NCBI GenBank assembly: GCA_021779195.1
Contig: JAJYBB010000002.1
Location: forward strand, 62,001-126,000
Direction of reading: 5' to 3'
DNA length: 64,000 nucleotides
Source: Bacteroidota bacterium
Lineage (GTDB): Bacteria > Bacteroidota > Bacteroidia > Bacteroidales > Paludibacteraceae
A program made the translations under genes and the position numbers. The notes beneath the pieces were generated by a model that worked only from the letters and a program-made list of their open reading frames with translations, did no database searches and had not been told where the DNA came from. Below, piece after piece: positions 1-64,000 of the stretch (within the stretch, counting starts at the first letter, position 1; each line of letters begins with the position of its first letter).

Positions 1-58
1 TTCAAGAAAAAGCAGTACTTTAGTGCGATTTTTTCGACAGTAATTAAAAAAGAATTAG

Positions 59-2638
59 ATGATTGATCAAGACAGAATTATTAAAGTAAATATCGACGAA
101 GAAATGAAATCTTCGTACATCGATTATTCCATGTCAGTGATAGTTTCGCGTGCATTGCCCGATGTACGTGATGGGTTTAAACCAGTTCACCGTCGTGTTT
201 TATTTGGAATGAACGAGTTGGGTAACAATTCAGATAAACCTTATAAAAAATCTGCCAGAATCGTGGGTGAGGTTATGGGTAAATTCCATCCTCATGGCGA
301 TTCCTCGATTTACGGCACGTTGGTGCGCATGGCTCAGCCGTGGTCATTGAGATATCCGTTGGTCGATGGTCAAGGTAATTTTGGTTCGGTTGATGGTGAC
401 AGCCCTGCTGCCATGCGTTATACTGAAGCCCGTTTGCGTAAATTGGCAGAAGCAATGCTTGAAGATATTGAAAAAGATACAGTTGATTTTCAGCTTAACT
501 TTGATGATACACTCAAAGAGCCTGTTGTTTTGCCTACCCGTATTCCGAATTTATTGGTAAATGGTTCTTCTGGAATTGCAGTGGGAATGGCCACCAATAT
601 GGCTCCTCACAATTTATCGGAAGTAGTTGATGCTACAATTGCTTATATTGAAAATCCTGAAATTGAAATAGCTGGTTTATTAAAGTTTATCAAAGCACCC
701 GATTTTCCAACAGGTGGAATAATTTATGGCTATGCAGGTGTGAAAGAGGCATTTGAAACTGGACGCGGACGTATCGTGGTACGATCGAAAGTTGAAATTG
801 AAACAGATGCACAGAGTCGCGAAAAAATTGTGATTCGCGAAATTCCTTATCAGGTTAATAAATCAGAGTTAATTAAGTCGATTGTTGCGTTGGTCGAAGA
901 AAAACGAGTTGAAGGAATTTCCCATATCAACGACGAATCCGACCGGGAAGGAATGCGTATCGTGATTGATGTAAAGCGCGATGCCAATTCGAGTGTTGTT
1001 TTAAATAAGTTATTTAAATTCAGCGCATTACAATCATCTTTCAGCGTGAATAATATTGCATTGGTTCATGGTCGCCCGCACTTGTTAAATCTAAAAGATT
1101 TGATACATTATTTTGTCGAACACCGCCATGAAGTAGTCATCCGTAGAACAAAATATGAATTATCTGAAGCTGAAAAACGAGCCCACTTGTTAGAGGGATT
1201 TATGATAATTCTTGATAATTTAGATGAAGCCATTCAAATTATTCGCGATTCCAAAACTCCAGAAGAAGCCCGAACCCGATTGATGGAACGTTTCGGTTTG
1301 TCTGAAATTCAGTCGCGTGCCATTGTCGAAATGCGTTTACGTCAACTCACCGGCATGGAACAAGATAAATTGCGTGCCGAATATCAGGATGTTTTAAACC
1401 TGATAGCTCATTTGACAGAAATACTTGAAAAAGTGGAACTGCGCATGCAAATTATCAAAGATGAATTACTCGAAATAAAAGCAAAATACGGTGACGAACG
1501 CCGCACCGAAGTGGTTTACAGCTCCGAAGAATTTAATCCGGAAGATTTTTATTCTGATGATGAAATGATTATTACCATTTCGCATTTGGGATATATTAAA
1601 CGTACCGCATTGACTGAATTCCGTGCACAGAACAGGGGAGGAGTGGGTTCGAAAGGCAGCGATTCACGTGATGAAGATTTTATTGAATATATTTATCCCG
1701 CATCAATGCATAATACCATGTTATTTTTCACTCAAAAAGGGAAATGTTATTGGTTGAAAGTATACGAAATTCCGGAAGGAAGTAAAAATTCCAAAGGTCG
1801 GGCAATCCAAAATATGCTTAATATCGATAATAATGATAGCGTGAATGCATTCATTCGAGTAAAAGGATTAGCTGATAATGAGTATATTAATTCTCATTTT
1901 CTGATTTTTGCCACTAAAAATGGGGTGATCAAAAAAACTTCGCTTGAAGCGTACTCGCGTCCAAGGCAAAATGGGGTAAATGCCATTACCATTCGGGAAG
2001 ATGATCACGTTATTCAAGTAAGAATGACTGATGGAAATTCTGAAATATTGATGGCTAATCGCAATGGTCGAGCCATTCGTTTCCACGAATCGCAAGTCAG
2101 AGAAATGGGACGTACAGCAACAGGAGTTCGCGGCATGATGCTGGATGAAGACGGTCAAGATGAGGTAATCGGCATGATTTGTGTCAAAAAAGAAGAAATC
2201 CCGACGATCATGGTCGTTTCTCAACAAGGATACGGCAAACGTACCATGCTTGATGATGAAAACGGGGAGCCAGTATATCGGGTAACGCACAGAGGCGGTA
2301 AAGGTGTAAAAACTATGAATATCACTGATAAAACTGGAAAACTTGTCAGTATTAAAAATGTTTCGGATGATAATGACCTGATGATAATTAATAAATCGGG
2401 TATTACTATCAGACTAAATGTTGCCGATATTCGTGTAATGGGTCGTGCTACACAGGGTGTGCGGTTAATTAACTTAGAAAAACGTGGTGATGAAATTGCT
2501 TCGGTTTGTAAAGTTGATTCTGATCCCGTTTTAGCCGAAGAAATTGTTGAAACTATAGATGTTGAAAGTCTTGATATTGAAAACTCAGATGTAGAAAACA
2601 AGACATTGACAGATACAGAAGAAACGATTGACGAATAA
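59..2638 (+). CDS. gyrA: DNA gyrase subunit A
   Basis: The 859-residue protein is the breakage-reunion subunit of DNA gyrase, which introduces negative supercoils with GyrB. The quinolone-resistance region [10 protein letters not shown] spans residues 77-86 and the catalytic tyrosine is Y121 in AAMRYTEAR. Near residue 523 a GyrA-box variant (QNRGGVG) opens the C-terminal beta-pinwheel, which supports gyrase rather than topoisomerase IV. The C-terminal tail is acidic. Length is normal for the family. The start is the first in-frame ATG and has no clear Shine-Dalgarno site, as usual in Bacteroidota. The next gene follows after 65 bases without a terminator, so the two are probably cotranscribed. 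The promoter lies at or beyond the window edge. Confidence 0.97.
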
Positions 2639-2703
2639 GAATAATCACAAATTATACATAATTTTTAGTTGTATATTAAATCAAAAAAACAAAATTAATT
2701 GTT

Positions 2704-3930
2704 ATGAAGAAAATTATTTTAGCCCTATTTTTAGTAGTTAGCTTTACATCTTCTTTTGCTCAGAAAGCAAATGTTTCGAAAGCAAAAAATAAAGCTTTAA
2801 TGGATAATCCTGATTTTGCAGGAGCGCGTGAGGCTATTTTGCCCGCCCTTCAAGATCCCACAACCAAAAATGATCCTTATACATGGTATGTTGCCGGATT
2901 AATTGGTAACAAAGAGAATGATGTCTTGTACCAAAAAGCACTGTTAAATCAAAAGTTTGATTCCGACGAAAAAGGTAAAGCCATCTTGGAATCGTATAAT
3001 TATTTTTTGAAAGCCGATAGTTTAGATCTTTTGCCCAATGCCAAAGGCAAAGTAAAACCTCGTTTTGAGAAAGATATAAAAGCGAAAATAAAAGATTATT
3101 ACACGACACAGCAAAATTTAATTGCTTATGGTGCTTATTTGTATGAAAATAAAAAATATGCAGATGCTGTAAATGCATTTGATGTTTATTTACAAATACC
3201 CAAATTAACATTGATGAATCATGAAATTCCAATGGATTCAACTTATAACAAAATTTCTTACTACACGGCAATTGCAGCTTCGTATGCCAATATGCACGAT
3301 AAAGCTATCTCTATTCTTGAAAATCTGAAAGATAAAAATTACGAAACACTGACTGTTTACGAATTACTATATCAGGAATATCAAACCAAAAAAGATACTG
3401 TTAATTTTGTTAAAACATTAAAAGATGGTTTTGATAAATATCCTAACGAACCTTGGTTCCTTCAAAATTTGATTAACTATTTTATTTATTCCGGAAAAAC
3501 AAAAGATGCTTTAACTTATCTCAATACGGCAATTGAGCGTGAACCAAAGAATCCTCAATATCATTACGTTAAAGGTAATTTAGATGAATCGTTTGGAAAT
3601 ACGGATGAAGCGATTAAAGACTTCAATTTAGCCATTCAATTGGATTCTACTTTAGCTGATGCTTATGCCGGTTTGGGTCGTTTGTATTATAATAAGGCTG
3701 TAAAAGTATTGGAAAATGCTAATAATCTGAAAGATAATAAGCAAGTTGTAGTTGAACAAACCAAAGCCCAAGGGTTTTTTCAACAATCAGTTCCCTTTTT
3801 TCAGAAAGCTGCACAGTTAAAACCCAAGGAAATTGAATATAAACGTACGCTTAAAACCTTGTATTACCGTTTAAAAATGGATAAAGAATTCGAGGCAATC
3901 AATAAAGAAATTCAGGCATTGCAACAATAG
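2704..3930 (+). CDS. Secreted tetratricopeptide repeat protein
   Basis: The 408-residue protein begins with a signal peptide (MKKIILALFLVVSF... cut near AFAQ-like SSFAQ at residue 20), so it should be periplasmic or surface exposed. The remainder is helical TPR-type sequence. The clearest repeats lie at about residues 255-320 (repeated A-x-Y-x3-G patterns such as DAYAGLGRLYYNKA). TPR arrays normally bind other proteins; the partner is not visible here. A TPR gene directly after gyrA is, from memory, common in Bacteroidales. A strong terminator follows the stop codon. No enzymatic motif is seen. Confidence 0.85.
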   Translation: MKKIILALFLVVSFTSSFAQKANVSKAKNKALMDNPDFAGAREAILPALQDPTTKNDPYTWYVAGLIGNKENDVLYQKALLNQKFDSDEKGKAILESYNYFLKADSLDLLPNAKGKVKPRFEKDIKAKIKDYYTTQQNLIAYGAYLYENKKYADAVNAFDVYLQIPKLTLMNHEIPMDSTYNKISYYTAIAASYANMHDKAISILENLKDKNYETLTVYELLYQEYQTKKDTVNFVKTLKDGFDKYPNEPWFLQNLINYFIYSGKTKDALTYLNTAIEREPKNPQYHYVKGNLDESFGNTDEAIKDFNLAIQLDSTLADAYAGLGRLYYNKAVKVLENANNLKDNKQVVVEQTKAQGFFQQSVPFFQKAAQLKPKEIEYKRTLKTLYYRLKMDKEFEAINKEIQALQQ

Positions 3931-3948
3931 AATAATAAAATTGAAGAA

Positions 3949-3981
3949 CGGCTATTCGAGAAATTGAATAGCCGTTTTTTT
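3949..3981 (+). terminator. Rho-independent terminator after gyrA-TPR operon
   Basis: A perfect 9-bp stem (CGGCTATTC pairing with GAATAGCCG, extended by two A-T pairs) with an 8-base loop is followed by seven T residues, 19 bases after the TPR stop codon. Confidence 0.92.
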
Positions 3982-4050
3982 AGTATTCCGAGCATGGAAT
4001 GATGGTTCAAGTATGATATTCCCCATTATTGGAACAATCTCAGCAGAAAG

Positions 4051-4140
4051 TTAAATATGTTTTGTTGCTGCAATACGAACCTGATATCTGCTATGTAAAT
4101 CAATTCTCGCCGTGAGATACATAAATCCCATTTTTATTGT
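4051..4140 (-). pseudogene. Fragment of an IS3-type (rve) transposase
   Basis: Read on the minus strand, about 30 codons encode GFMYLTARIDLHSRYQV, which resembles the YLTAIIDLYSR strand around the first catalytic Asp of IS3-family DDE integrases. A stop codon follows within 12 residues and the upstream reading continues only in another frame. I read it as a short decayed relic. The alternative is chance similarity; the match is short, so confidence is limited. Confidence 0.4.
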
Positions 4141-4371
4141 AATATTCATTGTCCAAACCTGCTTGCTTTTGGCAAGGTCCAAATTCCTCAAAAGATAGAG
4201 AGATAAGTTGGAAGAAACGAGCTAAAACAGGCGTTTCAGCTTTCCACCATTCAGGCAGTTTGAATAATAATTTATTCATACAGTTGATTTTTTCGTGTAA
4301 ATGTACAAGTCAATCAGCTGTTTAATAAATACAAGAATAATACTAAATGATGCTTTTTGAAGCTATAAAAC

Positions 4372-4400
4372 AAGCCCTGGTGATGAAATCACTAGGGCTT
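4372..4400 (-). terminator. Strong hairpin, possible minus-strand terminator
   Basis: AAGCCCTGGTGAT pairs with ATCACTAGGGCTT (13 bp, one G-T wobble) around a GAA loop. On the minus strand it is followed by GTTTTAT, so it could stop minus-strand transcription, for example of the decayed gene region to its left. No intact gene clearly uses it. Confidence 0.4.
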
Positions 4401-4528
4401 ATAAAATGATTATTGAGATTCAGAAAGATGATTTCTCTCCCAAGATAACCAGTTCAATAACACAAAGAATTTGCCTTTAATTGTATGTGTTTTTGAAATA
4501 AAAAGGGCGAAAAACGGTAGAGTTGCAA

Positions 4529-4561
4529 ATAAAAAAGACCTACACTCTCATGTAAGTCTTT
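4529..4561 (-). terminator. Terminator of tRNA-Pro
   Basis: On the minus strand an 11-bp stem (AAAGACTTACA with TGTAGGTCTTT, one U-G wobble) and a 6-base loop run into a U-rich tail. It begins 12 bases after the tRNA 3' end, so it is the natural terminator of that transcript. Confidence 0.85.
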
Positions 4562-4573
4562 CATTTTAAACAG

Positions 4574-4649
4574 TCGGGATGACAAGATTCGAACTTGCGA
4601 CCACTCGCCCCCCAGACGAGTACTCTAAACCGGGCTGAGCTACATCCCG
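4574..4649 (-). tRNA. tRNA-Pro (anticodon GGG)
   Basis: On the minus strand a 76-nt cloverleaf is readable. The acceptor stem is CGGGATG with CATCCCG. The anticodon loop CTGGGGG carries GGG with G37, as expected for proline tRNA. The T arm is GCAAG-TTCGAAT-CTTGT and the discriminator base is A. CCA is not encoded. It should read CCC and CCU codons. A -7 element sits just upstream and a terminator just downstream. Confidence 0.95.
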
Positions 4650-4667
4650 CTCAATTTTTTTGTGGCA

Positions 4668-4675
4668 CAAAATTA
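4668..4675 (-). promoter_or_regulatory. -7 element for tRNA-Pro
   Basis: On the minus strand TAATTTTG matches the Bacteroidota -7 consensus TAnnTTTG and lies 18 bases upstream of the mature tRNA 5' end. No good -33 TTG is seen at the usual spacing. Confidence 0.6.
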
Positions 4676-5012
4676 TAAAAAAGAATTGTTTTATCGAAAT
4701 TTTTAAAGCCTTTAATTGTAAAATACTGGTAATAATTTCTCAAAAATTTAATAATGAGTTCGTTCCGAAAAACAAGTTTTAATAGAATATCAATGGTTTT
4801 CAATTTGAGTCATAAATATAACACTTTCAAAATGAATTTATTAGAGCAAAAGTAATTTGGTTATCGTGTTGAATGTATCTCTTTTTCAGCGAACATACAA
4901 TATTCAATTCCTTATATTTTATAGTGTCAATTTTAGAAAGATTCCTATTGATATGTCAGTTTTGTGATAACGAATAATTTTAAGATGAATGTAATTTCAA
5001 AATAACTGAATG
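4676..5012. other. Intergenic, nothing recognised
   Basis: About 340 A+T-rich bases lie between the tRNA promoter and the 3' end of cls. I see no convincing reading frame, hairpin or repeat. Confidence 0.6.
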
Positions 5013-6440
5013 CTACATAAGCGGACTAAACAAACGAGCAAAAGACTCTTTTAATTTTTGACTTCTTTTTCTGTTATTCCAATCATTTAAATTTAATTCC
5101 ACACAATGTTCTATATCTTCAAGATAAAGTTGTTTTAGTTTTTGGGCGGTAGGGGCGTCGTAAATAAATGCATTAGCCTCAAAATTTTGGTTAAAACTTC
5201 GTTCATCAAAGTTAGCCGATCCAACAATTGAAATAAAATCATCAATCACGATAGCTTTGCTATGCAGAAAACCTCTCTGATATAAGTAAACTTTTCCGCC
5301 TGCATCAAGAACATTGCCTAAATATGTTATTGTACTGGCAGTAGAAAGAGGAGAATCAGATTTAACAGGGATCATGAGTCTCACATCTATTCCACTTAAT
5401 ACAGCAATTTCAATGCAATTTGAAATTACATCGGTTGGCATAAAATAGGGTGTATGAATATATACGTATTTTGTTGCACTTATAATGGCAGAGGCAATAC
5501 CTTGCATGATGGATTCCCAATCTGTATCAGGTCCGCTGCTTACTAATTGGACCATATTTGGTCCGAAAATTTTTGGTTTCGGAAAGTATTCAGGTCCATC
5601 AATAAATTTTCGATCCACAAAGTACCAATCGATCATAAATAATAATTGTAATCCATGCACAGCAGCCCCTTCCATTCGAACAAATGTATCTCTCCAATTG
5701 CCCAATTTATTACCGTAAATATATCGGTCTGCAACGTTTAAGCCACCGATAAAACCGATTTCTCCATCGATCACCACTAATTTCCGGTGATTCCGATAGT
5801 TTATTTTACTACTGCGAGAAATTTTCCAGCGAAAAGGAAGAAATGCCCGCGCATAAATGCCGGCATCTCTCAAAGATTGAATATATTTTTTTGAAAGTTT
5901 AAAACTTCCCCAATAATCAAATATCATTCTTACCCGGATGCCTTCTTTTGTTTTTGAAATGAGTAACTCGCGAAGTTGGTTTGAAATCCGGTCATCGTCA
6001 AAAATAAAAAATTGGAGGTGAATATGATCCTTAGCCTTCTTGATTTCATCAAATAGCGATTCAAAACTTTCGTTTCCTGAAGAAAAAACATCGATTTTAT
6101 TGTTGCAGTATCCGGAAGCATCGCTGTTTCTATTTAGCAGTTTTATTAAATTGAGTTGATTAGATGTGAAAATACTCAAATCGATATTGTTATTTTCGAT
6201 TGGGATAAAGGGTCTATCTATCACTTTACGAATACTTTTCTTAGAAATTATTTTCTTTTTACGATAATCTTGACCAAAATAAAGGTACAAAATCATGCCC
6301 AATAAAGGCAGAAAGAGCAGAACCAACACCCAGGAAATGGATTTAACAGGATTCCGATTTTCTAACAATAGCACCGAAATGGTACTTAAAATGGTATATG
6401 TATAGAGAATAATAAGGAATAGAGCAAATAAATTGGTCAT
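5013..6440 (-). CDS. cls: Cardiolipin synthase (phospholipase D family)
   Basis: This membrane enzyme joins two phosphatidylglycerol molecules into cardiolipin. Two N-terminal transmembrane helices (the PLDc_N region ending in LYFGQDYRKKK) precede two HxKxxxxD catalytic motifs, NHRKLVVID in the middle and FLHSKAIVID near the C-terminus, each followed by the usual G-G/S-x-N segment (IGGLN, VGSANFD). I chose the ATG at 6440, giving about 475 residues, because a -7 element at 6492-6499 puts transcription start downstream of an alternative ATG at 6494. The gene stands alone and diverges from parA. Confidence 0.93.
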   Translation of the reverse strand: MTNLFALFLIILYTYTILSTISVLLLENRNPVKSISWVLVLLFLPLLGMILYLYFGQDYRKKKIISKKSIRKVIDRPFIPIENNNIDLSIFTSNQLNLIKLLNRNSDASGYCNNKIDVFSSGNESFESLFDEIKKAKDHIHLQFFIFDDDRISNQLRELLISKTKEGIRVRMIFDYWGSFKLSKKYIQSLRDAGIYARAFLPFRWKISRSSKINYRNHRKLVVIDGEIGFIGGLNVADRYIYGNKLGNWRDTFVRMEGAAVHGLQLLFMIDWYFVDRKFIDGPEYFPKPKIFGPNMVQLVSSGPDTDWESIMQGIASAIISATKYVYIHTPYFMPTDVISNCIEIAVLSGIDVRLMIPVKSDSPLSTASTITYLGNVLDAGGKVYLYQRGFLHSKAIVIDDFISIVGSANFDERSFNQNFEANAFIYDAPTAQKLKQLYLEDIEHCVELNLNDWNNRKRSQKLKESFARLFSPLM

Positions 6441-6491
6441 ATTACCGTAGATTAAGCTTTTTGATTTAATGAGAGTATGATTTTTAAGCCA

Positions 6492-6499
6492 CAAAGTTA
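6492..6499 (-). promoter_or_regulatory. -7 element upstream of cls
   Basis: On the minus strand TAACTTTG fits TAnnTTTG. Transcription would begin near 6485, about 45 bases before the chosen cls start. The -33 box is weak. Confidence 0.5.
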
Positions 6500-6754
6500 T
6501 AAAAATTCAGATTAATTTCATTATATTTAATTGCTTATGTTTGACGGATGAACATAAAAATTTATGGAAATAAAATTCGACAAAATTTCAAACCATATTC
6601 CAGCAATTTATCGGCTTCTTATTGGAGTTCATTTGTAGATCGTATTTTGAATCATGCTTGTTTCATATATTTGTAAATCAATAATATGCTATTTTCAATT
6701 TAATTTTTTGTTACTAAAAAAAACCTTATTTATAAACGACGAATTGAGTTGAAG

Positions 6755-6785
6755 TTGAATGGGTGGATTTATTTTACTATCTTTG
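6755..6785 (+). promoter_or_regulatory. Promoter of the parA-parB run
   Basis: TTG at 6755-6757 and TATCTTTG at 6778-6785 are separated by 20 bases, a close match to the Bacteroidota -33/-7 promoter. It leaves a 5' leader of roughly 105 A+T-rich bases before parA. Apart from this, I see nothing else in the cls-parA gap. Confidence 0.75.
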
Positions 6786-6896
6786 CGATGCAGTAAAATT
6801 CATCTTAAACTGTATTTAAATAAATTGAAAATCAATTTGTTGATTTTTTGAATAAAAATTTATACATTGTAAAAATTATTTTTTTAATTAAATAAA

Positions 6897-7664
6897 ATGG
6901 GTCGAATTATTTCGTTGGCGAATCAAAAAGGCGGGGTAGGTAAAACTACGACAGCCATTAATTTAGCCGCTTCGTTGGCTTCGCTTGGAAAAAAAATATT
7001 GTTGATCGATGCAGATCCTCAAGCCAACGCTTCCTCCGGTTTAGGAATTGATATTCGAAAACTCGAATTCACAATCTATGAATGTTTAATCGATAACGTT
7101 CCGCCTGTGCAGGCTATCTTATCAACCGAGGTCGAAAATTTATTTGTTTTACCTTCACATATAGATTTAGTTGGAGCAGAAATTGAAATGTTAAACTTGG
7201 ATAATCGAGAAAGAGTATTGCAAAATTTATTGGTGCCGCTAAAATCTGATTATGATTATTTGTTGATTGACTGTTCGCCTTCATTAGGGTTAATTACCGT
7301 GAATGCACTTACGGCATCCGATTCGGTGATTATTCCGGTTCAATGCGAATATTTTGCACTTGAGGGTATTAGTAAACTATTGAATACCATTAAGATAATA
7401 AAAAGTAAATTAAATCCGACACTCGATATCGAAGGTTTTTTATTAACCATGTACGACAACCGTTTACGTTTAGCCAATCAGGTTTATGGTGAAGTGAAAA
7501 AACATTTTGCTGGTATGGTTTTCGAAGCCGTGATTACCAGAAATGTCAGATTAAGTGAAGCTCCAAGTCATGGAAAGCCTGTTTTGCTTTATGATGCAGA
7601 ATCAAAAGGCTCTTCAAATTACATGGATCTGGCGAAAGAATTGATTGCAAAAAATGCACAATAA
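6897..7664 (+). CDS. parA: Chromosome-partitioning ATPase ParA (Soj)
   Basis: The 255-residue P-loop ATPase has the deviant Walker A motif KGGVGKTTT at residues 11-19, the A' motif LLIDADPQ at 35-42 and a Walker B strand (YLLIDCSPSLG) near 120-130. ParA binds DNA nonspecifically and, with ParB bound at parS sites, moves and separates replicated origins. The short length, without an N-terminal DNA-binding domain, is that of chromosomal Soj proteins. parB follows after 48 bases. Confidence 0.96.
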   Translation: MGRIISLANQKGGVGKTTTAINLAASLASLGKKILLIDADPQANASSGLGIDIRKLEFTIYECLIDNVPPVQAILSTEVENLFVLPSHIDLVGAEIEMLNLDNRERVLQNLLVPLKSDYDYLLIDCSPSLGLITVNALTASDSVIIPVQCEYFALEGISKLLNTIKIIKSKLNPTLDIEGFLLTMYDNRLRLANQVYGEVKKHFAGMVFEAVITRNVRLSEAPSHGKPVLLYDAESKGSSNYMDLAKELIAKNAQ

Positions 7665-7712
7665 ATAGAAACTCACGAAATTAAAGTTACATTGTAACGT
7701 TTTCGAAAAATT

Positions 7713-8591
7713 ATGGCAAAAAACACAGGGTTAGGGCGGGGATTAGGAGCTTTAATTGATAACGACAATTTTAGTACAAGTGGTTCGTCATCAATTAATG
7801 AAGTTAACTTGGATTTAATTATTGCAAATCCAAATCAACCGCGAAGCCATTTTGACGAAGATACATTAACTGAATTAGCAGCTTCCATTCGTGAATTAGG
7901 TGTGATCTCGCCTATCACCCTTCGTAAAAACGACGATGGTACATACTTGATCATTGCAGGAGAAAGACGATTCAGGGCATCCAAACAAGTTGGATTAAAA
8001 AGCATTCCTGCTTATGTAAAAACTGCTGCCGACGAACAGGTTATGGAGATGGCATTAATTGAAAACATTCAACGGGAAGACTTGAATGCCATTGAAATAG
8101 CACTGACATTTTACCGCTTGATGGAAGAATACAAACTTACCCAGGAACGGCTTAGCGAACGGGTAGGTAAAAAACGAACCACCATTGCAAACTATTTGAG
8201 ACTGTTGCGATTACCTGCTGAAATTCAGATGGGTATAAAAGATAAGAAAATTGACATGGGACATGCCCGTGCCATTTTGGGAATTGCCGACCCGGGTGTT
8301 CAGCTTCATTTATATGAATTAATTCTTAAAAATGAATATCCGGTACGGAAAGTTGAAGAGTTGGTTCGTCAGTATGCCGAAACAGCAACTTTTGATGCTC
8401 CTTCAAAAGGAACTGTACAGAATCCGCTCAAAGATCTTCCGGAGTATGAGGATTTGAAAACACAGTTAAGTAAAACTTTCGGTACTAAAATTCAATTTTC
8501 ATGCAACCCTGATGGTAAAGGGAAAATAACCATTCCTTTTTCGAATGACGAGGAGTTGGCACGAATTATGGAGTTATTCGATAAAATCTAA
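7713..8591 (+). CDS. parB: Chromosome-partitioning protein ParB (Spo0J)
   Basis: The 292-residue protein has the typical GLGRGLGALI start. Its N-terminal ParB/Srx CTPase domain shows GERRFRASK (83-91) and ENIQREDLN (117-125). A helix-turn-helix that contacts parS (about 138-170, TQERLSERVGKKRTTIANYLR) follows, and then a dimerisation tail. It loads on parS and spreads to form the partition complex with ParA. I did not find a clear copy of the canonical parS palindrome in this window by eye. It is part of the parA operon. Confidence 0.95.
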   Translation: MAKNTGLGRGLGALIDNDNFSTSGSSSINEVNLDLIIANPNQPRSHFDEDTLTELAASIRELGVISPITLRKNDDGTYLIIAGERRFRASKQVGLKSIPAYVKTAADEQVMEMALIENIQREDLNAIEIALTFYRLMEEYKLTQERLSERVGKKRTTIANYLRLLRLPAEIQMGIKDKKIDMGHARAILGIADPGVQLHLYELILKNEYPVRKVEELVRQYAETATFDAPSKGTVQNPLKDLPEYEDLKTQLSKTFGTKIQFSCNPDGKGKITIPFSNDEELARIMELFDKI

Positions 8592-8602
8592 GATGGTTTT
8601 TC

Positions 8603-9259
8603 GTGAATAGTAAACTTTTTATATTGTCATCTTTTTTTTTCCTGGTTACATTTTGTGTTCAGGCGCAAAATACATCTGAAAAAACGTTGATCAAAACTGA
8701 TACGATTGCAAAATCAAAAGCCGAACGTACCGAAATAACCGATTCGTTGCGGCAATTAGCTTACAGACCTAATCCAATGAAAGTAGTTTGGATGGGTGCG
8801 ATTATTCCGGGTTATGGACAAATTCTAAATCATAAATTATGGAAGTTACCTATTGTGTATGGTGGATTCATGGGATGTATTTATGCAATCTCATGGAATA
8901 ATAATAAATATGAATCGTTTAAAAATGCATATAGAGATATCATTGATTCTGATCCCAATACCAACAGCTTTTTGAATCTTATCCCGAAAGGATATACGAT
9001 CGATACGTATGGAGGAATATCGGGCTATACTTCAATTTTGAAATCTGCTCAAGACAATTATCGTCGATACCGTGATTTGAGTATCATCGTATCTGTGGGG
9101 TTTTATGCCTTAACATTAGTGGATGCTTATGTCGATGCGCAATTATATGATTTTGATATTAGTCCTGATTTATCACTTCGTTTTCAACCAACTCTGATTG
9201 ATGCCGGATCGGGATTCTCGAACACGCTGGGAATGCAATGTAGCATTCGACTCAAATAA
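8603..9259 (+). CDS. DUF5683 family membrane-associated protein
   Basis: The 218-residue protein starts at GTG, 12 bases after the parB stop; the nearby ATG at 8593 is closed after four codons. A signal-like N-terminus (LFILSSFFFLVTFCVQAQ) is followed by PNPMKVVWMGAIIPGYGQILN, a conserved stretch of DUF5683, and two further hydrophobic segments. The function is unknown. From memory, the order parA-parB-DUF5683-MltD is conserved in Bacteroidales, which suggests a link to cell-wall growth or envelope organisation, but this is inference. Confidence 0.8.
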   Translation: MNSKLFILSSFFFLVTFCVQAQNTSEKTLIKTDTIAKSKAERTEITDSLRQLAYRPNPMKVVWMGAIIPGYGQILNHKLWKLPIVYGGFMGCIYAISWNNNKYESFKNAYRDIIDSDPNTNSFLNLIPKGYTIDTYGGISGYTSILKSAQDNYRRYRDLSIIVSVGFYALTLVDAYVDAQLYDFDISPDLSLRFQPTLIDAGSGFSNTLGMQCSIRLK

Positions 9260-9284
9260 TTTTTCAAATCGTTAATTTATTAGC

Positions 9285-10553
9285 ATGATTTCCAAACGTA
9301 TATATATCATTTTTATAACTTTGACAGTTGTTTTTGCGACTACTTTTGCTCAAAATAAGGAGATGAAGCAAAATGTAATTTCTCAAGTCGATACCTCAAT
9401 AACTGTTCCTACCGATTTTGATAATACGTTGGATTATATGCTTAATTCATGGGCTATACAACATGCAAAAAAATCAAATTGTGAATCGAGCACCGATTTT
9501 GGAATTGTAAGCGATTCTATTTATAAGCTTCGGCTTTCGAGAATGCCTTGCTTGATGGAAATGCCTTATAACACAAGTGTACGGGCATTTATCGATTTAT
9601 ACACGATTAAGAAGCGTACTCAAATGGAATTTATGTTAGGCATGAGCAAGTATTATTTTCCCATGTTTGAACAGGTTTTAAGTGCCAATAATTTGCCATT
9701 AGAGTTAAGATATTTATCCATTATTGAATCGGCTTTAAATCCAACCATCCTTTCGCCAATGGGAGCTGCGGGTTTATGGCAATTAATGATTGGTACGGCA
9801 AGGATGTATGGTTTGGAGGTAAACTCACTTGTTGATGAGCGTATGTCGCCGATGAAAGCTACCAATGCAGCAGCTCATTTTTTAAAGGACTTATATTCGA
9901 TTTATGGCGACTGGAACTTGGTTATCGCTTCATATAATTGTGGTCCTGGAAACGTAAACAAAGCAATCCGAAGGGCAGGAGGGAAGCGTGATTTTTGGGC
10001 AATTTATCCTTATTTACCGCGCGAAACCCGCAGCTATGTGCCTATTTTTATAGCTGCAAATTACGCAATGACTTATGCTGCTCAGCATAATTTATGTCCA
10101 GCGATTGTAAATATGCCTGCATTGACAGATACGATCATGGTGCATCAACGAATTCATTTAGAACAGGTAGCTGATGTTTTGAATATGCCAATCGAAGAGG
10201 TTCGTCTTCTTAATCCACAGTATAGAAAAGACATTATACCCGGCGACATTAAACCGTATGCGCTTTGTTTGCCTATAAATTATTCCTCCAATTTTATTGA
10301 AAAATACAATCAAATCGTAGCCTATAAAGCTGATTCGTTAATTTATAACCGCCGAAGTGAAATTGAAGTTCCTCAGGTAGCTGCTTTTTCGTATGGAGGA
10401 TCTGGAAATGTAATTTATCACAAAGTCAGAAGAGGTGAAACTTTAGGTCAAATTGCCGCTCGAAATGGTATATCATTAACGAAACTCAAGAGATGGAATC
10501 ACATTAGGCACAATTTGATTAAACCCGGTCAACGATTGAAAATCATTCGGTAG
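9285..10553 (+). CDS. mltD: MltD-like lytic murein transglycosylase with LysM
   Basis: The 422-residue exported enzyme cleaves peptidoglycan glycan strands. A signal peptide (to about residue 22, TTFAQ) precedes an SLT domain with the catalytic Glu in IIESALNP (E148) and the following GAAGLWQLM and ASYNCGPGNV motifs. A degenerate LysM-like stretch lies around residues 285-320. A clear C-terminal LysM (about 375-420, YHKVRRGETLGQIA... IKPGQRLKI) binds peptidoglycan. It lies 25 bases after the DUF5683 gene, so it belongs to the same run. Confidence 0.93.
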   Translation: MISKRIYIIFITLTVVFATTFAQNKEMKQNVISQVDTSITVPTDFDNTLDYMLNSWAIQHAKKSNCESSTDFGIVSDSIYKLRLSRMPCLMEMPYNTSVRAFIDLYTIKKRTQMEFMLGMSKYYFPMFEQVLSANNLPLELRYLSIIESALNPTILSPMGAAGLWQLMIGTARMYGLEVNSLVDERMSPMKATNAAAHFLKDLYSIYGDWNLVIASYNCGPGNVNKAIRRAGGKRDFWAIYPYLPRETRSYVPIFIAANYAMTYAAQHNLCPAIVNMPALTDTIMVHQRIHLEQVADVLNMPIEEVRLLNPQYRKDIIPGDIKPYALCLPINYSSNFIEKYNQIVAYKADSLIYNRRSEIEVPQVAAFSYGGSGNVIYHKVRRGETLGQIAARNGISLTKLKRWNHIRHNLIKPGQRLKIIR

Positions 10554-10591
10554 AAATTAATCAAAACATTCATAATTAATCGATTATATTT

Positions 10592-10906
10592 ATGGAAAAG
10601 ATTTATTACTCAATTACCGAAGTTTCCGAAATGTTTGGAATTTCTCAATCGAATTTAAGATTTTGGGAAAAAGAATTTAAACAATTACGACCTCATCGAA
10701 CCCCTAAAGGCATTCGTTCGTACACAAATGAAGACATTCAACTTGTGAAGCAAATCATATATTTGGTGAACGAACAAAAATTGACATTGGATGGTGCTCG
10801 ACGAAAATTAACTGAGAAAAAAGATGATGTTGCCAAAATGCAAGAACTTTCGGAGCGTTTAAAATCAATTCGAAGTGAGTTGTCAGGTATTTTGCAATCT
10901 TTATAA
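10592..10906 (+). CDS. Small MerR family transcriptional regulator
   Basis: The 104-residue protein is a MerR winged-helix DNA-binding domain (YYSITEVSEMFGISQSNLRFWEKEF, then RTPKGIRSYTNEDI) with a short coiled-coil tail. There is no C-terminal sensor domain, so the signal it responds to is unclear. It lies 38 bases after the transglycosylase gene and may be cotranscribed with it. Proteins of this form are widespread single-copy genes in Bacteroidota. Confidence 0.88.
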   Translation: MEKIYYSITEVSEMFGISQSNLRFWEKEFKQLRPHRTPKGIRSYTNEDIQLVKQIIYLVNEQKLTLDGARRKLTEKKDDVAKMQELSERLKSIRSELSGILQSL

Positions 10907-10945
10907 ATTTTGATGCAGGGTTACCCGTAATATTATTATAATCTA

Positions 10946-12022
10946 TTGAAAAACTTCAAATTATTTAGTATTGTATTCAATGTTGGTATTTTGTTTCTCA
11001 TCATTGGTACTTCTCCTCTTTCAGCCAAAAATCCGAAGAATGTGATATTCATGATAGGAGATGGAATGGGTATTTCGCAAATTTTCGCAGCCATGGTAGT
11101 GAATAACAATTCGTTAGCTTTAGAAAAATGCCCAATTTGCGGTTTTTCAAAAACCTATTCTTTTGATCATTTCACAACCGATTCGAGTGCTGGAGCTACT
11201 GCTTTGGCATGTGGCGTAAAAACAAGAAATGGAATGATTGGTATGAATGCCGATTCAGTCAAAGTTCCCTCCATTCTCGAAATAGCCTCCAGAAATAATT
11301 TATCTACCGGTTTTGTTGTTGCTTGTTCGGTAACGCATGCCACTCCGGCCGCATTTATTGCCCATCAAGTTAATCGGGATATGAATGAAGAGATTGCCGT
11401 TGACATTGTAAAAAGTAAAATTGATGTGTTTATTGGCGGTGGTCGGAAATATTTTGATGCTCGGATTGATGATTGTAATTTAATGGATAGTTTGAAACAT
11501 AAGAATTTTAAAATTGCTACTTCGCTCGAACAACTGAAAAAGGTAAAAAATGGAAAATTAGCCGGTTTACTTTATGATGACCAAAATCCACCAATCTCCG
11601 AGCGAGGTTCAATGCTTCCTGATGGAACATCGATAGCAATAAACATAATGAAAAACAACAAAAAAGGTTTTTTTCTTATGGTTGAAGGCTCTCAAATCGA
11701 TTGGGCAGGGCATGACAGCAATACCAAATGGGTTGTAAATGAAGTGCTTGATTTTGATAAAGCAGTCGCCAAGGCTATTGATTTTGCACAAAAAGATAAA
11801 AATACATTGGTAATTATTACTGCTGATCACGAAACAGGTGGAATGGCTCTTCTCGATGGTAAGTTTGGCGCAGATTCAATCAAAGCAGTTTTTGCTACAA
11901 AGAATCATACAGGTGTTCCGGTTCCTGTATTTGCCTATGGTCCAGGTGCTGAAAATTTTTCAGGATTTATGGAAAATACAAGTTTTAAACAGAAACTTGT
12001 GAAGTTGTTGAATCTTAAATAA
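10946..12022 (+). CDS. Secreted alkaline phosphatase
   Basis: The 358-residue exported phosphomonoesterase has a signal peptide (cleavage around SPLSA-KNP, residue 27). It carries the metal/nucleophile motifs of the PhoA superfamily: MIGDGMG (36-42), TTDSSAGATALACG with nucleophile S80, VEGSQIDWAGHD and ITADHETGG. It should release phosphate from organic phosphates outside the inner membrane using two Zn and one Mg. The start is TTG at 10946, because no ATG precedes the signal peptide. There is no obvious Pho-box-type control. Confidence 0.93.
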   Translation: MKNFKLFSIVFNVGILFLIIGTSPLSAKNPKNVIFMIGDGMGISQIFAAMVVNNNSLALEKCPICGFSKTYSFDHFTTDSSAGATALACGVKTRNGMIGMNADSVKVPSILEIASRNNLSTGFVVACSVTHATPAAFIAHQVNRDMNEEIAVDIVKSKIDVFIGGGRKYFDARIDDCNLMDSLKHKNFKIATSLEQLKKVKNGKLAGLLYDDQNPPISERGSMLPDGTSIAINIMKNNKKGFFLMVEGSQIDWAGHDSNTKWVVNEVLDFDKAVAKAIDFAQKDKNTLVIITADHETGGMALLDGKFGADSIKAVFATKNHTGVPVPVFAYGPGAENFSGFMENTSFKQKLVKLLNLK

Positions 12023-12107
12023 TAAACTTAAAATCACTTTATTGAAATTGATTTTGGGTGAGATTATCTGAATTGTTTCTCAATTATTTAATATTTTGTT
12101 ATTTATA

Positions 12108-12416
12108 ATGAAAAAGATTGAATACGAGAAACGCACGGCAGAATATATGATTCGTCTTTATTGTCGCAATAAACATGGACATAAAGCATTGTGCGATGAT
12201 TGTAAGAAGCTGATGATTTATACGTCACAACGGTTGGATAAATGTCCGTTCGGAGATGAAAAACCCGTTTGCCGGAATTGCAATGTGCATTGCTACCGAT
12301 CTGACATGCGTGATAAAATACAAACTGTCATGCGTTTTTCAGGCCCGCGTATGATGATATATTATCCGATAGATTATGTGAAACATATGATGATAAAAAA
12401 GCCTTTGAAACATTAG
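12108..12416 (+). CDS. YgbA-like (nitrous oxide-stimulated promoter) family protein
   Basis: The small 102-residue protein has a conserved set of cysteines (YCRNKHG, CDDCKKL, KCPF, CRNCNVHCY) and the C-terminal RFSGPRMMIYYPIDYVKHM block of the YgbA_NO family. In enterobacteria YgbA is induced by nitric oxide and helps growth under nitrosative stress. The cysteines suggest metal or Fe-S binding. The start is the ATG at 12108 rather than a TTG at 12096. Its stop codon lies inside the loop of the terminator hairpin that ends the gene. Confidence 0.82.
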   Translation: MKKIEYEKRTAEYMIRLYCRNKHGHKALCDDCKKLMIYTSQRLDKCPFGDEKPVCRNCNVHCYRSDMRDKIQTVMRFSGPRMMIYYPIDYVKHMMIKKPLKH

Positions 12417-12432
12417 ATTTCAAAGGCTTTTA
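12401..12432. terminator. Bidirectional terminator between ygbA-like gene and ompH
   Basis: GCCTTTGAAA at 12401-12410 pairs perfectly with TTTCAAAGGC at 12418-12427, with A runs on the left and T runs on the right. It serves converging genes on both strands. The stop codon of the plus-strand gene (12414-12416) is in the loop. Confidence 0.88.
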
Positions 12433-12450
12433 AATTATTATATTGTTTTG

Positions 12451-13029
12451 TTATTTTGATTTTGTTTTTGAACCCGAAGTTAAATCCGTAGCTGGTGCAG
12501 CAGCGGGTACAATTCCAGCAGTAGCACTTAATCCTAATTTTTTCTTAACCAAAGGCGTAATGTCATTCGATTTAGGCGACATATAAACAATGCTTTGCGT
12601 GCTGATATCGAAAATATAGAGGTAGTTGTTTTCAGAAGCCACATCATTGATAGCTTTTTTAACTTTGTCGATAACCGGTGCAAACAATTCCTGTTGTTTT
12701 TTTTGTAGATCGCTATAAGCAGTTTGTTGGAACGCTGTAATTCGTTGTTCGATGTCAGAAATTTCGCTTTGTCGGGCTTGTTTAATACTTTCAGGCATTG
12801 TGGCTTGTTTGTCCTGATAATCTTTGATTTTTGCGTTGTATTCTTCACGCATTTTTGCCAATTCACTTTCCCATTGACTTTGAAGATCGCTAATTTTCTT
12901 TTCAATCGTTGCCTTTTCGGGCATAGCTGTAAGGATTTCTTGTGTATTGACATGTCCCAATTTCACTTCTTGAGCCATTAGACCGATAGGTAATGCACAG
13001 AGCATTAATAAAAAAATTTTCTTTAACAT
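12451..13029 (-). CDS. OmpH/Skp family periplasmic chaperone
   Basis: The 192-residue protein has a signal peptide (to about MAQ, residue 20), a long charged coiled-coil core (SDLQSQWESELAKMREEYNAKIKDYQ...) and the C-terminal hydrophobic cap with LYIFDISTQSIVYMSPKSNDIT. Skp proteins are trimeric holdases that keep outer-membrane proteins soluble on their way to BamA. It is the second of two tandem copies downstream of bamA and has its own likely promoter at 13074-13104. The tail after residue 165 is rich in Ala, Pro and Ser and looks disordered. Confidence 0.92.
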   Translation of the reverse strand: MLKKIFLLMLCALPIGLMAQEVKLGHVNTQEILTAMPEKATIEKKISDLQSQWESELAKMREEYNAKIKDYQDKQATMPESIKQARQSEISDIEQRITAFQQTAYSDLQKKQQELFAPVIDKVKKAINDVASENNYLYIFDISTQSIVYMSPKSNDITPLVKKKLGLSATAGIVPAAAPATDLTSGSKTKSK

Positions 13030-13073
13030 ATAATTTATTTTTATTGATTTTATGAGTTTGAAAAAACGGATTG

Positions 13074-13104
13074 CAAATTTAAAAAATTATTTTGAATATC
13101 CCAA
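13074..13104 (-). promoter_or_regulatory. Internal promoter for distal ompH
   Basis: On the minus strand TTG (13102-13104) and TAAATTTG (13074-13081) are spaced by 20 bases. The -33 box overlaps the 3' end of the upstream ompH gene. Confidence 0.6.
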
Positions 13105-13602
13105 TTTTTGAAGTACAACATCGCTAATGTCTAGCCTCGGGTTAGTAAAAATTACACTCATTGCCGAACTTTTATCGAAAACTAAGTCCAAATCGCGCTC
13201 TTTGCTTATTTCCTGAATGGCAGTATAAACTTCGTCTTGTATAGGTTTCATTAAACTTTCGCGTTTTTTAAACAATTCCCCATCAGGTCCGAAATAGCTG
13301 CGTTTCAAATCTTGAGCTGCTTTTTCTTTTGCTACAATTTCATTTTCACGTTTAGTTTTCATATCGTCCGAGAGAAAAACAACTTCAGTTTGGTAGTCCT
13401 TGTACATTTTCTGAACATCCTGCATTTGTGTATCAACTTCCGATTGCCATTTTTTAGAAATCTGATTGAGCTGATCACTTGCTGTTTCGTATGCCGGTAT
13501 ATTTTTCATGATATATGCCATATCTACCATCGCGTATTTTTGTGCACCGGCTGTAACTAAAATACCCGATAATATTAGAACGGATAAAAAAAATCTTTTC
13601 AT
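13087..13602 (-). CDS. OmpH/Skp family periplasmic chaperone (bamA-proximal copy)
   Basis: I start this protein at ATG 13602, where a signal peptide begins (MKRFFLSVLILSGILVTAGA); an upstream ATG at 13632 would add ten hydrophilic residues. The mature part starts with QKYAMVDMAYIMKNIPAYETA, typical of OmpH, followed by a coiled coil and the conserved LDLVFDKSSAMSVIFTNPRLDIS end. It should act with BamA in outer-membrane protein folding. The paralogue downstream is diverged, so the duplication is old. Confidence 0.92.
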   Translation of the reverse strand: MKRFFLSVLILSGILVTAGAQKYAMVDMAYIMKNIPAYETASDQLNQISKKWQSEVDTQMQDVQKMYKDYQTEVVFLSDDMKTKRENEIVAKEKAAQDLKRSYFGPDGELFKKRESLMKPIQDEVYTAIQEISKERDLDLVFDKSSAMSVIFTNPRLDISDVVLQKLGYSK

Positions 13603-13654
13603 ATGATTTGAAATTTTATAGTTTTCTTTCATTTTACAAATACTTTGCCAAACT

Positions 13655-13682
13655 CAAAAATATACTTTATCGTTATAAACAA
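13655..13682 (-). promoter_or_regulatory. Possible promoter for ompH pair
   Basis: On the minus strand TATTTTTG (13655-13662) and TTG (13680-13682) are spaced by 17 bases, in the short gap between bamA and the first ompH. The spacing is slightly short. Confidence 0.45.
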
Positions 13683-13703
13683 GCACGTTCAGAAATTTCA
13701 AAT

Positions 13704-16313
13704 TTATAAGTCTTGTCCTAATACAAAGTGGAACTGGCTTCCGCTCACTTTTCCAGTATTATCTTTATCAAATCCGTAACCCCAATCGATACCCATCATA
13801 CCAAACATTGGCAGGAATATACGAACACCGACTCCAGCTGAACGTTTCAAATCAAACGGATTGAAATCGGACATTTTATTAAAGCAATTTCCAGCTTCAA
13901 GAAATGAGAGTACATAAATAGTTGCTGATTGTTCGAGTGATAGCGGGTAATGTAATTCCACTGTAAACTTGTCATAGAGATAACCCATATTTGTTCCTAT
14001 TCTCGAATCGTATGGAGTGAGTGACCCATTGCTATAACCGCGCATGGCAACGTAATCGGTTCCATAAGTTGTATAACTTGACATTCCATCACCTCCCATG
14101 ATAAATGTTTCGAATGGCGAACGGGCATTTACGTTATAATCTCCTAAATAAGAAAACATTACTCTACCCATAAGTACTAATTTGCTATCAGGAGTCAACG
14201 GGGTATACGTTTTGCCCGTAAATGTCCATTTATGATATTCAATAAATTTGTACCGGTCGGCATTGCTTAAATTTGGATTGGCAAATTTTTTCGGATCGAA
14301 AGCCGAGTATGGTGGTGTTATTTTCAAACCAAGCGAAAATGATGATCCACTTCGGGTATAAATCGGGTTGTCGATAGAATTCCGGCTTAAGGTTAAATTT
14401 AAGCTGAAATTGTTGTAATTGCCATCAGTCAACGGAGGTAGATAATACCATTTTTTTAACATGAAAAGTTGGTATGATAACTCGCCATAGAAAGTAAAGT
14501 AATCGTCAGGCCAATTGAGTCGTTTTCCATATCCTATTGATGCACCGGCTGTACGCATGTATTTTCCAGGATCCATCTCGCTTTGATAAAGAGAGCTGTA
14601 ATTTGAACTTCCATAACTATTACCATAATAATAACTGCTGTACATTGAATTAATGTAATTGCTATAGTTTGCAGCATATCTGTCGCTTACGGCAGATTGA
14701 GTGGAGTAATAGAGTGTTGTGGATAAAGAATTTGGACGTTTCCCTCCAAGCCATGGTTCGAGGAATGATAAGCTGAATGAAGAATATGATTGTCCGTTGG
14801 TGCGTGCATTCAAGGTAAAAGTCTGTCCTTCACCTTGCGGAACAATTCGATAGGTATCGGGTTTAAACAAATTTTGAATGGCGAAGTTACTGAATTTTAA
14901 TCCGATGCTTCCGACAATACCTGTTGAACCCCAACCAGCTGAAAATTCGACTTGATCACTTCCTTTGGTTTCTAATTCATACGTAATATCAACCGTTCCA
15001 TTTTCAGGATCTGGTTGTATATCGGGTTTTATTTTTTCGGGATCAAATTGTCCCATTTGAGCTAATTCACGTAGCGAACGCATGATATCTTCCTGACTGT
15101 ATAATTGTCCTGGTTTTGTGCGTAATTCGCGCCGTACCACATGTTCGTAAACGCGTGTATTTCCCTTGATGGTAATCTCATTGATCGTTGCCGGTTTTCC
15201 TTCAAATATTCGCATTTCGAAGTCGATCGAATCATTATTAACTCTTACTTCAACCGGATCAATCTGGAAAAACAAGTAACCCCTGTTTTGGTATAATTTA
15301 CTTACGGCATCATCATCCGATTCTAAGCGAGCCATTAAAACTTTATGATTATAAACATCTCCTTTTTTTATTCCTAAAATTGCATTCAGGTACTCATAAG
15401 GATAGATCGTGTTTCCGACCCATTTTATATTTCCAAAATAATATTTTTTTCCCTCAAAAATATTCAGGTAAATGTCAACCGTTTTAGAATCATATTTAAC
15501 TATACTGTCAGAAACAATATATGCATCACGATAACCAATGTCGTTGTATTTTTCAATAACGGCATTCATATCTTTCTCAAATTCTTCTTTGACGAATTTT
15601 TTTGTCCTGAAAAAGTTTCGTAAGGTTTTCTCGTTTGTCTTTTTCATAACCCATTTTATCTGATTTGCAGTCAGGGCACTATTTCCTGTTATGTAAATTT
15701 TGTGAACCGTAGTTTTCATCTTTTTATCAACAGAGATGTCAACGATAACATGTCCGGGACTTTTGGGGTCGTCATGTTGATATACATTGGTGGTTACGTT
15801 AAGAAACCCTTTATCTCCCAGAAATTTTTCGATCACTTTTTTTGCCCGATCTGAAATATCCGGCGTTATTTGGTTTCCTTTGATAATTCCAAGTTTAGGT
15901 GTTAAATCATCAATTTCTGATTTTTTCAAACCTGTAAAATTAATTTCTGAAACGCGAGGCCTTTCGGTAAGGGCAATATTCAGCCAAATTTTGCCATCTT
16001 CAATTTTAGTAGCTAAAATTTTAACGTCAGCAAAAAGTCCTTGTTTCCAAAATCGTTTTACAGCGTTGGTAATTGCATCGCCCGGAACGCTGATCACGTC
16101 ACCCACTGCAAGTCCCGAAAAGCCAATTAGTACAAAATCTTCGTAATTTTGAGCACCTGTTACTGTAATTTTCGCGATTTTATATTTTGGCGCGGAGTTA
16201 GAGTATTCTATGACTGGTAATTTTGTGCTATCGTTTTCAGTTTTCGTTTGCGCTTTCGAAGTGCTTACTACAAAAAACAAGGTAAGAATGGTGAGAATGG
16301 TTTTGTATTGCAT
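13704..16313 (-). CDS. bamA: Outer membrane protein assembly factor BamA (Omp85)
   Basis: The 869-residue core of the outer-membrane insertion machine has a signal peptide (MQYKTILTILTLFFVVSTSKA), then about five POTRA domains (roughly residues 50-450) and a 16-strand Omp85 barrel. The barrel includes the VRGF/Y-like element AMRGYSNGSLTPYDSR and ends in QFHFVLGQDL. I start it at ATG 16313, because the longer frame up to 16397 would run into uppS and lack a signal peptide. The barrel has a Tyr/Ser-rich loop (SNYINSMYSSYYYGNSYGS) that is probably surface exposed. It is flanked by uppS and the Skp pair. Confidence 0.95.
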   Translation of the reverse strand: MQYKTILTILTLFFVVSTSKAQTKTENDSTKLPVIEYSNSAPKYKIAKITVTGAQNYEDFVLIGFSGLAVGDVISVPGDAITNAVKRFWKQGLFADVKILATKIEDGKIWLNIALTERPRVSEINFTGLKKSEIDDLTPKLGIIKGNQITPDISDRAKKVIEKFLGDKGFLNVTTNVYQHDDPKSPGHVIVDISVDKKMKTTVHKIYITGNSALTANQIKWVMKKTNEKTLRNFFRTKKFVKEEFEKDMNAVIEKYNDIGYRDAYIVSDSIVKYDSKTVDIYLNIFEGKKYYFGNIKWVGNTIYPYEYLNAILGIKKGDVYNHKVLMARLESDDDAVSKLYQNRGYLFFQIDPVEVRVNNDSIDFEMRIFEGKPATINEITIKGNTRVYEHVVRRELRTKPGQLYSQEDIMRSLRELAQMGQFDPEKIKPDIQPDPENGTVDITYELETKGSDQVEFSAGWGSTGIVGSIGLKFSNFAIQNLFKPDTYRIVPQGEGQTFTLNARTNGQSYSSFSLSFLEPWLGGKRPNSLSTTLYYSTQSAVSDRYAANYSNYINSMYSSYYYGNSYGSSNYSSLYQSEMDPGKYMRTAGASIGYGKRLNWPDDYFTFYGELSYQLFMLKKWYYLPPLTDGNYNNFSLNLTLSRNSIDNPIYTRSGSSFSLGLKITPPYSAFDPKKFANPNLSNADRYKFIEYHKWTFTGKTYTPLTPDSKLVLMGRVMFSYLGDYNVNARSPFETFIMGGDGMSSYTTYGTDYVAMRGYSNGSLTPYDSRIGTNMGYLYDKFTVELHYPLSLEQSATIYVLSFLEAGNCFNKMSDFNPFDLKRSAGVGVRIFLPMFGMMGIDWGYGFDKDNTGKVSGSQFHFVLGQDL

Positions 16314-16359
16314 AGGAATATTGAGGTTGTCTAACTCGAAAGATTTAAAATTAAAAAAA

Positions 16360-17106
16360 TTATTTTCCATACCGACGTTCACGTTGTTGGAAGTCATAAA
16401 CGGCTTCGTAAAAGCTTTCTTTTCTAAATGCCGGCCAGTGTGTACTGGTAAAATATAATTCAGTATAAGCTATTTGCCATAATAAAAAATTACTGATTCT
16501 TAATTCTCCGCTGGTACGAATCAGTAAATCAGGATCAGGAATTGATTTTGTTGTTAAATGTTCTCGAACAAGTTCGTCATTAATTTCATCGATGCCATAT
16601 TTTCCAGTTGAAACATCTTTACAAATATTTTTGAGTGCATTGGTAATTTCCCAACGCGAAGAGTAACTCAATGCTAAAATTAATGACAGACCGGAATTTT
16701 TACTTGTTTGGTCTAAACTATGTTGCAGTTTTTCAGTGGCTTTTTTTGGTAACCTGCTTAAATCACCGATGGCCATTAGTCTGACATTATTTTTATTAAG
16801 CGATGGAGTTTCTGATTCAATGGTATCGATCAGTAATTCCATCAAAGCATCGACTTCGGATTGTGGTCGTTCCCAATTTTCAGTCGAAAAAGCATATAAA
16901 GTAAGATATTTTATATTTATTTCAGCAGCTGCTTCGGTTATTTCTCTAACAGAAACAACTCCTTGTTGATGTCCCCATATCCGGTCGAAGCCGCGTTCTT
17001 TTGCCCAGCGACCATTTCCATCCATGATGATGGCAATGTGGGTGGGTACACGCGTTAGATCAATTTTATCTTTATATGTCGACATTCCTTGAACTTTATT
17101 TTTCAT
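16360..17106 (-). CDS. uppS: Isoprenyl (undecaprenyl) diphosphate synthase
   Basis: The cis-prenyltransferase adds isopentenyl units to make the C55 lipid carrier for peptidoglycan and O-antigen. Motifs include IIMDGNGRWA with catalytic D29, GHQQG, YAFSTENW and the C-terminal RTSGELRISNFLLWQIAYTELYF. The chosen ATG at 17106 overlaps the porG stop codon as TAATG, which implies translational coupling; a further in-frame ATG lies at 17085. Length (248 residues) is standard. Confidence 0.95.
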   Translation of the reverse strand: MKNKVQGMSTYKDKIDLTRVPTHIAIIMDGNGRWAKERGFDRIWGHQQGVVSVREITEAAAEINIKYLTLYAFSTENWERPQSEVDALMELLIDTIESETPSLNKNNVRLMAIGDLSRLPKKATEKLQHSLDQTSKNSGLSLILALSYSSRWEITNALKNICKDVSTGKYGIDEINDELVREHLTTKSIPDPDLLIRTSGELRISNFLLWQIAYTELYFTSTHWPAFRKESFYEAVYDFQQRERRYGK

Positions 17107-17783
17107 TATTTGTAACTGGTATTCATGCAATTACATTGTTTTTTCCAGATATCATAACCAATTCCGATTGTTAAGGTTGAATGTAAATCGTTGTTTAAAA
17201 GATTTGTACCGTTTAAGTTGTTATAATTATTGTATTTATCTGAAATTGAAGGAGCAGTGGTACCTTCTAAATTATCTGCAAAAAGCAAACGATTTGACCA
17301 TTTTATATCAAGATTCCAACGGTGTCCTAATTTTAATTTAAACCCTATTCCAAATGGTAATCCCGTTTCGGGTGTTTTTTGTCCTTTATAAACATTTGAA
17401 AATAAACTTATTCCTGTGAAAATATAAGGCGAAAAAATCTTAGAAAAACGTTTATATGGATTTTTTTCTAAGTCGAAAAAATTAAATTCAGCACAAAGAT
17501 CACCTACATAAACATTGTGATCAGGAATTCCCGTTCCGGCAACTATGGTGTTTAAAAATTCAGCCCGTAAAGCAAAACGTTGATTGATTAAATACCTAAT
17601 GTACCCTCCGTAAGCTGGTTTTAAATTATTAAACACTAAATCATTAGCTTCTCCTATGTAATATGTACCTCCGCCTGAAATTCCTAGTTGAGCTTTGTAT
17701 TCATTGTTATCAAGTTCTTGTCCTACAAGCGGACTACTTACCAAAAAAATCGCACTGACAAAAGTTAGAATTATTCGTTTCAT
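17106..17783 (-). CDS. porG: DUF6089 outer-membrane protein, PorG of the T9SS
   Basis: The 226-residue protein has a signal peptide (MKRIILTFVSAIFLVSSPLVG) and a small beta-barrel of the DUF6089 family (GISGGGTYYIGEAN, RYLINQRFALRAEF, KLKLGHRWNLDIKWSNR). In P. gingivalis the homologue at the same place, directly before uppS and bamA, is PorG, an outer-membrane partner of the PorK-PorN ring of the type IX secretion system. Context and family together make this assignment good. T9SS cargo and PorP genes elsewhere in the window show that the system is used. Confidence 0.85.
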   Translation of the reverse strand: MKRIILTFVSAIFLVSSPLVGQELDNNEYKAQLGISGGGTYYIGEANDLVFNNLKPAYGGYIRYLINQRFALRAEFLNTIVAGTGIPDHNVYVGDLCAEFNFFDLEKNPYKRFSKIFSPYIFTGISLFSNVYKGQKTPETGLPFGIGFKLKLGHRWNLDIKWSNRLLFADNLEGTTAPSISDKYNNYNNLNGTNLLNNDLHSTLTIGIGYDIWKKQCNCMNTSYK

Positions 17784-17875
17784 AAGAATTGTTTTATTCA
17801 ATATAAAAATTTTATTATTCTTACAACGGGTTTTTTGCGTTTAAATTTTGTAGTGGACTTGAATTTTTACTGCAA

Positions 17876-17883
17876 CAAAAGTA
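17876..17883 (-). promoter_or_regulatory. -7 element for porG-uppS-bamA
   Basis: On the minus strand TACTTTTG fits TAnnTTTG and lies about 90 bases upstream of porG. No clear -33 box is seen. Confidence 0.5.
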
Positions 17884-18002
17884 GTGATAATCTTTTAATC
17901 ATAACAGAATGCCTTAATTGTCAGACGTATATTTAACAAAATATTGCATTATTAGGCACATAGTAGTATTTTCAGTTGAAAGCCCTAAAATATCTGCGAT
18001 TT

Positions 18003-18422
18003 TTATAAACGGGCATACTGTTCTAATGCTACATTTTCTTTTCGGATCATTTCTTCTTTTGCTTCAGGAGTTTTATCATCTTGACCGCACAGATGCAAGA
18101 TGCCATGAATGATAATTCGCAGTAATTCATGTTTGAAAGAAACCTTGAATTTTTTTGCATTTGAGTCAACTGTTTCAATACTTATAAATATGTCCCCCGA
18201 AATCCGATTTTTCTCTGTATAATCAAAAGTTATGATGTCGGTGTAATAATCATGTTGCAGATATTGTTTGTTAATTTCTAATATTCGCTCGTCAGTGCAA
18301 AATATATAGGCTATATCACCCATTTTTTTATCATAAAATGCCGAAGTTTGCTTGATCCAGTTGTTGATTTTTTGCTTTGGAAGTGCCGGCATTTCGACCG
18401 ATTCGTTAATGTATTGAATCAT
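18003..18422 (-). CDS. ybeY: rRNA maturation endoribonuclease YbeY
   Basis: The 139-residue metalloprotein is needed for 16S rRNA 3'-end maturation and ribosome quality control. The metal-site motif is HGILHLCGQDD (H106, H110). The usual third ligand, His of HGxLHLxGYDH, is replaced by Asp here; I believe related Bacteroidota proteins vary at the same place. It follows the SpmA/SpmB-like gene after 16 bases, so they share a transcript. Confidence 0.93.
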   Translation of the reverse strand: MIQYINESVEMPALPKQKINNWIKQTSAFYDKKMGDIAYIFCTDERILEINKQYLQHDYYTDIITFDYTEKNRISGDIFISIETVDSNAKKFKVSFKHELLRIIIHGILHLCGQDDKTPEAKEEMIRKENVALEQYARL

Positions 18423-18438
18423 AGCATTTAATCTTAAA

Positions 18439-19671
18439 TTAGTGAAAAAACAAATATCCTAATAAGATGGCTGCCGTAATTCCTGCAAAATCAGCAATTA
18501 ATCCGGCAGCTAAAGCATAACGGGTATTTTTAATACCTACGGAACCAAAATAAACGGCTAAAATATAAAATGTAGTATCAGTTGATCCTTGAATAATGCA
18601 TGAAAGTCGACCAACAAATGAATCAGCTCCATGTATTTTCATGGTGTCGACCATCATACCGCGTGCTCCGCTTCCACTCAATGGTTTCATAAATGCGGTG
18701 GGTAATGCATCTACAAAATCGGGATTTAAGCCAAGTTTTATTACCATCCAACGAATTCCGTTTGTCAACAAATCTAACGCACCTGATGCCCGAAAAATGC
18801 CAATAGCTACCAAAATGGCTATCAAATAGGGAATGATGCCTACTGCAACCTGAAATCCTTCTTTTGCTCCTTCGATAAATGATTCGTACACGTTTACTTT
18901 TTTGCGTAATGCCATTAAAATAAACAAGACAATGATTCCGAAAAGTAATAAATTGGCAGTTAAAGCGGAATATTGGGCAATCTGATCTTTTGATAATCTG
19001 CTTAATAACAAAATGATAGCGGCAATAAAAACCATAAGTCCAATTAAAGTTCCCATCACCGTTTTATTGAAAAGATTAATTTTTTGAAAAATGGACACGG
19101 TTATTAAGCCCGTTAATGCCGCAATAAAGGTTGAAATTAAGATGGGAAGGAAAACATCGGCAGGATTAGCTGCCCCCATTTGTGCACGATAAACCATAAT
19201 GCTGATCGGGATCAGGCAAAGACCTGCGGTATTGAGCACCAAAAACATAATCATTGGATTGGAAGCGGTTTCTTTATCCGGATTGATGTCCTGAAGTTCT
19301 TTCATGGCTTTCAGTCCCATAGGTGTAGCTGCATTGTCAAGTCCAAGCATATTGGCCGAAACATTCATAAAAATACTTCCTAAAGAAGCGTGATTTTTAG
19401 GTATATCGGGTAGTATTTTTGTGAAAAAAGGAGCTACCAAACGCGAAAAATATTGAATTACGCCTCCTTTTTCACCAATTTTCATAATACCCAACCACAT
19501 GGACAGTACTCCCGCTAACCCAAGTGAAATTTCGAATCCGGTTTTGGCTGAACCAAATGCAGCTTGAATTATATCGGTGAATATCTGTGTGTTTCCGGTG
19601 AATATCAACTGGAAAACAGCTATAACAAAAGCGATTAAAATAAATCCTATCCAAATATAATTGAGAATCAT
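18439..19671 (-). CDS. Nucleoside-recognition (Gate) domain membrane protein, SpmA-SpmB-like
   Basis: The 410-residue multipass membrane protein has two Gate domains, corresponding to spore maturation proteins SpmA and SpmB fused head to tail. Typical segments include GVLSMWLGIMKIGEKGG, NMLGLDNAATPMGLKAM and the C-terminal KPLSGSGARGMMVD and GSTDTTFYILAVYFGSVG. The substrate is unknown; despite the name it occurs in many non-sporulating bacteria. The start is ATG 19671; an in-frame TTG at 19695 is less likely. Confidence 0.88.
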   Translation of the reverse strand: MILNYIWIGFILIAFVIAVFQLIFTGNTQIFTDIIQAAFGSAKTGFEISLGLAGVLSMWLGIMKIGEKGGVIQYFSRLVAPFFTKILPDIPKNHASLGSIFMNVSANMLGLDNAATPMGLKAMKELQDINPDKETASNPMIMFLVLNTAGLCLIPISIMVYRAQMGAANPADVFLPILISTFIAALTGLITVSIFQKINLFNKTVMGTLIGLMVFIAAIILLLSRLSKDQIAQYSALTANLLLFGIIVLFILMALRKKVNVYESFIEGAKEGFQVAVGIIPYLIAILVAIGIFRASGALDLLTNGIRWMVIKLGLNPDFVDALPTAFMKPLSGSGARGMMVDTMKIHGADSFVGRLSCIIQGSTDTTFYILAVYFGSVGIKNTRYALAAGLIADFAGITAAILLGYLFFH

Positions 19672-19706
19672 ACTGATTTTTTTGTTTCGATTCAAAAGAA
19701 AGACTA

Positions 19707-19734
19707 CAAAAGTACATTTTTTTTCGTTTTACAA
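19707..19734 (-). promoter_or_regulatory. Promoter of spmAB-like gene and ybeY
   Basis: On the minus strand TACTTTTG (19707-19714) with TTG (19732-19734) 17 bases upstream. Transcription would start near 19700, about 30 bases before the chosen ATG. Confidence 0.55.
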
Positions 19735-19949
19735 ATGCTAATTTAATCCTTGAATATCTGATAATCGAATAATTTTTAATTTCAAATCTCTTTAAATGAA
19801 ATGCTGTATCAATGTCAGTTTTTACTTATCTTTTTATTATCAGTACTTTAAACCGAATTTTTATTCATTCAACTTTGTCGATGTTAATTACAGGTTAGAG
19901 ATTCATCTCATTTTGTTCAATTCGTTATTCTTTGTTCGTTCTTTTGATG

Positions 19950-19957
19950 TAAATTTG
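19950..19957 (+). promoter_or_regulatory. -7 element for beta-helix lipoprotein gene
   Basis: TAAATTTG matches TAnnTTTG. A TTTG at 19931-19934 is closer than the usual -33 spacing. Confidence 0.5.
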
Positions 19958-19995
19958 CAAAAAAATAAAATTCATAATTCGACGTTAAAATATAA

Positions 19996-21480
19996 ATGGA
20001 TAGTTGTAAAATGATTTTCCGGTCTAAACATAAGGTTTCGTTTTTTTTTGCGTCTATTATTTTCGCGATGGTTACATTTTTGAATTCTTGTAATCAGGAT
20101 ATTTTTAGTACAAGCCCCAAGCATATCCTTAAATTTTCTATCGACACCTTGACTTTCGATACCGTTTTTACGACGATAGGTAGCGCTACCTCAAAAATTA
20201 TGGTTTATAATAGGGGTAACCAGGCATTGAATATTAGCTCTTTAAGCGTTGCGGGAGGATCGTCTTCTCCTTTTCAAATAAATGTCGATGGAAGTCTAAA
20301 TAAAGATAATAAGTTTACAAATGTTGAAATCAGAGCCAACGACAGCATGTATATTTTTGTGCAGGTAACTATAGATCCAAATCGGACTAATGCACCTCTT
20401 TTTATCGAAGATTCTTTAATGTTTATTACAAATGGTGTTTATCAAAATGTTAAATTACAGGCAGTTGGTCAGAATGTCATGATATTGAAAAATAAAATAA
20501 TAACAAATGATACAACCTTATCGGCAGAAAAACCCTATCTAATTTACGGTGATTTGGTTGTGGATACTGCCAAAACCCTTACCCTGACACCTGGTTGTAA
20601 ATTTTATTTTCATAATAATGCCAATCTCATTGTTTACGGAAATTTGCATGCAGAAGGTACTTTCGAAAACCCAATTTTAATGCGTGGTGACCGATTAGAT
20701 AAGATCAAGTTTGCAACGCCATTTCCTTACAATAATGTTGCAGGTCAATGGGGCGGCGTATATTTACTCTGGAATGGAGGTAATCATATTTTGCGACATG
20801 TAAAAATGAACAGCGGATATGTGGGAGTTTACTTTTCGAATAACGATTTTAGTCGATTGCCTGACTTAGAAATTTCCGACTGTAAAATTCATAATTTTTT
20901 AATGTACGGTTTAGTGGTTCAAAACGGAAATGTGCAAGTGTCAAATTCTGAAATTTCAAACACAAGTAGCTATTGCGTTTTTTTAAATGGAGGGAAACAT
21001 AGCTTTTTGCAGTCAACTATTGTTAACTATTTTAGTAACAGTGATGTACAACCTGTTTCACGCGATAATAAGCCGGCGGTAATGATTATGAATCTAAACC
21101 GGACGGCGCCCATGCAAAGTGTGTTTCGAAATTGTGTCATTGCAGGTAGTAACGTCAACGAGTTCAGTCTTGCATCGCGATATTTAAATCAATTCAGGGG
21201 CGTTTTCGATCATTGTTATATACAGAAAACAGATTCGATGAATTTACCCCAGTTTACTTCTATTCGTTGGTCTCAAAAAAATGATTCTATTTTTAAAAGC
21301 ATTCGGTATGATTACAAAAATAATACATACTTTAATTTTATGCCCGATTCCATTTCACCCATTCGTGGTATTGCCGATCCGAATATCGCCCGTCAGTTTC
21401 CTGTCGATCTGAATGGAAACAACCGAATGACTGATAATAAACCCGATTTGGGTGCTTACCAATGGCAACCTACCCACTAA
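19996..21480 (+). CDS. Lipoprotein with right-handed beta-helix fold
   Basis: The 494-residue protein has a lipoprotein signal (hydrophobic stretch then FLNSC), so it is probably anchored by lipid to the outer membrane. The first 150 residues after it look like an Ig-like beta sandwich (TIGSATSKIMVYNRGNQALNISSL). The rest has the short repeated turns of a parallel beta-helix (VVDTAKTLTLTPGCKFYFHNN... HILRHVKMNSGYVGVYFSNN). No catalytic residues are evident, so a polysaccharide-binding or structural role is possible. An alternative ATG at 20011 would give a cleaner signal peptide. Confidence 0.8.
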   Translation: MDSCKMIFRSKHKVSFFFASIIFAMVTFLNSCNQDIFSTSPKHILKFSIDTLTFDTVFTTIGSATSKIMVYNRGNQALNISSLSVAGGSSSPFQINVDGSLNKDNKFTNVEIRANDSMYIFVQVTIDPNRTNAPLFIEDSLMFITNGVYQNVKLQAVGQNVMILKNKIITNDTTLSAEKPYLIYGDLVVDTAKTLTLTPGCKFYFHNNANLIVYGNLHAEGTFENPILMRGDRLDKIKFATPFPYNNVAGQWGGVYLLWNGGNHILRHVKMNSGYVGVYFSNNDFSRLPDLEISDCKIHNFLMYGLVVQNGNVQVSNSEISNTSSYCVFLNGGKHSFLQSTIVNYFSNSDVQPVSRDNKPAVMIMNLNRTAPMQSVFRNCVIAGSNVNEFSLASRYLNQFRGVFDHCYIQKTDSMNLPQFTSIRWSQKNDSIFKSIRYDYKNNTYFNFMPDSISPIRGIADPNIARQFPVDLNGNNRMTDNKPDLGAYQWQPTH

Positions 21481-21814
21481 AAATAAGTAATTGAATGCAT
21501 ATGATTTCGAATTTCATTACTAAAAGCAAAGAAATGGAACTCTGATTTTCGTTGATTAAACGATTCGAAAATTCCGACTCTACAGTATGAAAAACGGATT
21601 TACATATCCTTCTCAGCAATTTGATTTTCAGATACTACCTTTACCTTTTTGTCGAAGTTAAAAAATACTCCTTTTTCTTTTATCCGTCATTTTCCGCTAA
21701 ATCAGCGTATTCCGTTTGAAATGGAACGTCGAAAATACTCCATCTGCATTCGATTAATATTTTTAAAAGATACAATATTTATGCACAACCCCGAATTTAG
21801 TTTAAACAATTCAA

Positions 21815-21849
21815 AACACCTAACAAGTTTCAAAAACCTATTAGGTGTT
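21815..21849. repeat. REP-like palindrome (AACACCTAA...TTAGGTGTT)
   Basis: An imperfect palindrome pairs AACACCTAACAAGTTT with AAAACCTATTAGGTGTT around a short CA-rich loop. The CCTAACAGGTTT core is familiar from intergenic palindromes of many Bacteroidota genomes. It could also act as a weak terminator for the lipoprotein gene. Confidence 0.6.
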
Positions 21850-22010
21850 ATTCCGATTAGAAAATCGAGCGTTTCGTTTAATCTAAACTAATTAAAAGCA
21901 AATACTTAGTTCAATTTACGTATATGGTATTTTGATTGAATAAATTTATTACTGAGAATAATTGTATGTGTATTAAATCAATCGCTTCGTTGATAGATTG
22001 CAACTTTCGG

Positions 22011-22047
22011 TTAACAATGTGTTGTTAATGCCATTTTTAACAACACA
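22011..22047. promoter_or_regulatory. Alternating TTAACAA/TTGTTAA inverted repeats
   Basis: TTAACAA (22011-22017), TTGTTAA (22022-22028) and TTAACAACACA (22037-22047) can form two mutually exclusive hairpins, including a perfect 10-bp stem of TGTGTTGTTA with TAACAACACA. It lies 54 bases beyond the 3' end of the DUF5362 gene. It may be a minus-strand terminator or an operator; the sequence does not decide. Confidence 0.4.
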
Positions 22048-22100
22048 AAGAGAACAGCTTAATTGATTTTTCACTTTGCAATGTATTAAAAAATTGATGA

Positions 22101-22574
22101 TTACATACATGACAGTTTACTCATACTCACAATGACTATAATTGGAATCAATAGTAAATATAACGACATGATTGCGATTGTCATAATTCCCAAAAACCTG
22201 AAAAGTTTTTTCAGATTTAAAAAACTTTCGTCAATCATTGCTTGATGGTTATTTTCCACAGCTTTTTTAGCTTTTAATGCAAAATTGTAAAGGTAAAGAG
22301 CGGGGAAGAAATACAAAGCTGCCATCACGATGTAAATAATTCCGAAAAATACAAATGGAATTCCAAACTGTGTTCCGAAAAATGGAGATGATCCCAAAAA
22401 TGGTGATAAAATTAACATTAAGAGAGATATAAACACAATTAAACCTACAAAGATGAATCCTAGAATTGCTAAAAAATTTGCCCATTTAGAGGTTGTTAGT
22501 AAATTTTGTTTTATCTCGGAACTAATAATCATTTCTTTTTCAGTTGTTTCGTTGTTTAATGTTTCATTTTCCAT
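22101..22574 (-). CDS. DUF5362 family membrane protein
   Basis: The 157-residue protein has a hydrophilic acidic N-terminus (about 25 residues) followed by four hydrophobic helices; between the third and fourth is the conserved ALKAKKAVENNHQAMIDESFLNLKKLFRFLGI segment of DUF5362 proteins (residues about 98-130). These are small inner-membrane proteins of Bacteroidota without known function. It stands alone, with a -7 element at 22621-22628. Confidence 0.8.
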   Translation of the reverse strand: MENETLNNETTEKEMIISSEIKQNLLTTSKWANFLAILGFIFVGLIVFISLLMLILSPFLGSSPFFGTQFGIPFVFFGIIYIVMAALYFFPALYLYNFALKAKKAVENNHQAMIDESFLNLKKLFRFLGIMTIAIMSLYLLLIPIIVIVSMSKLSCM

Positions 22575-22620
22575 ATTGTTTTTTGTTTAGTTGTTGAAAA
22601 TGATAAATGATAATATTTTA

Positions 22621-22628
22621 CAAAGATA
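22621..22628 (-). promoter_or_regulatory. -7 element for DUF5362 gene
   Basis: TATCTTTG on the minus strand, 47 bases upstream of the start codon; no good -33 box. Confidence 0.5.
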
Positions 22629-22801
22629 TAACTTTTATTATTAGCTTAATATGTTATGTCCATTTTTAAATATTTATATTTCAATATACGGTGTTCAAAA
22701 TATTTACTTGCGCGATAAATCACATAATATACTGATATTATGCAGTATAATTATATTCGTCTTTAATTACCGCTTTTTTTCTTTAATAGATGCTTGAAAA
22801 G

Positions 22802-22833
22802 TTGTATTAACTCAACAGAAATTAGTAATTTTG
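22802..22833 (+). promoter_or_regulatory. Promoter of mutA
   Basis: TTG (22802-22804) and TAATTTTG (22826-22833) are spaced by 21 bases. Transcription would begin about 30 bases before the ATG at 22869, which excludes an apparent upstream in-frame start at 22794. Confidence 0.75.
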
Positions 22834-22868
22834 CGGTCTCTAAGAAAATCAGATTATTAAACTATATT

Positions 22869-24758
22869 ATGGCAGAAAAAAAATTGAATTTATTGGCTGA
22901 TTTTCCATCCGTTAGCACACAGCAATGGATGGATAAAATCACCGCCGACCTCAAAGGAGCTGACTTCAACAAGAAGCTCGTTTGGAAAACCAACGAAGGC
23001 TTCAGCGTGTTGCCTTTCTATCGTGCAGAAGACATTGCAGGCTTGCAAACGAAAGATGCAGCTCCGGGTGTTTTTCCGTTTGTGCGTGGAATTAAAGCCG
23101 ACAACGAGTGGTTTGTCCGTCAGGACATCGTGGTAGAATCGGCTAAAGATGCCAATGCAAAAGCATTGGACATTTTGTTTAAAGGCGTTACCTCTTTGGG
23201 TTTCAAACTGAAAAAAGAAGAATTAAGTGCTGAAACCATCGCTACCTTGCTCGAAGGTATTGCTGCTGATTGTGTGGAACTTAACTTCGGTATTTGCGTG
23301 AGCGCAGCAGCTAAGCTGGCCACGATCCTGACCGATTATTTCAATTCAAAAGGGTATGATGTAAAAAAATTACAGGGTTCCATCAATTTCGATCCAATAA
23401 ACCGGATGCTTTTGGCGGGAAAAAAATTGACCAAAGATGAAATTGCCACTAAAGCTAAAGCCACTGTTTTAGCGGCTGCCGGTTTACCGTTCTACAAAGT
23501 TGTTGGTGTGAATGCAACTACCTTGAATAACTCAGGTGCTTTTATTGCCCAGGAATTGGGTTACGCATTGGCTTGGGGTAACGAATACCTGTCGTCATTG
23601 GTCGAAGCTGGTGTTGATACTTCATTGGCTGCTAAAAAAATCAAATTCAGCTTTGGAGTGGGTGGAAACTATTTTATGGAAATAGCCAAATTCCGTGCTG
23701 CCCGCATGTTATGGGCTAAAATAGTAGATGCTTATCAGCCGATATGTCGTGTGCCCGATTGTAAAAATACGGTCAATGGCATTTGCAAATGTGCTGCTAA
23801 AATGCGCATTCACGCCGAAACGTCTACGTTCAACACTACCATTTTTGACGCTAACGTAAATATGCTTCGTACGCAAACCGAAGCCATGAGCGCTACGCTC
23901 GGCGGGGTTAATTCGCTGACTGTTTCGCCTTACGATGTTGCGTACAAAACTTCCGACGAATTTTCGGAACGTATTGCCCGTAACCAACAATTATTATTGA
24001 AAGAAGAATGTCATTTCGATAAAGTAGCTGACCCTGCTGCCGGTTCTTATTATATCGAAACATTGACAAACGAAATTGCTGCTCAAGCCTGGAAATTATT
24101 CCTTGAAGTTGAGGATAACGGCGGTTTCTTTGCTGCTGTAGCTTCCGGTTCTGTTCAACAAGCCGTTAAAGCTACTGCTGCTGCTCGTTTGAAAGCTGTT
24201 TCAAGCCGACGCGAAGTATTGCTGGGAACCAACCAGTTTCCCAACTTTAGTGAGGTGGCTTTGGCAAAAGTGGAAAAAGAAGATCTCGCCGATTGTGGTT
24301 GCTCACACAGCGGAACAGAAAAACTGTTGCCTGTACGTGGGGCTGCCGAATTCGAAGCCTTGCGTTTTGCAACTGAAGGAGCTGCTAAACGTCCAAAAGC
24401 ATTTATGTTGACCATTGGGAGCTTAGCAATGCGTTTGGCTCGTGCTCAGTTCTCTTGTAACTTCTTTGCTTGTGCTGGTTATGACGTTGTTGATAACTTA
24501 GGTTTTTCAACCGTTGAAGAAGGTGTTGCTGCTGCTCAGGCCGCCGGAGCTGACATTATTGTTCTTTGCTCAAGCGACGATGAATACGCTGAATTAGCTC
24601 CTGCTGCATTCAAAGCTATCGACGGAAAACAACTTTTCGTAGTAGCCGGTGCTCCTGCTTGCGCTGATGATTTAAAAGCGATTGGTATCGAATACTTTGT
24701 AAACGTAAAAAACAACGTGCTTGAAATGCTTCAGAAATTCAATTCAAAATTATTATAA
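22869..24758 (+). CDS. mutA: Methylmalonyl-CoA mutase small (beta) subunit
   Basis: The 629-residue partner of the catalytic large subunit forms the heterodimer that interconverts succinyl-CoA and (R)-methylmalonyl-CoA in propionate metabolism. It has the TIM-barrel core ([49 protein letters not shown]) but its C-terminal cobalamin-type domain lacks the DxHxxG motif, as expected for the non-catalytic subunit. C293, C298, C306 and C308 form an unusual cysteine cluster in the barrel. Codons are richer in G+C than in neighbouring genes, consistent with high expression. A GxxExxY gene separates it from mutB. Confidence 0.94.
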   Translation: MAEKKLNLLADFPSVSTQQWMDKITADLKGADFNKKLVWKTNEGFSVLPFYRAEDIAGLQTKDAAPGVFPFVRGIKADNEWFVRQDIVVESAKDANAKALDILFKGVTSLGFKLKKEELSAETIATLLEGIAADCVELNFGICVSAAAKLATILTDYFNSKGYDVKKLQGSINFDPINRMLLAGKKLTKDEIATKAKATVLAAAGLPFYKVVGVNATTLNNSGAFIAQELGYALAWGNEYLSSLVEAGVDTSLAAKKIKFSFGVGGNYFMEIAKFRAARMLWAKIVDAYQPICRVPDCKNTVNGICKCAAKMRIHAETSTFNTTIFDANVNMLRTQTEAMSATLGGVNSLTVSPYDVAYKTSDEFSERIARNQQLLLKEECHFDKVADPAAGSYYIETLTNEIAAQAWKLFLEVEDNGGFFAAVASGSVQQAVKATAAARLKAVSSRREVLLGTNQFPNFSEVALAKVEKEDLADCGCSHSGTEKLLPVRGAAEFEALRFATEGAAKRPKAFMLTIGSLAMRLARAQFSCNFFACAGYDVVDNLGFSTVEEGVAAAQAAGADIIVLCSSDDEYAELAPAAFKAIDGKQLFVVAGAPACADDLKAIGIEYFVNVKNNVLEMLQKFNSKLL

Positions 24759-24782
24759 ACACCAAGACTCGGAGACACAAAG
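24759..24782 (+). repeat. Left flanking repeat of GxxExxY module 1
   Basis: ACACCAAGACTCGGAGACAC plus AAAG lies directly after the mutA stop. It is a degenerate copy, in the same orientation, of the 25178-25200 repeat, and an inverted copy of the two repeats that follow it. Confidence 0.8.
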
Positions 24783-24785
24783 CAA

Positions 24786-25175
24786 ATGAATAAAGCAGAA
24801 TTAGATAATATTGGAACTAAAATTGTGGATGCAGCATATTGTGTTCATAAAGAATTCGGTCCTGGTCTATTGGAGTCTGTTTATGAATTTTGCTTGATAG
24901 AGGAATTAAAGTCACGGAACTTGACTGTAAATAGTCAAGTAAGATTACCGCTGAATTATAAAGGTAAAATATTGAACAAAGAGTTTATTATCGATATTTT
25001 GGTTGAAAATGAAATTATCATTGAGCTAAAAGCAGTTGAAATAGTACTGCCAGTTCATGAAGTTCAACTTCTTACTTATATGAAACTTGCCGACAAAAAA
25101 CTTGGGTATTTGATTAATTTCAATGTTCCAATAATCAAAGAAGGCATAAAGCGTAAAATTAATGGCTACTTCTGA
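24786..25175 (+). CDS. GxxExxY protein, PD-(D/E)XK nuclease-like (copy 1)
   Basis: The 129-residue protein has the name-giving motif GLLESVY (G27, E30, Y33) and a nuclease-like core D70...E80-L-K82 (FIIDILVENEIIIELK), as in the PDDEXK_3 family. The biochemical role of the family is not established to my knowledge. It lies between mutA and mutB, in the same direction, wrapped by short repeats: one direct copy before it and one direct plus two inverted copies after it. This suggests a unit that moves or spreads together with its repeats rather than a propionate gene. The second copy in the window (40173-40550) is clearly homologous but divergent. Confidence 0.88.
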   Translation: MNKAELDNIGTKIVDAAYCVHKEFGPGLLESVYEFCLIEELKSRNLTVNSQVRLPLNYKGKILNKEFIIDILVENEIIIELKAVEIVLPVHEVQLLTYMKLADKKLGYLINFNVPIIKEGIKRKINGYF

Positions 25176-25177
25176 TT

Positions 25178-25282
25178 CAACACAAAGACACCAAGACACG
25201 AATTTAATTATTTTTGTGTCTCAGTGTCTCCGTGTTGAAAAAAAATATTTTTGTGTCTTAGTGCCTCCGTGTTGAAAAAAAT
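25178..25282. repeat. Right flanking repeats of GxxExxY module 1
   Basis: Three copies follow the gene: a direct copy (25178-25200) and two inverted 33-bp copies (25211-25243 and 25250-25282) that differ from each other at about two positions (GTGTCTCAGTGTCTCCGTGT and GTGTCTTAGTGCCTCCGTGT). The direct copy can pair with either inverted copy (18 of 22 positions), making a long hairpin in front of mutB. Confidence 0.85.
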
Positions 25283-25289
25283 AAAAAAT

Positions 25290-27413
25290 ATGAAACCAAA
25301 TTTCAAAAATATAGATATTAAAAACGTAGCTGCATCTACTGCTCAGCAGGCCGATAGCAGCTGGCTAACTGCGGAATTGATTCCGGTTAAGCCATTTTAT
25401 ACAAAAGATGATTTGGAAGGCATGGAGCATTTGAACTATGCTGCCGGTCTTCCTCCTTACTTACGCGGACCTTATTCGGTCATGTACGCTATGCAGCCCT
25501 GGACTATCCGTCAATACGCCGGATTCTCTACCGCTGAAGAATCAAACGCATTCTACCGTCGTAACCTTGCTGCTGGTCAAAAAGGTCTTTCGGTAGCTTT
25601 CGACTTGGCTACACACCGTGGCTACGATGCTGATCACGAACGTGTGGTTGGTGACGTAGGTAAAGCGGGTGTGTCTATCTGTTCGGTTGAAGATATGAAA
25701 GTGTTGTTCGATGGTATTCCATTGAATAAAATGTCGGTTTCTATGACTATGAACGGTGCAGTACTTCCTATCCTTGCATTTTATATCAATGCAGGTTTGG
25801 AACAAGGTGCTAAACTGGAAGAAATGGCCGGAACTATCCAAAACGATATTTTGAAAGAATTCATGGTGCGTAATACGTATATTTACCCACCTAAATTCTC
25901 AATGAAAATTATTGCTGATATTTTTGAGTTTACTTCTCAAAAAATGCCTAAGTTTAACTCTATCTCTATCTCAGGTTATCACATGCAGGAAGCTGGTGCA
26001 ACTGCTGATATCGAGTTAGCTTACACATTGGCCGATGGACTTGAGTACTTACGTGCTGGAGTAAATGCAGGAATGGATATCGACTCGTTCGCTCCACGTT
26101 TGTCATTCTTCTGGGCAATTGGTATGAATCACTTTATGGAAATTGCCAAAATGCGTGCTGCACGTATGTTGTGGGCAAAAATCGTAAAGCAATTCAACCC
26201 TAAAAATCCAAAATCACTGGCGTTGCGTACGCACTCGCAAACTTCAGGTTGGTCGTTGACCGAGCAAGATCCGTTCAACAACGTGGGACGTACGTGTATC
26301 GAAGCCATGGCTGCCGCATTGGGACACACGCAATCGCTTCACACCAATGCGTTGGACGAAGCTATCGCGTTGCCAACCGATTTCTCGGCTCGTATTGCCC
26401 GTAACACACAAATCTATATTCAACAAGAAACTGATATTTGCCGTGAGGTTGACCCATGGGCAGGTTCTTACTACGTCGAATCGTTGACTAACGAATTGGC
26501 TGAAAAAGCATGGGCGTTGATCGAAGAAGTAGAAAAATTAGGTGGTATGGCTGCGGCTATCGAAACCGGTGTTCCGAAAATGCGTATCGAAGAAGCTTCT
26601 GCACGTACACAAGCTCGTATCGACTCTGGAAGTCAGGTAATTGTAGGGGTAAACAGATATCGTTTGGAAAAGGAAGATCCCATCGATATTCTCGAAGTGG
26701 ACAACACAGCAGTTCGTATTCAACAAATCGAACGGTTGAAAGAACTGCGTGCCAACCGCGACGAAGCTGCTGTACAAGCTGCTTTGGCTGCCATTACCGA
26801 ATGTGCTAAAACCGGAAACGGTAACTTATTAGAATTAGCTGTAGAAGCAGCACGGGTTCGCGCTTCATTGGGCGAAATTTCCGACGCTTGCGAAGCAGTT
26901 GCAGGACGTTATAAAGCAACCATCAGAACAATTTCAGGCGTGTATTCATCAGAAACCAAAAACGATGCAAACTTTCAGAAAGCTTGCGAGTTGACAGAGA
27001 AATTTGCAAAAAAAGAAGGCCGTCGTCCTCGTATCATGATTGCTAAAATGGGTCAGGATGGTCACGACCGTGGTGCGAAAGTTGTTGCTACCGGTTATGC
27101 CGACTGCGGATTCGATGTGGACATGGGACCATTGTTCCAAACTCCGGCCGAAGCAGCCAAACAAGCTGTAGAAAATGATGTTCATGTAATGGGTGTGTCT
27201 TCATTGGCAGCCGGTCACAAAACGTTGATTCCGCAGGTAATGGAAGAGCTGAAAAAACTTGGTCGCGAAGATATTATCGTTATTGCTGGTGGAGTTATTC
27301 CGGCGCAAGATTACGATTATCTGTACAAAGCCGGTGTAGCAGCTATCTTTGGTCCGGGTAGTCCGGTTGCGAAAGCAGCTTGTACAATCATGGAAATTTT
27401 GTTGGAAGAATAA
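25290..27413 (+). CDS. mutB: Methylmalonyl-CoA mutase large (alpha) subunit
   Basis: The 707-residue catalytic subunit has a substrate-binding TIM barrel ([51 protein letters not shown]) followed by the adenosylcobalamin domain with DGHDRG, whose H592 is the lower cobalt ligand. It carries out the radical carbon-skeleton rearrangement with MutA. The start is ATG 25290, eight bases after the repeat cluster. A strong terminator follows. Like mutA it is comparatively G+C-rich. No MeaB chaperone gene is in the window. Confidence 0.97.
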
Positions 27414-27458
27414 GACCCTACCACTCTTGCCCTTCTTTCTTGGGAGGGTGAGAAGAAC

Positions 27459-27495
27459 AAACGGACTTGCCATTTTATGAGGTGAGTCCGTTTTT
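27459..27495 (+). terminator. Terminator of mutB
   Basis: AAACGGACT pairs with AGTCCGTTT around a partly paired TTGCC/GGTG interior, followed by a T-rich tail (TTTTTATTTT). Confidence 0.88.
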
Positions 27496-27734
27496 ATTTT
27501 ATCAAATTATTTTATAAAAATGTGATACCGATTAATCCAAAAGCTAAACAAAATGAAAATCAAAGTGCCTACAATCGAATGATATGCAGGTGTTTTTAAA
27601 ACCATAGAAACAATTTCACTGAGGTGTTTTTTCCAAAGTAACAAAATATTTGCTAAGTCGAACGAGTGAAGTCGGGTAATGTTCAATCAAAATAAATCAT
27701 TCTTCGAATATTGCAAAAATTGTTTTTATTTTTT

Positions 27735-27762
27735 TTGCACTCTGTAGTTTTCGCTACCTTTG
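27735..27762 (+). promoter_or_regulatory. Promoter of panE
   Basis: TACCTTTG (27755-27762) is a good -7 element, with TTG at 27735-27737 as a somewhat close -33 box. Apart from the mutB terminator, I see nothing else in the mutB-panE gap. Confidence 0.65.
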
Positions 27763-27789
27763 CACTCCGTTTTTTAAGGATAAATAAAT

Positions 27790-28725
27790 ATGAAAACAAA
27801 AATTGTAATTGTTGGACTCGGAGGCGTTGGCGGATATTTTGGTGGATTATTAGCGCAACGATATGTAGATGATCCTGAAATAGAAATCTATTTTGTAGCT
27901 CGTGGTATCCATTTGAAAAAGATCAAAGAAAAGGGATTGACATTGATTACCGAAACGGAAACTTTTCAAGTATATCCTACTTTGGCAACTGATAATGTGG
28001 CTGAAATCGGAACGGCAGATTATATTATTTTGACTCCCAAAAGTTACGATCTTGAAAGCACGGTAGCCCAAATAAAGCCAATCGTTGGTATCAACACTGT
28101 CATTCTTCCTTTACTCAATGGAATTGATAATTCCGATCGTATCAGGACATTATTACAAGGAATTGAAGTGTGGCAGGGTTGTGCATATATTGTAGCTCGA
28201 TTGAATGAACCCGGAGTAGTGGAAAGTTCGGGTGGTGTTCACCGGTTTAATTTTGGGTACGAATATAAGCAAACCAATGATCGTTTAACAGAATTTGAAA
28301 TGATATTGAAAAATGCTCGAATCGATGCGATTTTTCACGAAAATATCATGCACGTTATCTGGACCAAGTTCTTTTTCATTTCATCAACCGCTTCTCTTAC
28401 TTCTTATTTCAATGTCAGTTTTGGTGCTTTGTTGACTGATGAATCTCGGAAAGCCACATTAGTACGTATGTTGGAGGAGTTGATTTTAATTGCCAATGCG
28501 GAAGATGCTGAAATTCAACGATCCGTTATTGATAATGTAATCCATCAACTTGAAAAGCTACCATTTGAAACCACATCTTCGATGCATAGCGATTTTAAAA
28601 TCGGGAAAATGACCGAGGTTCACGGGTTGACTGGGATCGTGGTAAAATTGGGTAAAAAACACGGAATTGCTACTCCTACCTACGAAAAAGTGTATAATGA
28701 ATTATGCAAACAATTGAAAATATGA
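27790..28725 (+). CDS. panE: 2-dehydropantoate 2-reductase (ketopantoate reductase)
   Basis: The 311-residue NADPH-dependent enzyme reduces ketopantoate to pantoate in pantothenate and CoA biosynthesis. The Rossmann motif is GLGGVGGYFGG (residues 8-18). The ApbA C-terminal helical domain contains the conserved HVIWTKFFF and SSMHSDFKIGKMTEVHGLTG segments, the latter with the usual substrate-binding residues. Other ApbA-family reductases with different substrates cannot be excluded. It has its own promoter. Confidence 0.88.
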   Translation: MKTKIVIVGLGGVGGYFGGLLAQRYVDDPEIEIYFVARGIHLKKIKEKGLTLITETETFQVYPTLATDNVAEIGTADYIILTPKSYDLESTVAQIKPIVGINTVILPLLNGIDNSDRIRTLLQGIEVWQGCAYIVARLNEPGVVESSGGVHRFNFGYEYKQTNDRLTEFEMILKNARIDAIFHENIMHVIWTKFFFISSTASLTSYFNVSFGALLTDESRKATLVRMLEELILIANAEDAEIQRSVIDNVIHQLEKLPFETTSSMHSDFKIGKMTEVHGLTGIVVKLGKKHGIATPTYEKVYNELCKQLKI

Positions 28726-29671
28726 CATTTATTATTTTAAAAGGTGATTTGTAAATTTACCGTTAAAAATATATTGCTTGAATTATTCAAAAATTCAATT
28801 CAGTTTCATTGTCCATTTTGCTCCTAACCGGTCATACGTTTTAAACTTTCAGGCGGGTTATTTTTTTTTGAGACGCACAATCGAGTGTTTATATATAGTT
28901 GTTCAACAAACGCGCTCGTCTCTATATCTTCAATCAAACAGTAAGGTCATCACTAAAATAAGACGAGAGGAACGGAAATTTAGATTAATCCTGATGGTAA
29001 TTATGATGTCCTAATGCAAATTGATACGGATAATTTTTTACAAATTTGCACTTACCAATAACACGATGCTATTTTCTGTCAAAATCATTGCTTTGTTCAG
29101 ATGGGAAAAGTGATACGCTACGCTTGATGACTGAAAAATGGACTTTCCTTCTGGGGTAAGTCCATTTTTATATCAAATAAATCAGACATCTATTACGGAC
29201 TTGTGATTAGATTGAATTTATTTTGTTGTGGTATCAAGAAATTGAACAACGATGTGTTTAATGTTAAATAATTTCGATTTTGCCATTTGAGTTGATTTGA
29301 CGGGCATTATTTTGTCATTTCAAATTTAAATGCATGTCCTATTTTTTACACAAATTGATTTTTTGAAATCGGAGTAGGGTTAATTAAATATAATATTTCG
29401 GGGTTTATAAGTTATCAAATGTTATATATACTCCATCGATTTCACATATTTTATTTTTAATTCAATTCATCTATAAATTTACTTTGTAAATAATTCGACT
29501 CAACCTAATGTTTTCTACCTGAAATTATAGTAATAATTATTTATATATATTCATCGAATATGCATATTATGACTGATTTTCACGCTGAAATTAAAAAATT
29601 ATATAATTTCTAATATTAAAATGTGGATAAAGCGTGTTTGAATTGAGAAATCAAATGTACAAGTCTGGAAT
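28726..29671. other. Gene-poor gap after panE
   Basis: No convincing gene. A TTG-initiated 78-codon frame (28778) has no recognisable features. A GAGACG...CGTCTC inverted repeat lies around 28869-28922, and a terminator-like hairpin at 29134-29169 ends this section. Confidence 0.5.
29134..29169. terminator. Orphan bidirectional terminator hairpin
   Basis: AAAAATGGACTT pairs perfectly with AAGTCCATTTTT (12 bp, 12-base loop). It resembles the mutB terminator in sequence (GGACTT...AAGTCC). It lies more than 400 bases after panE, so it may end an untranslated RNA or a long panE 3' tail. Confidence 0.7.
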
Positions 29672-29750
29672 AATTGCTACATGAATACAATTAATTGCTA
29701 CATAAAAAAAAGAGTACCATTCCTTATTTGTGCAATTATATTTGCTACAT
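29672..29750 (+). promoter_or_regulatory. Three TTGCTACAT direct repeats with -7 element
   Basis: AATTGCTACAT occurs at 29672-29682 and 29693-29703 (21 bases apart, two helical turns) and ATTTGCTACAT at 29740-29750. The last overlaps a TATATTTG -7 element (29737-29744) about 77 bases upstream of the first micropeptide. This layout suggests an operator controlling the micropeptide transcript; no regulator can be named. Confidence 0.5.
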
Positions 29751-29820
29751 GAAGTTTCGCAACTAATTAAGCGAACAAAATAATAATTATACAATCTAAT
29801 ATTAAGTAAGGAGAAGCGTT

Positions 29821-29919
29821 ATGAAAACTATTAATTTAAAATCCATCTTTAGAACTGCAAGTATTTTGTTTTCGAGCTATTTGGTCGTTTTAATTATTTT
29901 AGTTGAAGTTTTGAAGTAA
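29821..29919 (+). CDS. Micropeptide 1 (32 aa, single membrane helix)
   Basis: The peptide is MKTINLKS..., then a hydrophobic stretch SSYLVVLIILVEVLK. A strong Shine-Dalgarno sequence AAGGAG (29808-29813) lies seven bases before the ATG, which is unusual in this phylum and argues that it is translated. A paralogue of the same length starts 161 bases downstream. One short basic N-terminus plus one helix would suit a small inner-membrane peptide, possibly regulatory or toxin-like. No family is recognised and function is unknown. Confidence 0.65.
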   Translation: MKTINLKSIFRTASILFSSYLVVLIILVEVLK

Positions 29920-29981
29920 TATAATTAGTTTGAAACAGAAAAGATATTATTTACACTTTTAAATTCAAAAGGAGGCACATT

Positions 29982-30080
29982 ATGAAAACTATTAATTTAA
30001 AATCCGTTCTTTTAACCGCAAGTTTTTTGTTTACGAGTTATTTAGCAGTTTTAATTATTTTAGTTGAAATAATGAAATAA
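29982..30080 (+). CDS. Micropeptide 2 (32 aa, tandem paralogue)
   Basis: The peptide begins MKTINLKS like its neighbour and ends with SYLAVLIILVEIMK. About 22 of 32 residues are identical and the differences are mostly conservative. The Shine-Dalgarno AAAGGAGG (29968-29975) ends six bases before the ATG and is stronger than that of the first copy. Conservation of protein sequence against drift in the intergenic part suggests selection on the peptide. A terminator follows at 30153. Confidence 0.65.
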   Translation: MKTINLKSVLLTASFLFTSYLAVLIILVEIMK

Positions 30081-30152
30081 TGCCATCAAAATATAATCTG
30101 TTTATATCTGATTGCTAAGTTTTAAGAGTAAAAGGATGAAATAAATACGAAG

Positions 30153-30189
30153 CCGGATTCCAATTTTATGGAGATTCGGTTTTTTTTTA
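30153..30189 (+). terminator. Terminator of the micropeptide transcript
   Basis: CCGGATTCCA pairs with TGGAGATTCGG (one bulge, one wobble), followed by nine T residues. It fits a transcript of about 430 bases starting near 29750. Confidence 0.8.
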
Positions 30190-30576
30190 AGTTTAAAAAT
30201 CAGTTGTATTCTGAAAATTATTTACATTTGATTCTATTTATTTTTGCAGATACTCTTGATTGAAAAAGATTTCTCTTTTAATCCCCGACCTCATTATTTC
30301 CTTTTAAAGGTTGTAAAATTAATAATGATGTATTGATTTAATTATAAATCAATGATTCATTATAATTTTTAAATTGATTCATTTTTAAATTTACGTTACT
30401 CTGTTTTACAATTGGGCTGGTTGTAAGATGCTTAATTTGAATAAGTTGAAATGAATGTCAATAGACTCAAAATATTAATTGATGCTAAGATGATTTGATG
30501 TCGAAGATACATACATTAATGATTTCTTCAATCGGCAATTAGAAAAATAAATAGGATAAAATTTGTTTGATTTTTG
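30190..30576. other. A+T-rich gap, nothing recognised
   Basis: About 390 bases between the micropeptide terminator and the adhesin promoter with no reading frame, repeat or hairpin that I can support. Confidence 0.55.
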
Positions 30577-30607
30577 TTTGGTTTTGTAGAGATTCTATTT
30601 AACTTTG
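30577..30607 (+). promoter_or_regulatory. Promoter of the T9SS adhesin cassette
   Basis: TTTG (30577-30580) and TAACTTTG (30600-30607) are spaced by 19 bases. This leaves a 5' leader of about 200 bases before the adhesin start, long enough for post-transcriptional control, though no fold is obvious. Confidence 0.7.
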
Positions 30608-30813
30608 CGAATGATTTTTTATAAGAAAATTCGATGCGAAACTATAAATTTATTATATTGAATTTTTGTTAATAAATATCGATTTGCTATCATTTCTTTT
30701 TAATGAAAATTCTTTCAAAATTTAATTTTTAAAGCTTATGCGGATGCATTCACTAATCGATCTTTTTTTTATAAATATAAGCATATAAAAAATAATAAAA
30801 CCCTGAATATAAT

Positions 30814-33800
30814 ATGAATGTAAAAAAATACTTCAAAGTTGGCTTGTTATTTATTACGTTGTTCGTTCCCTCTTTTTTATATTCTCAAAATTTTGGTTAT
30901 TATGCCACTGCGGTATGGTTTGAGCAAGTGGGGGTAAGCAATCAGTTTTTAAATATTAATTCAAAAGATTATATATACACAGCTCAACAAAATGCTGTTA
31001 ATCTGGGTAACGGAGATTGGACAAGTATTAAATTTCAGAATTTCGGATCATTTGTCGCTAACTCAGGTACATTATTGTTCAGAGGAGCTGAAGTCAGAAC
31101 CTTTAAAAAATCAAATGGAAATATATGTACTCCTGAGTTGGACTATATGATTTATCCTACAGGCTATCCGCCTTATTCAACAACTACTTTAACACTTGGA
31201 AGTGTTCAATCTTGTGATTTGACCACACAAACTTATCCGGATGGATTAGGTCCATGTAGTCTATCTGGATTTCAAAAATGGCAAACCTTAAGTTTGTCTC
31301 CAAATGCTCCTATATTGGATTTGACAAAATATCCTGAGGGAAGTTATACAATTGAACTTTATTTCAAAATACCCGGAAGTTCAATTGATCCAAATGGATG
31401 CAATGAATTTGTGCTCGACGATAATGGGGGATCGAATTATAAAGCAACTTTCCAGATTTGTCCTTCGATGTCATTTTTATCCAAAACAGATCCTGTTGCT
31501 TGTGGTGGAAACGGAACGATTACCATGAGTATCAATGGTGTACCTGATAGTGTGTATAACGATCGGTTTTATTATGAAGATGCCACCAATACGACTCACT
31601 TTTTTACCAATGTAAAAGTTCAATCTAACGTGGCTACAGTTTATGTGCCTTCGGGAACTTATACTAATATTCGTTACAATCATTCTAATAATTGTGGTCC
31701 TACTACCGGATTTAATGTAATATTAAATGAACCATCCGTTCCGACTACACCGGTCATTGGTACAATTACTCAACCTACATGTGCGCTCCCTACCGGAAGT
31801 GTCCAGTTAAGTTCTTTGCCTTCAGGAACATGGACGATCACGCCATCAGTTGGCAATCCTGTAACCGGAAGTGGAAACAGCTTTGTTTTTTCAGGATTAA
31901 CCCCTTCAACAAATTACACCTTTACTGTTTCTGATGCACTTTCGTGTACTTCGGCACCAACGAGCACCGTTTCGATGAATGCATTGCAAACTCCTGCGAT
32001 CCCCACTACAACTTCAATAACCCAGCCTACTTGTGCAATTCAGACAGGGACAATAACCATTGCTACTCAACCCGGAGTGGAATATAGTATAAATGGCACT
32101 ACATGGCAATCAAGTAATATTTTCAGTGGGTTACCTCCCGGAACCTATTACTATTCCGTAAGAAATTTAGTTGATAATACCTGTTCAATAACTTCATCTA
32201 ATCCTGTAGTGATTGCCGCAATACCTACTCCTCCGGCAGTTCCAACGGCTTCAGGCATTATTCAACCGACTTGTGGAGTACAAACCGGAAGTTTAACCAT
32301 TACTCCTCAAACAGATGTTGAATACAGTTTAAATGATACCAAATGGCAAAGTAGTAATACAATTAGCGGAATTTTACCCGGAACTTATTCTTTTTATGTG
32401 CGTCATATCAGTGATACAACTTGTATAAATCAATCAGCATCAACCATAACCATCAATCCGATACCCAATGCACCGGTAGAGCCAACTGCTTTAAGTATTA
32501 TTCAGCCGACATGCGGAACGCCCACCGGTTCCATCACTATAACTACGCAAAACGGAGTAGAATATAGTATTGATGGAACACATTGGCAGGCAAGTAATGT
32601 GTTCTCGGGATTGGCACAGGGTAGTTCTCTGACGCTTTATGTACGCAAAATTGCTGATAGTACTTGTGTGAATTTTTCCACTACACCTGTACAATTGATG
32701 GTTTCATCTGTCCCCGCCACACCTACAGCTGTTATTGTACAGCCAACCTGTGCAATACAAACTGGAAGTATTACAATTGCATCTCAAACCGGTGTTGAAT
32801 ATAGTATTGATGGGACAAACTGGCAACCCGGTAATACCTTTAGCAATTTAATGTCCGGAAGTTCATACACCCTTTATGTACGCAAAACTTCGGATGCAAG
32901 TTGTATAAATACTTCTGTAAGTTCTTTTACAATTCATTCAATTCCTACACCTCCTGCATTACCTACTGCCACACTAATTCAACCAACCTGTGCCATTCAA
33001 TCGGGAACAATTACCATTGCAGCCCAAACGGGAGTTGAATACAGCATCAATGGATCCAATTGGCAAACAAGCAACCTATTTAGTTCTTTAGCTCCCGGAA
33101 GTTATCCGTTGTTTGTACGAAATATCAATGATAACACCTGTATTAGCCAATCAGCTTCAAACGTTTTGATTACAGCTATACCTACACCTCCCGCTGTTCC
33201 TACTATTTCTTCGGTGGTGCAGCCTACCTGTGCATTCCCTAACGGTACGATTACAATTTCAGCACAAACGGGAATTGAATATAGTATTGATGGCACCAAT
33301 TGGCAATCAGGAAATGTGTTTTCCGGTTTATTGCCTGGAAGTTATACGGTTTATGCACGTGAAAAGGCAAATCCTACATGCTTTCAGACAATCGATGTGC
33401 TCATTTATGAAGTTTTATGTGCAAATGACGATGTTTTCCAACCTGTTTCAAGCCAGACTGGTGGTGTTGTCGGAAATATTTTTTCGAACGACTATTTCAA
33501 TCAAAATCCACTTGATCCGTCGACTGTAAATCTTACATTATCATTACCTTCAGGGATGTCTATCGATAACAATGGGAATATTTCGGTAAATGCGCAGATG
33601 CCCGAAGGAACATATACCTTTATGTATTCAATTTGTGAAAAACAGCATCCCGACAATTGCGATACTGCAACGGTAAAGGTTCAGGTTACCGATTTTACGA
33701 AGTTTATCAGTTTTACAAAGACGGCGACTGTTCCACAATTATCGAAAGATGGAACTTACAGTATGGTTTATACCTTAACCGGTAAAAATAAATCAGCGAG

Positions 33801-34437
33801 TTCCATTCAGGATATTCAGATGGTGGACGATTTGACCAAAACATTCCCATCACCCATATCTTTCACTGTTGAATCGATTATGGGCGGTGATAAATTAAAA
33901 GCCAATACTCAATATGATGGAAAAACGGAACAGAATACTTTAACAGGAACAGGAAAACTCGATGCTTCAGAATCGGATTCAATTAAAATTTTCGTAAAAT
34001 TAAATCCTAACGGTTTTGAAGGTACAATTTCAAATCAGGCTGCGTTTAATGCATTTTCATCAGCAAAAGGACCAATCAATAATTTGCTTTCGGATGATCC
34101 GACAAGAGTAGGCGTGAATTTACGACCGACGATTTCATTGTTACAAAAAATTGAACTTTTTATTCCCGATGCTTTTTCTCCAAACGGGGATGGCTTTAAC
34201 GATAAATTTGTGATTATCCATTCTTCGGTTTATTCAATTAACCTGAAGGTTTTTAATCGCTGGGGAAATATCGTTTATCAAAATAATAATTATCAAAATG
34301 ACTGGGATGGGAAAGGTTCAGGGTTGTTTTCTAATCAGGAGTTACCTAACGGTACATATTATTATGTGATTGAATTGGTAGATTCTCAAGGAGGTAAAAA
34401 TCAATTATTTAAAGGATATCTTACGCTTAGAAGATAA
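30814..34437 (+). CDS. Large surface adhesin-like protein with T9SS type-B sorting domain
   Basis: The 1207-residue protein has a signal peptide (LLFITLFVPSFLYSQ, cut near residue 25) and a non-repetitive N-terminal region (to about 310). Seven tandem domains of about 80 residues follow, each starting at QPTC (residues 320, 404, 484, 564, 643, 723, 803) and containing GVEYSIxGTxWQ and a second Cys near the end. A DUF11-like domain lies at about 950-1110. The C-terminal gliding-motility/CHU_C sorting domain has FSPNGDGFNDKFVI, LKVFNRWGNIVYQ, WDGKG and NGTYYYVIEL, which directs export by the T9SS. The following PorP/SprF gene is the usual partner for type-B cargo. Binding target unknown. Confidence 0.93.
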   Translation: MNVKKYFKVGLLFITLFVPSFLYSQNFGYYATAVWFEQVGVSNQFLNINSKDYIYTAQQNAVNLGNGDWTSIKFQNFGSFVANSGTLLFRGAEVRTFKKSNGNICTPELDYMIYPTGYPPYSTTTLTLGSVQSCDLTTQTYPDGLGPCSLSGFQKWQTLSLSPNAPILDLTKYPEGSYTIELYFKIPGSSIDPNGCNEFVLDDNGGSNYKATFQICPSMSFLSKTDPVACGGNGTITMSINGVPDSVYNDRFYYEDATNTTHFFTNVKVQSNVATVYVPSGTYTNIRYNHSNNCGPTTGFNVILNEPSVPTTPVIGTITQPTCALPTGSVQLSSLPSGTWTITPSVGNPVTGSGNSFVFSGLTPSTNYTFTVSDALSCTSAPTSTVSMNALQTPAIPTTTSITQPTCAIQTGTITIATQPGVEYSINGTTWQSSNIFSGLPPGTYYYSVRNLVDNTCSITSSNPVVIAAIPTPPAVPTASGIIQPTCGVQTGSLTITPQTDVEYSLNDTKWQSSNTISGILPGTYSFYVRHISDTTCINQSASTITINPIPNAPVEPTALSIIQPTCGTPTGSITITTQNGVEYSIDGTHWQASNVFSGLAQGSSLTLYVRKIADSTCVNFSTTPVQLMVSSVPATPTAVIVQPTCAIQTGSITIASQTGVEYSIDGTNWQPGNTFSNLMSGSSYTLYVRKTSDASCINTSVSSFTIHSIPTPPALPTATLIQPTCAIQSGTITIAAQTGVEYSINGSNWQTSNLFSSLAPGSYPLFVRNINDNTCISQSASNVLITAIPTPPAVPTISSVVQPTCAFPNGTITISAQTGIEYSIDGTNWQSGNVFSGLLPGSYTVYAREKANPTCFQTIDVLIYEVLCANDDVFQPVSSQTGGVVGNIFSNDYFNQNPLDPSTVNLTLSLPSGMSIDNNGNISVNAQMPEGTYTFMYSICEKQHPDNCDTATVKVQVTDFTKFISFTKTATVPQLSKDGTYSMVYTLTGKNKSASSIQDIQMVDDLTKTFPSPISFTVESIMGGDKLKANTQYDGKTEQNTLTGTGKLDASESDSIKIFVKLNPNGFEGTISNQAAFNAFSSAKGPINNLLSDDPTRVGVNLRPTISLLQKIELFIPDAFSPNGDGFNDKFVIIHSSVYSINLKVFNRWGNIVYQNNNYQNDWDGKGSGLFSNQELPNGTYYYVIELVDSQGGKNQLFKGYLTLRR
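31770..33420 (+). repeat. Seven tandem ~240-bp coding repeats in adhesin gene
   Basis: Repeats start about every 240 bases (31771, 32023, 32263, 32503, 32740, 32980, 33220). The first is divergent; the last six are similar to each other in DNA and protein. Copy number could change by recombination. Confidence 0.88.
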
Positions 34438-34469
34438 CATTATTCAAACCGCTCGATAAAAGAAATAAT

Positions 34470-35432
34470 ATGAACAAAATATTTCAACTCAACATACATA
34501 CTCATCGCCACTCTATCTTTTACATATTACTTATACTTTTATGTATCAGGGCTTCGGTAATGGTTGGTCAACAAACACCAATGTATTCTCAATACATGTT
34601 CAACATGTTAAACATCAACCCAGCTTATGCGGGAAACAGAGCTGTAAACTCAGTAAATGTGCTTTATCGATACCAATGGGCTGGATTTGATGGAAGTCCT
34701 CGTACCACTGTTATTTCGTGGGATAATCGCGAGAACCAACATAATGTTGGATATGGAATTCAGTTATACAACGACCAACTCGGTATTGAAAGTACAACCG
34801 GAGTGCAGGGTTTTTATTCGTACCGTATTCCTTTCGAACATTCATCATTAACATTTGGATTAAGTGGCGGCTTACTGAATTATACAGCAAGGTATACTGA
34901 TGTTTCCCTTGTTGATCCGGGTGATCCTGCATTCGGTATGGTTCAAAGTGTGTGGTTGCCTACCTTTGGTTTTGGAGTGTTGTATAACAAAGAGACCTGG
35001 TATGCCGGGTTTTCTATCCCTGCTTTGTTAAAAACAAAGGATATTTACGATGATGCCTACAGTAACATTGCATCAACCGGTGCAAGCCATCATTATTTTC
35101 TTACCGGAGGTTATATTTTTGATGCCTCTGATGTTTTGAAGATTAAGCCTTCCATGCTGATTAAACTTATGGATGGTGCACCCGTGCAGGCTGATTTTAA
35201 TGTAAATGCCTGGTGGCAGAATAAAGTAGGATTGGGGGTGAGTTATCGTACCGGTGATGCAATAATTGGAATGGCTGAAATTCAGATCACTCCACAAATT
35301 CGCATTGGTTATGCGTATGATTATACGTTGTCGGCTTTAAGCATGTTTAACCAGGGTACACACGAAATCATGTTACGCTATGAATTTGACCTTCATAAAA
35401 CATTGGATTTTCTTTCACCGCGATACTATTAG
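34470..35432 (+). CDS. PorP/SprF family T9SS outer-membrane protein
   Basis: The 320-residue beta-barrel protein has an N-terminal signal (HSIFYILLILLCIRASVMVG) and the family signature QQTPMYSQYMFNMLNINPAYAG, followed by RYQWAGFDGSPRTT and a C-terminal YEFDL strand. SprF proteins in Flavobacterium are needed for secretion or attachment of type-B adhesins encoded next to them. It lies 32 bases after the adhesin gene, so it is most likely the dedicated partner of that protein. Confidence 0.93.
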   Translation: MNKIFQLNIHTHRHSIFYILLILLCIRASVMVGQQTPMYSQYMFNMLNINPAYAGNRAVNSVNVLYRYQWAGFDGSPRTTVISWDNRENQHNVGYGIQLYNDQLGIESTTGVQGFYSYRIPFEHSSLTFGLSGGLLNYTARYTDVSLVDPGDPAFGMVQSVWLPTFGFGVLYNKETWYAGFSIPALLKTKDIYDDAYSNIASTGASHHYFLTGGYIFDASDVLKIKPSMLIKLMDGAPVQADFNVNAWWQNKVGLGVSYRTGDAIIGMAEIQITPQIRIGYAYDYTLSALSMFNQGTHEIMLRYEFDLHKTLDFLSPRYY

Positions 35433-35507
35433 ATAGAGCGTCTTACAATGACATTCTATTCGTTTTATTACTTATTCTATGTGCAATCATTCAATCAGCA
35501 TCAGATT

Positions 35508-36989
35508 ATGAAAATATGTTTTAAATCCTTTCAAATAATACTTGTCCTTCTTTTTGTTGGGTTGGTGCTTCCTGCATTCGGCAAACCGCAATCGAAACCC
35601 ATCCCGGCAGACTGTATTCCATTATTAACTAAAGCCAATACTGCGTACGTACATTCACAATATTCAATTGCTGCTCCCTTGTTCGAATCTTTTCTTAAAA
35701 AAGCAAGATCAACGGATGGCGAAACTTTGTTTAAACTCTGGGATTGCTATTGGCAAATGCACGCGTACAATCAATGCAATTTGGTAATTAAGAGAGTTGA
35801 TAAAATGTATTTTACGTATTTATCTTCTCTTCAAAAAATTCATCTTTCCGAATTGGCTGCACGTATGGACAATTATACCCAGGCAGCAAATTGGCTGAAT
35901 GGAATCAAAGGCTATGAAAGTAGAATGGTCGGTTTTATGAACCCGCAACTGTTGGAGAATTTCAAAAAAGATTCAGCTGATTGGCATATCAGCTATTTAG
36001 ATATTAATTCCGGTTTCAATAATTTCTCTCCCTATTTAACGGATAGTTTGCTGATTTTTTGCAGCAACAGCCCTTCTGCTAAAAGTGAACGTGCTAATAG
36101 TTGGGATGGCAAAAGTTACGTGAAATTATGGTATGTGCCGATAAACAAAACTGCATGGACGACACTTTCTTCAAAAAATGTAAATACTCAGAGTTTTACA
36201 AATGTCAAATCAACAACCAGGTTTTTATCGCCAGTGTATGAGGGAAGTGATACTAAACCAATTGACAAGAATAGCGTGCTGACTAAAGCTGTTAATTTTT
36301 TAGCTTTAAAAAATTTGGGCAACTTAAATTTACTGGGCGGACTAAATATTTTTAGGTATAATGTTGGACCGGCTTCTGTTGATAGGAATCATACGATCTA
36401 CTTTTCTGTAAACCAGCCAAAAGCCGGTAAAGATGCAAAAGACCGGATAACGATTATGCAGGGAAAATTAATTGGGAATAAAGTCATTCAGTTAAAGCTT
36501 CTTCCTTTCGGTAATAAAAATCAATATTCAGTTATGCATCCTGCCATTGATCCTTCCGGTAAATTATTGATTTTTAGTAGTGATAAACCTGATGGTCAGG
36601 GAGGTTTTGATTTATATTATACCCGTCGCTCAGACACAAAATCACCTTGGGATTCACCAAAACCTTTTTCATCAAACATTAATACGGTAGGGAATGAAGT
36701 GTTCCCTTATTGCAGCCCCGATAGTGTTTTATATTTTAGCAGTGACGGAAGAGAAGGTTTTGGAGGGTTGGATATTTACCGTATTTCAATAAAAAATGCC
36801 TTAAACGGAATAGGAACCCCCGAATTACTGAGTTATCCCATAAATAGTCGGGGTGATGACTTTGGTTGGGTCGAAGATAGTAGTTTGAAAACCGGTTATT
36901 TTACTTCCGACAGAATTAATGGGAATGATAATATTTATCATTTTTCAACAAATAAAATTATCGGTATAGGCACTTTGACCGTCCAATGA
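35508..36989 (+). CDS. PD40 (WD40-like propeller) periplasmic protein, probably 3'-altered by insertion
   Basis: The 493-residue protein has a signal peptide (MKICFKSFQIILVLLFVGL); ATG 35508 is preferred over 35448 for this reason. An N-terminal TPR-like helical region (about 40-150) is followed by PD40 propeller blades (PSGKLLIFSSDKPDGQGGFDLY, DSVLYFSSDGREGFGGLDIY, GYFTSDRINGNDNIYHF). Proteins of this type in PorP cassettes often end in an OmpA-like domain; this one stops right after the propeller. Its last 11 or so codons and the stop lie within the left end of an inserted repeat element, so the original C-terminus may be lost. Possibly a scaffold linking PorP to the cell wall. Confidence 0.85.
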   Translation: MKICFKSFQIILVLLFVGLVLPAFGKPQSKPIPADCIPLLTKANTAYVHSQYSIAAPLFESFLKKARSTDGETLFKLWDCYWQMHAYNQCNLVIKRVDKMYFTYLSSLQKIHLSELAARMDNYTQAANWLNGIKGYESRMVGFMNPQLLENFKKDSADWHISYLDINSGFNNFSPYLTDSLLIFCSNSPSAKSERANSWDGKSYVKLWYVPINKTAWTTLSSKNVNTQSFTNVKSTTRFLSPVYEGSDTKPIDKNSVLTKAVNFLALKNLGNLNLLGGLNIFRYNVGPASVDRNHTIYFSVNQPKAGKDAKDRITIMQGKLIGNKVIQLKLLPFGNKNQYSVMHPAIDPSGKLLIFSSDKPDGQGGFDLYYTRRSDTKSPWDSPKPFSSNINTVGNEVFPYCSPDSVLYFSSDGREGFGGLDIYRISIKNALNGIGTPELLSYPINSRGDDFGWVEDSSLKTGYFTSDRINGNDNIYHFSTNKIIGIGTLTVQ

Positions 36990-37186
36990 TTTTTGGGCTG
37001 TAAACCCAGCCCAATGACAAAGCCTTGGGTTAGATTAGATACATACGAAACAGGCGTTCTGTAAGGGCAAAATAATAATATTTCCCTTGCAGGAGGCATG
37101 TCGTTTTCGGTTAGTACAGCTCTAAGCAAATCAACTATAATAGATATTTATTGGAGCGGTCAAAGCACCTATACCCGTATAATTTT
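36954..37186. mobile_element. MITE-like element of 233 bp with ~34-bp inverted ends
   Basis: The left end (36954-36987) and the right end (37150-37186, inverted) share AAAATTAT, GGTATAGG, CTTTGACCG and TCCAAT, 31 matching positions in all with small indels. The interior has no transposase but contains a GGGCTG...CAGCCC palindrome (about 36995-37013). A degenerate relative of one end is at 60457-60475. I infer a non-autonomous transposon; no target duplication was identified. Confidence 0.6.
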
Positions 37187-37307
37187 ATCAATTACTTCGT
37201 CTGTTAAAGCCTGAAATAATTCAAAAAGATAATACACCTAAAAGCTGATAAGACTTTGTTTAATGAATTTCCTTAGTTCAGAGATTCCGCTTTCTGCATC
37301 AATTTAT

Positions 37308-37338
37308 GCCCTGCTATAACCTAAAGCAGGGCTTTTTT
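37308..37338 (+). terminator. Terminator of the T9SS cassette
   Basis: GCCCTGCT pairs perfectly with AGCAGGGC over a 9-base loop, followed by six T residues. Confidence 0.88.
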
Positions 37339-37526
37339 AATTCATTTGGTTTAATTCAGTTGCATTCATTAAAAAAAAAGCTACTTTTGTGTTATCAATT
37401 ATCAAATATCAGTTTCGAACGATCAATCCATGAAGTTTTGTTAAGCTTAAGTGAACGTTTAAATTATAATTTTCGTCTTATAAAACTTATGTTTTGAATC
37501 TTATATCGAATTGATATGCAAAGTCC

Positions 37527-37547
37527 TTGCTCTTTGCTCTTTGCTCT
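37527..37547 (+). repeat. Three tandem TTGCTCT heptamers
   Basis: Three exact 7-bp units occur about 60 bases upstream of the ABC permease gene. Similar heptamer runs are found in many Bacteroidota spacers; another (ATCACTT) lies inside fdtB here. Confidence 0.7.
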
Positions 37548-37605
37548 TTATTTTTCAGTTCGAGACTTAACGAAACGACTTTGAATTTTTAAATGTAAAT
37601 TATCA

Positions 37606-38451
37606 ATGAATTTTAAGGATTATAACACGGTCATAAAACCCAAGGATAAACTTTTACAAATTGATTTTAAGGAAATCTGGCAGTATCGTGATTTATACAG
37701 CATGTTTGTGAAACGCGATATCATTACCCAGTATAAACAGACCGTACTGGGACCTGTATGGTTTTTTATTCAACCCGCCATTACAACAATTATGTACATG
37801 ATTGTTTTTGGCGGCATTGCCAACATACCTACCGATGGATTACCTGAACCTATGTTTTATTTAGCCGGCATTGTTTGTTGGCAGTACTTTTCCGATTGTT
37901 TGAATAAAACATCTTCAACGTTTACGGCTAATCAGGGAATTTTTGGAAAAGTGTATTTTCCTCGGTTGATTGTTCCCCTTGCCACGGTTTCATCGAATCT
38001 TGTCCGCATGGGCATACAGTTTTTACTTTTCATTGCCGTCTATATTTTCTATGTGCTTTCCGGAGTGCCGGTTGCCCCTAATATTTATATTTTATTATTA
38101 CCTTTGCTTGTGCTTATGCTGGCCGGACTTTCATTGGGATTCGGCATTATTATTTCATCAATGACAACCAAATATCGCGATATGACTATCTTGTTTTCAT
38201 TTATTGTGCAACTTTGGATGTATGCCACACCAATTATTTATCCTTTGAGTACCATGTCGCCTAAAAAGCAAGCATTTATGATACTTAATCCGGTTACATC
38301 TATCGTCGAAACATTTAAATTCGGAACAATGGGGGTGGGTACTTTCAGTTGGGGAGCATTGGCGTATAGCTTCGGTTTTATGATTGTACTTCTGGTCATT
38401 GGGATCGTGGTATTTAATAAAGTGCAACGAAGCTTTATGGATACGGTTTAA
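37606..38451 (+). CDS. Polysaccharide ABC transporter permease (Wzm type)
   Basis: The 281-residue ABC-2 permease has six predicted transmembrane helices. An N-terminal amphipathic segment (FKEIWQYRDLYSMFVKRDIITQYKQTVLGPVWFFIQP) is characteristic of O-antigen exporters. With the Wzt-like ATPase at 40621 it would flip undecaprenyl-linked polysaccharide across the inner membrane. The two halves are separated here by gmd and a GxxExxY module, whereas they are often adjacent. Confidence 0.93.
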   Translation: MNFKDYNTVIKPKDKLLQIDFKEIWQYRDLYSMFVKRDIITQYKQTVLGPVWFFIQPAITTIMYMIVFGGIANIPTDGLPEPMFYLAGIVCWQYFSDCLNKTSSTFTANQGIFGKVYFPRLIVPLATVSSNLVRMGIQFLLFIAVYIFYVLSGVPVAPNIYILLLPLLVLMLAGLSLGFGIIISSMTTKYRDMTILFSFIVQLWMYATPIIYPLSTMSPKKQAFMILNPVTSIVETFKFGTMGVGTFSWGALAYSFGFMIVLLVIGIVVFNKVQRSFMDTV

Positions 38452-38974
38452 TCAAGTGATAAACGATTAATGATCCAAATTATTAAACAACTCTCTGATG
38501 ACAGAGTCCGTTATAGCCGAAAAATACTGTAATTTTGCTATTTTCATTGTCAACGTTTGCCGATATTTATGTATTTCGAAAAGTGAATTTGTTTTATCAA
38601 AATAATTGTAAAGAAATGATACTGGTGTTGGTACGTTGATAAATAAAGGGGATATTTGATCAAAGTAAAATTGATTTTGTACATTTATACGGAACGGCAC
38701 AAAATGCATGGAGCGAAACTATACCTGTATAAAATTACTTTTTACGACTGATTGCATGACTCAATGTGAATTGGATCGTTTTTCAATCGATGCCACAGAA
38801 TGGATAAAAAATGTTCGCTGCAAGGCGTATTTCGACCAAATAATCAATAAACAAAAAGAAAGAATTTAATAAAAATAATTATACAAAACAAAGAATGATC
38901 AAGTGTAATCTTTAATCCTTAAACCCTAAACGCTGATCACTAATTACTTATATTTAAACCCAATCATCAACAAA
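38452..38974. other. Gap with possible decayed coding sequence
   Basis: The region does not look like random spacer: a 53-codon plus-strand frame (38708-38869, MERNYTCIKLLF...NKQKERI) is preceded by coding-like stretches broken by stops. I recognise no family, so I record it only as a possible remnant. Confidence 0.3.
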
Positions 38975-40120
38975 ATGAAAGTAGCATTAATTTCAGGAAT
39001 TACAGGACAGGATGGAGCCTATTTGGCTGAGTTGTTATTAAAAAAAGGGTATATCGTTCATGGATTGAAACGTCGTTCCTCCATGTTTAATACCGACCGT
39101 ATCGATCATTTATATCAGGATCCGCATGTCGATAACCGGAATTTTGTATTGCATTATGCCGATATGACGGATTCGATGAACCTTACGCGTATTATTCAGG
39201 AAACACAACCCGACGAAATATATAATTTGGCTGCCATGAGCCATGTGAAAGTTAGTTTCGATACTCCGGAATATACTGCCAATGCCGATGGAATTGGAAC
39301 ATTGCGTTTACTCGAAGCCGTTCGTTTACTTGGCTTATCCAATAAAACCCGTATGTATCAGGCTTCCACTTCCGAATTATACGGATTGGTACAAGAAGTT
39401 CCACAAAAAGAAACAACCCCTTTTTATCCCCGATCGCCTTATGCAGTCGCTAAATTATATGCTTACTGGATTACGGTAAATTACCGCGAAGCCTATGGAA
39501 TGCATGCCAGCAACGGCATTCTTTTTAATCATGAATCTCCATTGCGGGGCGAAACATTTGTTACCCGCAAGATTACGCGTGCAGTCGCACGTATAGCCAT
39601 GGGTATGCAACAAAAAATGTTTTTGGGCAATCTTTCCGCTAAACGCGACTGGGGTCATGCCAAAGATTACGTACGTGCCATGTACCTGATTCTGCAACAG
39701 GATACTCCTGATGATTATGTAATTGCTACCGGTATTACAACCGAAGTGCGCGAATTTGTGCGTATGGCTTTTGCTGAAATCGGATTGAAAATTGATTTTA
39801 TAGGCGAAGGAATTGACGAAAAAGGCTATATCACAAGCATTCAGGATGCTCTGTTTACCGAACAGGTAGGTGCCTCGTTTCTTCCGGTTGTGAAAGCTAT
39901 TTCTGAACCTGTGGTGCAAGTCGACGCTAATTATTTCCGACCCACCGAAGTTGAATTGTTGATTGGAGATGCTACTAAATCACGCACCAAACTTAACTGG
40001 ATTCCTGAATACAACCTTAAAACATTGGTACAGGACATGATGCACTCCGATATTAAACTTATGAAGAAAGAAACCTATCTCAAAGAAGGCGGATTCAGGG
40101 TGATGAATTATTTTGAGTAG
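38975..40120 (+). CDS. gmd: GDP-mannose 4,6-dehydratase
   Basis: The 381-residue short-chain dehydrogenase makes GDP-4-keto-6-deoxy-D-mannose, precursor of GDP-L-fucose, GDP-D-rhamnose and others. It has the NADP motif [10 protein letters not shown] (8-17), the [15 protein letters not shown] substrate segment, the catalytic STSELYG and the [12 protein letters not shown] Tyr-Lys pair, and [17 protein letters not shown]. The reductase for the next step (fcl/GMER or rmd) is not in the window. It sits inside the polysaccharide locus. Confidence 0.96.
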
Positions 40121-40171
40121 GCACAGATAGGCATAAATAGGCACAGATTAAAACAGATTACACAGATTAGA
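40120..40171 (+). repeat. Left flanking repeats of GxxExxY module 2
   Basis: Several direct units of the form GCACAGATTA / ACACAGATTA fill the space between the gmd stop and the GxxExxY start. They match the direct unit after the gene and are inverted relative to the two last units. Confidence 0.85.
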
Positions 40172-40172
40172 G

Positions 40173-40550
40173 ATGAACCAGGAGTTTATATATAAAGAAG
40201 AGGGATATAAGTTAATAGGTTGCTTTTATGCTGTATATAATAATCTGGGTCCGGGTTTTTTAGAGTCTGTTTATCAGGAAGCACTTTCAAAGGAACTGGA
40301 TAAAAACAATATTCCTTACAAAAGAGAACAAAAATTAGAAATATTCTACGAAGAAGAAAAAATGAAGAAGTTCTTTAAGGCTGACTTCATCTGTTTCGAA
40401 AAAATAATTCTAGAGGTGAAAGCGCAGAAATTTGTAACAAAATCTGATTTGGATCAGGTAGTCAACTATCTTACTGCAACTAAAATGAAAGTAGGATATC
40501 TGGTGAACTTTGGTGCTCCAAAAATATATTTTAAACGATTAATTAAATAA
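40173..40550 (+). CDS. GxxExxY protein, PD-(D/E)XK nuclease-like (copy 2)
   Basis: The 125-residue protein has GFLESVY (G28, E31, Y34) and the nuclease-like residues D71...E81-V-K83 (FKADFICFEKIILEVK). It is a paralogue of the 24786-25175 gene, sharing length and motifs but with fairly low identity. It sits between gmd and the Wzt gene in the same direction. The flanking repeats have the same order and orientation as those of copy 1 but an unrelated sequence. No sugar-related role is suggested by its family. Confidence 0.88.
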   Translation: MNQEFIYKEEGYKLIGCFYAVYNNLGPGFLESVYQEALSKELDKNNIPYKREQKLEIFYEEEKMKKFFKADFICFEKIILEVKAQKFVTKSDLDQVVNYLTATKMKVGYLVNFGAPKIYFKRLIK

Positions 40551-40553
40551 AGA

Positions 40554-40614
40554 ACACAGATTTACACAGATAAAAAAATCTGTGTAAATCATTTTTAAAT
40601 CTGTGTAAATCATT
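40554..40614. repeat. Right flanking repeats of GxxExxY module 2
   Basis: One direct unit (GATTTACACAGAT, 40559-40571) and two inverted units (ATCTGTGTAAATC at 40578-40590 and again at 40599-40611). The first two form a perfect 13-bp hairpin with an A6 loop. Confidence 0.88.
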
Positions 40615-40620
40615 AATATT

Positions 40621-41877
40621 ATGAGCGTAGCGATTAAATTCGAAAATATATCCAAACAATACCGTCTTGGTTTGGTCTCTACGCAAACGCTGAGTCATGA
40701 TTTAAACCGATGGTGGAAAATAAACGTACAACGTAAAGATGATCCTTACCTGAAGATTGGCGAAGTGAACGACCGTGCTACCAAAGGGGAAAGTGATTAC
40801 GTATGGGCCTTGCGCGATATTAACTTTGAAGTGCAACAGGGTGATGTATTGGGTATTATTGGAAAAAATGGTGCCGGTAAATCTACCTTGCTGAAAATTC
40901 TCTCCAAAGTAACGGCACCCACCACAGGAACCATTAAAGCCCGTGGGCGTATAGCTTCTTTGCTAGAAGTAGGTACAGGCTTTCACCCCGAAATGACCGG
41001 ACGCGAAAACATATTTATGAACGGCGCCATTATGGGTATGACAAAAGCCGAAATAAAAAGCAAATTAGATGAAATTGTTGACTTCTCCGGTGTGGAACGT
41101 TACATTGATACTCCGGTAAAACGGTATTCCAGCGGCATGACGGTGCGGCTTGGTTTTGCCATTGCCGCCCATCTTGATCCTGAAATCTTAGTGGTTGACG
41201 AAGTATTGGCCGTAGGCGATGCCGAGTTCCAAAAGAAAGCCATTGGTAAAATGCAGGATGTAAGCAGGGGAGAGGGGAGAACGGTACTGTTTGTGAGTCA
41301 TAATATGGCGAGTATGCAGCAATTATGCAATAGAGGTATATTACTCGAAAATGGTTATGTAATTAACTCTGGTAGTATGGTTGATGTGGTGGATTGCTAT
41401 GTAAATAATAATATTTTTGATAGTGATAAAATTATTAATGGAATTAAGTTTTGTCATTCTGACTTTACAATAAAATCAATTGAAATCAATGACTCTGAAA
41501 ATAATATTGTTTATGTTGATCAGTTTAATAATTCTTTGTGTTTTAAAATTGAAGGTAATGTTATTGGTGACAAAGTGATTGCCCTGGAAGTTCGACTCTA
41601 TGATAATAAATGGACTTTATTAGGAATTTTTAGCCCGGGACATTTATTCGCTTATACACACGAAATTAAAAATGGAAAATTTTCTATTGAAGATAAAGTA
41701 ACATTGCCACCTAATCTTACTAAAGGAGAATTTTATCTTGATATTGATCTCACAGAACCCAATATTGAAGGATATTTAAATTTACCTAAATTTGTTAAAT
41801 TAATTTCAAAGGGAATAATTGGTAAAACAGGCCTTGAGTTTAATTATGAAAGATGTGGAATGTTAATGCTTACATAA
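40621..41877 (+). CDS. Polysaccharide ABC transporter ATPase with Wzt C-terminal domain
   Basis: The 418-residue protein starts with an ABC domain (Walker A GKNGAGKST at 81-89; signature YSSGMTVRLGF; Walker B ILVVDEVLAVGD). A C-terminal beta-sandwich extension (about 255-418) is like the Wzt domain that recognises the modified end of the O-polysaccharide. It pairs with the permease at 37606. DNA of the C-terminal half becomes clearly more A+T-rich, like the glycosyltransferases that follow, which suggests that the substrate-specific half was exchanged together with them. Confidence 0.94.
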   Translation: MSVAIKFENISKQYRLGLVSTQTLSHDLNRWWKINVQRKDDPYLKIGEVNDRATKGESDYVWALRDINFEVQQGDVLGIIGKNGAGKSTLLKILSKVTAPTTGTIKARGRIASLLEVGTGFHPEMTGRENIFMNGAIMGMTKAEIKSKLDEIVDFSGVERYIDTPVKRYSSGMTVRLGFAIAAHLDPEILVVDEVLAVGDAEFQKKAIGKMQDVSRGEGRTVLFVSHNMASMQQLCNRGILLENGYVINSGSMVDVVDCYVNNNIFDSDKIINGIKFCHSDFTIKSIEINDSENNIVYVDQFNNSLCFKIEGNVIGDKVIALEVRLYDNKWTLLGIFSPGHLFAYTHEIKNGKFSIEDKVTLPPNLTKGEFYLDIDLTEPNIEGYLNLPKFVKLISKGIIGKTGLEFNYERCGMLMLT

Positions 41878-41881
41878 TTTT

Positions 41882-42808
41882 ATGCAATTAGTAAATCAAT
41901 ATAATCAATTAAATAATTCTTTTAAGAAGACACTAGTTTTTCACATTGGGAGTGAAGCCGGTTTTTTTTCAGAATATAATAACATGATTTTGGCAATGCT
42001 TTACTGTTTGGAGCATAGAATAAAATTTGAATTATATTCTGCAGATGCAAATTTTGGTTTTGAGAAAGGTTGGCAGGATTATTTCATGCCCTTTTGTGAG
42101 GAATCTATTAATCCAAGTCATACGAAATATAATCATAGGCAGCCTTTTGAGTTGTCACTACTAAAAAAAATAAGCATATTTTTTTTTAAGAGAGTTTCTA
42201 AAGTGGAATATTTAACTTACGATTTATGGAACAGATTTCATAATAATGAGTTTGAGAAAAAATATTTTGATTTTCAATCATTAGACATTAAAGGAAATAT
42301 ACAGGAAATATGTTCTCATTTAATTAAATTGACATGGAAATATAATAAAGAAACAAAAAATAAAATTGATAAAATTGTTAAACTGGTTAAATTGCCAGAT
42401 TCATATATAAGTATTCATGTTAGGAGGGGAGACAAATCAATCGAGTGCGAAAATGTAGACCTTGACCGCTATTTTGATCTATTAAATAAATCATCAATTG
42501 AAAAAAATATTTTTATTTCAACTGATGATTACTCTGTAGTTGAAAACTTAAAAAATGACTACCCAAATTATAATTTCTTTACTCTTTGTCCTGTTAATAG
42601 ATATGGATATTTCCAGAATGAATTCGATAATTTGTGTCCCAATGCCGTAAAAGTCGAAATGTATGAATTATTTGCGTCAATTGAAATTCTGTGCAATTCA
42701 GACATGTTTATTGGTACTTTTAGATCAAATATCGGAATGTACTTAGGAATGCGTCTCAATTCCAAAAAAGTTAAAAGTGTTGATTTGGAAAATTGGACAA
42801 TATGGTAA
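41882..42808 (+). CDS. Fucosyltransferase-like glycosyltransferase
   Basis: The 308-residue protein has the nucleotide-sugar motif SIHVRRGDK (H179-K185 region), typical of the GT11/GT23-type fucosyltransferase superfamily, and a later segment (CNSDMFIGTFRSNIGMYLG) that fits the C-terminal donor site. A GDP-fucose or related GDP-6-deoxyhexose donor made through gmd would be logical, but acceptor and linkage are unknown. Its stop overlaps the next gene as ATGGTAA. Confidence 0.72.
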   Translation: MQLVNQYNQLNNSFKKTLVFHIGSEAGFFSEYNNMILAMLYCLEHRIKFELYSADANFGFEKGWQDYFMPFCEESINPSHTKYNHRQPFELSLLKKISIFFFKRVSKVEYLTYDLWNRFHNNEFEKKYFDFQSLDIKGNIQEICSHLIKLTWKYNKETKNKIDKIVKLVKLPDSYISIHVRRGDKSIECENVDLDRYFDLLNKSSIEKNIFISTDDYSVVENLKNDYPNYNFFTLCPVNRYGYFQNEFDNLCPNAVKVEMYELFASIEILCNSDMFIGTFRSNIGMYLGMRLNSKKVKSVDLENWTIW

Positions 42809-43821
42809 ACAATAAGCCCTTAATAATTTGTTTAACACCCATACGTAATGATTCTTGGGTTTTTGATCGTTTTCTGAGAGCTACAAGTCTTTGGGCAGAC
42901 TATATTATTATTGCTGACCAGATGTCGACGGATGGGTCACGTGAGATAGCACTCAACTATCCGAAAGTTCGATTAATTGATAATAATTCAGTTGTGTATA
43001 ATGAACTTGGGCGTAAACGATTATTGATAAATGAAGCAAGAAAGATTAATGGTTCGAAGTTGTTAATTTCATTGGATGTTGATGAAATGTTTTCACCTGA
43101 AATATTTACCAGTGGCGAATGGGATGAGATTCTTAAACTACCTCCGGGTACAGCTATAAACTTCCAATGGACCAATTTTTCTCCCGATGGAAAAACCATG
43201 TGGAAAGGCTATTATTTTCCTTGGGGTTATATGGATGATGGTTTTGATAATTATGATCAAGGTATTTCTTCAAATGCGATACATTGCGCCAGAGTCCCGA
43301 TTTTGAATGATACACCCAGTTATGATGTGAAAACATTTTCGGTAATTCATTTTCAATTTACGAGCTGGAGTCGAATGTTGCACAAACATTATTATTATCA
43401 GTGTTTAGAAGTAATCAATAATCCCGAGAAGAGTGCTGTTGATATTTATCGTCAGTATCATCACATGGATAATATCACAAATGATCAGTTGCTCCCAATT
43501 CCAACCGAATGGATTAACTGGTTTAAGGACAAAGGGATTGATATACTCGAAGTGTTAGAAACAGAAATTTATTGGTATGATAAAGAGGTATTAGCATTAT
43601 TTGATAAGTATGGCGTTCGAAGATTTAGAAAGGTATATATATGGAATGTAAATTGGACTGAAATTGCCAATAAAATGTCTAATAATACAGATATATATGA
43701 AGATCCGAGAAGTCTTAAAGATAAATTAATACAAAGATGGTTGCAATTCTCTCAGAATAAATTAAATAGACGAAAATATAGAAGAGTTGACAAACTTTTA
43801 AAAAAAAATGGAAATTATTGA
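42802..43821 (+). CDS. Family 2 glycosyltransferase
   Basis: The 339-residue protein has a GT-A fold start (ICLTPIRNDSWVFDRFL... IIIADQMSTDGSREIA) with a DVDEMF metal-site motif (LLISLDVDEMFSPE). The start ATG overlaps the previous stop (ATGGTAA), indicating coupled translation. A decayed homologue lies at 56442-56690. The sugar is unknown. Confidence 0.85.
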   Translation: MVNNKPLIICLTPIRNDSWVFDRFLRATSLWADYIIIADQMSTDGSREIALNYPKVRLIDNNSVVYNELGRKRLLINEARKINGSKLLISLDVDEMFSPEIFTSGEWDEILKLPPGTAINFQWTNFSPDGKTMWKGYYFPWGYMDDGFDNYDQGISSNAIHCARVPILNDTPSYDVKTFSVIHFQFTSWSRMLHKHYYYQCLEVINNPEKSAVDIYRQYHHMDNITNDQLLPIPTEWINWFKDKGIDILEVLETEIYWYDKEVLALFDKYGVRRFRKVYIWNVNWTEIANKMSNNTDIYEDPRSLKDKLIQRWLQFSQNKLNRRKYRRVDKLLKKNGNY

Positions 43822-43835
43822 TAAAATAAAGTAGA

Positions 43836-44621
43836 ATGACAATCAAATATTTTTTAAGTTCAAAATTTACGAGTAAAAATCGCCAAAAACTAAAAAATTC
43901 AATTAGATATTGGAGAAATTATTTGAAGTCTATTGGATATGGGAGTAACTTAAATAAACTTGCTGAGATTAATAAGACAGATAAATGGGGAACGCACTTC
44001 TATACACCACATTACCAATTTCATTTCGAGAAGTTTAAGAATAAAAAAATAAAACTTTTGGAAATTGGTGTGGGTGGTTACGATGATCCTTTCAGTGGTG
44101 GTGCTTCGTTAAGATTGTGGAAGAGATATTTTACTAAAGGTGAAATCTTTTCTATTGATATTTTTGATAAGTCACCACAAGAAGAAAGAAGAATTAAGAT
44201 ATTTCAAGGAAGTCAAGTTGATAAAGAGTTTCTAAATAGAATTATCAGAGAAATTTCTGAACAAGATATAATTATTGACGATGGAAGTCATTTGAATGAA
44301 CATGTAATCAAAACCTTTTGTGTTCTTTTTCCTCATTTAAAAAAAAATGGTTGGTATGTAATCGAAGATGTGCAAACCTCGTATTGGCCTGAGGCCGGTG
44401 GGGATAGTAACGATTTACATAACGCTAATAATTCAATGAATTTTTTTAAAGCACTCACCGATGGACTTAATCATGAAGAATATTTAAAATCCGGTTATGA
44501 ACCCACTTATTTTGATAAAAATATTGTATCAATTCATTTTTATCACAATATTATATTTATCCAAAAAGGAGATAATAATGAAGGCTCTAATAGTGTAAAG
44601 AATGGACAATTAATTGAATAA
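43836..44621 (+). CDS. Class I SAM-dependent methyltransferase
   Basis: The 261-residue protein has the SAM-binding loop LLEIGVGGYDDPFSGGASLRLW, the acidic strand EIFSIDIFD and IIIDDGSHLNEHVIKTF, followed by GWYVIEDVQTSYWPEAGG. This set resembles sugar O-methyltransferases of the MycE type. A role in methylating the O-chain, possibly as a terminal modification read by the Wzt domain, is plausible but inferred. It lies 14 bases after the GT gene. Confidence 0.8.
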   Translation: MTIKYFLSSKFTSKNRQKLKNSIRYWRNYLKSIGYGSNLNKLAEINKTDKWGTHFYTPHYQFHFEKFKNKKIKLLEIGVGGYDDPFSGGASLRLWKRYFTKGEIFSIDIFDKSPQEERRIKIFQGSQVDKEFLNRIIREISEQDIIIDDGSHLNEHVIKTFCVLFPHLKKNGWYVIEDVQTSYWPEAGGDSNDLHNANNSMNFFKALTDGLNHEEYLKSGYEPTYFDKNIVSIHFYHNIIFIQKGDNNEGSNSVKNGQLIE

Positions 44622-44629
44622 TTGTAAAC

Positions 44630-45454
44630 ATGGCAGAAAACAATCTCTGTGCAATAGTAATTCCAATTTATAAAGAGATATTGAATGAATATGAAATTCA
44701 TTCGTTACAACAGTGTGTAAGTGTATTGAAAAAATACCCTATATACTTAATTACATATAAAGAACTTAGCACAGTTTCATATAAAGATATTTTTTTGTCA
44801 TATAATGTTAGTGGGCACTTTGAATATTTTGACAAAGATTATTTTAAAGACCTCTCGGGATATAATAACTTAATGATGAAAAATGAATTCTATGATAGAT
44901 TCTCGAATTATAAAAATATACTTATTTATCAATTGGATTGTTTTGTTTTTCAGGACGATTTGGAATTTTGGTGTAATAAAGAATATGATTATATAGGTGC
45001 TCCCTGGTTTGAAAACAATAGCTGTTATGAAGATGGTGCTAATTTATGGGCTGTAGGTAATGGGGGGTTTTCATTAAGAAAAATATCCACTTTTAGGAAT
45101 TTGTTTATAACGAGAAAAAACTTATTTGGATTAAAGCAACTGTATAAAAAAATGAAACTTAATCATAACGATTTTTTGTGGCTTTTGAATGCCTGGATTT
45201 TCGGATATGAAAATAATTTTAAATTTTTACTGAGTGAGTGGACTGATGCGGAAGATTTATTTTTTTGTTTAAAATTGTCGGAAACAAAATTGAAGCTAAA
45301 AGTTCCAGAATTAAAAGACGCTATTGATTTTGCTTTTGAACAATCACCACAGTATTTATTTGAATTAAATAACAATGCTTTACCTTTTGGATGCCATGCA
45401 TGGGATAGGTATGAAACAAATTCTTTCTGGCGAAAATATATACCAATAATTTAA
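44630..45454 (+). CDS. DUF5672 family putative glycosyltransferase
   Basis: The 274-residue protein has the DUF5672 core: LIYQLDCFVFQDDLEFWCNKEYDYIGAPW, AVGNGGFSLRK and a C-terminal EDLFFC and LPFGCHAWDRY. The acidic LDC/DD and W-x-E-D residues suggest a GT-A-like metal site. It is embedded between the methyltransferase and acyltransferase genes and is most likely an O-chain transferase of unknown specificity. Confidence 0.8.
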   Translation: MAENNLCAIVIPIYKEILNEYEIHSLQQCVSVLKKYPIYLITYKELSTVSYKDIFLSYNVSGHFEYFDKDYFKDLSGYNNLMMKNEFYDRFSNYKNILIYQLDCFVFQDDLEFWCNKEYDYIGAPWFENNSCYEDGANLWAVGNGGFSLRKISTFRNLFITRKNLFGLKQLYKKMKLNHNDFLWLLNAWIFGYENNFKFLLSEWTDAEDLFFCLKLSETKLKLKVPELKDAIDFAFEQSPQYLFELNNNALPFGCHAWDRYETNSFWRKYIPII

Positions 45455-45455
45455 G

Positions 45456-46568
45456 ATGAAAAGTGATAGAGTATTAGGTTTAGATATTATTAGGTCATTT
45501 GCTATTTTTTCCGTTTTAATTATTCATACATTAGATTTGACAACGACAAGATTGAATCACTATATACAATATGTAAAATTTGATGGTGTCATTTATTTTT
45601 TTGTTCTGAGTGGTTTCCTGATAGGTAATATTTTAATAAAATCTTTAGAACAATCAGTAACCTTTAATACGATTTCAAACTTTTGGTTGAGAAGATGGTT
45701 AAGAACACTACCAAACTATTTACTTTTTTTGGTTATTTTGATATTTGTATTTGGAGAGTATAAACTTAGAGTATTTAAATACCTTTTTTTTCTCCAAAAT
45801 TTTTACAAACCGATTCCAGATTTTTTTCCTGAATCTTGGAGTCTGACAATTGAAGAATGGTTCTATTTAGCATTACCAATAGTTATTTATATTCTCAATA
45901 AAGTTTTTAAATGGAGAGTTAAGATATCTATCTTATTTGTTCTGATTTTTGTAATAATATTAACGCCTATAATTAGGTATTATATGTGCGTGTATTATAA
46001 CGTGAAAGACTTTTTAAGTTGGGAGTATTTTATTAGAGGAATAGCTATTTGCCGTTTTGATAGTATTATTTTTGGAGTTCTTGGGGCATTTGTTAGCTAT
46101 TACTATTTACGTTTATGGACTTCATATAGAAAGTTGTTATTTTATTTGGGCCTTTCTGGTTTGATAATATTTAAATTGTTAGAAATAAATTATAATCATA
46201 TCTTTTTCGATGGTCAGTTAGCGTATTTTATGTCAGTCTTTTATTTATCAATACAATCATTATTGATACTTTTGATGTTACCATTTCTAAGTACATTTAA
46301 TGTTTCAAGCGAAAGTATTGTTACAAGAGTTATAAGAAGAATAAGTCTCGTTTCCTACTCGGTTTATTTAGTAAACTACTCATTAGTAAAGGGATTTATT
46401 TTAGTTTATATGGAGGCGTTTTTGAAAGAATATTTTCAAACTTTATATTTGGAAATGATTCTCGTTTTCTTATTTTGGATAATATCTATTTCGAGTTCAA
46501 TTCTGATATATAATTATTTTGAGTTGCCGGTTATGAAATTGAGAGATAGATTTTCTATTAGCAAATAA
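45456..46568 (+). CDS. Acyltransferase 3 (OafA/YrhL) family membrane protein
   Basis: The 370-residue protein has about ten transmembrane helices and begins LGLDIIRSFAIFSVLIIHTLD, where the R and H are the conserved catalytic residues of the family; SLTIEEWFYLALP follows near residue 135. Such proteins O-acetylate surface polysaccharides from the membrane. It starts one base after the preceding stop. Confidence 0.88.
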   Translation: MKSDRVLGLDIIRSFAIFSVLIIHTLDLTTTRLNHYIQYVKFDGVIYFFVLSGFLIGNILIKSLEQSVTFNTISNFWLRRWLRTLPNYLLFLVILIFVFGEYKLRVFKYLFFLQNFYKPIPDFFPESWSLTIEEWFYLALPIVIYILNKVFKWRVKISILFVLIFVIILTPIIRYYMCVYYNVKDFLSWEYFIRGIAICRFDSIIFGVLGAFVSYYYLRLWTSYRKLLFYLGLSGLIIFKLLEINYNHIFFDGQLAYFMSVFYLSIQSLLILLMLPFLSTFNVSSESIVTRVIRRISLVSYSVYLVNYSLVKGFILVYMEAFLKEYFQTLYLEMILVFLFWIISISSSILIYNYFELPVMKLRDRFSISK

Positions 46569-46573
46569 CATAA

Positions 46574-47560
46574 ATGAAATTGATTGTAAGTACATCGAAT
46601 GCTCATGTTTCAAATGACACGGTAACCGAATTTGAAAACGAGATATTAAGTAGTGCAGAATGCGTGGTTGCTTTTAAACCACGATTCTTATCATTTCGCT
46701 TTTTTGTAGTATTGTCTCGTGTTTTGCGCAAATTAGGTATTTACTCTATGTTTCCGACTGCAAAATATTTTTTGAATCATCCATTAACGGATAAGAAACA
46801 TCTATTTTCCATCATGATGGGATTGGATGAATATAAATACCGAGCTTATGGAACCTATACCTATCATTGTAAAAGTATTTACCTTTTTGATGCATGGCCT
46901 CCTGATTTTAACAAAATAATTAATTTTGTAATTAATTATAAAGTTGATTACGTATTTGTTTCAGCGTCACAATCCAAATCTCTTTTAAATGGAAAAATTG
47001 AAAAGAAAATATTTCATTGGATTCCAGAAGGGATTCAACCGGGCGAATATGATTTTTTTGAGTATTCTAATAAAACAATTGATGTTTTAGCTTTGGGACG
47101 GAAATATGATTTGTATCATAACCTGATAGTAGATGCTCTTGCAGAGAAAGGTTATAGTTATTTGTATGAATTAAAAAAAGGTGAATTGATATTTCCTACA
47201 CGCCAAGATTTTATAGAAGGATTGGCAAAAACAAAGATTTCGATTTGCGTTCCATCGAGTATTACACATCCAGAAAGATCGGGAGATATTGAGACAATGA
47301 CAATACGATATTTACAATCTATGGTTTCGAAATGCCTTATTGTAGGGCATGCTCCCAAAGAAATGATTGGTTTATTTGGATACAATCCGGTTATTGAGAT
47401 AAATATGTCGGATCCGGTTGGACAAATAGAAGCAATTTTGAAAGATTTTGATACATATATACCGTTTATTGAGAAGAATTATCAACAGGTACTTCTGCAT
47501 CATACCTGGAGTAATCGTTGGAATCAAATGAAAAACATCTGGTCAAATCATTCGAAATGA
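46574..47560 (+). CDS. GT-B type glycosyltransferase (group 1)
   Basis: The 328-residue protein has an N-terminal half with CIYLFDAWPPDFNKI and a C-terminal half with HWIPEGIQPGEYDF, ALGRKYDLY and SGDIETMTIRYLQSMVSKCLIVGHAPKEM, which corresponds to the donor-binding part of GT-B enzymes. The specificity is unknown. The next gene starts in its stop codon (ATGA). Confidence 0.78.
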   Translation: MKLIVSTSNAHVSNDTVTEFENEILSSAECVVAFKPRFLSFRFFVVLSRVLRKLGIYSMFPTAKYFLNHPLTDKKHLFSIMMGLDEYKYRAYGTYTYHCKSIYLFDAWPPDFNKIINFVINYKVDYVFVSASQSKSLLNGKIEKKIFHWIPEGIQPGEYDFFEYSNKTIDVLALGRKYDLYHNLIVDALAEKGYSYLYELKKGELIFPTRQDFIEGLAKTKISICVPSSITHPERSGDIETMTIRYLQSMVSKCLIVGHAPKEMIGLFGYNPVIEINMSDPVGQIEAILKDFDTYIPFIEKNYQQVLLHHTWSNRWNQMKNIWSNHSK

Positions 47561-48291
47561 AGTTATCTATCATCACTATCAATTTAAACAATAAAGATGG
47601 ATTGAGAAGGACTCTTGAAAGTGTCCATTCCCAAACCTGTAAAATGGTTGAATATATCATCGTTGACGGAGCCTCAAATGATGGTAGTGTTGATACAATT
47701 CGACAATTTATGGCAAAGCAGAATACTGTTAAGCCTGATGTTTCAACGGTTCAACAAAGCTGGATTAGTGAGCCTGATACGGGGATTTATAATGCCATGA
47801 ATAAAGGTATTCGAATGACCACGGGAGATTATTTGCTATTTCTTAATTCGGGAGATAAGCTTGCTTCTGTGGACGTAATTGAACGAGTATTACCCTATTT
47901 AAATAATGAGAACGAAATAGTTTCGGGTGAATTGGAATTGATAAAAAATGGTGAGGTCGTGACAAAACTATTCCCTCCTCAAATTGTAAATTTAAATTAT
48001 TGCATAAGTGCTGGTTTAATGCATCCTAATACATTCATAAAAAGAGATTTGTTTGATAGATATGGTTATTATAATGAACAGAATAAAATTGTTTCCGATT
48101 GGGAGTTTTTCCTAATTGCTTGTGGCTTGCATTCTTGTAAATATAAATCAATACCTGTTTTAGTCAGTTGTTTTGAGATGGACGGAATGTCTAGTATGAA
48201 TGATAATCTATTGGAAATGGAAACTCAGGAAGCTTTAAAAAGACTTTTGCCATGGTGGAAGAAATTAGACCGTTTTATCCGAAGAAAATGA
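47557..48291 (+). CDS. Family 2 glycosyltransferase (WcaA-like)
   Basis: The 244-residue protein begins MKLSIITINLNNKDGLRRTL, then YIIVDGASNDGSVDTI, SEPDTGIYNAMNKGI and FLNSGDKLA. The start at ATG 47557 overlaps the previous stop as ATGA; an upstream in-frame start at 47518 is unlikely. The next gene again overlaps by ATGA. Confidence 0.9.
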   Translation: MKLSIITINLNNKDGLRRTLESVHSQTCKMVEYIIVDGASNDGSVDTIRQFMAKQNTVKPDVSTVQQSWISEPDTGIYNAMNKGIRMTTGDYLLFLNSGDKLASVDVIERVLPYLNNENEIVSGELELIKNGEVVTKLFPPQIVNLNYCISAGLMHPNTFIKRDLFDRYGYYNEQNKIVSDWEFFLIACGLHSCKYKSIPVLVSCFEMDGMSSMNDNLLEMETQEALKRLLPWWKKLDRFIRRK

Positions 48292-49241
48292 AAGCCTCCA
48301 TCATTATCCCCACCTATAATCGTTCCGATCTTATTATTCGATCATTAGAGACATGGACTACACAAACATTGTGTAGTGATGACTTTGAAGTGATAGTGAT
48401 AGATAATAATTCAACGGATAATTCAGCAGAATTAATTAAAAGTTTCATTGAAGATTACCCAAACTTTAAATATATTAAAGAACTCAAAAAAGGTTCTACG
48501 TTTGCCCGACATGCGGGAGCTAAGCTGGCTCAATCGGATTTCTTGATTTTTGCAGACGATGATGGTTTGTTTAATCCAACTTGCATCGAAGAGATTTTAA
48601 AAGTCTATCAATCTAATGCTGAAATTGCTGCAGTTGCTGGGAAAATTGATATACTTTGGGATAAAACAGCACCAGAATGGATATCACCTTATGAATTTAT
48701 CTTGGGTAAATTGGATTATGGTGATAAAGTAATAATGGGTACAGATTTATTCTTAAATGGTGGATTGTTTTCAATAAAAAAAAGTGTGTTTGAAAAGTTA
48801 GGAGGTTTTAATCCCGATTTAGTGGGTAAATACTTAGTAGGCGATGGAGATACCGGATTAGTCATTAAGCTGCATAAAGACAACCGCTTGATAGGATGGA
48901 CACCTTATGCACAGATGCAACATTTACAATTTGTTGATAAGCAAGGAACTGTAAAGGACATGGGGCGAAGGTTTTACAATGTCGGGATAAGTTCTTCTTA
49001 TGGTCTGTTTAGGGAAAACTGTTTTAAAGTGAATATGTCTGTTCTGAAAAATATACTCAATTCTGCTTTACACTTACTAAAGAAGCAGGTTGAATTACTT
49101 ATATTTGCAAAAGATAAAAGAAAAACTTATTTCAGCATGATGCAACGGAAAGGCGAATTGGTTTTTTTCTGGAATTTGAGAAGAAATGCAATTAGAAGAG
49201 AAATAAAAACTTCACTGTGTATCACTGTGAAAAAACATTGA
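48288..49241 (+). CDS. Family 2 glycosyltransferase
   Basis: The 317-residue protein has the GT2 motifs ASIIIPTYNRSDLIIRSL, VIVIDNNSTDNS and FLIFADDDGLFNP (metal-binding Asp residues). Translation is probably coupled to the previous gene (ATGA). Its last codons (SLCITVKKH) run into a spacer with repeated CACTGTG units. Confidence 0.9.
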   Translation: MKASIIIPTYNRSDLIIRSLETWTTQTLCSDDFEVIVIDNNSTDNSAELIKSFIEDYPNFKYIKELKKGSTFARHAGAKLAQSDFLIFADDDGLFNPTCIEEILKVYQSNAEIAAVAGKIDILWDKTAPEWISPYEFILGKLDYGDKVIMGTDLFLNGGLFSIKKSVFEKLGGFNPDLVGKYLVGDGDTGLVIKLHKDNRLIGWTPYAQMQHLQFVDKQGTVKDMGRRFYNVGISSSYGLFRENCFKVNMSVLKNILNSALHLLKKQVELLIFAKDKRKTYFSMMQRKGELVFFWNLRRNAIRREIKTSLCITVKKH

Positions 49242-49258
49242 GTAAAACACTGTGTAAT
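49215..49258 (+). repeat. CACTGTG-type short repeats at a gene end
   Basis: TCACTGTGTATCACTGTG and ACACTGTGTAATA are near-copies of a short unit. The first is translated as the C-terminus of the GT2 protein. A related group lies at 53709-53752. Confidence 0.65.
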
Positions 49259-49263
49259 ATACT

Positions 49264-50001
49264 ATGATATCAATCGGACTCAGAATAATAAGGGAACAAA
49301 ACAGAATATACACTTTGCTTCTTAGGTTGTTGAGTTACTTGCAGCCAGCAGGTTCAAAAGTGTATATTTTTCATGATATATTGGATGATATATCGTTGGT
49401 GAAATCTCCCTTTACTATTTCGAAATCTTCTTTTGAATCTTTTCTGTCGGATCAATTGGCAAAGGGCAACCACGCGAATACGTTTGAAGAGCTGACCCAG
49501 ATTATTCTCAAAAGATATACTGGGTCTAACTCATTTACAATTACCTTTGATGATGCCAACGAAAGTGTTTATACGAAAGCTTATCCGTTTCTAAAAGCGC
49601 ACTCAATTCCATTCATTGTGTTAATTACAAAAGAGTTGATAGGAAAACCAAATTTTCTAATCGAAGAACAAATTGTTGAGATGGCACATGATTCCCTTTG
49701 CACCATTGGATCACATGCACTACAGCATAAAATGTTCAGATATATGACAGATAACGAAGCATTAATGGAATATAATGAGTCGCGGACTTACTTAAAACAA
49801 CTTACTGGTCAAAATGTGGATTGCTTTGCATTTCCTTATGGTCGGCTGGTCGAAGTTTCTTTCAAAAACATAAAACTACTCAAACAAACGTCTTATAAAT
49901 TTGCTTTTTCGGCCATTGCTGGAAACCTGAACCAACAGTGGTTAAGTGGAAAATATTATTTATCAAGGATAAATGTTTGTGAGGAAGTGTTAGTCAAATA
50001 A
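49264..50001 (+). CDS. Polysaccharide deacetylase (NodB/CE4 family)
   Basis: The 245-residue protein has the CE4 motifs TFDDANES (catalytic and metal Asp), SHALQHKMF (metal-binding H-x3-H) and FAFPYGR. It has no signal peptide, so it may act on lipid-linked or nucleotide-linked sugars inside the cell. The usual TFDDG has Ala instead of Gly. It is embedded among glycosyltransferases. Confidence 0.87.
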   Translation: MISIGLRIIREQNRIYTLLLRLLSYLQPAGSKVYIFHDILDDISLVKSPFTISKSSFESFLSDQLAKGNHANTFEELTQIILKRYTGSNSFTITFDDANESVYTKAYPFLKAHSIPFIVLITKELIGKPNFLIEEQIVEMAHDSLCTIGSHALQHKMFRYMTDNEALMEYNESRTYLKQLTGQNVDCFAFPYGRLVEVSFKNIKLLKQTSYKFAFSAIAGNLNQQWLSGKYYLSRINVCEEVLVK

Positions 50002-50013
50002 TAAATTTACAAA

Positions 50014-50979
50014 ATGGGGAATAAGTTACTTTCATTAGTTTTACTATCTTATTATAGTAATGATAGAATAACGACTGCATATTACAAAATTAAAACATTG
50101 CTTGATAAGGAAAAGATACCTTTTGAACTCATTGTAATGGATGATGGATCAAGCGATAACTCTTACCAAATCGCTTTAGAGTTAGAAAAAAATGAACCTA
50201 ACGTAAAAGCGTACCAATTGAGTAAGAATTACACGAGCCAATATTCTATTTTTGCAGGGCTAACGCTTTGTAGTGGAGGGTGTGCCATGCCCATAGTTGA
50301 TGACGAGCAACAGCCCTATTCCACGATAGTTGAAATGTATCGACTTTGGGAGAATGGAGCTAAGGTGATTATCCCGCATAGAGTTTCAAGAGATGATTCA
50401 TGGACAAGCAGAATTTTTTCCGAAGCTTATTATAATATAATGAATTTACTTTCCGAAGTGAAATTTCCTATTGGTGGAGCCGATTTATATTTTATAGACC
50501 AAGAAATTATAGATATTTTAGTAACTAAAATTCACCCGATTAAAACATCAAGTATCACTGAAGTTTTACGTCTAGGTTTTGAACCGATATTTCTACCTTA
50601 CGATCGTCCATTAGGGCTAAACGAAGGTAAATCGCGCTGGAGCTTTAAAAAGAAAGTGAATTTAGCAAAAGATACATTTTTTTCTTCTTCAACTTTTCCA
50701 ATTCGTTTAATTTTGAATCTTGGTTTATTCTTTTCTTTTTTCTCATTCATGTTAATTTGTTTTTATGTTTATATTTACTTTTGGGGGGATAGTCAATTTT
50801 GGAAAAATACGCTGCCGGGCTGGACTTCTTTGGTAGTGTTTATATCATTTTTTAGTGGGCTTATTTTATTTTCGTTGGGTGTTCTTGCTGAATATATTTG
50901 GCGAATTTATGAAGAAGTAAAAGGCAGGCCGGGTTATATTGTAAAAAAGAAATCGGATGATAAGAAAATTGAAAATTGA
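50014..50979 (+). CDS. gtrB: GtrB-like polyprenyl-phosphate glycosyltransferase
   Basis: The 321-residue protein has a GT2 domain (LIVMDDGSSDNSYQIA, QLSKNYTSQYSIFAGL, MPIVDDEQQP) and two C-terminal transmembrane helices (about 230-300), as in dolichyl-phosphate mannose synthase/GtrB. It would charge undecaprenyl phosphate with a single sugar. It is followed by a GtrA gene and a large membrane protein, the order of an O-antigen side-branch cassette. The acidic motif is VDDEQQP rather than the common DADLQDP. Confidence 0.85.
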   Translation: MGNKLLSLVLLSYYSNDRITTAYYKIKTLLDKEKIPFELIVMDDGSSDNSYQIALELEKNEPNVKAYQLSKNYTSQYSIFAGLTLCSGGCAMPIVDDEQQPYSTIVEMYRLWENGAKVIIPHRVSRDDSWTSRIFSEAYYNIMNLLSEVKFPIGGADLYFIDQEIIDILVTKIHPIKTSSITEVLRLGFEPIFLPYDRPLGLNEGKSRWSFKKKVNLAKDTFFSSSTFPIRLILNLGLFFSFFSFMLICFYVYIYFWGDSQFWKNTLPGWTSLVVFISFFSGLILFSLGVLAEYIWRIYEEVKGRPGYIVKKKSDDKKIEN

Positions 50980-51361
50980 GAAATATTCAGTTATTTGGAA
51001 ACTCATGGGCTTTTCAATAGTAGGTGTCGTGGTTACTCTTTTTTCAATAATACTATTATATATATTTATACAACTTATAAATTTAAATGTATATATCGGC
51101 TATGTAATTTCATATTTGTTTTCAATATTTTTATCATTAATGTTTAATAATTTTCTTGTGTTTAAAAGCAGGAGTATAAATGTTAGGAAATTAATAAAAT
51201 ATTATTTGATATATTTAATTAGTATGCTAATTGGGCTGATTTCACTTTGGATATTTGAATTGTTATTTCCCGAATTAAACAAGTTTTGGCTTTCTATTCT
51301 TTGTGTTCCAATTACATACACTTGGAATTTTCACTTTTCAAATAAATTGCTTTCAAATTAG
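50957..51361 (+). CDS. gtrA: GtrA family membrane protein (putative flippase)
   Basis: The 134-residue protein has four transmembrane helices and typical GtrA elements (FSIVGVVVTLFSIILLY, NFLVFKS, TYTWNFHFSNKLLS). It overlaps the GtrB-like gene by 23 bases. It is thought to flip the polyprenyl-phosphate sugar made by GtrB to the periplasmic face. Confidence 0.88.
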   Translation: MIRKLKIEKYSVIWKLMGFSIVGVVVTLFSIILLYIFIQLINLNVYIGYVISYLFSIFLSLMFNNFLVFKSRSINVRKLIKYYLIYLISMLIGLISLWIFELLFPELNKFWLSILCVPITYTWNFHFSNKLLSN

Positions 51362-51370
51362 AATATAGTT

Positions 51371-52738
51371 ATGAATAAAAAAATTACAATAGTTATTTGC
51401 ATTCTATTTCTACTAATTCTATTTTTCCCGTTAGTGTATTTAGCATTTCATGTATTTCCAGCTACTGATGACTTTGGTTTTGCGACTTCATTACGCGATT
51501 CAAATATATGGTCTATTTCAAAAAGCATATATTTGACAATGGATAATAGATTATGTGGTAACTTTATAACCTTGTTGTTTTGTAATTGTGACACATTATT
51601 TATACACCGATTGCAATTTGTAATTTTTATTTTGTTGTTATTTAGCTCGATATACGTGGTTCTGTTTGAGATAAATAGATTGTATTTAAAAACTACAAAA
51701 TCAAATATTTTAGTCCTTTTTACATTCTTCTCATTTTTATATATTGCATATAATCCGGGACTTAATGAGGCTTTTTTTTGGTATCCGGGTGTCATAGTAT
51801 GGTCATCTAGTTTATTGCTATTTAATGTTTTAACCTATTGTACTCTTAAATTTATCACTACAGAAAAGTATAAATCATTTTTTTTTGTGATTATCTCTTT
51901 TCTCATATTTATTCTAACTTCACAGAATGAAATAATGTTTCTGTTAATGTTTATAATTTCATTATTTCTTGTTTATTACTATTTTACTGCTAAAGGAAAA
52001 TTCTATAGGAAACATATCATTCTGTTGTTGTTAGTATTAGCTGTAGGAGCAGCTATTGTTATTTTTGGACCGGGCAACTATGAAAGATTGAAATTTATAT
52101 CAAACAAGCAACCAGTTACTTTACTAACAGTATTCATCTCTAATGCGTTATTATATCGTAAGATTTTTTTTCTATCTGATATATTGATAATTAACATGCT
52201 ACTTCTACCATTTTATTATTACACTTCGTTAAAAGTGAATATTTTTATTAAACCAGGGACGTTGATATTGTTTAGTGTGGTTCTATTGTTTATATTTGTT
52301 TTACCTTCAATTATTGCAAAAACATTATATACTTTTCGAATACAGAATGTTGTATATTATTTATCATTAATTCTAATTTTTATAAACTTTGTAAATTTGG
52401 CTGTATTTCTCAGACTAAAAAATATTGTCATTTTAAAATATTCAAACAAATACTTACTAATTTTAGTCGCATTTTTGTCGGTAACTTATTTCTTGCAAAA
52501 GGAAAGTGTAATAAGAACAGTGTATTCTGATATTATTTCAAAAAAAATTGAAAATTATTCTAATGAAATGATTGAAAGAGAAAATACTATTCTAAACTGT
52601 AAAAATGACACAGTTTATGTTATGCCAATCCAAATTATGCCAAAATCAATTTTTATTGATGATATTTCAACTGACAATACTGATTGGAGAAATTCTGTTT
52701 ATAATTCCTATTATAAAAAAATTATTATATTGAAATGA
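51371..52738 (+). CDS. DUF6056-like polytopic membrane protein, probable glycosyltransferase
   Basis: The 455-residue protein has about eleven transmembrane helices. An N-terminal periplasmic loop has TDDFGFA and a later loop has NEAFFWYPG, both found in the DUF6056/GtrII-like GT-C group, where an acidic pair serves as active site. Position right after gtrB-gtrA suggests that it attaches the flipped sugar to the O-chain. The gene is very A+T-rich. It ends in ATGA with the next gene. Confidence 0.72.
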   Translation: MNKKITIVICILFLLILFFPLVYLAFHVFPATDDFGFATSLRDSNIWSISKSIYLTMDNRLCGNFITLLFCNCDTLFIHRLQFVIFILLLFSSIYVVLFEINRLYLKTTKSNILVLFTFFSFLYIAYNPGLNEAFFWYPGVIVWSSSLLLFNVLTYCTLKFITTEKYKSFFFVIISFLIFILTSQNEIMFLLMFIISLFLVYYYFTAKGKFYRKHIILLLLVLAVGAAIVIFGPGNYERLKFISNKQPVTLLTVFISNALLYRKIFFLSDILIINMLLLPFYYYTSLKVNIFIKPGTLILFSVVLLFIFVLPSIIAKTLYTFRIQNVVYYLSLILIFINFVNLAVFLRLKNIVILKYSNKYLLILVAFLSVTYFLQKESVIRTVYSDIISKKIENYSNEMIERENTILNCKNDTVYVMPIQIMPKSIFIDDISTDNTDWRNSVYNSYYKKIIILK

Positions 52739-53724
52739 TAATACTCTCTCCCGACTATATCTTCCATCCTGTTGTATCTGTTTTTATAATCACTTATAAT
52801 CAGGAGAAAACAATAGCTCAAACGATTGAGAGCATTTTGATGCAAAAAGGTGACATTGGTTTGGAACTAATTATTGCCGAAGATGCAGGAAGTGATGGCA
52901 CTGCAAGTATTTGCCGAGAATATCAACAACGATATCCCGAACAAATAAAGTTATTATTGCAAGATACGAATCAAGGTCTTTTGAAAAATTATATTGATGC
53001 TATCCGCCTTTGCAGAGGCAAATATATAGCTGTTTGTGCGGGAGATGATTACTGGATAGATGACCGGAAGATTGAAAAGCAACTTCAATTCTTAGACTGT
53101 CACCCTGATTATGGTGTGGTAAGTACATCAGGTTATCGGTTACTGGTTAAGAAAAATAAGTTTATTGAAGGTTTCGCACCCTTGCATCCTGTTGCTGATG
53201 GTTATGTGTTTGATAAAACATGGCGTGGGGGAGTATATGCGATGCCATTATCATTATTGATTCGTGCGGACTTACTTGCATATATTGACTTTGATGAATT
53301 TTTGAAAAGAGAGTTCTCGGTTGAAGATGTGCCTATGCAGGCTATTCTGGCTAAGCACACAAAGTTTGGACATATTCCAGATTTATGTTGCGTATATCGC
53401 GTATATAACGAATCAATGACTTTTACAAGCTTTCATAATCCAAAGTATATGTATTATCATGAAGGATTGGTGGAAATAAGACGGTATTTAAATGAACTTT
53501 TCCCTGGTGAAGTTGGGTTTAGTGAAGACTGGGCACACGATTATCTGGTTTATAAACGTTTTTTGTTAGCAGCTTATAGGTTTGATTATACCGAAGCTAA
53601 AATGCAATTGCCGCAATTAATAAATATTAATTATAAAGAAAAACGTGCGTTGGAATTTTCAAAAACTCGTTTCGGATTTTATATGTTTTGTATCTTCAAA
53701 AGAATTAAAATGAGCACCGTGTAA
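52735..53724 (+). CDS. Family 2 glycosyltransferase
   Basis: The 329-residue protein has VSVFIITYNQEKTIAQTIES, LIIAEDAGSDGT, KYIAVCAGDDYWID (metal site) and SVEDVPMQAIL. The start overlaps the preceding stop as ATGA. It ends KMSTV at a spacer with repeated ACACTGTG-like units. Confidence 0.9.
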   Translation: MIILSPDYIFHPVVSVFIITYNQEKTIAQTIESILMQKGDIGLELIIAEDAGSDGTASICREYQQRYPEQIKLLLQDTNQGLLKNYIDAIRLCRGKYIAVCAGDDYWIDDRKIEKQLQFLDCHPDYGVVSTSGYRLLVKKNKFIEGFAPLHPVADGYVFDKTWRGGVYAMPLSLLIRADLLAYIDFDEFLKREFSVEDVPMQAILAKHTKFGHIPDLCCVYRVYNESMTFTSFHNPKYMYYHEGLVEIRRYLNELFPGEVGFSEDWAHDYLVYKRFLLAAYRFDYTEAKMQLPQLININYKEKRALEFSKTRFGFYMFCIFKRIKMSTV

Positions 53725-53752
53725 CACGATGTAAACATAGAGTAACACTGTG
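53709..53752 (+). repeat. CACTGTG-type short repeats before fdtA
   Basis: Units ACCGTGTAACACGATGTAA and AGAGTAACACTGTG resemble those at 49215-49258. The stop codon of the glycosyltransferase is inside the first unit. Confidence 0.6.
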
Positions 53753-53759
53753 AAATAAA

Positions 53760-54662
53760 ATGAAAAAATCACCTAAGCTGATACAACTTCCTAAAATTCT
53801 CGATAAACGTGGTAACCTGACCTTTATCGAAGGAGACAACCATATTCCTTTTCAAATAATAAGGGCATATTGGATTTACGATGTGCCGGGTGGTGAAACC
53901 CGGGGGGGACACGCTTTTAGAGAACAAAATGAATTTATCATTGCGTTGTCAGGTAGTTTTGACGTACTGGTTGATACAGGTATAGGAAGAAAGAAACGTT
54001 TCTCGCTCAATCGGTCTTATTTCGGATTGTATATTCCCAATGGAACGTGGCGTAGTATGGAAAACTTTTCTTCCAACTCATTAGCATTGGTTTTAGCATC
54101 AACTACTTTTGATGAATTGGATTATATTCGTAGTTACAATGAATTTGTTACTTTTGCTAAATTTTCGGAAAATAAACCGACTGAAATTTTATTTAACGTT
54201 GAATCAAACCAAATAAAAAATATTAATGCGTCAACTTCTCTGATTGTTGATTGCAGGGTTATTGAATTAGAGAAGAATCATGAGGTAAAGGGTAATATTA
54301 CGGTAATTGAAAACCGAAGAGTTATTCCTTTCGATATTGCAAGGGTGTATTATTTATATGATGTTCCGGGAGGGCAAGAACGGGGAGGACATGCCCACAA
54401 AGACTTAAGTCAACTTATTGTGGCGGCCAGTGGTAGTTTTGATGTTGTGTTGGATGATGGCTTTAATAAAAAAACGGTAACGCTCAATCACCCTTATCAG
54501 GGTCTATATGTGGTTCCGGGCATTTGGAGAGAATTGGTTAATTTTTCTTCTGGTTCCAGTTGTCTGGTATTGGCATCCAATAAATACGATGAAGCTGATT
54601 ATATGAGGGAGTATAATGAGTTTAAAGAAACGAAAGAACCCCTAGCCCCTAAAGGGGAATAA
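53760..54662 (+). CDS. fdtA: Tandem-domain FdtA/WxcM-like sugar 3,4-ketoisomerase
   Basis: The 300-residue protein consists of two consecutive cupin domains of the FdtA family (about 1-135 and 150-290). FdtA converts dTDP-4-keto-6-deoxyglucose to dTDP-3-keto-6-deoxygalactose on the way to dTDP-Fuc3NAc. Domain 2 has the expected RGGHAHKDLSQLI with both histidines. Domain 1 has RGGHAFREQNEFI, where the second His is Phe, so it may be inactive or altered. Single-domain proteins of about 140 residues are usual. The last residues (EPLAPKGE) come from a CCCCTAAAGGGG repeat. fdtC and fdtB follow. Confidence 0.87.
   Translation: MKKSPKLIQLPKILDKRGNLTFIEGDNHIPFQIIRAYWIYDVPGGETRGGHAFREQNEFIIALSGSFDVLVDTGIGRKKRFSLNRSYFGLYIPNGTWRSMENFSSNSLALVLASTTFDELDYIRSYNEFVTFAKFSENKPTEILFNVESNQIKNINASTSLIVDCRVIELEKNHEVKGNITVIENRRVIPFDIARVYYLYDVPGGQERGGHAHKDLSQLIVAASGSFDVVLDDGFNKKTVTLNHPYQGLYVVPGIWRELVNFSSGSSCLVLASNKYDEADYMREYNEFKETKEPLAPKGE
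54638..54660 (+). repeat. CCCCTAAAGGGG palindromic repeat at fdtA end
   Basis: CCCCTAGCCCCTAAAGGGG overlaps the last codons of fdtA. Relatives occur at 55143-55165 and inside fdtB. Confidence 0.75.
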
Positions 54663-54692
54663 AAGCTTGTTCAAACGAAAATAGTAAATAAA

Positions 54693-55142
54693 ATGGTACA
54701 TCCTTTATCCGACGTTCAGTCACAGAATATTCCTGAAAGTACTCGTGTATGGCAATATGTAGTCATTTTGCCTGATGCTGTAATTGGTGAGAATTGTAAT
54801 ATATGCAGTCATTGTTTTATCGAAAATGATGTAATAATTGGGAATAATGTTACAGTCAAAAGTGGTGTTCAATTGTGGGATGGAATAACGCTGGAGGACA
54901 ATGTACAAATTGGTCCCAATGTAACTTTTACAAACGATAAATATCCTCGTGCTAAACAAACCTTTAAATTGCAACGTACATTGATAAAGAAAAATGCTTC
55001 AATTGGTGCAGGTGCTATTATATTGGGAGGAGTAATTATCGGTGAGAATGCCATGATAGGTGCAGGAAGTGTTATCACTAAAGATGTTCTGGCAAATGAG
55101 CTTTGGGTTGGTAATCCGGCAAGATATGTAAAAAAAATATGA
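54693..55142 (+). CDS. fdtC: Sugar 3-N-acetyltransferase, left-handed beta-helix (FdtC-like)
   Basis: The 149-residue protein shows hexapeptide repeats ([29 protein letters not shown]... [40 protein letters not shown]). Matching motifs are known in FdtC/QdtC enzymes that acetylate the 3-amino group of dTDP-3-amino-3,6-dideoxyhexose. The neighbours FdtA and FdtB supply the substrate. Confidence 0.87.
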
Positions 55143-55165
55143 CCCTCAACCACTGAAGGGGAGTT
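55143..55165 (+). repeat. Degenerate palindromic repeat after fdtC
   Basis: CCCTCAACCACTGAAGGGG plus AGTT is a decayed copy of the CCCCTAAAGGGG family, placed directly after the fdtC stop. Confidence 0.6.
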
Positions 55166-55234
55166 AAGAAAAGAACTATAGATTTTCTAATTTGTCTAAT
55201 TCGTATTGCCTTCATTCGTATAATTTGTATAAGT

Positions 55235-56422
55235 ATGATAAAATTTCTCGACCTTCAAAAAATAAATGCACAATATGCCGATGAGTTAAAGTCTGCAACG
55301 GCACGAGTTATTGATTCCGGTTGGTATTTGCAGGGTAATGAATTGGTAACTTTTGAAAAGCATCTGGCTGAATACATCGGTGTAAAACATGCCATTGGCG
55401 TTGCAAATGGTTTGGATGCTTTGCGCTTGATTCTGAAAGCCTACATGGCAATGGGAGTGATGCAGGAAGGGGATGAAGTAATTGTTCCGGCTAATACCTA
55501 TATTGCAACGATTTTAGCAATTAGCGATAATCGATTGAAGCCAGTTTTGGTTGAACCGGATATGAATACCTATAATCTGGATATTTCATTGGTTGAAAAG
55601 CATATTACTCCACGAACAAAAGCTATACTGGTAGTACATTTATACGGTCGGGTTTGTTGGAGTGAAGAATTGGAAGGGATTGCCCAAAAACACAATCTGA
55701 AAATTATTGAAGATAATGCCCAAGCCATCGGAGCGGAATATACCCCCCGGTCCCCTAAAGGGGGAGTAAATATTCCACAGTCCGATGCCATCAATTCCCC
55801 CATTAGGGGCTTAGGGGGCTTCCGTACAGGTTCATTAGGTGATGCAGCGGGCTTTAGTTTTTATCCGGGAAAGAATTTAGGTGCATTGGGCGATGCTGGA
55901 GCAGTGACGACTAACGATGATCTTTTGGCTGAAATTGTTCGTGCATTGGGAAACTATGGTAGCAAACAGAAATACGTTCATAAATATCAGGGATTGAATA
56001 GTAGAATGGATGAAATGCAAGCGGCTATTCTGGATGTAAAACTTCGTTATTTAGATGTTGAAAACCAGCACCGCTGTGAGATAGCTCAATACTATTGCGA
56101 AAATATTAAAAACATAAACATCATTCTTCCATTAATCACTTATCACTTATCACTTATCACTAACAACGTTTTTCATCTATTTGTTATTCGATGCTCCGAA
56201 CGTGATCGACTACAAAAATACTTAACTGATAACGGTGTACAAACTTTAATTCATTATCCAATACCGCCTCATAAACAAGGAGCCTATAAATCATTGAACA
56301 ACTTATCCTTCCCCATAACTGAGCAAATTCACAATGAAGTATTGAGTTTGCCCATAAGTCCGATAATGGAAAAGAATGAACTTGAATTTATATGTAAATT
56401 ACTGAATAATTACATGTTGTAA
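55235..56422 (+). CDS. fdtB: DegT/DnrJ aminotransferase (FdtB-like) with in-frame repeat insertions
   Basis: The 395-residue PLP enzyme would aminate dTDP-3-keto-6-deoxygalactose. It shows the family motifs [36 protein letters not shown] and [17 protein letters not shown], whose Lys binds PLP, and [24 protein letters not shown]. About 25 extra residues between AIGAEY and [10 protein letters not shown] are encoded by a CCCCTAAAGGGG-type element, and a second foreign-looking stretch ([10 protein letters not shown]) comes from ATCACTT heptamers. The frame is kept in both cases. Whether the enzyme is still active is not certain. Confidence 0.9.
55743..55819 (+). repeat. Palindromic element inserted in fdtB
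   Basis: The left arm (CCCCCCGGTCCCCTAAAGGG) and the right arm (CCATTAGGGGCTTAGGGGGC) are inverted copies of about 30 bp. The insert of about 75 bp is a multiple of three and contains no stop in the fdtB frame. Confidence 0.8.
56135..56162 (+). repeat. Four ATCACTT heptamers inside fdtB
   Basis: Three exact ATCACTT units and one ATCACTA unit are translated as ITYHLSLIT. Confidence 0.8.
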
Positions 56423-56441
56423 ATAATTGAACTGAAACCTT

Positions 56442-56690
56442 ATGAGTAAACCTTTATTAATATGTATGACTGCTACCCGCAATTATGGATAGGTAACAAG
56501 TGCCTTTTTAAAAGCAAATAGTTTATGGGCTAATTATATCATTATTGCTGATCAACATTCTACGGATGGAACCAGAGAGATGGCTTCACAATATCTAAAG
56601 TCATTTTGTTAGATAATGATAACTTAAATTATAGTAAAACAGAGAGATCAAAAATGGTAATTGACAGGGCGCGATCAAAGCACAGTATAT
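56442..56690 (+). pseudogene. Decayed family 2 glycosyltransferase
   Basis: The frame starts MSKPLLICMTATRNYG, then a TAG stop, then ANYIIIADQHSTDGTREMASQ, another stop and a frameshift into LDNDNLNYSKTERSKMVIDRARS. This follows the N-terminal 80 residues of the intact gene at 42802 (SLWADYIIIADQMSTDGSREIA; DNNSVVYNELGRKRLLINEAR). It breaks off where the transposase-associated region begins. Confidence 0.88.
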
Positions 56691-56779
56691 TTGTATTTTA
56701 ATAGCATTTTCATTATCGCCGAGAAAATAATGGAAAACATAATTTCCTTTGGCATTGCCCTATCGGACAAATGCTATTG

Positions 56780-56930
56780 TCTTTCCGCTCCTTTGGAGCT
56801 TTAAGAGGTGCAATGCACCGAATAGAAATATTGCTTTGACCAACAGTCAAAGATAAAGAGATAAATTGTATAATTGCTTTGACCAACAGGTCAAAGATAA
56901 AAAGATATAAAGAGAAAAATTTGTAATTCA
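56780..56930. repeat. Hairpin array upstream of the Y1 transposase
   Basis: In order: GCTCCTTTGGAGC hairpin, GGTGCAATGCACC palindrome (about 56807-56819), and two 42-43-bp units starting ATTGCTTTGACC at 56830 and 56873, each with a CTTTGAC...GTCAAAG stem. This is the type of structure recognised by REP-associated tyrosine transposases. Confidence 0.7.
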
Positions 56931-56956
56931 TCAGGTGCAACAGGCGCATTCAGGTG

Positions 56957-57048
56957 TATCAGAAGCACCGCAAAGTTCCATAATTATGTCACAATCTTTT
57001 GCCAATGATTTTGTTCACATTGTGTTCAGCACAAAGCATCGTCAACCC
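56957..57048 (+). repeat. 92-bp direct repeat, copy A (covers transposase start)
   Basis: About 83 of 92 positions match 57475-57566. It includes 29 bases upstream and the first 21 codons of the transposase. Confidence 0.9.
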
Positions 57049-57438
57049 TTTTTGCATGATGGAATTCGGGAACGGATGTTTGCCTATATGGGTGGAATTT
57101 GTAATCAGTTTGAATGTACGCCCATCATGATAGGTGGGTATTACGATCATGTGCATGTATTATGTGATTTATCACGAAAAATTGCGTTGATGAAGTTAGT
57201 AGAAGAAGTCAAAACCCGTTCTTCGCGATGGATCAAACATGAAGATGAAAAATGTGTTGATTTCTACTGGCAACATGGTTATGCAGGTTTCTCGGTCGAC
57301 AGAATCACCATGGATTCAAAAATCAACTATATCAAAAATCAAATGCAACATCATCAAAAAATAGAATTTCAACCGGAATACAGACTCTTTTTGCAGGAAA
57401 ACCATCAAACGTGGGACGAACAATATGTGTGGGATTGA
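56986..57438 (+). CDS. IS200/REP-associated type Y1 transposase
   Basis: The 150-residue HUH enzyme has the histidine pair in YDHVHVLCDLS and the catalytic tyrosine in KINYIKNQ. It cuts single-stranded DNA at hairpin-marked sites. The start MSQSFANDFVHIVFSTKHRQP matches the family; the upstream in-frame ATG at 56935 would add 17 unrelated residues. Hairpin repeats lie on its 5' side, and a second decayed copy of its beginning lies 37 bases after its stop. The length suits the REP-associated or IS200 group. Confidence 0.9.
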   Translation: MSQSFANDFVHIVFSTKHRQPFLHDGIRERMFAYMGGICNQFECTPIMIGGYYDHVHVLCDLSRKIALMKLVEEVKTRSSRWIKHEDEKCVDFYWQHGYAGFSVDRITMDSKINYIKNQMQHHQKIEFQPEYRLFLQENHQTWDEQYVWD

Positions 57439-57474
57439 ATTTCTTGTAAAAGAGTAGCATTTGTTAGCCCGGTT

Positions 57475-57566
57475 TATCAGAAGCACCGCAAAGTTCCATA
57501 ATTATCTCACAATCTTTTGCCAGTGGTTTTGTTCACATGGTGTACAGCACAATACCTCATCAACCC
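57475..57566 (+). repeat. 92-bp direct repeat, copy B (start codon lost)
   Basis: Copy of 56957-57048 in which the transposase ATG has become ATC. The translated remainder (SQSFASGFVHMVYST) is still recognisable but not continued. Confidence 0.88.
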
Positions 57567-57661
57567 AACGTTTATTATTTCAAAGTTAATTGTATATTTG
57601 TATGTACATAGTATTTTTTGTGATATCAATATGTTCCCTAACACATTATTTTATTCAATAT

Positions 57662-58678
57662 ATGAAAATAATCATCAATCCTTTAGTAAATATTTATTAT
57701 GCTTCCTTTTATATACAGGGGCTTATTGATATTTATGGTGCTTCTTCCATTTTATTTGATCATGAACCTTTCGTGCAATTTCAAAGCAATTCTTATGGAC
57801 TTCCATTTATTTTGTACGATGGTTTTACAATAAATAAAGTATGTATTGATGATGGTGATTTTGATTCAATTAATCAGGAATATTACGAATGGTGTGATGT
57901 ATACGGCAAAGTAAATACGAATTGGGAAAAAACGCCAAAAGATAATTTTCCAAAAATGGTGTCATTAGCTCCAAGTTTTGGTATTCGAATATGGGATTTA
58001 CCGCATACGATTTATTATGCACTTACTAATTTGTTAAAGAGTAGAAATGTGGCTAATTGCCGTAAATTTTTAGGAAGATACAAGCGACAATTTTCCTTGC
58101 GGCTTCCTATTGAAGCATATACACCTGAACCAGCACATGAAAATTTTGTTTTCCATGTAAGCACTTTATGGCAGGATGATGAATATAATCAAAATGATGA
58201 ACGAGTTAACATGCCAAGAGCTGCATTTATGGAAGTTTGTAAATCAATACCTGGACTGAATTTTGAAGGAGGATTTTACTATTCCGGAAATCACCCACTT
58301 AATATTCATTTCAAAGATATGATTTTCAGCCACTACATGTCTCCAAAGATATATTTGGAAAAAATTAAAGCATCTACACTTGTATTTAATCTACCAGCGT
58401 ATTGGAATTGTCATGGATGGAAATTAGGTGAGTATTTGGCTCTTGGTAAAGCGATCATATCAACACCATTATTGAACGAATTGCCGGAACAACTCATTCA
58501 TGGCGTAAATATTCACTTCATTAAAAATGATAGATCTGAAATGAAAGAAGCCATTCAATTAATAATGAATGATAAACTTTATCGAAAAAAATTAGAACTT
58601 GGAGCAAGGGATTATTATCTCAGAAACGCAACTCCTGAAAAGTCAATGGCATTACTTGGAATAAAAAGAAACAATTGA
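57662..58678 (+). CDS. GT-B type glycosyltransferase
   Basis: The 338-residue protein starts MKIIINPLVNIYYASFYIQGL at ATG 57662 (the upstream frame to 57590 is hydrophobic and unconvincing). It shows FVFHVSTLWQDDEYN and GWKLGEYLALGKAIISTPLLNELPEQL, the donor-site segment of group 1 glycosyltransferases. It is the last gene of the polysaccharide locus and is cut off from the others by the transposase region, so it may have its own promoter. Confidence 0.8.
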   Translation: MKIIINPLVNIYYASFYIQGLIDIYGASSILFDHEPFVQFQSNSYGLPFILYDGFTINKVCIDDGDFDSINQEYYEWCDVYGKVNTNWEKTPKDNFPKMVSLAPSFGIRIWDLPHTIYYALTNLLKSRNVANCRKFLGRYKRQFSLRLPIEAYTPEPAHENFVFHVSTLWQDDEYNQNDERVNMPRAAFMEVCKSIPGLNFEGGFYYSGNHPLNIHFKDMIFSHYMSPKIYLEKIKASTLVFNLPAYWNCHGWKLGEYLALGKAIISTPLLNELPEQLIHGVNIHFIKNDRSEMKEAIQLIMNDKLYRKKLELGARDYYLRNATPEKSMALLGIKRNN

Positions 58679-58686
58679 TTTTTTTT

Positions 58687-58740
58687 CCCTACGCTGCCGT
58701 ACGAATTTTTATCCTGTGTATTAAACCGGTTTTCTAAATT
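58687..58740 (+). repeat. Long direct repeat, copy 1 (CCCTACG...CCGTACGAATTTTTA)
   Basis: It matches 62176-62231 over about 54 bases at roughly three quarters of positions, with the block CCGTACGAATTTTTA identical. Confidence 0.75.
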
Positions 58741-58810
58741 AATATTTTTATAGCAAGTACTAAAAAAGTTGTTACATTTTCTGTTAAACAAAGGGTAATT
58801 TTTATACGTC

Positions 58811-58845
58811 AAACCCTTCCGACCATACAGTCAGAAGGGTTTTTC
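58811..58845. terminator. Bidirectional terminator between converging genes
   Basis: AAACCCTTC-C-GAC pairs with GTC-A-GAAGGGTTT (one mismatch), with T's on the right and A's on the left side. Confidence 0.85.
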
Positions 58846-58876
58846 AGTAAACATCTTTTTATTTTAGTTGAATTGA

Positions 58877-59506
58877 TTAGGAAACGTAGCAACTAATTAC
58901 TTCTACGCTCCATACCCGTTTCGGGTTAGAACCTACGCCTGCAACCTGTATAATATACGTTTGTCCCGGCGACAGATTCTCAATCGTAACCTTATGTTTG
59001 GTGCAGGTTACACTTGTATATACGCTTGTATCCGTCTTTGGGTTTTTTATAAACCGTATTTCGTAGCTGTATGCATGATTTACTACATCCCAGGAAATAT
59101 CCAGACTACCTGAAGTCTTACCCAGTTTTACCTTTACATTCATTACCTGATCCAATTCTCCAACAGGAGCTGGTTTTCGGTTAATCTCAAAGCCTGAGCT
59201 AAGGATTTTTACTTCATCACCTCCACTAATATCCTGAACTTTCAGTGCTGTTGCTCCTAAAAGATTTTCCAGATTTAAGCGGGCTACATTTTTCTCAGCT
59301 GTTAGCTGCTTGTTACCGGTAGCCATATTGGCTAAATATCCATACAATATATCACTTGCGGTTTTAATCGCTGTTGCTGTCTCTTTCAACGTCGGGAAAT
59401 TTAAATTGTCAGTCAGGTTTTCACTTACTGTTTGTCCCTGAATTGCCAATTCTTTATCCGAATAATTGTGCATTGAAAAATCAACACTCACTTTTATTTT
59501 TGCCAT
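58877..59506 (-). CDS. Fibronectin type III domain protein
   Basis: The 209-residue protein has no signal peptide. The N-terminal half (1-110) is helical with segments like NLNFPTLKETATAIKTASDILYGYLANMATGNKQL. The C-terminal half (about 125-209) is a fibronectin III domain (GSLDISWDVVNHAYSYEIRFIKNP... VTIENLSPGQTYIIQVAGVG). Similar small proteins occur in Bacteroidota; their role is unknown. I use ATG 59506; the longer frame would start at TTG. It is a single-gene unit in accessory DNA. Confidence 0.75.
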   Translation of the reverse strand: MAKIKVSVDFSMHNYSDKELAIQGQTVSENLTDNLNFPTLKETATAIKTASDILYGYLANMATGNKQLTAEKNVARLNLENLLGATALKVQDISGGDEVKILSSGFEINRKPAPVGELDQVMNVKVKLGKTSGSLDISWDVVNHAYSYEIRFIKNPKTDTSVYTSVTCTKHKVTIENLSPGQTYIIQVAGVGSNPKRVWSVEVISCYVS

Positions 59507-59656
59507 TTTCAATTAATTTAAATATTCATAATTATGTTGTTTTAAAAAGATGTTTCAACGATTACAATTGGTTAATGTATTGAAAATTAATGATTTAATT
59601 TTGTTTTGATTGTTGTTCGGTTCGTTTCATTTTCATTTTTTCAATATCGAATTTTG

Positions 59657-59866
59657 AGTTTACATATCCGTAAGTTGAGTTTACCTACCCGTAATGATAG
59701 TTTACGTATCCGTAATGTGAGTTTTCATATCCGTATCATAAATTTTCGAATCCGTAAAATTGGTTTTCATATCCGTATCATGAATTTACGGATCCGTAAT
59801 ATTGGTTTTCATATCCGTAAATTCAGTTTACGGATCCGTAATATTAGTTTACCTATCGAAAATCTT
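59657..59866. repeat. Tandem array of ten 21-bp units
   Basis: Nine clear units with consensus AGTTTACGTATCCGTAATATT plus one degenerate unit, all exactly 21 bp. Several units contain the palindrome TACGGATCCGTA. A TTG-initiated 98-codon frame (59606-59902) reads through as heptapeptides (SLRIRN / GFHIRK) but has no other coding support. Confidence 0.9.
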
Positions 59867-60456
59867 TTCCTGAAATTAGAATTTGGGTTCAATAGCGATT
59901 GATGGCGAATAATTATCCTTGATATATTAATTTATCATTTCAGTTTTCGAAGGTGAATTTCAATAAAAAATGAGCGATTTTTTATTGCGCGGTAAATTTC
60001 CGACAAATATTCTTAACAAAAAATAGCCTTTATGGGCTATAAATATGTATTTTATTGAAAATAGTTTAACTTTTATTTTGTAGTTCAAATTATATTTCCT
60101 TAATTTGCACATTTAACAGAATTAATAAAAACACTTTATTCCTATTATTTGTCTATTATGCTTTATCAATGATTCATTATAAAACAACTTTTGACCGTTA
60201 AGTCGCAACATTGCCAAGTCGCCAGGAAAAGCTGTTGAGTTTTTCTATTTGCATCCTTTTCAAATTTTTATTGATGATCTATCCGGTAAATATTTTAGCG
60301 CTGCGTCTTGGTGTTATGATTTTTTTTAAAAATTGGTCTTTTGTATTGATAGTTGATTTTTAAAATGTATATATTTGACTATCAATAGATAACACTATTT
60401 TAAAACAAACTATTGTTATGTAGAACTACTTAAATTCTTATTTGGAATTAAACGTA
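59867..60456. other. Repeat-littered accessory spacer
   Basis: No gene. At 60199-60224 GTCGCAACATTGCCAAGTCGCC and at 60303-60314 GCGTCTTGGTG resemble the kinds of repeats that flank GxxExxY genes, without a gene between them. Confidence 0.5.
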
Positions 60457-60910
60457 TTGGTATCGGTGCTTTGACATTCTTGGGATAGAATAGATGTACG
60501 GGCTGCAAGTCAGGCATAAAATATTGAAATAAAATATATTACCCATTTAGGGTGCCTGATGTATTTGTTGCATTCCACCCAACGCATCACTTCGTTTTGC
60601 ATTGGACTGGTATATACAGGGCTTGCCGCCCAAAGAAACGTTCAATTTGAATGATGAAAGAAATGAGGATGAACGGTAGAGACAATTTCAATTATTTCAG
60701 CTTCAAGGCTTTGCCTTTGGGTTAGAATATATAGGTATGTTGTGGCGAATATTGAGATAAATATCAAGTTGTTCTCCATAAACCGGATGAAAATGGTATT
60801 TAAATCAACGATAATAGACTTATATTTGGGCGGTTTATGCATCGATACCAGTCCACTTAATCTTATCGAGTTATCGATTTTTCAATATAAATTTTTAAAA
60901 CTTACTATGT
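60457..60910. other. Spacer with degenerate MITE end and palindromes
   Basis: TTGGTATCGGTGCTTTGAC (about 60457-60475) resembles the ends of the 36954-37186 element. CCAACGCA...TGCATTGG forms a hairpin near 60579-60608. A TATATTTG (60821-60828) may be the -7 element of the LuxR-type gene. Confidence 0.5.
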
Positions 60911-61675
60911 ATGAAATCACTGTCGGAATGGGAAGAGGAACATAAAAACATGTTTCAATTAAACAATTGTATCATAACCCCTGAAATGATGGAAGAATGG
61001 GGTCTTGAAAAAAAATATGGATTTAAACCGAACATGAACAGGGTCTCAAGTCTGACTATAACTGATATGACCAATGCAAAAATCGAATTGCATATTGGAA
61101 TATACAATGAATGGTTGAAACACGAGGCGATTAACATGGATGAACCTTATAATTTACAGTATCTTTCAAATCTTACTCACGAGGATGATCGTATTTTTTC
61201 ACTTGAAACAGAACTGATGGGTTATAGTATTATAATGTCGCTACCACCAGATGAAAGAAAAAATTTTTGGATGAAATATCATAGACGTTTAATGGATAAA
61301 AACGGTGAATATATCATCTACTTATTTATAACTACTGGATATAAATTTGATGAAAATGGAAATGTCTGGTTAGCATTAACTGAAACCAAACGTCTCCCCA
61401 AAAAATATCAGCCGGGCAAAACAAATTACAGGGAGTTTTCGCATACCCTAAATCAGACTACTAAAATGGGAGTTCCCGTTATCGAAAAGCTTTCTAAACG
61501 GGAAGTTGAAATACTTCAACTTTTAAACGAGAAGTTTACATCGAAAGATATTTGCAAAAAGTTTGGTACGAGTATCTATACAGTAATCAATCAACGGAAG
61601 AGTATTTTAAGAAAATTGAAAACCCATAGCACGCCTATGGCTTGTGAAATTGCTCACACGCTAAAAATAATTTGA
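60911..61675 (+). CDS. LuxR-type transcriptional regulator with PAS-like sensor region
   Basis: The 254-residue protein has an N-terminal region of about 185 residues with PAS-like character (NLQYLSNLTHEDDRIFSLETELMGY, GEYIIYLFITTGYKFDENGN) and a C-terminal LuxR helix-turn-helix (LSKREVEILQLLNEKFTSKDICKKFGTSIYTVINQRKSILRKL). No phospho-acceptor receiver domain is seen, so it is probably a one-component regulator. Similar proteins occur in Bacteroidetes genomes next to surface or accessory genes. Targets unknown. Confidence 0.83.
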   Translation: MKSLSEWEEEHKNMFQLNNCIITPEMMEEWGLEKKYGFKPNMNRVSSLTITDMTNAKIELHIGIYNEWLKHEAINMDEPYNLQYLSNLTHEDDRIFSLETELMGYSIIMSLPPDERKNFWMKYHRRLMDKNGEYIIYLFITTGYKFDENGNVWLALTETKRLPKKYQPGKTNYREFSHTLNQTTKMGVPVIEKLSKREVEILQLLNEKFTSKDICKKFGTSIYTVINQRKSILRKLKTHSTPMACEIAHTLKII

Positions 61676-62044
61676 AGCCATGGTGTGATGCATTAATGGA
61701 AGTAATGTAGTTGTAGACTGACCCCGCATTCATTTTAAAATCAACCAATTTGAAAATGAAAAGTACCAATGATTTAAGATTAATTCAGTACATCATGAGC
61801 TACTTAGTGTCTACTGAAAAACTATAATATTATTGATATTCAATAATATGGTATCTATTTTTTGAATTTAAGTGGAAGCCTTTTGACTAGAAAGGTTCCT
61901 GTTCTCTGGCACGTACTTCTCCTTTTGCAATCAAAAAATTCTGAACGGATTTAATGTAAATAACCGCCGGTAAAACTGGCGGATCAGAATAGCATCAGGA
62001 ATAAGAATCCTGAAAGGGTTCAATACCAATATATTATGATATTA

Positions 62045-62140
62045 TTCAGCCCACTTCGGGGCTTAGATTCTTGGTTATTCTACATCCCCCGGTATCACTA
62101 CGCTCACTGGGGGGTATTTACAGTTAGCCACTTCGTGGCA
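62045..62140. repeat. Cluster of three REP-like hairpins
   Basis: AGCCC-ACTTC-GGGGCT (about 62048-62063), CCCCCGGT...ACTGGGGGG (about 62086-62114) and GCCAC-TTC-GTGGC (62127-62139) follow one another within 95 bases. Such G/C hairpins with TTCG-type loops are frequent intergenic repeats in Bacteroidota. Confidence 0.7.
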
Positions 62141-62175
62141 ATGTGGAGTTTTTCAGCAGTCCCTACTTAATAGAG

Positions 62176-62231
62176 CCCTACGGCTACCGTACGAATTTTT
62201 AACCTGTGGAGCAACCCCGTATTCTAAATCA
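62176..62231 (+). repeat. Long direct repeat, copy 2
   Basis: Counterpart of 58687-58740, 3.5 kb away in the same orientation. Confidence 0.75.
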
Positions 62232-62420
62232 ACAGTTTTTCTTATATATTTAACTTTCCACGCGATAAATCAGCGCGGGAGTCTGGGAGTTATTTACACG
62301 TGTTATGAAAAATAAAGTAGGTACGGATACTCTAAAATATTAATTGATTGAAAGTTAATCTGTTATGATCAAAATTGATGCGTTGGCAGGAAGTAAGGAA
62401 AAATAAAACCGGTTTTTAAA

Positions 62421-62458
62421 CCAAAGAAAGATGCTTTTTGAAGCATCTTTCTTTGGTA
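62421..62458 (-). terminator. Perfect 17-bp hairpin, terminator of the T9SS cargo gene
   Basis: ACCAAAGAAAGATGCTT pairs perfectly with AAGCATCTTTCTTTGGT over a 4-base loop. On the minus strand it follows the stop codon by 24 bases and is followed by T-rich sequence. Confidence 0.85.
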
Positions 62459-62482
62459 ACAAAATTTCTATATTTCAACAAG

Positions 62483-64000
62483 TTATCTTACAATTTTCAA
62501 GGTCGTGTCATTGACTTTAATAAGATAAACTCCTGAATTAAGTTCGATAGTCGGAATATCCGAAGTAGCGCGCAGTTGTTTAATCTCTTGACCGTTCATG
62601 CTATAAACCTTAATATTATCGCCATAACGGGTGCCATGTATCTGAACATTTTTACCTGAAACGGTCAGGAATAAATGGTTTGAACTAATATTGCTTACGG
62701 CTGTGATTCCATCGGACAGGTTCAGGTCAGATAGGGCGGCTAAAATTGCAGCATTGCATTGAACCGTAAAATAGTAAAGTCCCGAAGTAGCAGGTGTAAA
62801 AGTCAACGTAAAAGGATGCAAATGCAAAAGATCTGTCGATTGAACAATTGAATCGGCATTGGCAGTAAAAGTTCCCGTATTGTCGGCAGCCGAATTTATG
62901 CCAAAAGAGAGAGTTGCTGATGTAACACCTGAAGGAATAACCGAATTCCATGCATATTTTCCGGTAAGTACATAATTTTTTCCGGCATCGAGCATGGTAG
63001 GATAACTGTAAACGCCACCGGTAGTAACATTTCCATCCCAACGGACATACATGATTCGACCTTTATAAACAAGGCTATCCGTCATTGATCCGGTATGCAA
63101 CGTATCGCCATACGTATAGTATCCGGCAGGTTTATCGATATACCGAACGGTACCTGGAGTAGTTGAATTTGCTGCATTCCATACTGCATTCGGACATTTC
63201 CAGCCCCATTGACTTGGTACTGAACGCGAAGCATTCGTTTCGCCATGTGCAGCCCAGTCATTGAATCCTAAACGCGTATAGTTGAAGCTGTAATTCGTGG
63301 TACTTGAATTATCACCCGAAATGCAACTCAATACCAAAGGCGATGAGGCAGGGCTTAATGTCCCGCCGTTATTATTGATAAATGCCACATTGGTTTGGGC
63401 GGTTCCGGTAAGGATAATATTGTCGGCATCGGCAGGCGCTAACACGTTATACGTGAGTGAATCGGGGTTGAAATTATGGTTTAATATCCCCTGGCTTAAT
63501 GTAACACTCAATAAACGTGATTCAGCCGGATTCGAAATACTTGATAAACTTTGAATCAGCCACTCACAATAGGGTGAAGATGTGGGATTGGGAGTAAAGG
63601 TGTTGTTATCTGTTAATCGTGTATTTATTGTTAAGGCGGTAGCACCCAATGCTCTTTGGGTATACACACTTTGAATCATGCTTGTCCCGTTTGCCTGAGG
63701 AATGACTTTCCATTCGGCTTCTAACGATGATCCTCCGAATTCGGTATCCCAATCGTTGGCGCCTTTTCGCAACATACGGTACTCTCCATCCTGTTCAATA
63801 TAAAATAAACTGTCGGCAATACCCGGATTGACGGGACGTAAAATATAATACTGTGTGTAATCGGCGATATAATTTGTCAATGCGGGAACCGATAAAATAG
63901 AATCATTTCCCAACACCAATCCACTGGCTTTGTGTTTGATGATATAGCGTTCGTAGGTATTGACGGGTGTAATTTTTACGGAATCGAGATTATAATTAAG
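62483..64000 (-). CDS. Secreted protein with T9SS type-A sorting domain (5' end outside window)
   Basis: The frame is open to the right edge (the last 81 bases read LNYNLDSVKITPVNTYERYIIKHK), so an apparent start at 63919 is not real. From N to C there is a trefoil-like region (HKASGLVLGNDS, YYILRPVNPG, GEYRMLRKGANDWDTEFGG), a cadherin-like beta sandwich (LLSVTLSQGILNHNFNPDSLTYNV), a carbohydrate-binding-like module and the type-A C-terminal domain (NIKVYSMNGQEIKQL, IELNSGVYLIKV, LKIVR). It should be exported through the T9SS and attached to the surface. An enzyme domain may lie upstream, outside the window. Confidence 0.88.
   Translation of the reverse strand, partial: LNYNLDSVKITPVNTYERYIIKHKASGLVLGNDSILSVPALTNYIADYTQYYILRPVNPGIADSLFYIEQDGEYRMLRKGANDWDTEFGGSSLEAEWKVIPQANGTSMIQSVYTQRALGATALTINTRLTDNNTFTPNPTSSPYCEWLIQSLSSISNPAESRLLSVTLSQGILNHNFNPDSLTYNVLAPADADNIILTGTAQTNVAFINNNGGTLSPASSPLVLSCISGDNSSTTNYSFNYTRLGFNDWAAHGETNASRSVPSQWGWKCPNAVWNAANSTTPGTVRYIDKPAGYYTYGDTLHTGSMTDSLVYKGRIMYVRWDGNVTTGGVYSYPTMLDAGKNYVLTGKYAWNSVIPSGVTSATLSFGINSAADNTGTFTANADSIVQSTDLLHLHPFTLTFTPATSGLYYFTVQCNAAILAALSDLNLSDGITAVSNISSNHLFLTVSGKNVQIHGTRYGDNIKVYSMNGQEIKQLRATSDIPTIELNSGVYLIKVNDTTLKIVR

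Follow-up and report, generated by a model that had tools for sequence, protein, structure and literature searches.

We report that a GxxExxY gene and the short degenerate words that flank it form one unit in the gap between mutA and mutB, the genes for the two subunits of methylmalonyl-CoA mutase, of a Paludibacter-like member of the Bacteroidales (nearest named loci, Paludibacter sp. and Porphyromonadaceae MAGs). The unit has spread between species into this gap, and its words travel together with the protein from site to site. Moreover, the word recurs across phyla, gene-less hairpins built from it are confined to genomes that carry the gene, the array-bearing copies lie in sense orientation, and the catalytic-type residues of the protein are conserved. 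On balance we favour, with reservation, a minimal mobile element, selfish and homing-like, as the explanation of the module. It would consist of one PD-(D/E)XK nuclease gene and of ends in which a degenerate word (here NCRCNRAG) is arrayed facing inwards, and the nuclease would act on the words.

The module between mutA and mutB

The DNA analysed (the window, 64,000 nt) holds two GxxExxY elements (Table 1). At the first, mutA, the GxxExxY ORF and mutB are all intact and co-directional. Each repeat unit consists of three 8-nt words of the form N-CRCNRAG, e.g. ACACCAAG.ACTCGGAG.ACACAAAG, and inverted arrays 1 and 2 are 92% identical over 37 nt. The first-pass annotation had described a GxxExxY gene inserted in the direction of transcription between two undamaged mut genes, with one repeat unit before it and one direct and two almost identical inverted units after it. 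The TIGR04256 and PF13366 scores of the gene, the PF01642 matches of its neighbours and the ORFs bear this out, and the coordinates of the repeats proved exact. Within the window, 24-mer matches were obtained only at the two inverted places (0 in 100 shuffles); in the 3.1-Mb genome the 16-nt two-word pattern is present at six places, three of them at the mutA-mutB locus, and the reversed pattern at none.

Table 1 Positions of the two GxxExxY elements and of the mut genes in the window
Feature	Position	Strand	Basis or remark
mutA, methylmalonyl-CoA mutase small subunit, left-flank host gene	22869..24758	+	PF01642, ORF; start codon inferred
5' word array ACACCAAG ACTCGGAG ACACAAAG	24759..24782	+	first base directly after mutA stop TAA
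GxxExxY gene, 129 aa, PD-(D/E)XK nuclease fold (predicted)	24786..25175	+	TIGR04256, PF13366, alignment, structure model
3' direct word array ACACAAAG ACACCAAG ACACGAAT	25180..25203	+	
3' inverted word array 1	25213..25236	-	local hairpin partner of 25180-25203
3' inverted word array 2	25250..25273	-	outer end, facing 5' array
mutB, methylmalonyl-CoA mutase large subunit, right-flank host gene	25290..27413	+	PF01642 + PF02310 (B12-binding)
Second element, 5' array of another word, ACACAGATT	40120..40169	+	
Second GxxExxY gene, 125 aa	40173..40550	+	34% identical to first
Second element, 3' direct and inverted ACACAGATT words	40553..40612	.	

GxxExxY proteins are a common family annotated as of "unknown function" and are carried by 152 of the 296 Bacteroidota genomes sampled. 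The protein encoded between mutA and mutB scored 140.4 bits against TIGR04256 (cut-off 35) and 137.7 against PF13366 (cut-off 22), the latter being its only Pfam match at E≤1e-3; the PF04754 (Rpn, transposase_31) domain was not matched. An alignment of 29 diverse members revealed twelve invariant residues (G25, P26, G27, E30, Y33, D70, E80, K82, Q94, L109, N111 and F112). These include G27, E30 and Y33 of the name-giving motif, here GLLESVY, and a conserved D...(D/E)xK catalytic-type pattern (D70, E80 and K82, plus E30 and Q94). We take this E / D / ExK / QxxxY set to be that of the Cas4-, RecB- and lambda-exonuclease-like nucleases. The AlphaFold model (pLDDT 94.9) has Cas4 SSO0001 as its best solved structural match (4ic1, Z 9.6), followed by other PD-(D/E)XK nucleases; the Foldseek E value for the fold match was only 1.4e-3, and a search by sequence returned no solved homologue. 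By catalytic pattern and predicted fold the protein belongs to the PD-(D/E)XK superfamily.

Two other identities for the gene were considered and rejected. A known defence gene was not indicated by PADLOC (best match only Cas4a2, E 0.01), and cargo of phages or plasmids was not indicated by 0 matches in 50,697 phages and six in 72,556 plasmids, all of these non-mobilizable.

Occupants of the gap and age of the element

The mutA-mutB spacer was read in about 40 of the 48 congeneric genomes. It is empty in five (G015, G043, G007, G024 and G004; 11, 11, 11, 22 and 22 nt) and 58 nt long in G027. GxxExxY genes occupy the gap in eleven places, with at least two distant protein types and different words (ACACNAAG, ACGCNAAG). 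In ten the occupant is a gene for a 116-aa four-helix-bundle protein (TIGR02436, IVS/S23 family), 9 of these 10 cassettes bearing ends such as AAGAACCAAGAGTCAAGAACCAAGAGTCAAGAC ... GTCTTGATTCTTGGTTCTTGGTTCT, and in three it is an ORF6N gene. A few gaps have arrays but no gene (G002, G036), or remnants, and in some relatives mutA is absent beside mutB. When mapped on the mutB tree the gap states require at least 18 changes over 38 genomes (six for GxxExxY, with five as a lower bound, and eight for the four-helix type), and the clade closest to the window genome includes GxxExxY, ORF6N and four-helix states. The gap is a hot spot, or docking site.

These spacers, which are empty, GxxExxY-filled or taken by other cassettes, support the earlier suggestion that a module was inserted together with repeats of its own; they contradict the opposite case, i.e. 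the same gene in all relatives with unrelated or absent repeats. A look for empty sites had also been proposed. Short junctions were present, but clean empty sites with exact junctions were not found among the filled and empty congeneric junctions, nor was a target-site duplication, since the 3' end of mutA differs between the states.

The ORF6N genes are a similar class of small accessory gene. Only 3% of 32 have inverted flanks; the notion of three cassette families of one design was dropped, and the ORF6N genes were therefore demoted to occupants that replaced other cassettes. Two of them at the mutA-mutB site (L015 and L023) retain a four-helix-type right end. Some ORF6N genes (L015, L023, L035 and L274) have a palindrome, GTTATCACAATTTGTGATAAC or a variant (TTGTCGCA..TGCGACAA), around nt 184 of the ORF; in two genes it is also found just upstream, and it might be a self-binding site. 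Separately, G040 has two mutA-GxxExxY-mutB loci on contigs C104 and C114 with a mutA nucleotide identity of 91%, which represent either a duplication or mixed strains.

Divergence at four-fold sites of mutA, GxxExxY and mutB was 0.52, 0.26 and 0.37 between the window genome (G000) and G035, 0.48, 0.15 and 0.33 between G037 and G035, and 0.54, 0.30 and 0.49 between G047 and G014; the GxxExxY values come from only about 40 codons, and the pattern is repeated in independent pairs. Sequence identity climbs close to the left edge of the element, at a distance of no more than a few tens of bases. The GxxExxY copies are younger than the flanking mut genes and have therefore spread between species, and transfer between species into the same mutA-mutB site would be the simplest reading of the sequences. 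As expected of a homing element, the locus has both empty and filled alleles and a spread that is younger than the host gene.

Word arrays, hairpins and their placement

Inverted similarity was scored between the upstream-130 and downstream-170 flanks of genes. Inverted flanks were detected for 62% of 157 GxxExxY copies vs 1.2% of 241 control long ORFs taken from the window and the genome-contig loci, about 38% of the GxxExxY copies scoring below the cut; near relatives are among the copies, and the percentages are therefore not independent counts. In an independent GxxExxY set 19 of 30 copies have inverted flanks, while for the four-helix genes the figures are 84% of 31 genus copies and 10 of 30 phylum-wide.

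In the genus, the density of tandem.C.C.RAG pairs in GxxExxY flanks is 40 times that in the remainder of the loci concerned. The heptamer CRCNRAG was fixed from the genus and then tested on 30 unseen loci drawn across Bacteroidota. In this independent set it reached 20/kb on the coding strand upstream and 13.9/kb on the opposite strand downstream, with 0.9-1.2/kb elsewhere (enrichment 14-21 times), and 24 of the 30 loci have two or more copies upstream. Outside Bacteroidota, in Planctomycetota, Dadabacteria, Margulisbacteria, Desulfobacteraceae and Ignavibacteriales, the upstream density was 22/kb, and the word also accompanies plasmid-borne copies in Sphingomonas (fabD|GxxExxY|fabG) and Gemmatirosa (there downstream of the gene). 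Several GxxExxY clades use other words (AATCATA.., GAATTTACA.., ACACAGATT).

Word sharing was compared with protein identity in a Mantel test of 95 array-bearing GxxExxY copies, using only pairs with unrelated flanking genes. The fraction of shared 5-mers is 0.17 for pairs of low protein identity and rises to 0.55 for those above 70%, and the correlation (0.218) exceeds the permutation maximum (0.120). Word sharing thus tracks protein identity across unrelated sites, and the arrays therefore belong to the element rather than to the site. This bears on the alternative that the GxxExxY gene is passive cargo with an unrelated job (e.g. DNA repair or defence), the words being the target of another recombinase that also moves the four-helix-bundle and ORF6N genes. 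Three unrelated genes do take the same mutA-mutB gap, and hot spots are common to small mobile genes. However, the words are family-specific, CRCNRAG being about absent from four-helix flanks (0 of 30 loci of the genus have it upstream), the arrays of which mostly have a 7-nt period (42 of 50 arms); ORF6N genes lack inverted flanks; word similarity follows GxxExxY similarity; no candidate recombinase is linked; and the best PADLOC match is only the weak one to Cas4a2. We regard the cargo alternative as highly improbable.

Further copies illustrate the range of sites and words. The second element of the window lies between the end of a sugar-nucleotide-type gene and an ABC-transporter ATPase gene, and in G009 (L209) the position upstream of the homologous ATPase gene is also occupied, with another word. 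A third copy in the window's own genome (L012, C1:11887-12241) has stops or a frameshift, is without clear arrays and is decaying. Close GxxExxY paralogues of the AGAATTTAC word class (L228 and L234, 5.7 kb apart on G007:C24, and L205 in G017) share outer tips that are conserved, TGTC(T)GA...TCAGACA, and that can help to locate exact element ends. At another site (L073-L081 and L094), where the flanking proteins resemble an sdhA|sdhB pair, TIGR02436 genes of the four-helix-bundle type carry arrays of 7- or 8-nt words, with two different words at this one site in different species.

As to placement, the upstream neighbour is co-directional for 87 of 90 array-bearing GxxExxY copies vs 104 of 152 control genes (P 2e-8), and the two neighbours are never both opposed. 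Mostly 1-17 nt separate the upstream stop from the first word and 12-23 nt the last word from the next ATG. Occupied gaps include leuC|leuD (Flavobacterium), sufC|sufD, galK|galM, porX|carbamoyltransferase and fabD|fabG. A promoter belonging to the element itself is not evident, and given its sense placement the gene is therefore probably expressed from the host operon transcript. In the predicted fold of this transcript the outer arms pair, and the fold is better than that of shuffled sequences (z -4.9); matches to known structured RNAs were nowhere near gathering scores.

The sense orientation and the paired arms would also suit an intervening sequence acting at the RNA level, the mRNA counterpart of the IVS of 23S rRNA, whose complementary ends are processed by RNase III (PMC4990558). 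The arrays would pair in the polycistronic mRNA and a double-strand RNase (RNase III) would cut the stem; the cassette would be tolerated because it is removed or because the mutA and mutB messages are separated, with the protein a passenger or an RNA-acting factor. That IVS/S23-type four-helix-bundle genes with complementary ends of their own use the same gap fits as well. A stem alone, however, does not predict a bias in the position of mismatches, and here the arms match at 0.63-0.72 of the N positions of the word vs 0.90-0.99 of the fixed positions. The mismatches thus fall on degenerate positions, which suggests a recognised motif rather than a bare stem. Direct words are, moreover, present on each 3' side, and from genome to genome the gene-less hairpins accompany the nuclease gene, which holds as well for genomes positive for the four-helix gene (22 of 93 with GxxExxY vs 0 of 60 without). 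As the main explanation we consider the RNA-level one unlikely; it and the DNA-element model are not mutually exclusive.

The hairpins were searched for as two words, a loop of ≤30-40 nt and two inverted words. The survey covered one word class at fixed spacing, GxxExxY-negative status came from one profile, and many of the genomes are MAGs with genes called by simple ORF rules. In the genus, hairpins were detected in 17 of 48 genomes, every one GxxExxY-positive; when genomes with their sole hairpin at the GxxExxY gene were excluded the counts were 15 of 39 vs 0 of 9 (one-sided P 0.023). Among the 296 Bacteroidota genomes, hairpins are present in 44 of 152 positive and 0 of 144 negative genomes, and stratification by taxonomic family gave 0 of 26 in negatives vs 8.4 expected (P 6e-6). 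There are usually 1-5 hairpins per genome, mutually different even within one genome, and 24 of 29 sampled have no GxxExxY gene within 1.5 kb. The dependence of hairpins on the gene is correlational, as are the strongest statistics for the element model. No near-identical dispersed copies that would prove recent transposition were found among the hairpins, every one being individually different.

Strict inward polarity of the hairpins was dropped, everted word pairs being present in 27 genomes (25 GxxExxY-positive and two negative). Several of the pairs resemble neighbours placed back to back, and that of the GxxExxY-negative G256 is a long perfect palindrome. G219, in which GxxExxY was not detected, has genuine-looking everted pairs (CTTCGTGTAATTTCTTTCACGAAG), and either recent gene loss or a divergent family member may be involved. 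Contig C25 of the window's own genome (L011) has gene-less hairpins in several gaps near a gene for a 2-oxoacid dehydrogenase E1 and on both sides of it (1930-1992, 3146-3190, 3340-3425 and 5927-5985). Only one loose case (L343 and L065) was seen of a gap with a solo hairpin in one locus and a filled element in the other, and there the word classes differ.

Most hairpins of the genus sit tight between co-directional genes, and hairpins and elements alike are often found snugly between the genes for two subunits. Such positions would be expected of a domesticated, REP-like regulatory hairpin that protects or terminates segments of operon mRNA and is kept for the benefit of the host, the nuclease only spreading the hairpins. 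We think this very unlikely, considering that close species differ greatly in whether a given gap is occupied, which is unlike the behaviour of a needed regulator, and that gaps without hairpins are common.

The homing-like element is favoured because it explains why word and protein travel together, why hairpins depend on the gene, why alleles of both kinds, empty and filled, exist and why the active site is intact. According to this model the nuclease would recognise the words at the ends of its own element and in the gene-less hairpins, binding or cutting them as DNA, and would help both the gene and the hairpin to enter gaps between co-transcribed genes; recombination stimulated by breaks is the probable route. 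A family-specific DNA word together with gene-confined hairpins gives GxxExxY a concrete, testable job and substrate and, if the model is true, accounts for many short hairpins that are dispersed over the gaps of operons. The mutA-mutB case also shows that tiny elements dock repeatedly in gaps that separate the subunit genes of core enzymes. More tentatively, GxxExxY nucleases with CRCNRAG arrays may constitute a class of mobile elements with a single gene that is widespread and as yet undescribed. Its PD-(D/E)XK enzyme would recognise tandem words of degenerate sequence and would build or spread hairpins in operon gaps, with the four-helix-bundle (IVS/Avd-like) genes and their 7-nt words as a parallel class that uses the same docking sites. 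No description of GxxExxY-associated repeats was found in the openly accessible journal literature.

Comparison with known systems

Like a 23S rRNA IVS (PMC4990558), the module has one small ORF between complementary ends within a transcript, and the S23/four-helix-bundle family occupies the same mutA-mutB gap in relatives. It differs in lying between the mRNA genes mutA and mutB and not in 23S rRNA, in that its ORF is a PDDEXK_3 nuclease instead of an S23 four-helix bundle, and in having words that are not known from IVS. Like homing endonuclease genes it has only one gene, for a nuclease, leaves its neighbours intact, occurs as filled and as empty alleles and has spread between species at one site, but there is no intron or intein, many different gaps are used, and the flanking word arrays are only candidate recognition sites.

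Among PD-(D/E)XK proteins, the Rpn nucleases (YhgA-like, transposase_31) are also small and spread horizontally, and a given paralog has inserted more than once at one and the same position (PMC5350276); RpnA is non-specific in vitro (PMC5350276). They belong to a different Pfam family, and word arrays are not reported for Rpn. The branch of Cas4, lambda exonuclease and Hjc shares the predicted fold and the D..ExK..QxxxY pattern, whereas the GxxExxY protein has 129 aa only, is without iron-sulfur cysteines and lies outside a CRISPR locus.

Finally, in the REP/RAYT system (REP-associated tyrosine transposase) a gene lies between inverted hairpin repeats and solo repeats depend on the gene (PMC3686654). 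Here, too, a small nuclease-type gene is flanked by inverted hairpin repeats, gene-less hairpins are dispersed between genes with an abundance that depends (correlationally) on the cognate gene, and the repeat class tracks the enzyme. Unlike RAYT, the enzyme is of PD-(D/E)XK and not HUH (Y1) tyrosine type, matching PDDEXK_3 / TIGR04256 only. The GxxExxY hairpins are composed of degenerate 7-8-nt words, few per genome, instead of tens to hundreds of near-identical copies of one sequence, and a GTAG/CGTC tag was not seen in them. The GxxExxY system would thus be functionally like REP/RAYT by analogy, and not a member of it, having an unrelated enzyme and degenerate low-copy words. The restriction of gene-less hairpins to nuclease-bearing genomes suggests a new counterpart of REP/RAYT, which, if true, would be a second, enzymatically unrelated system of this kind.
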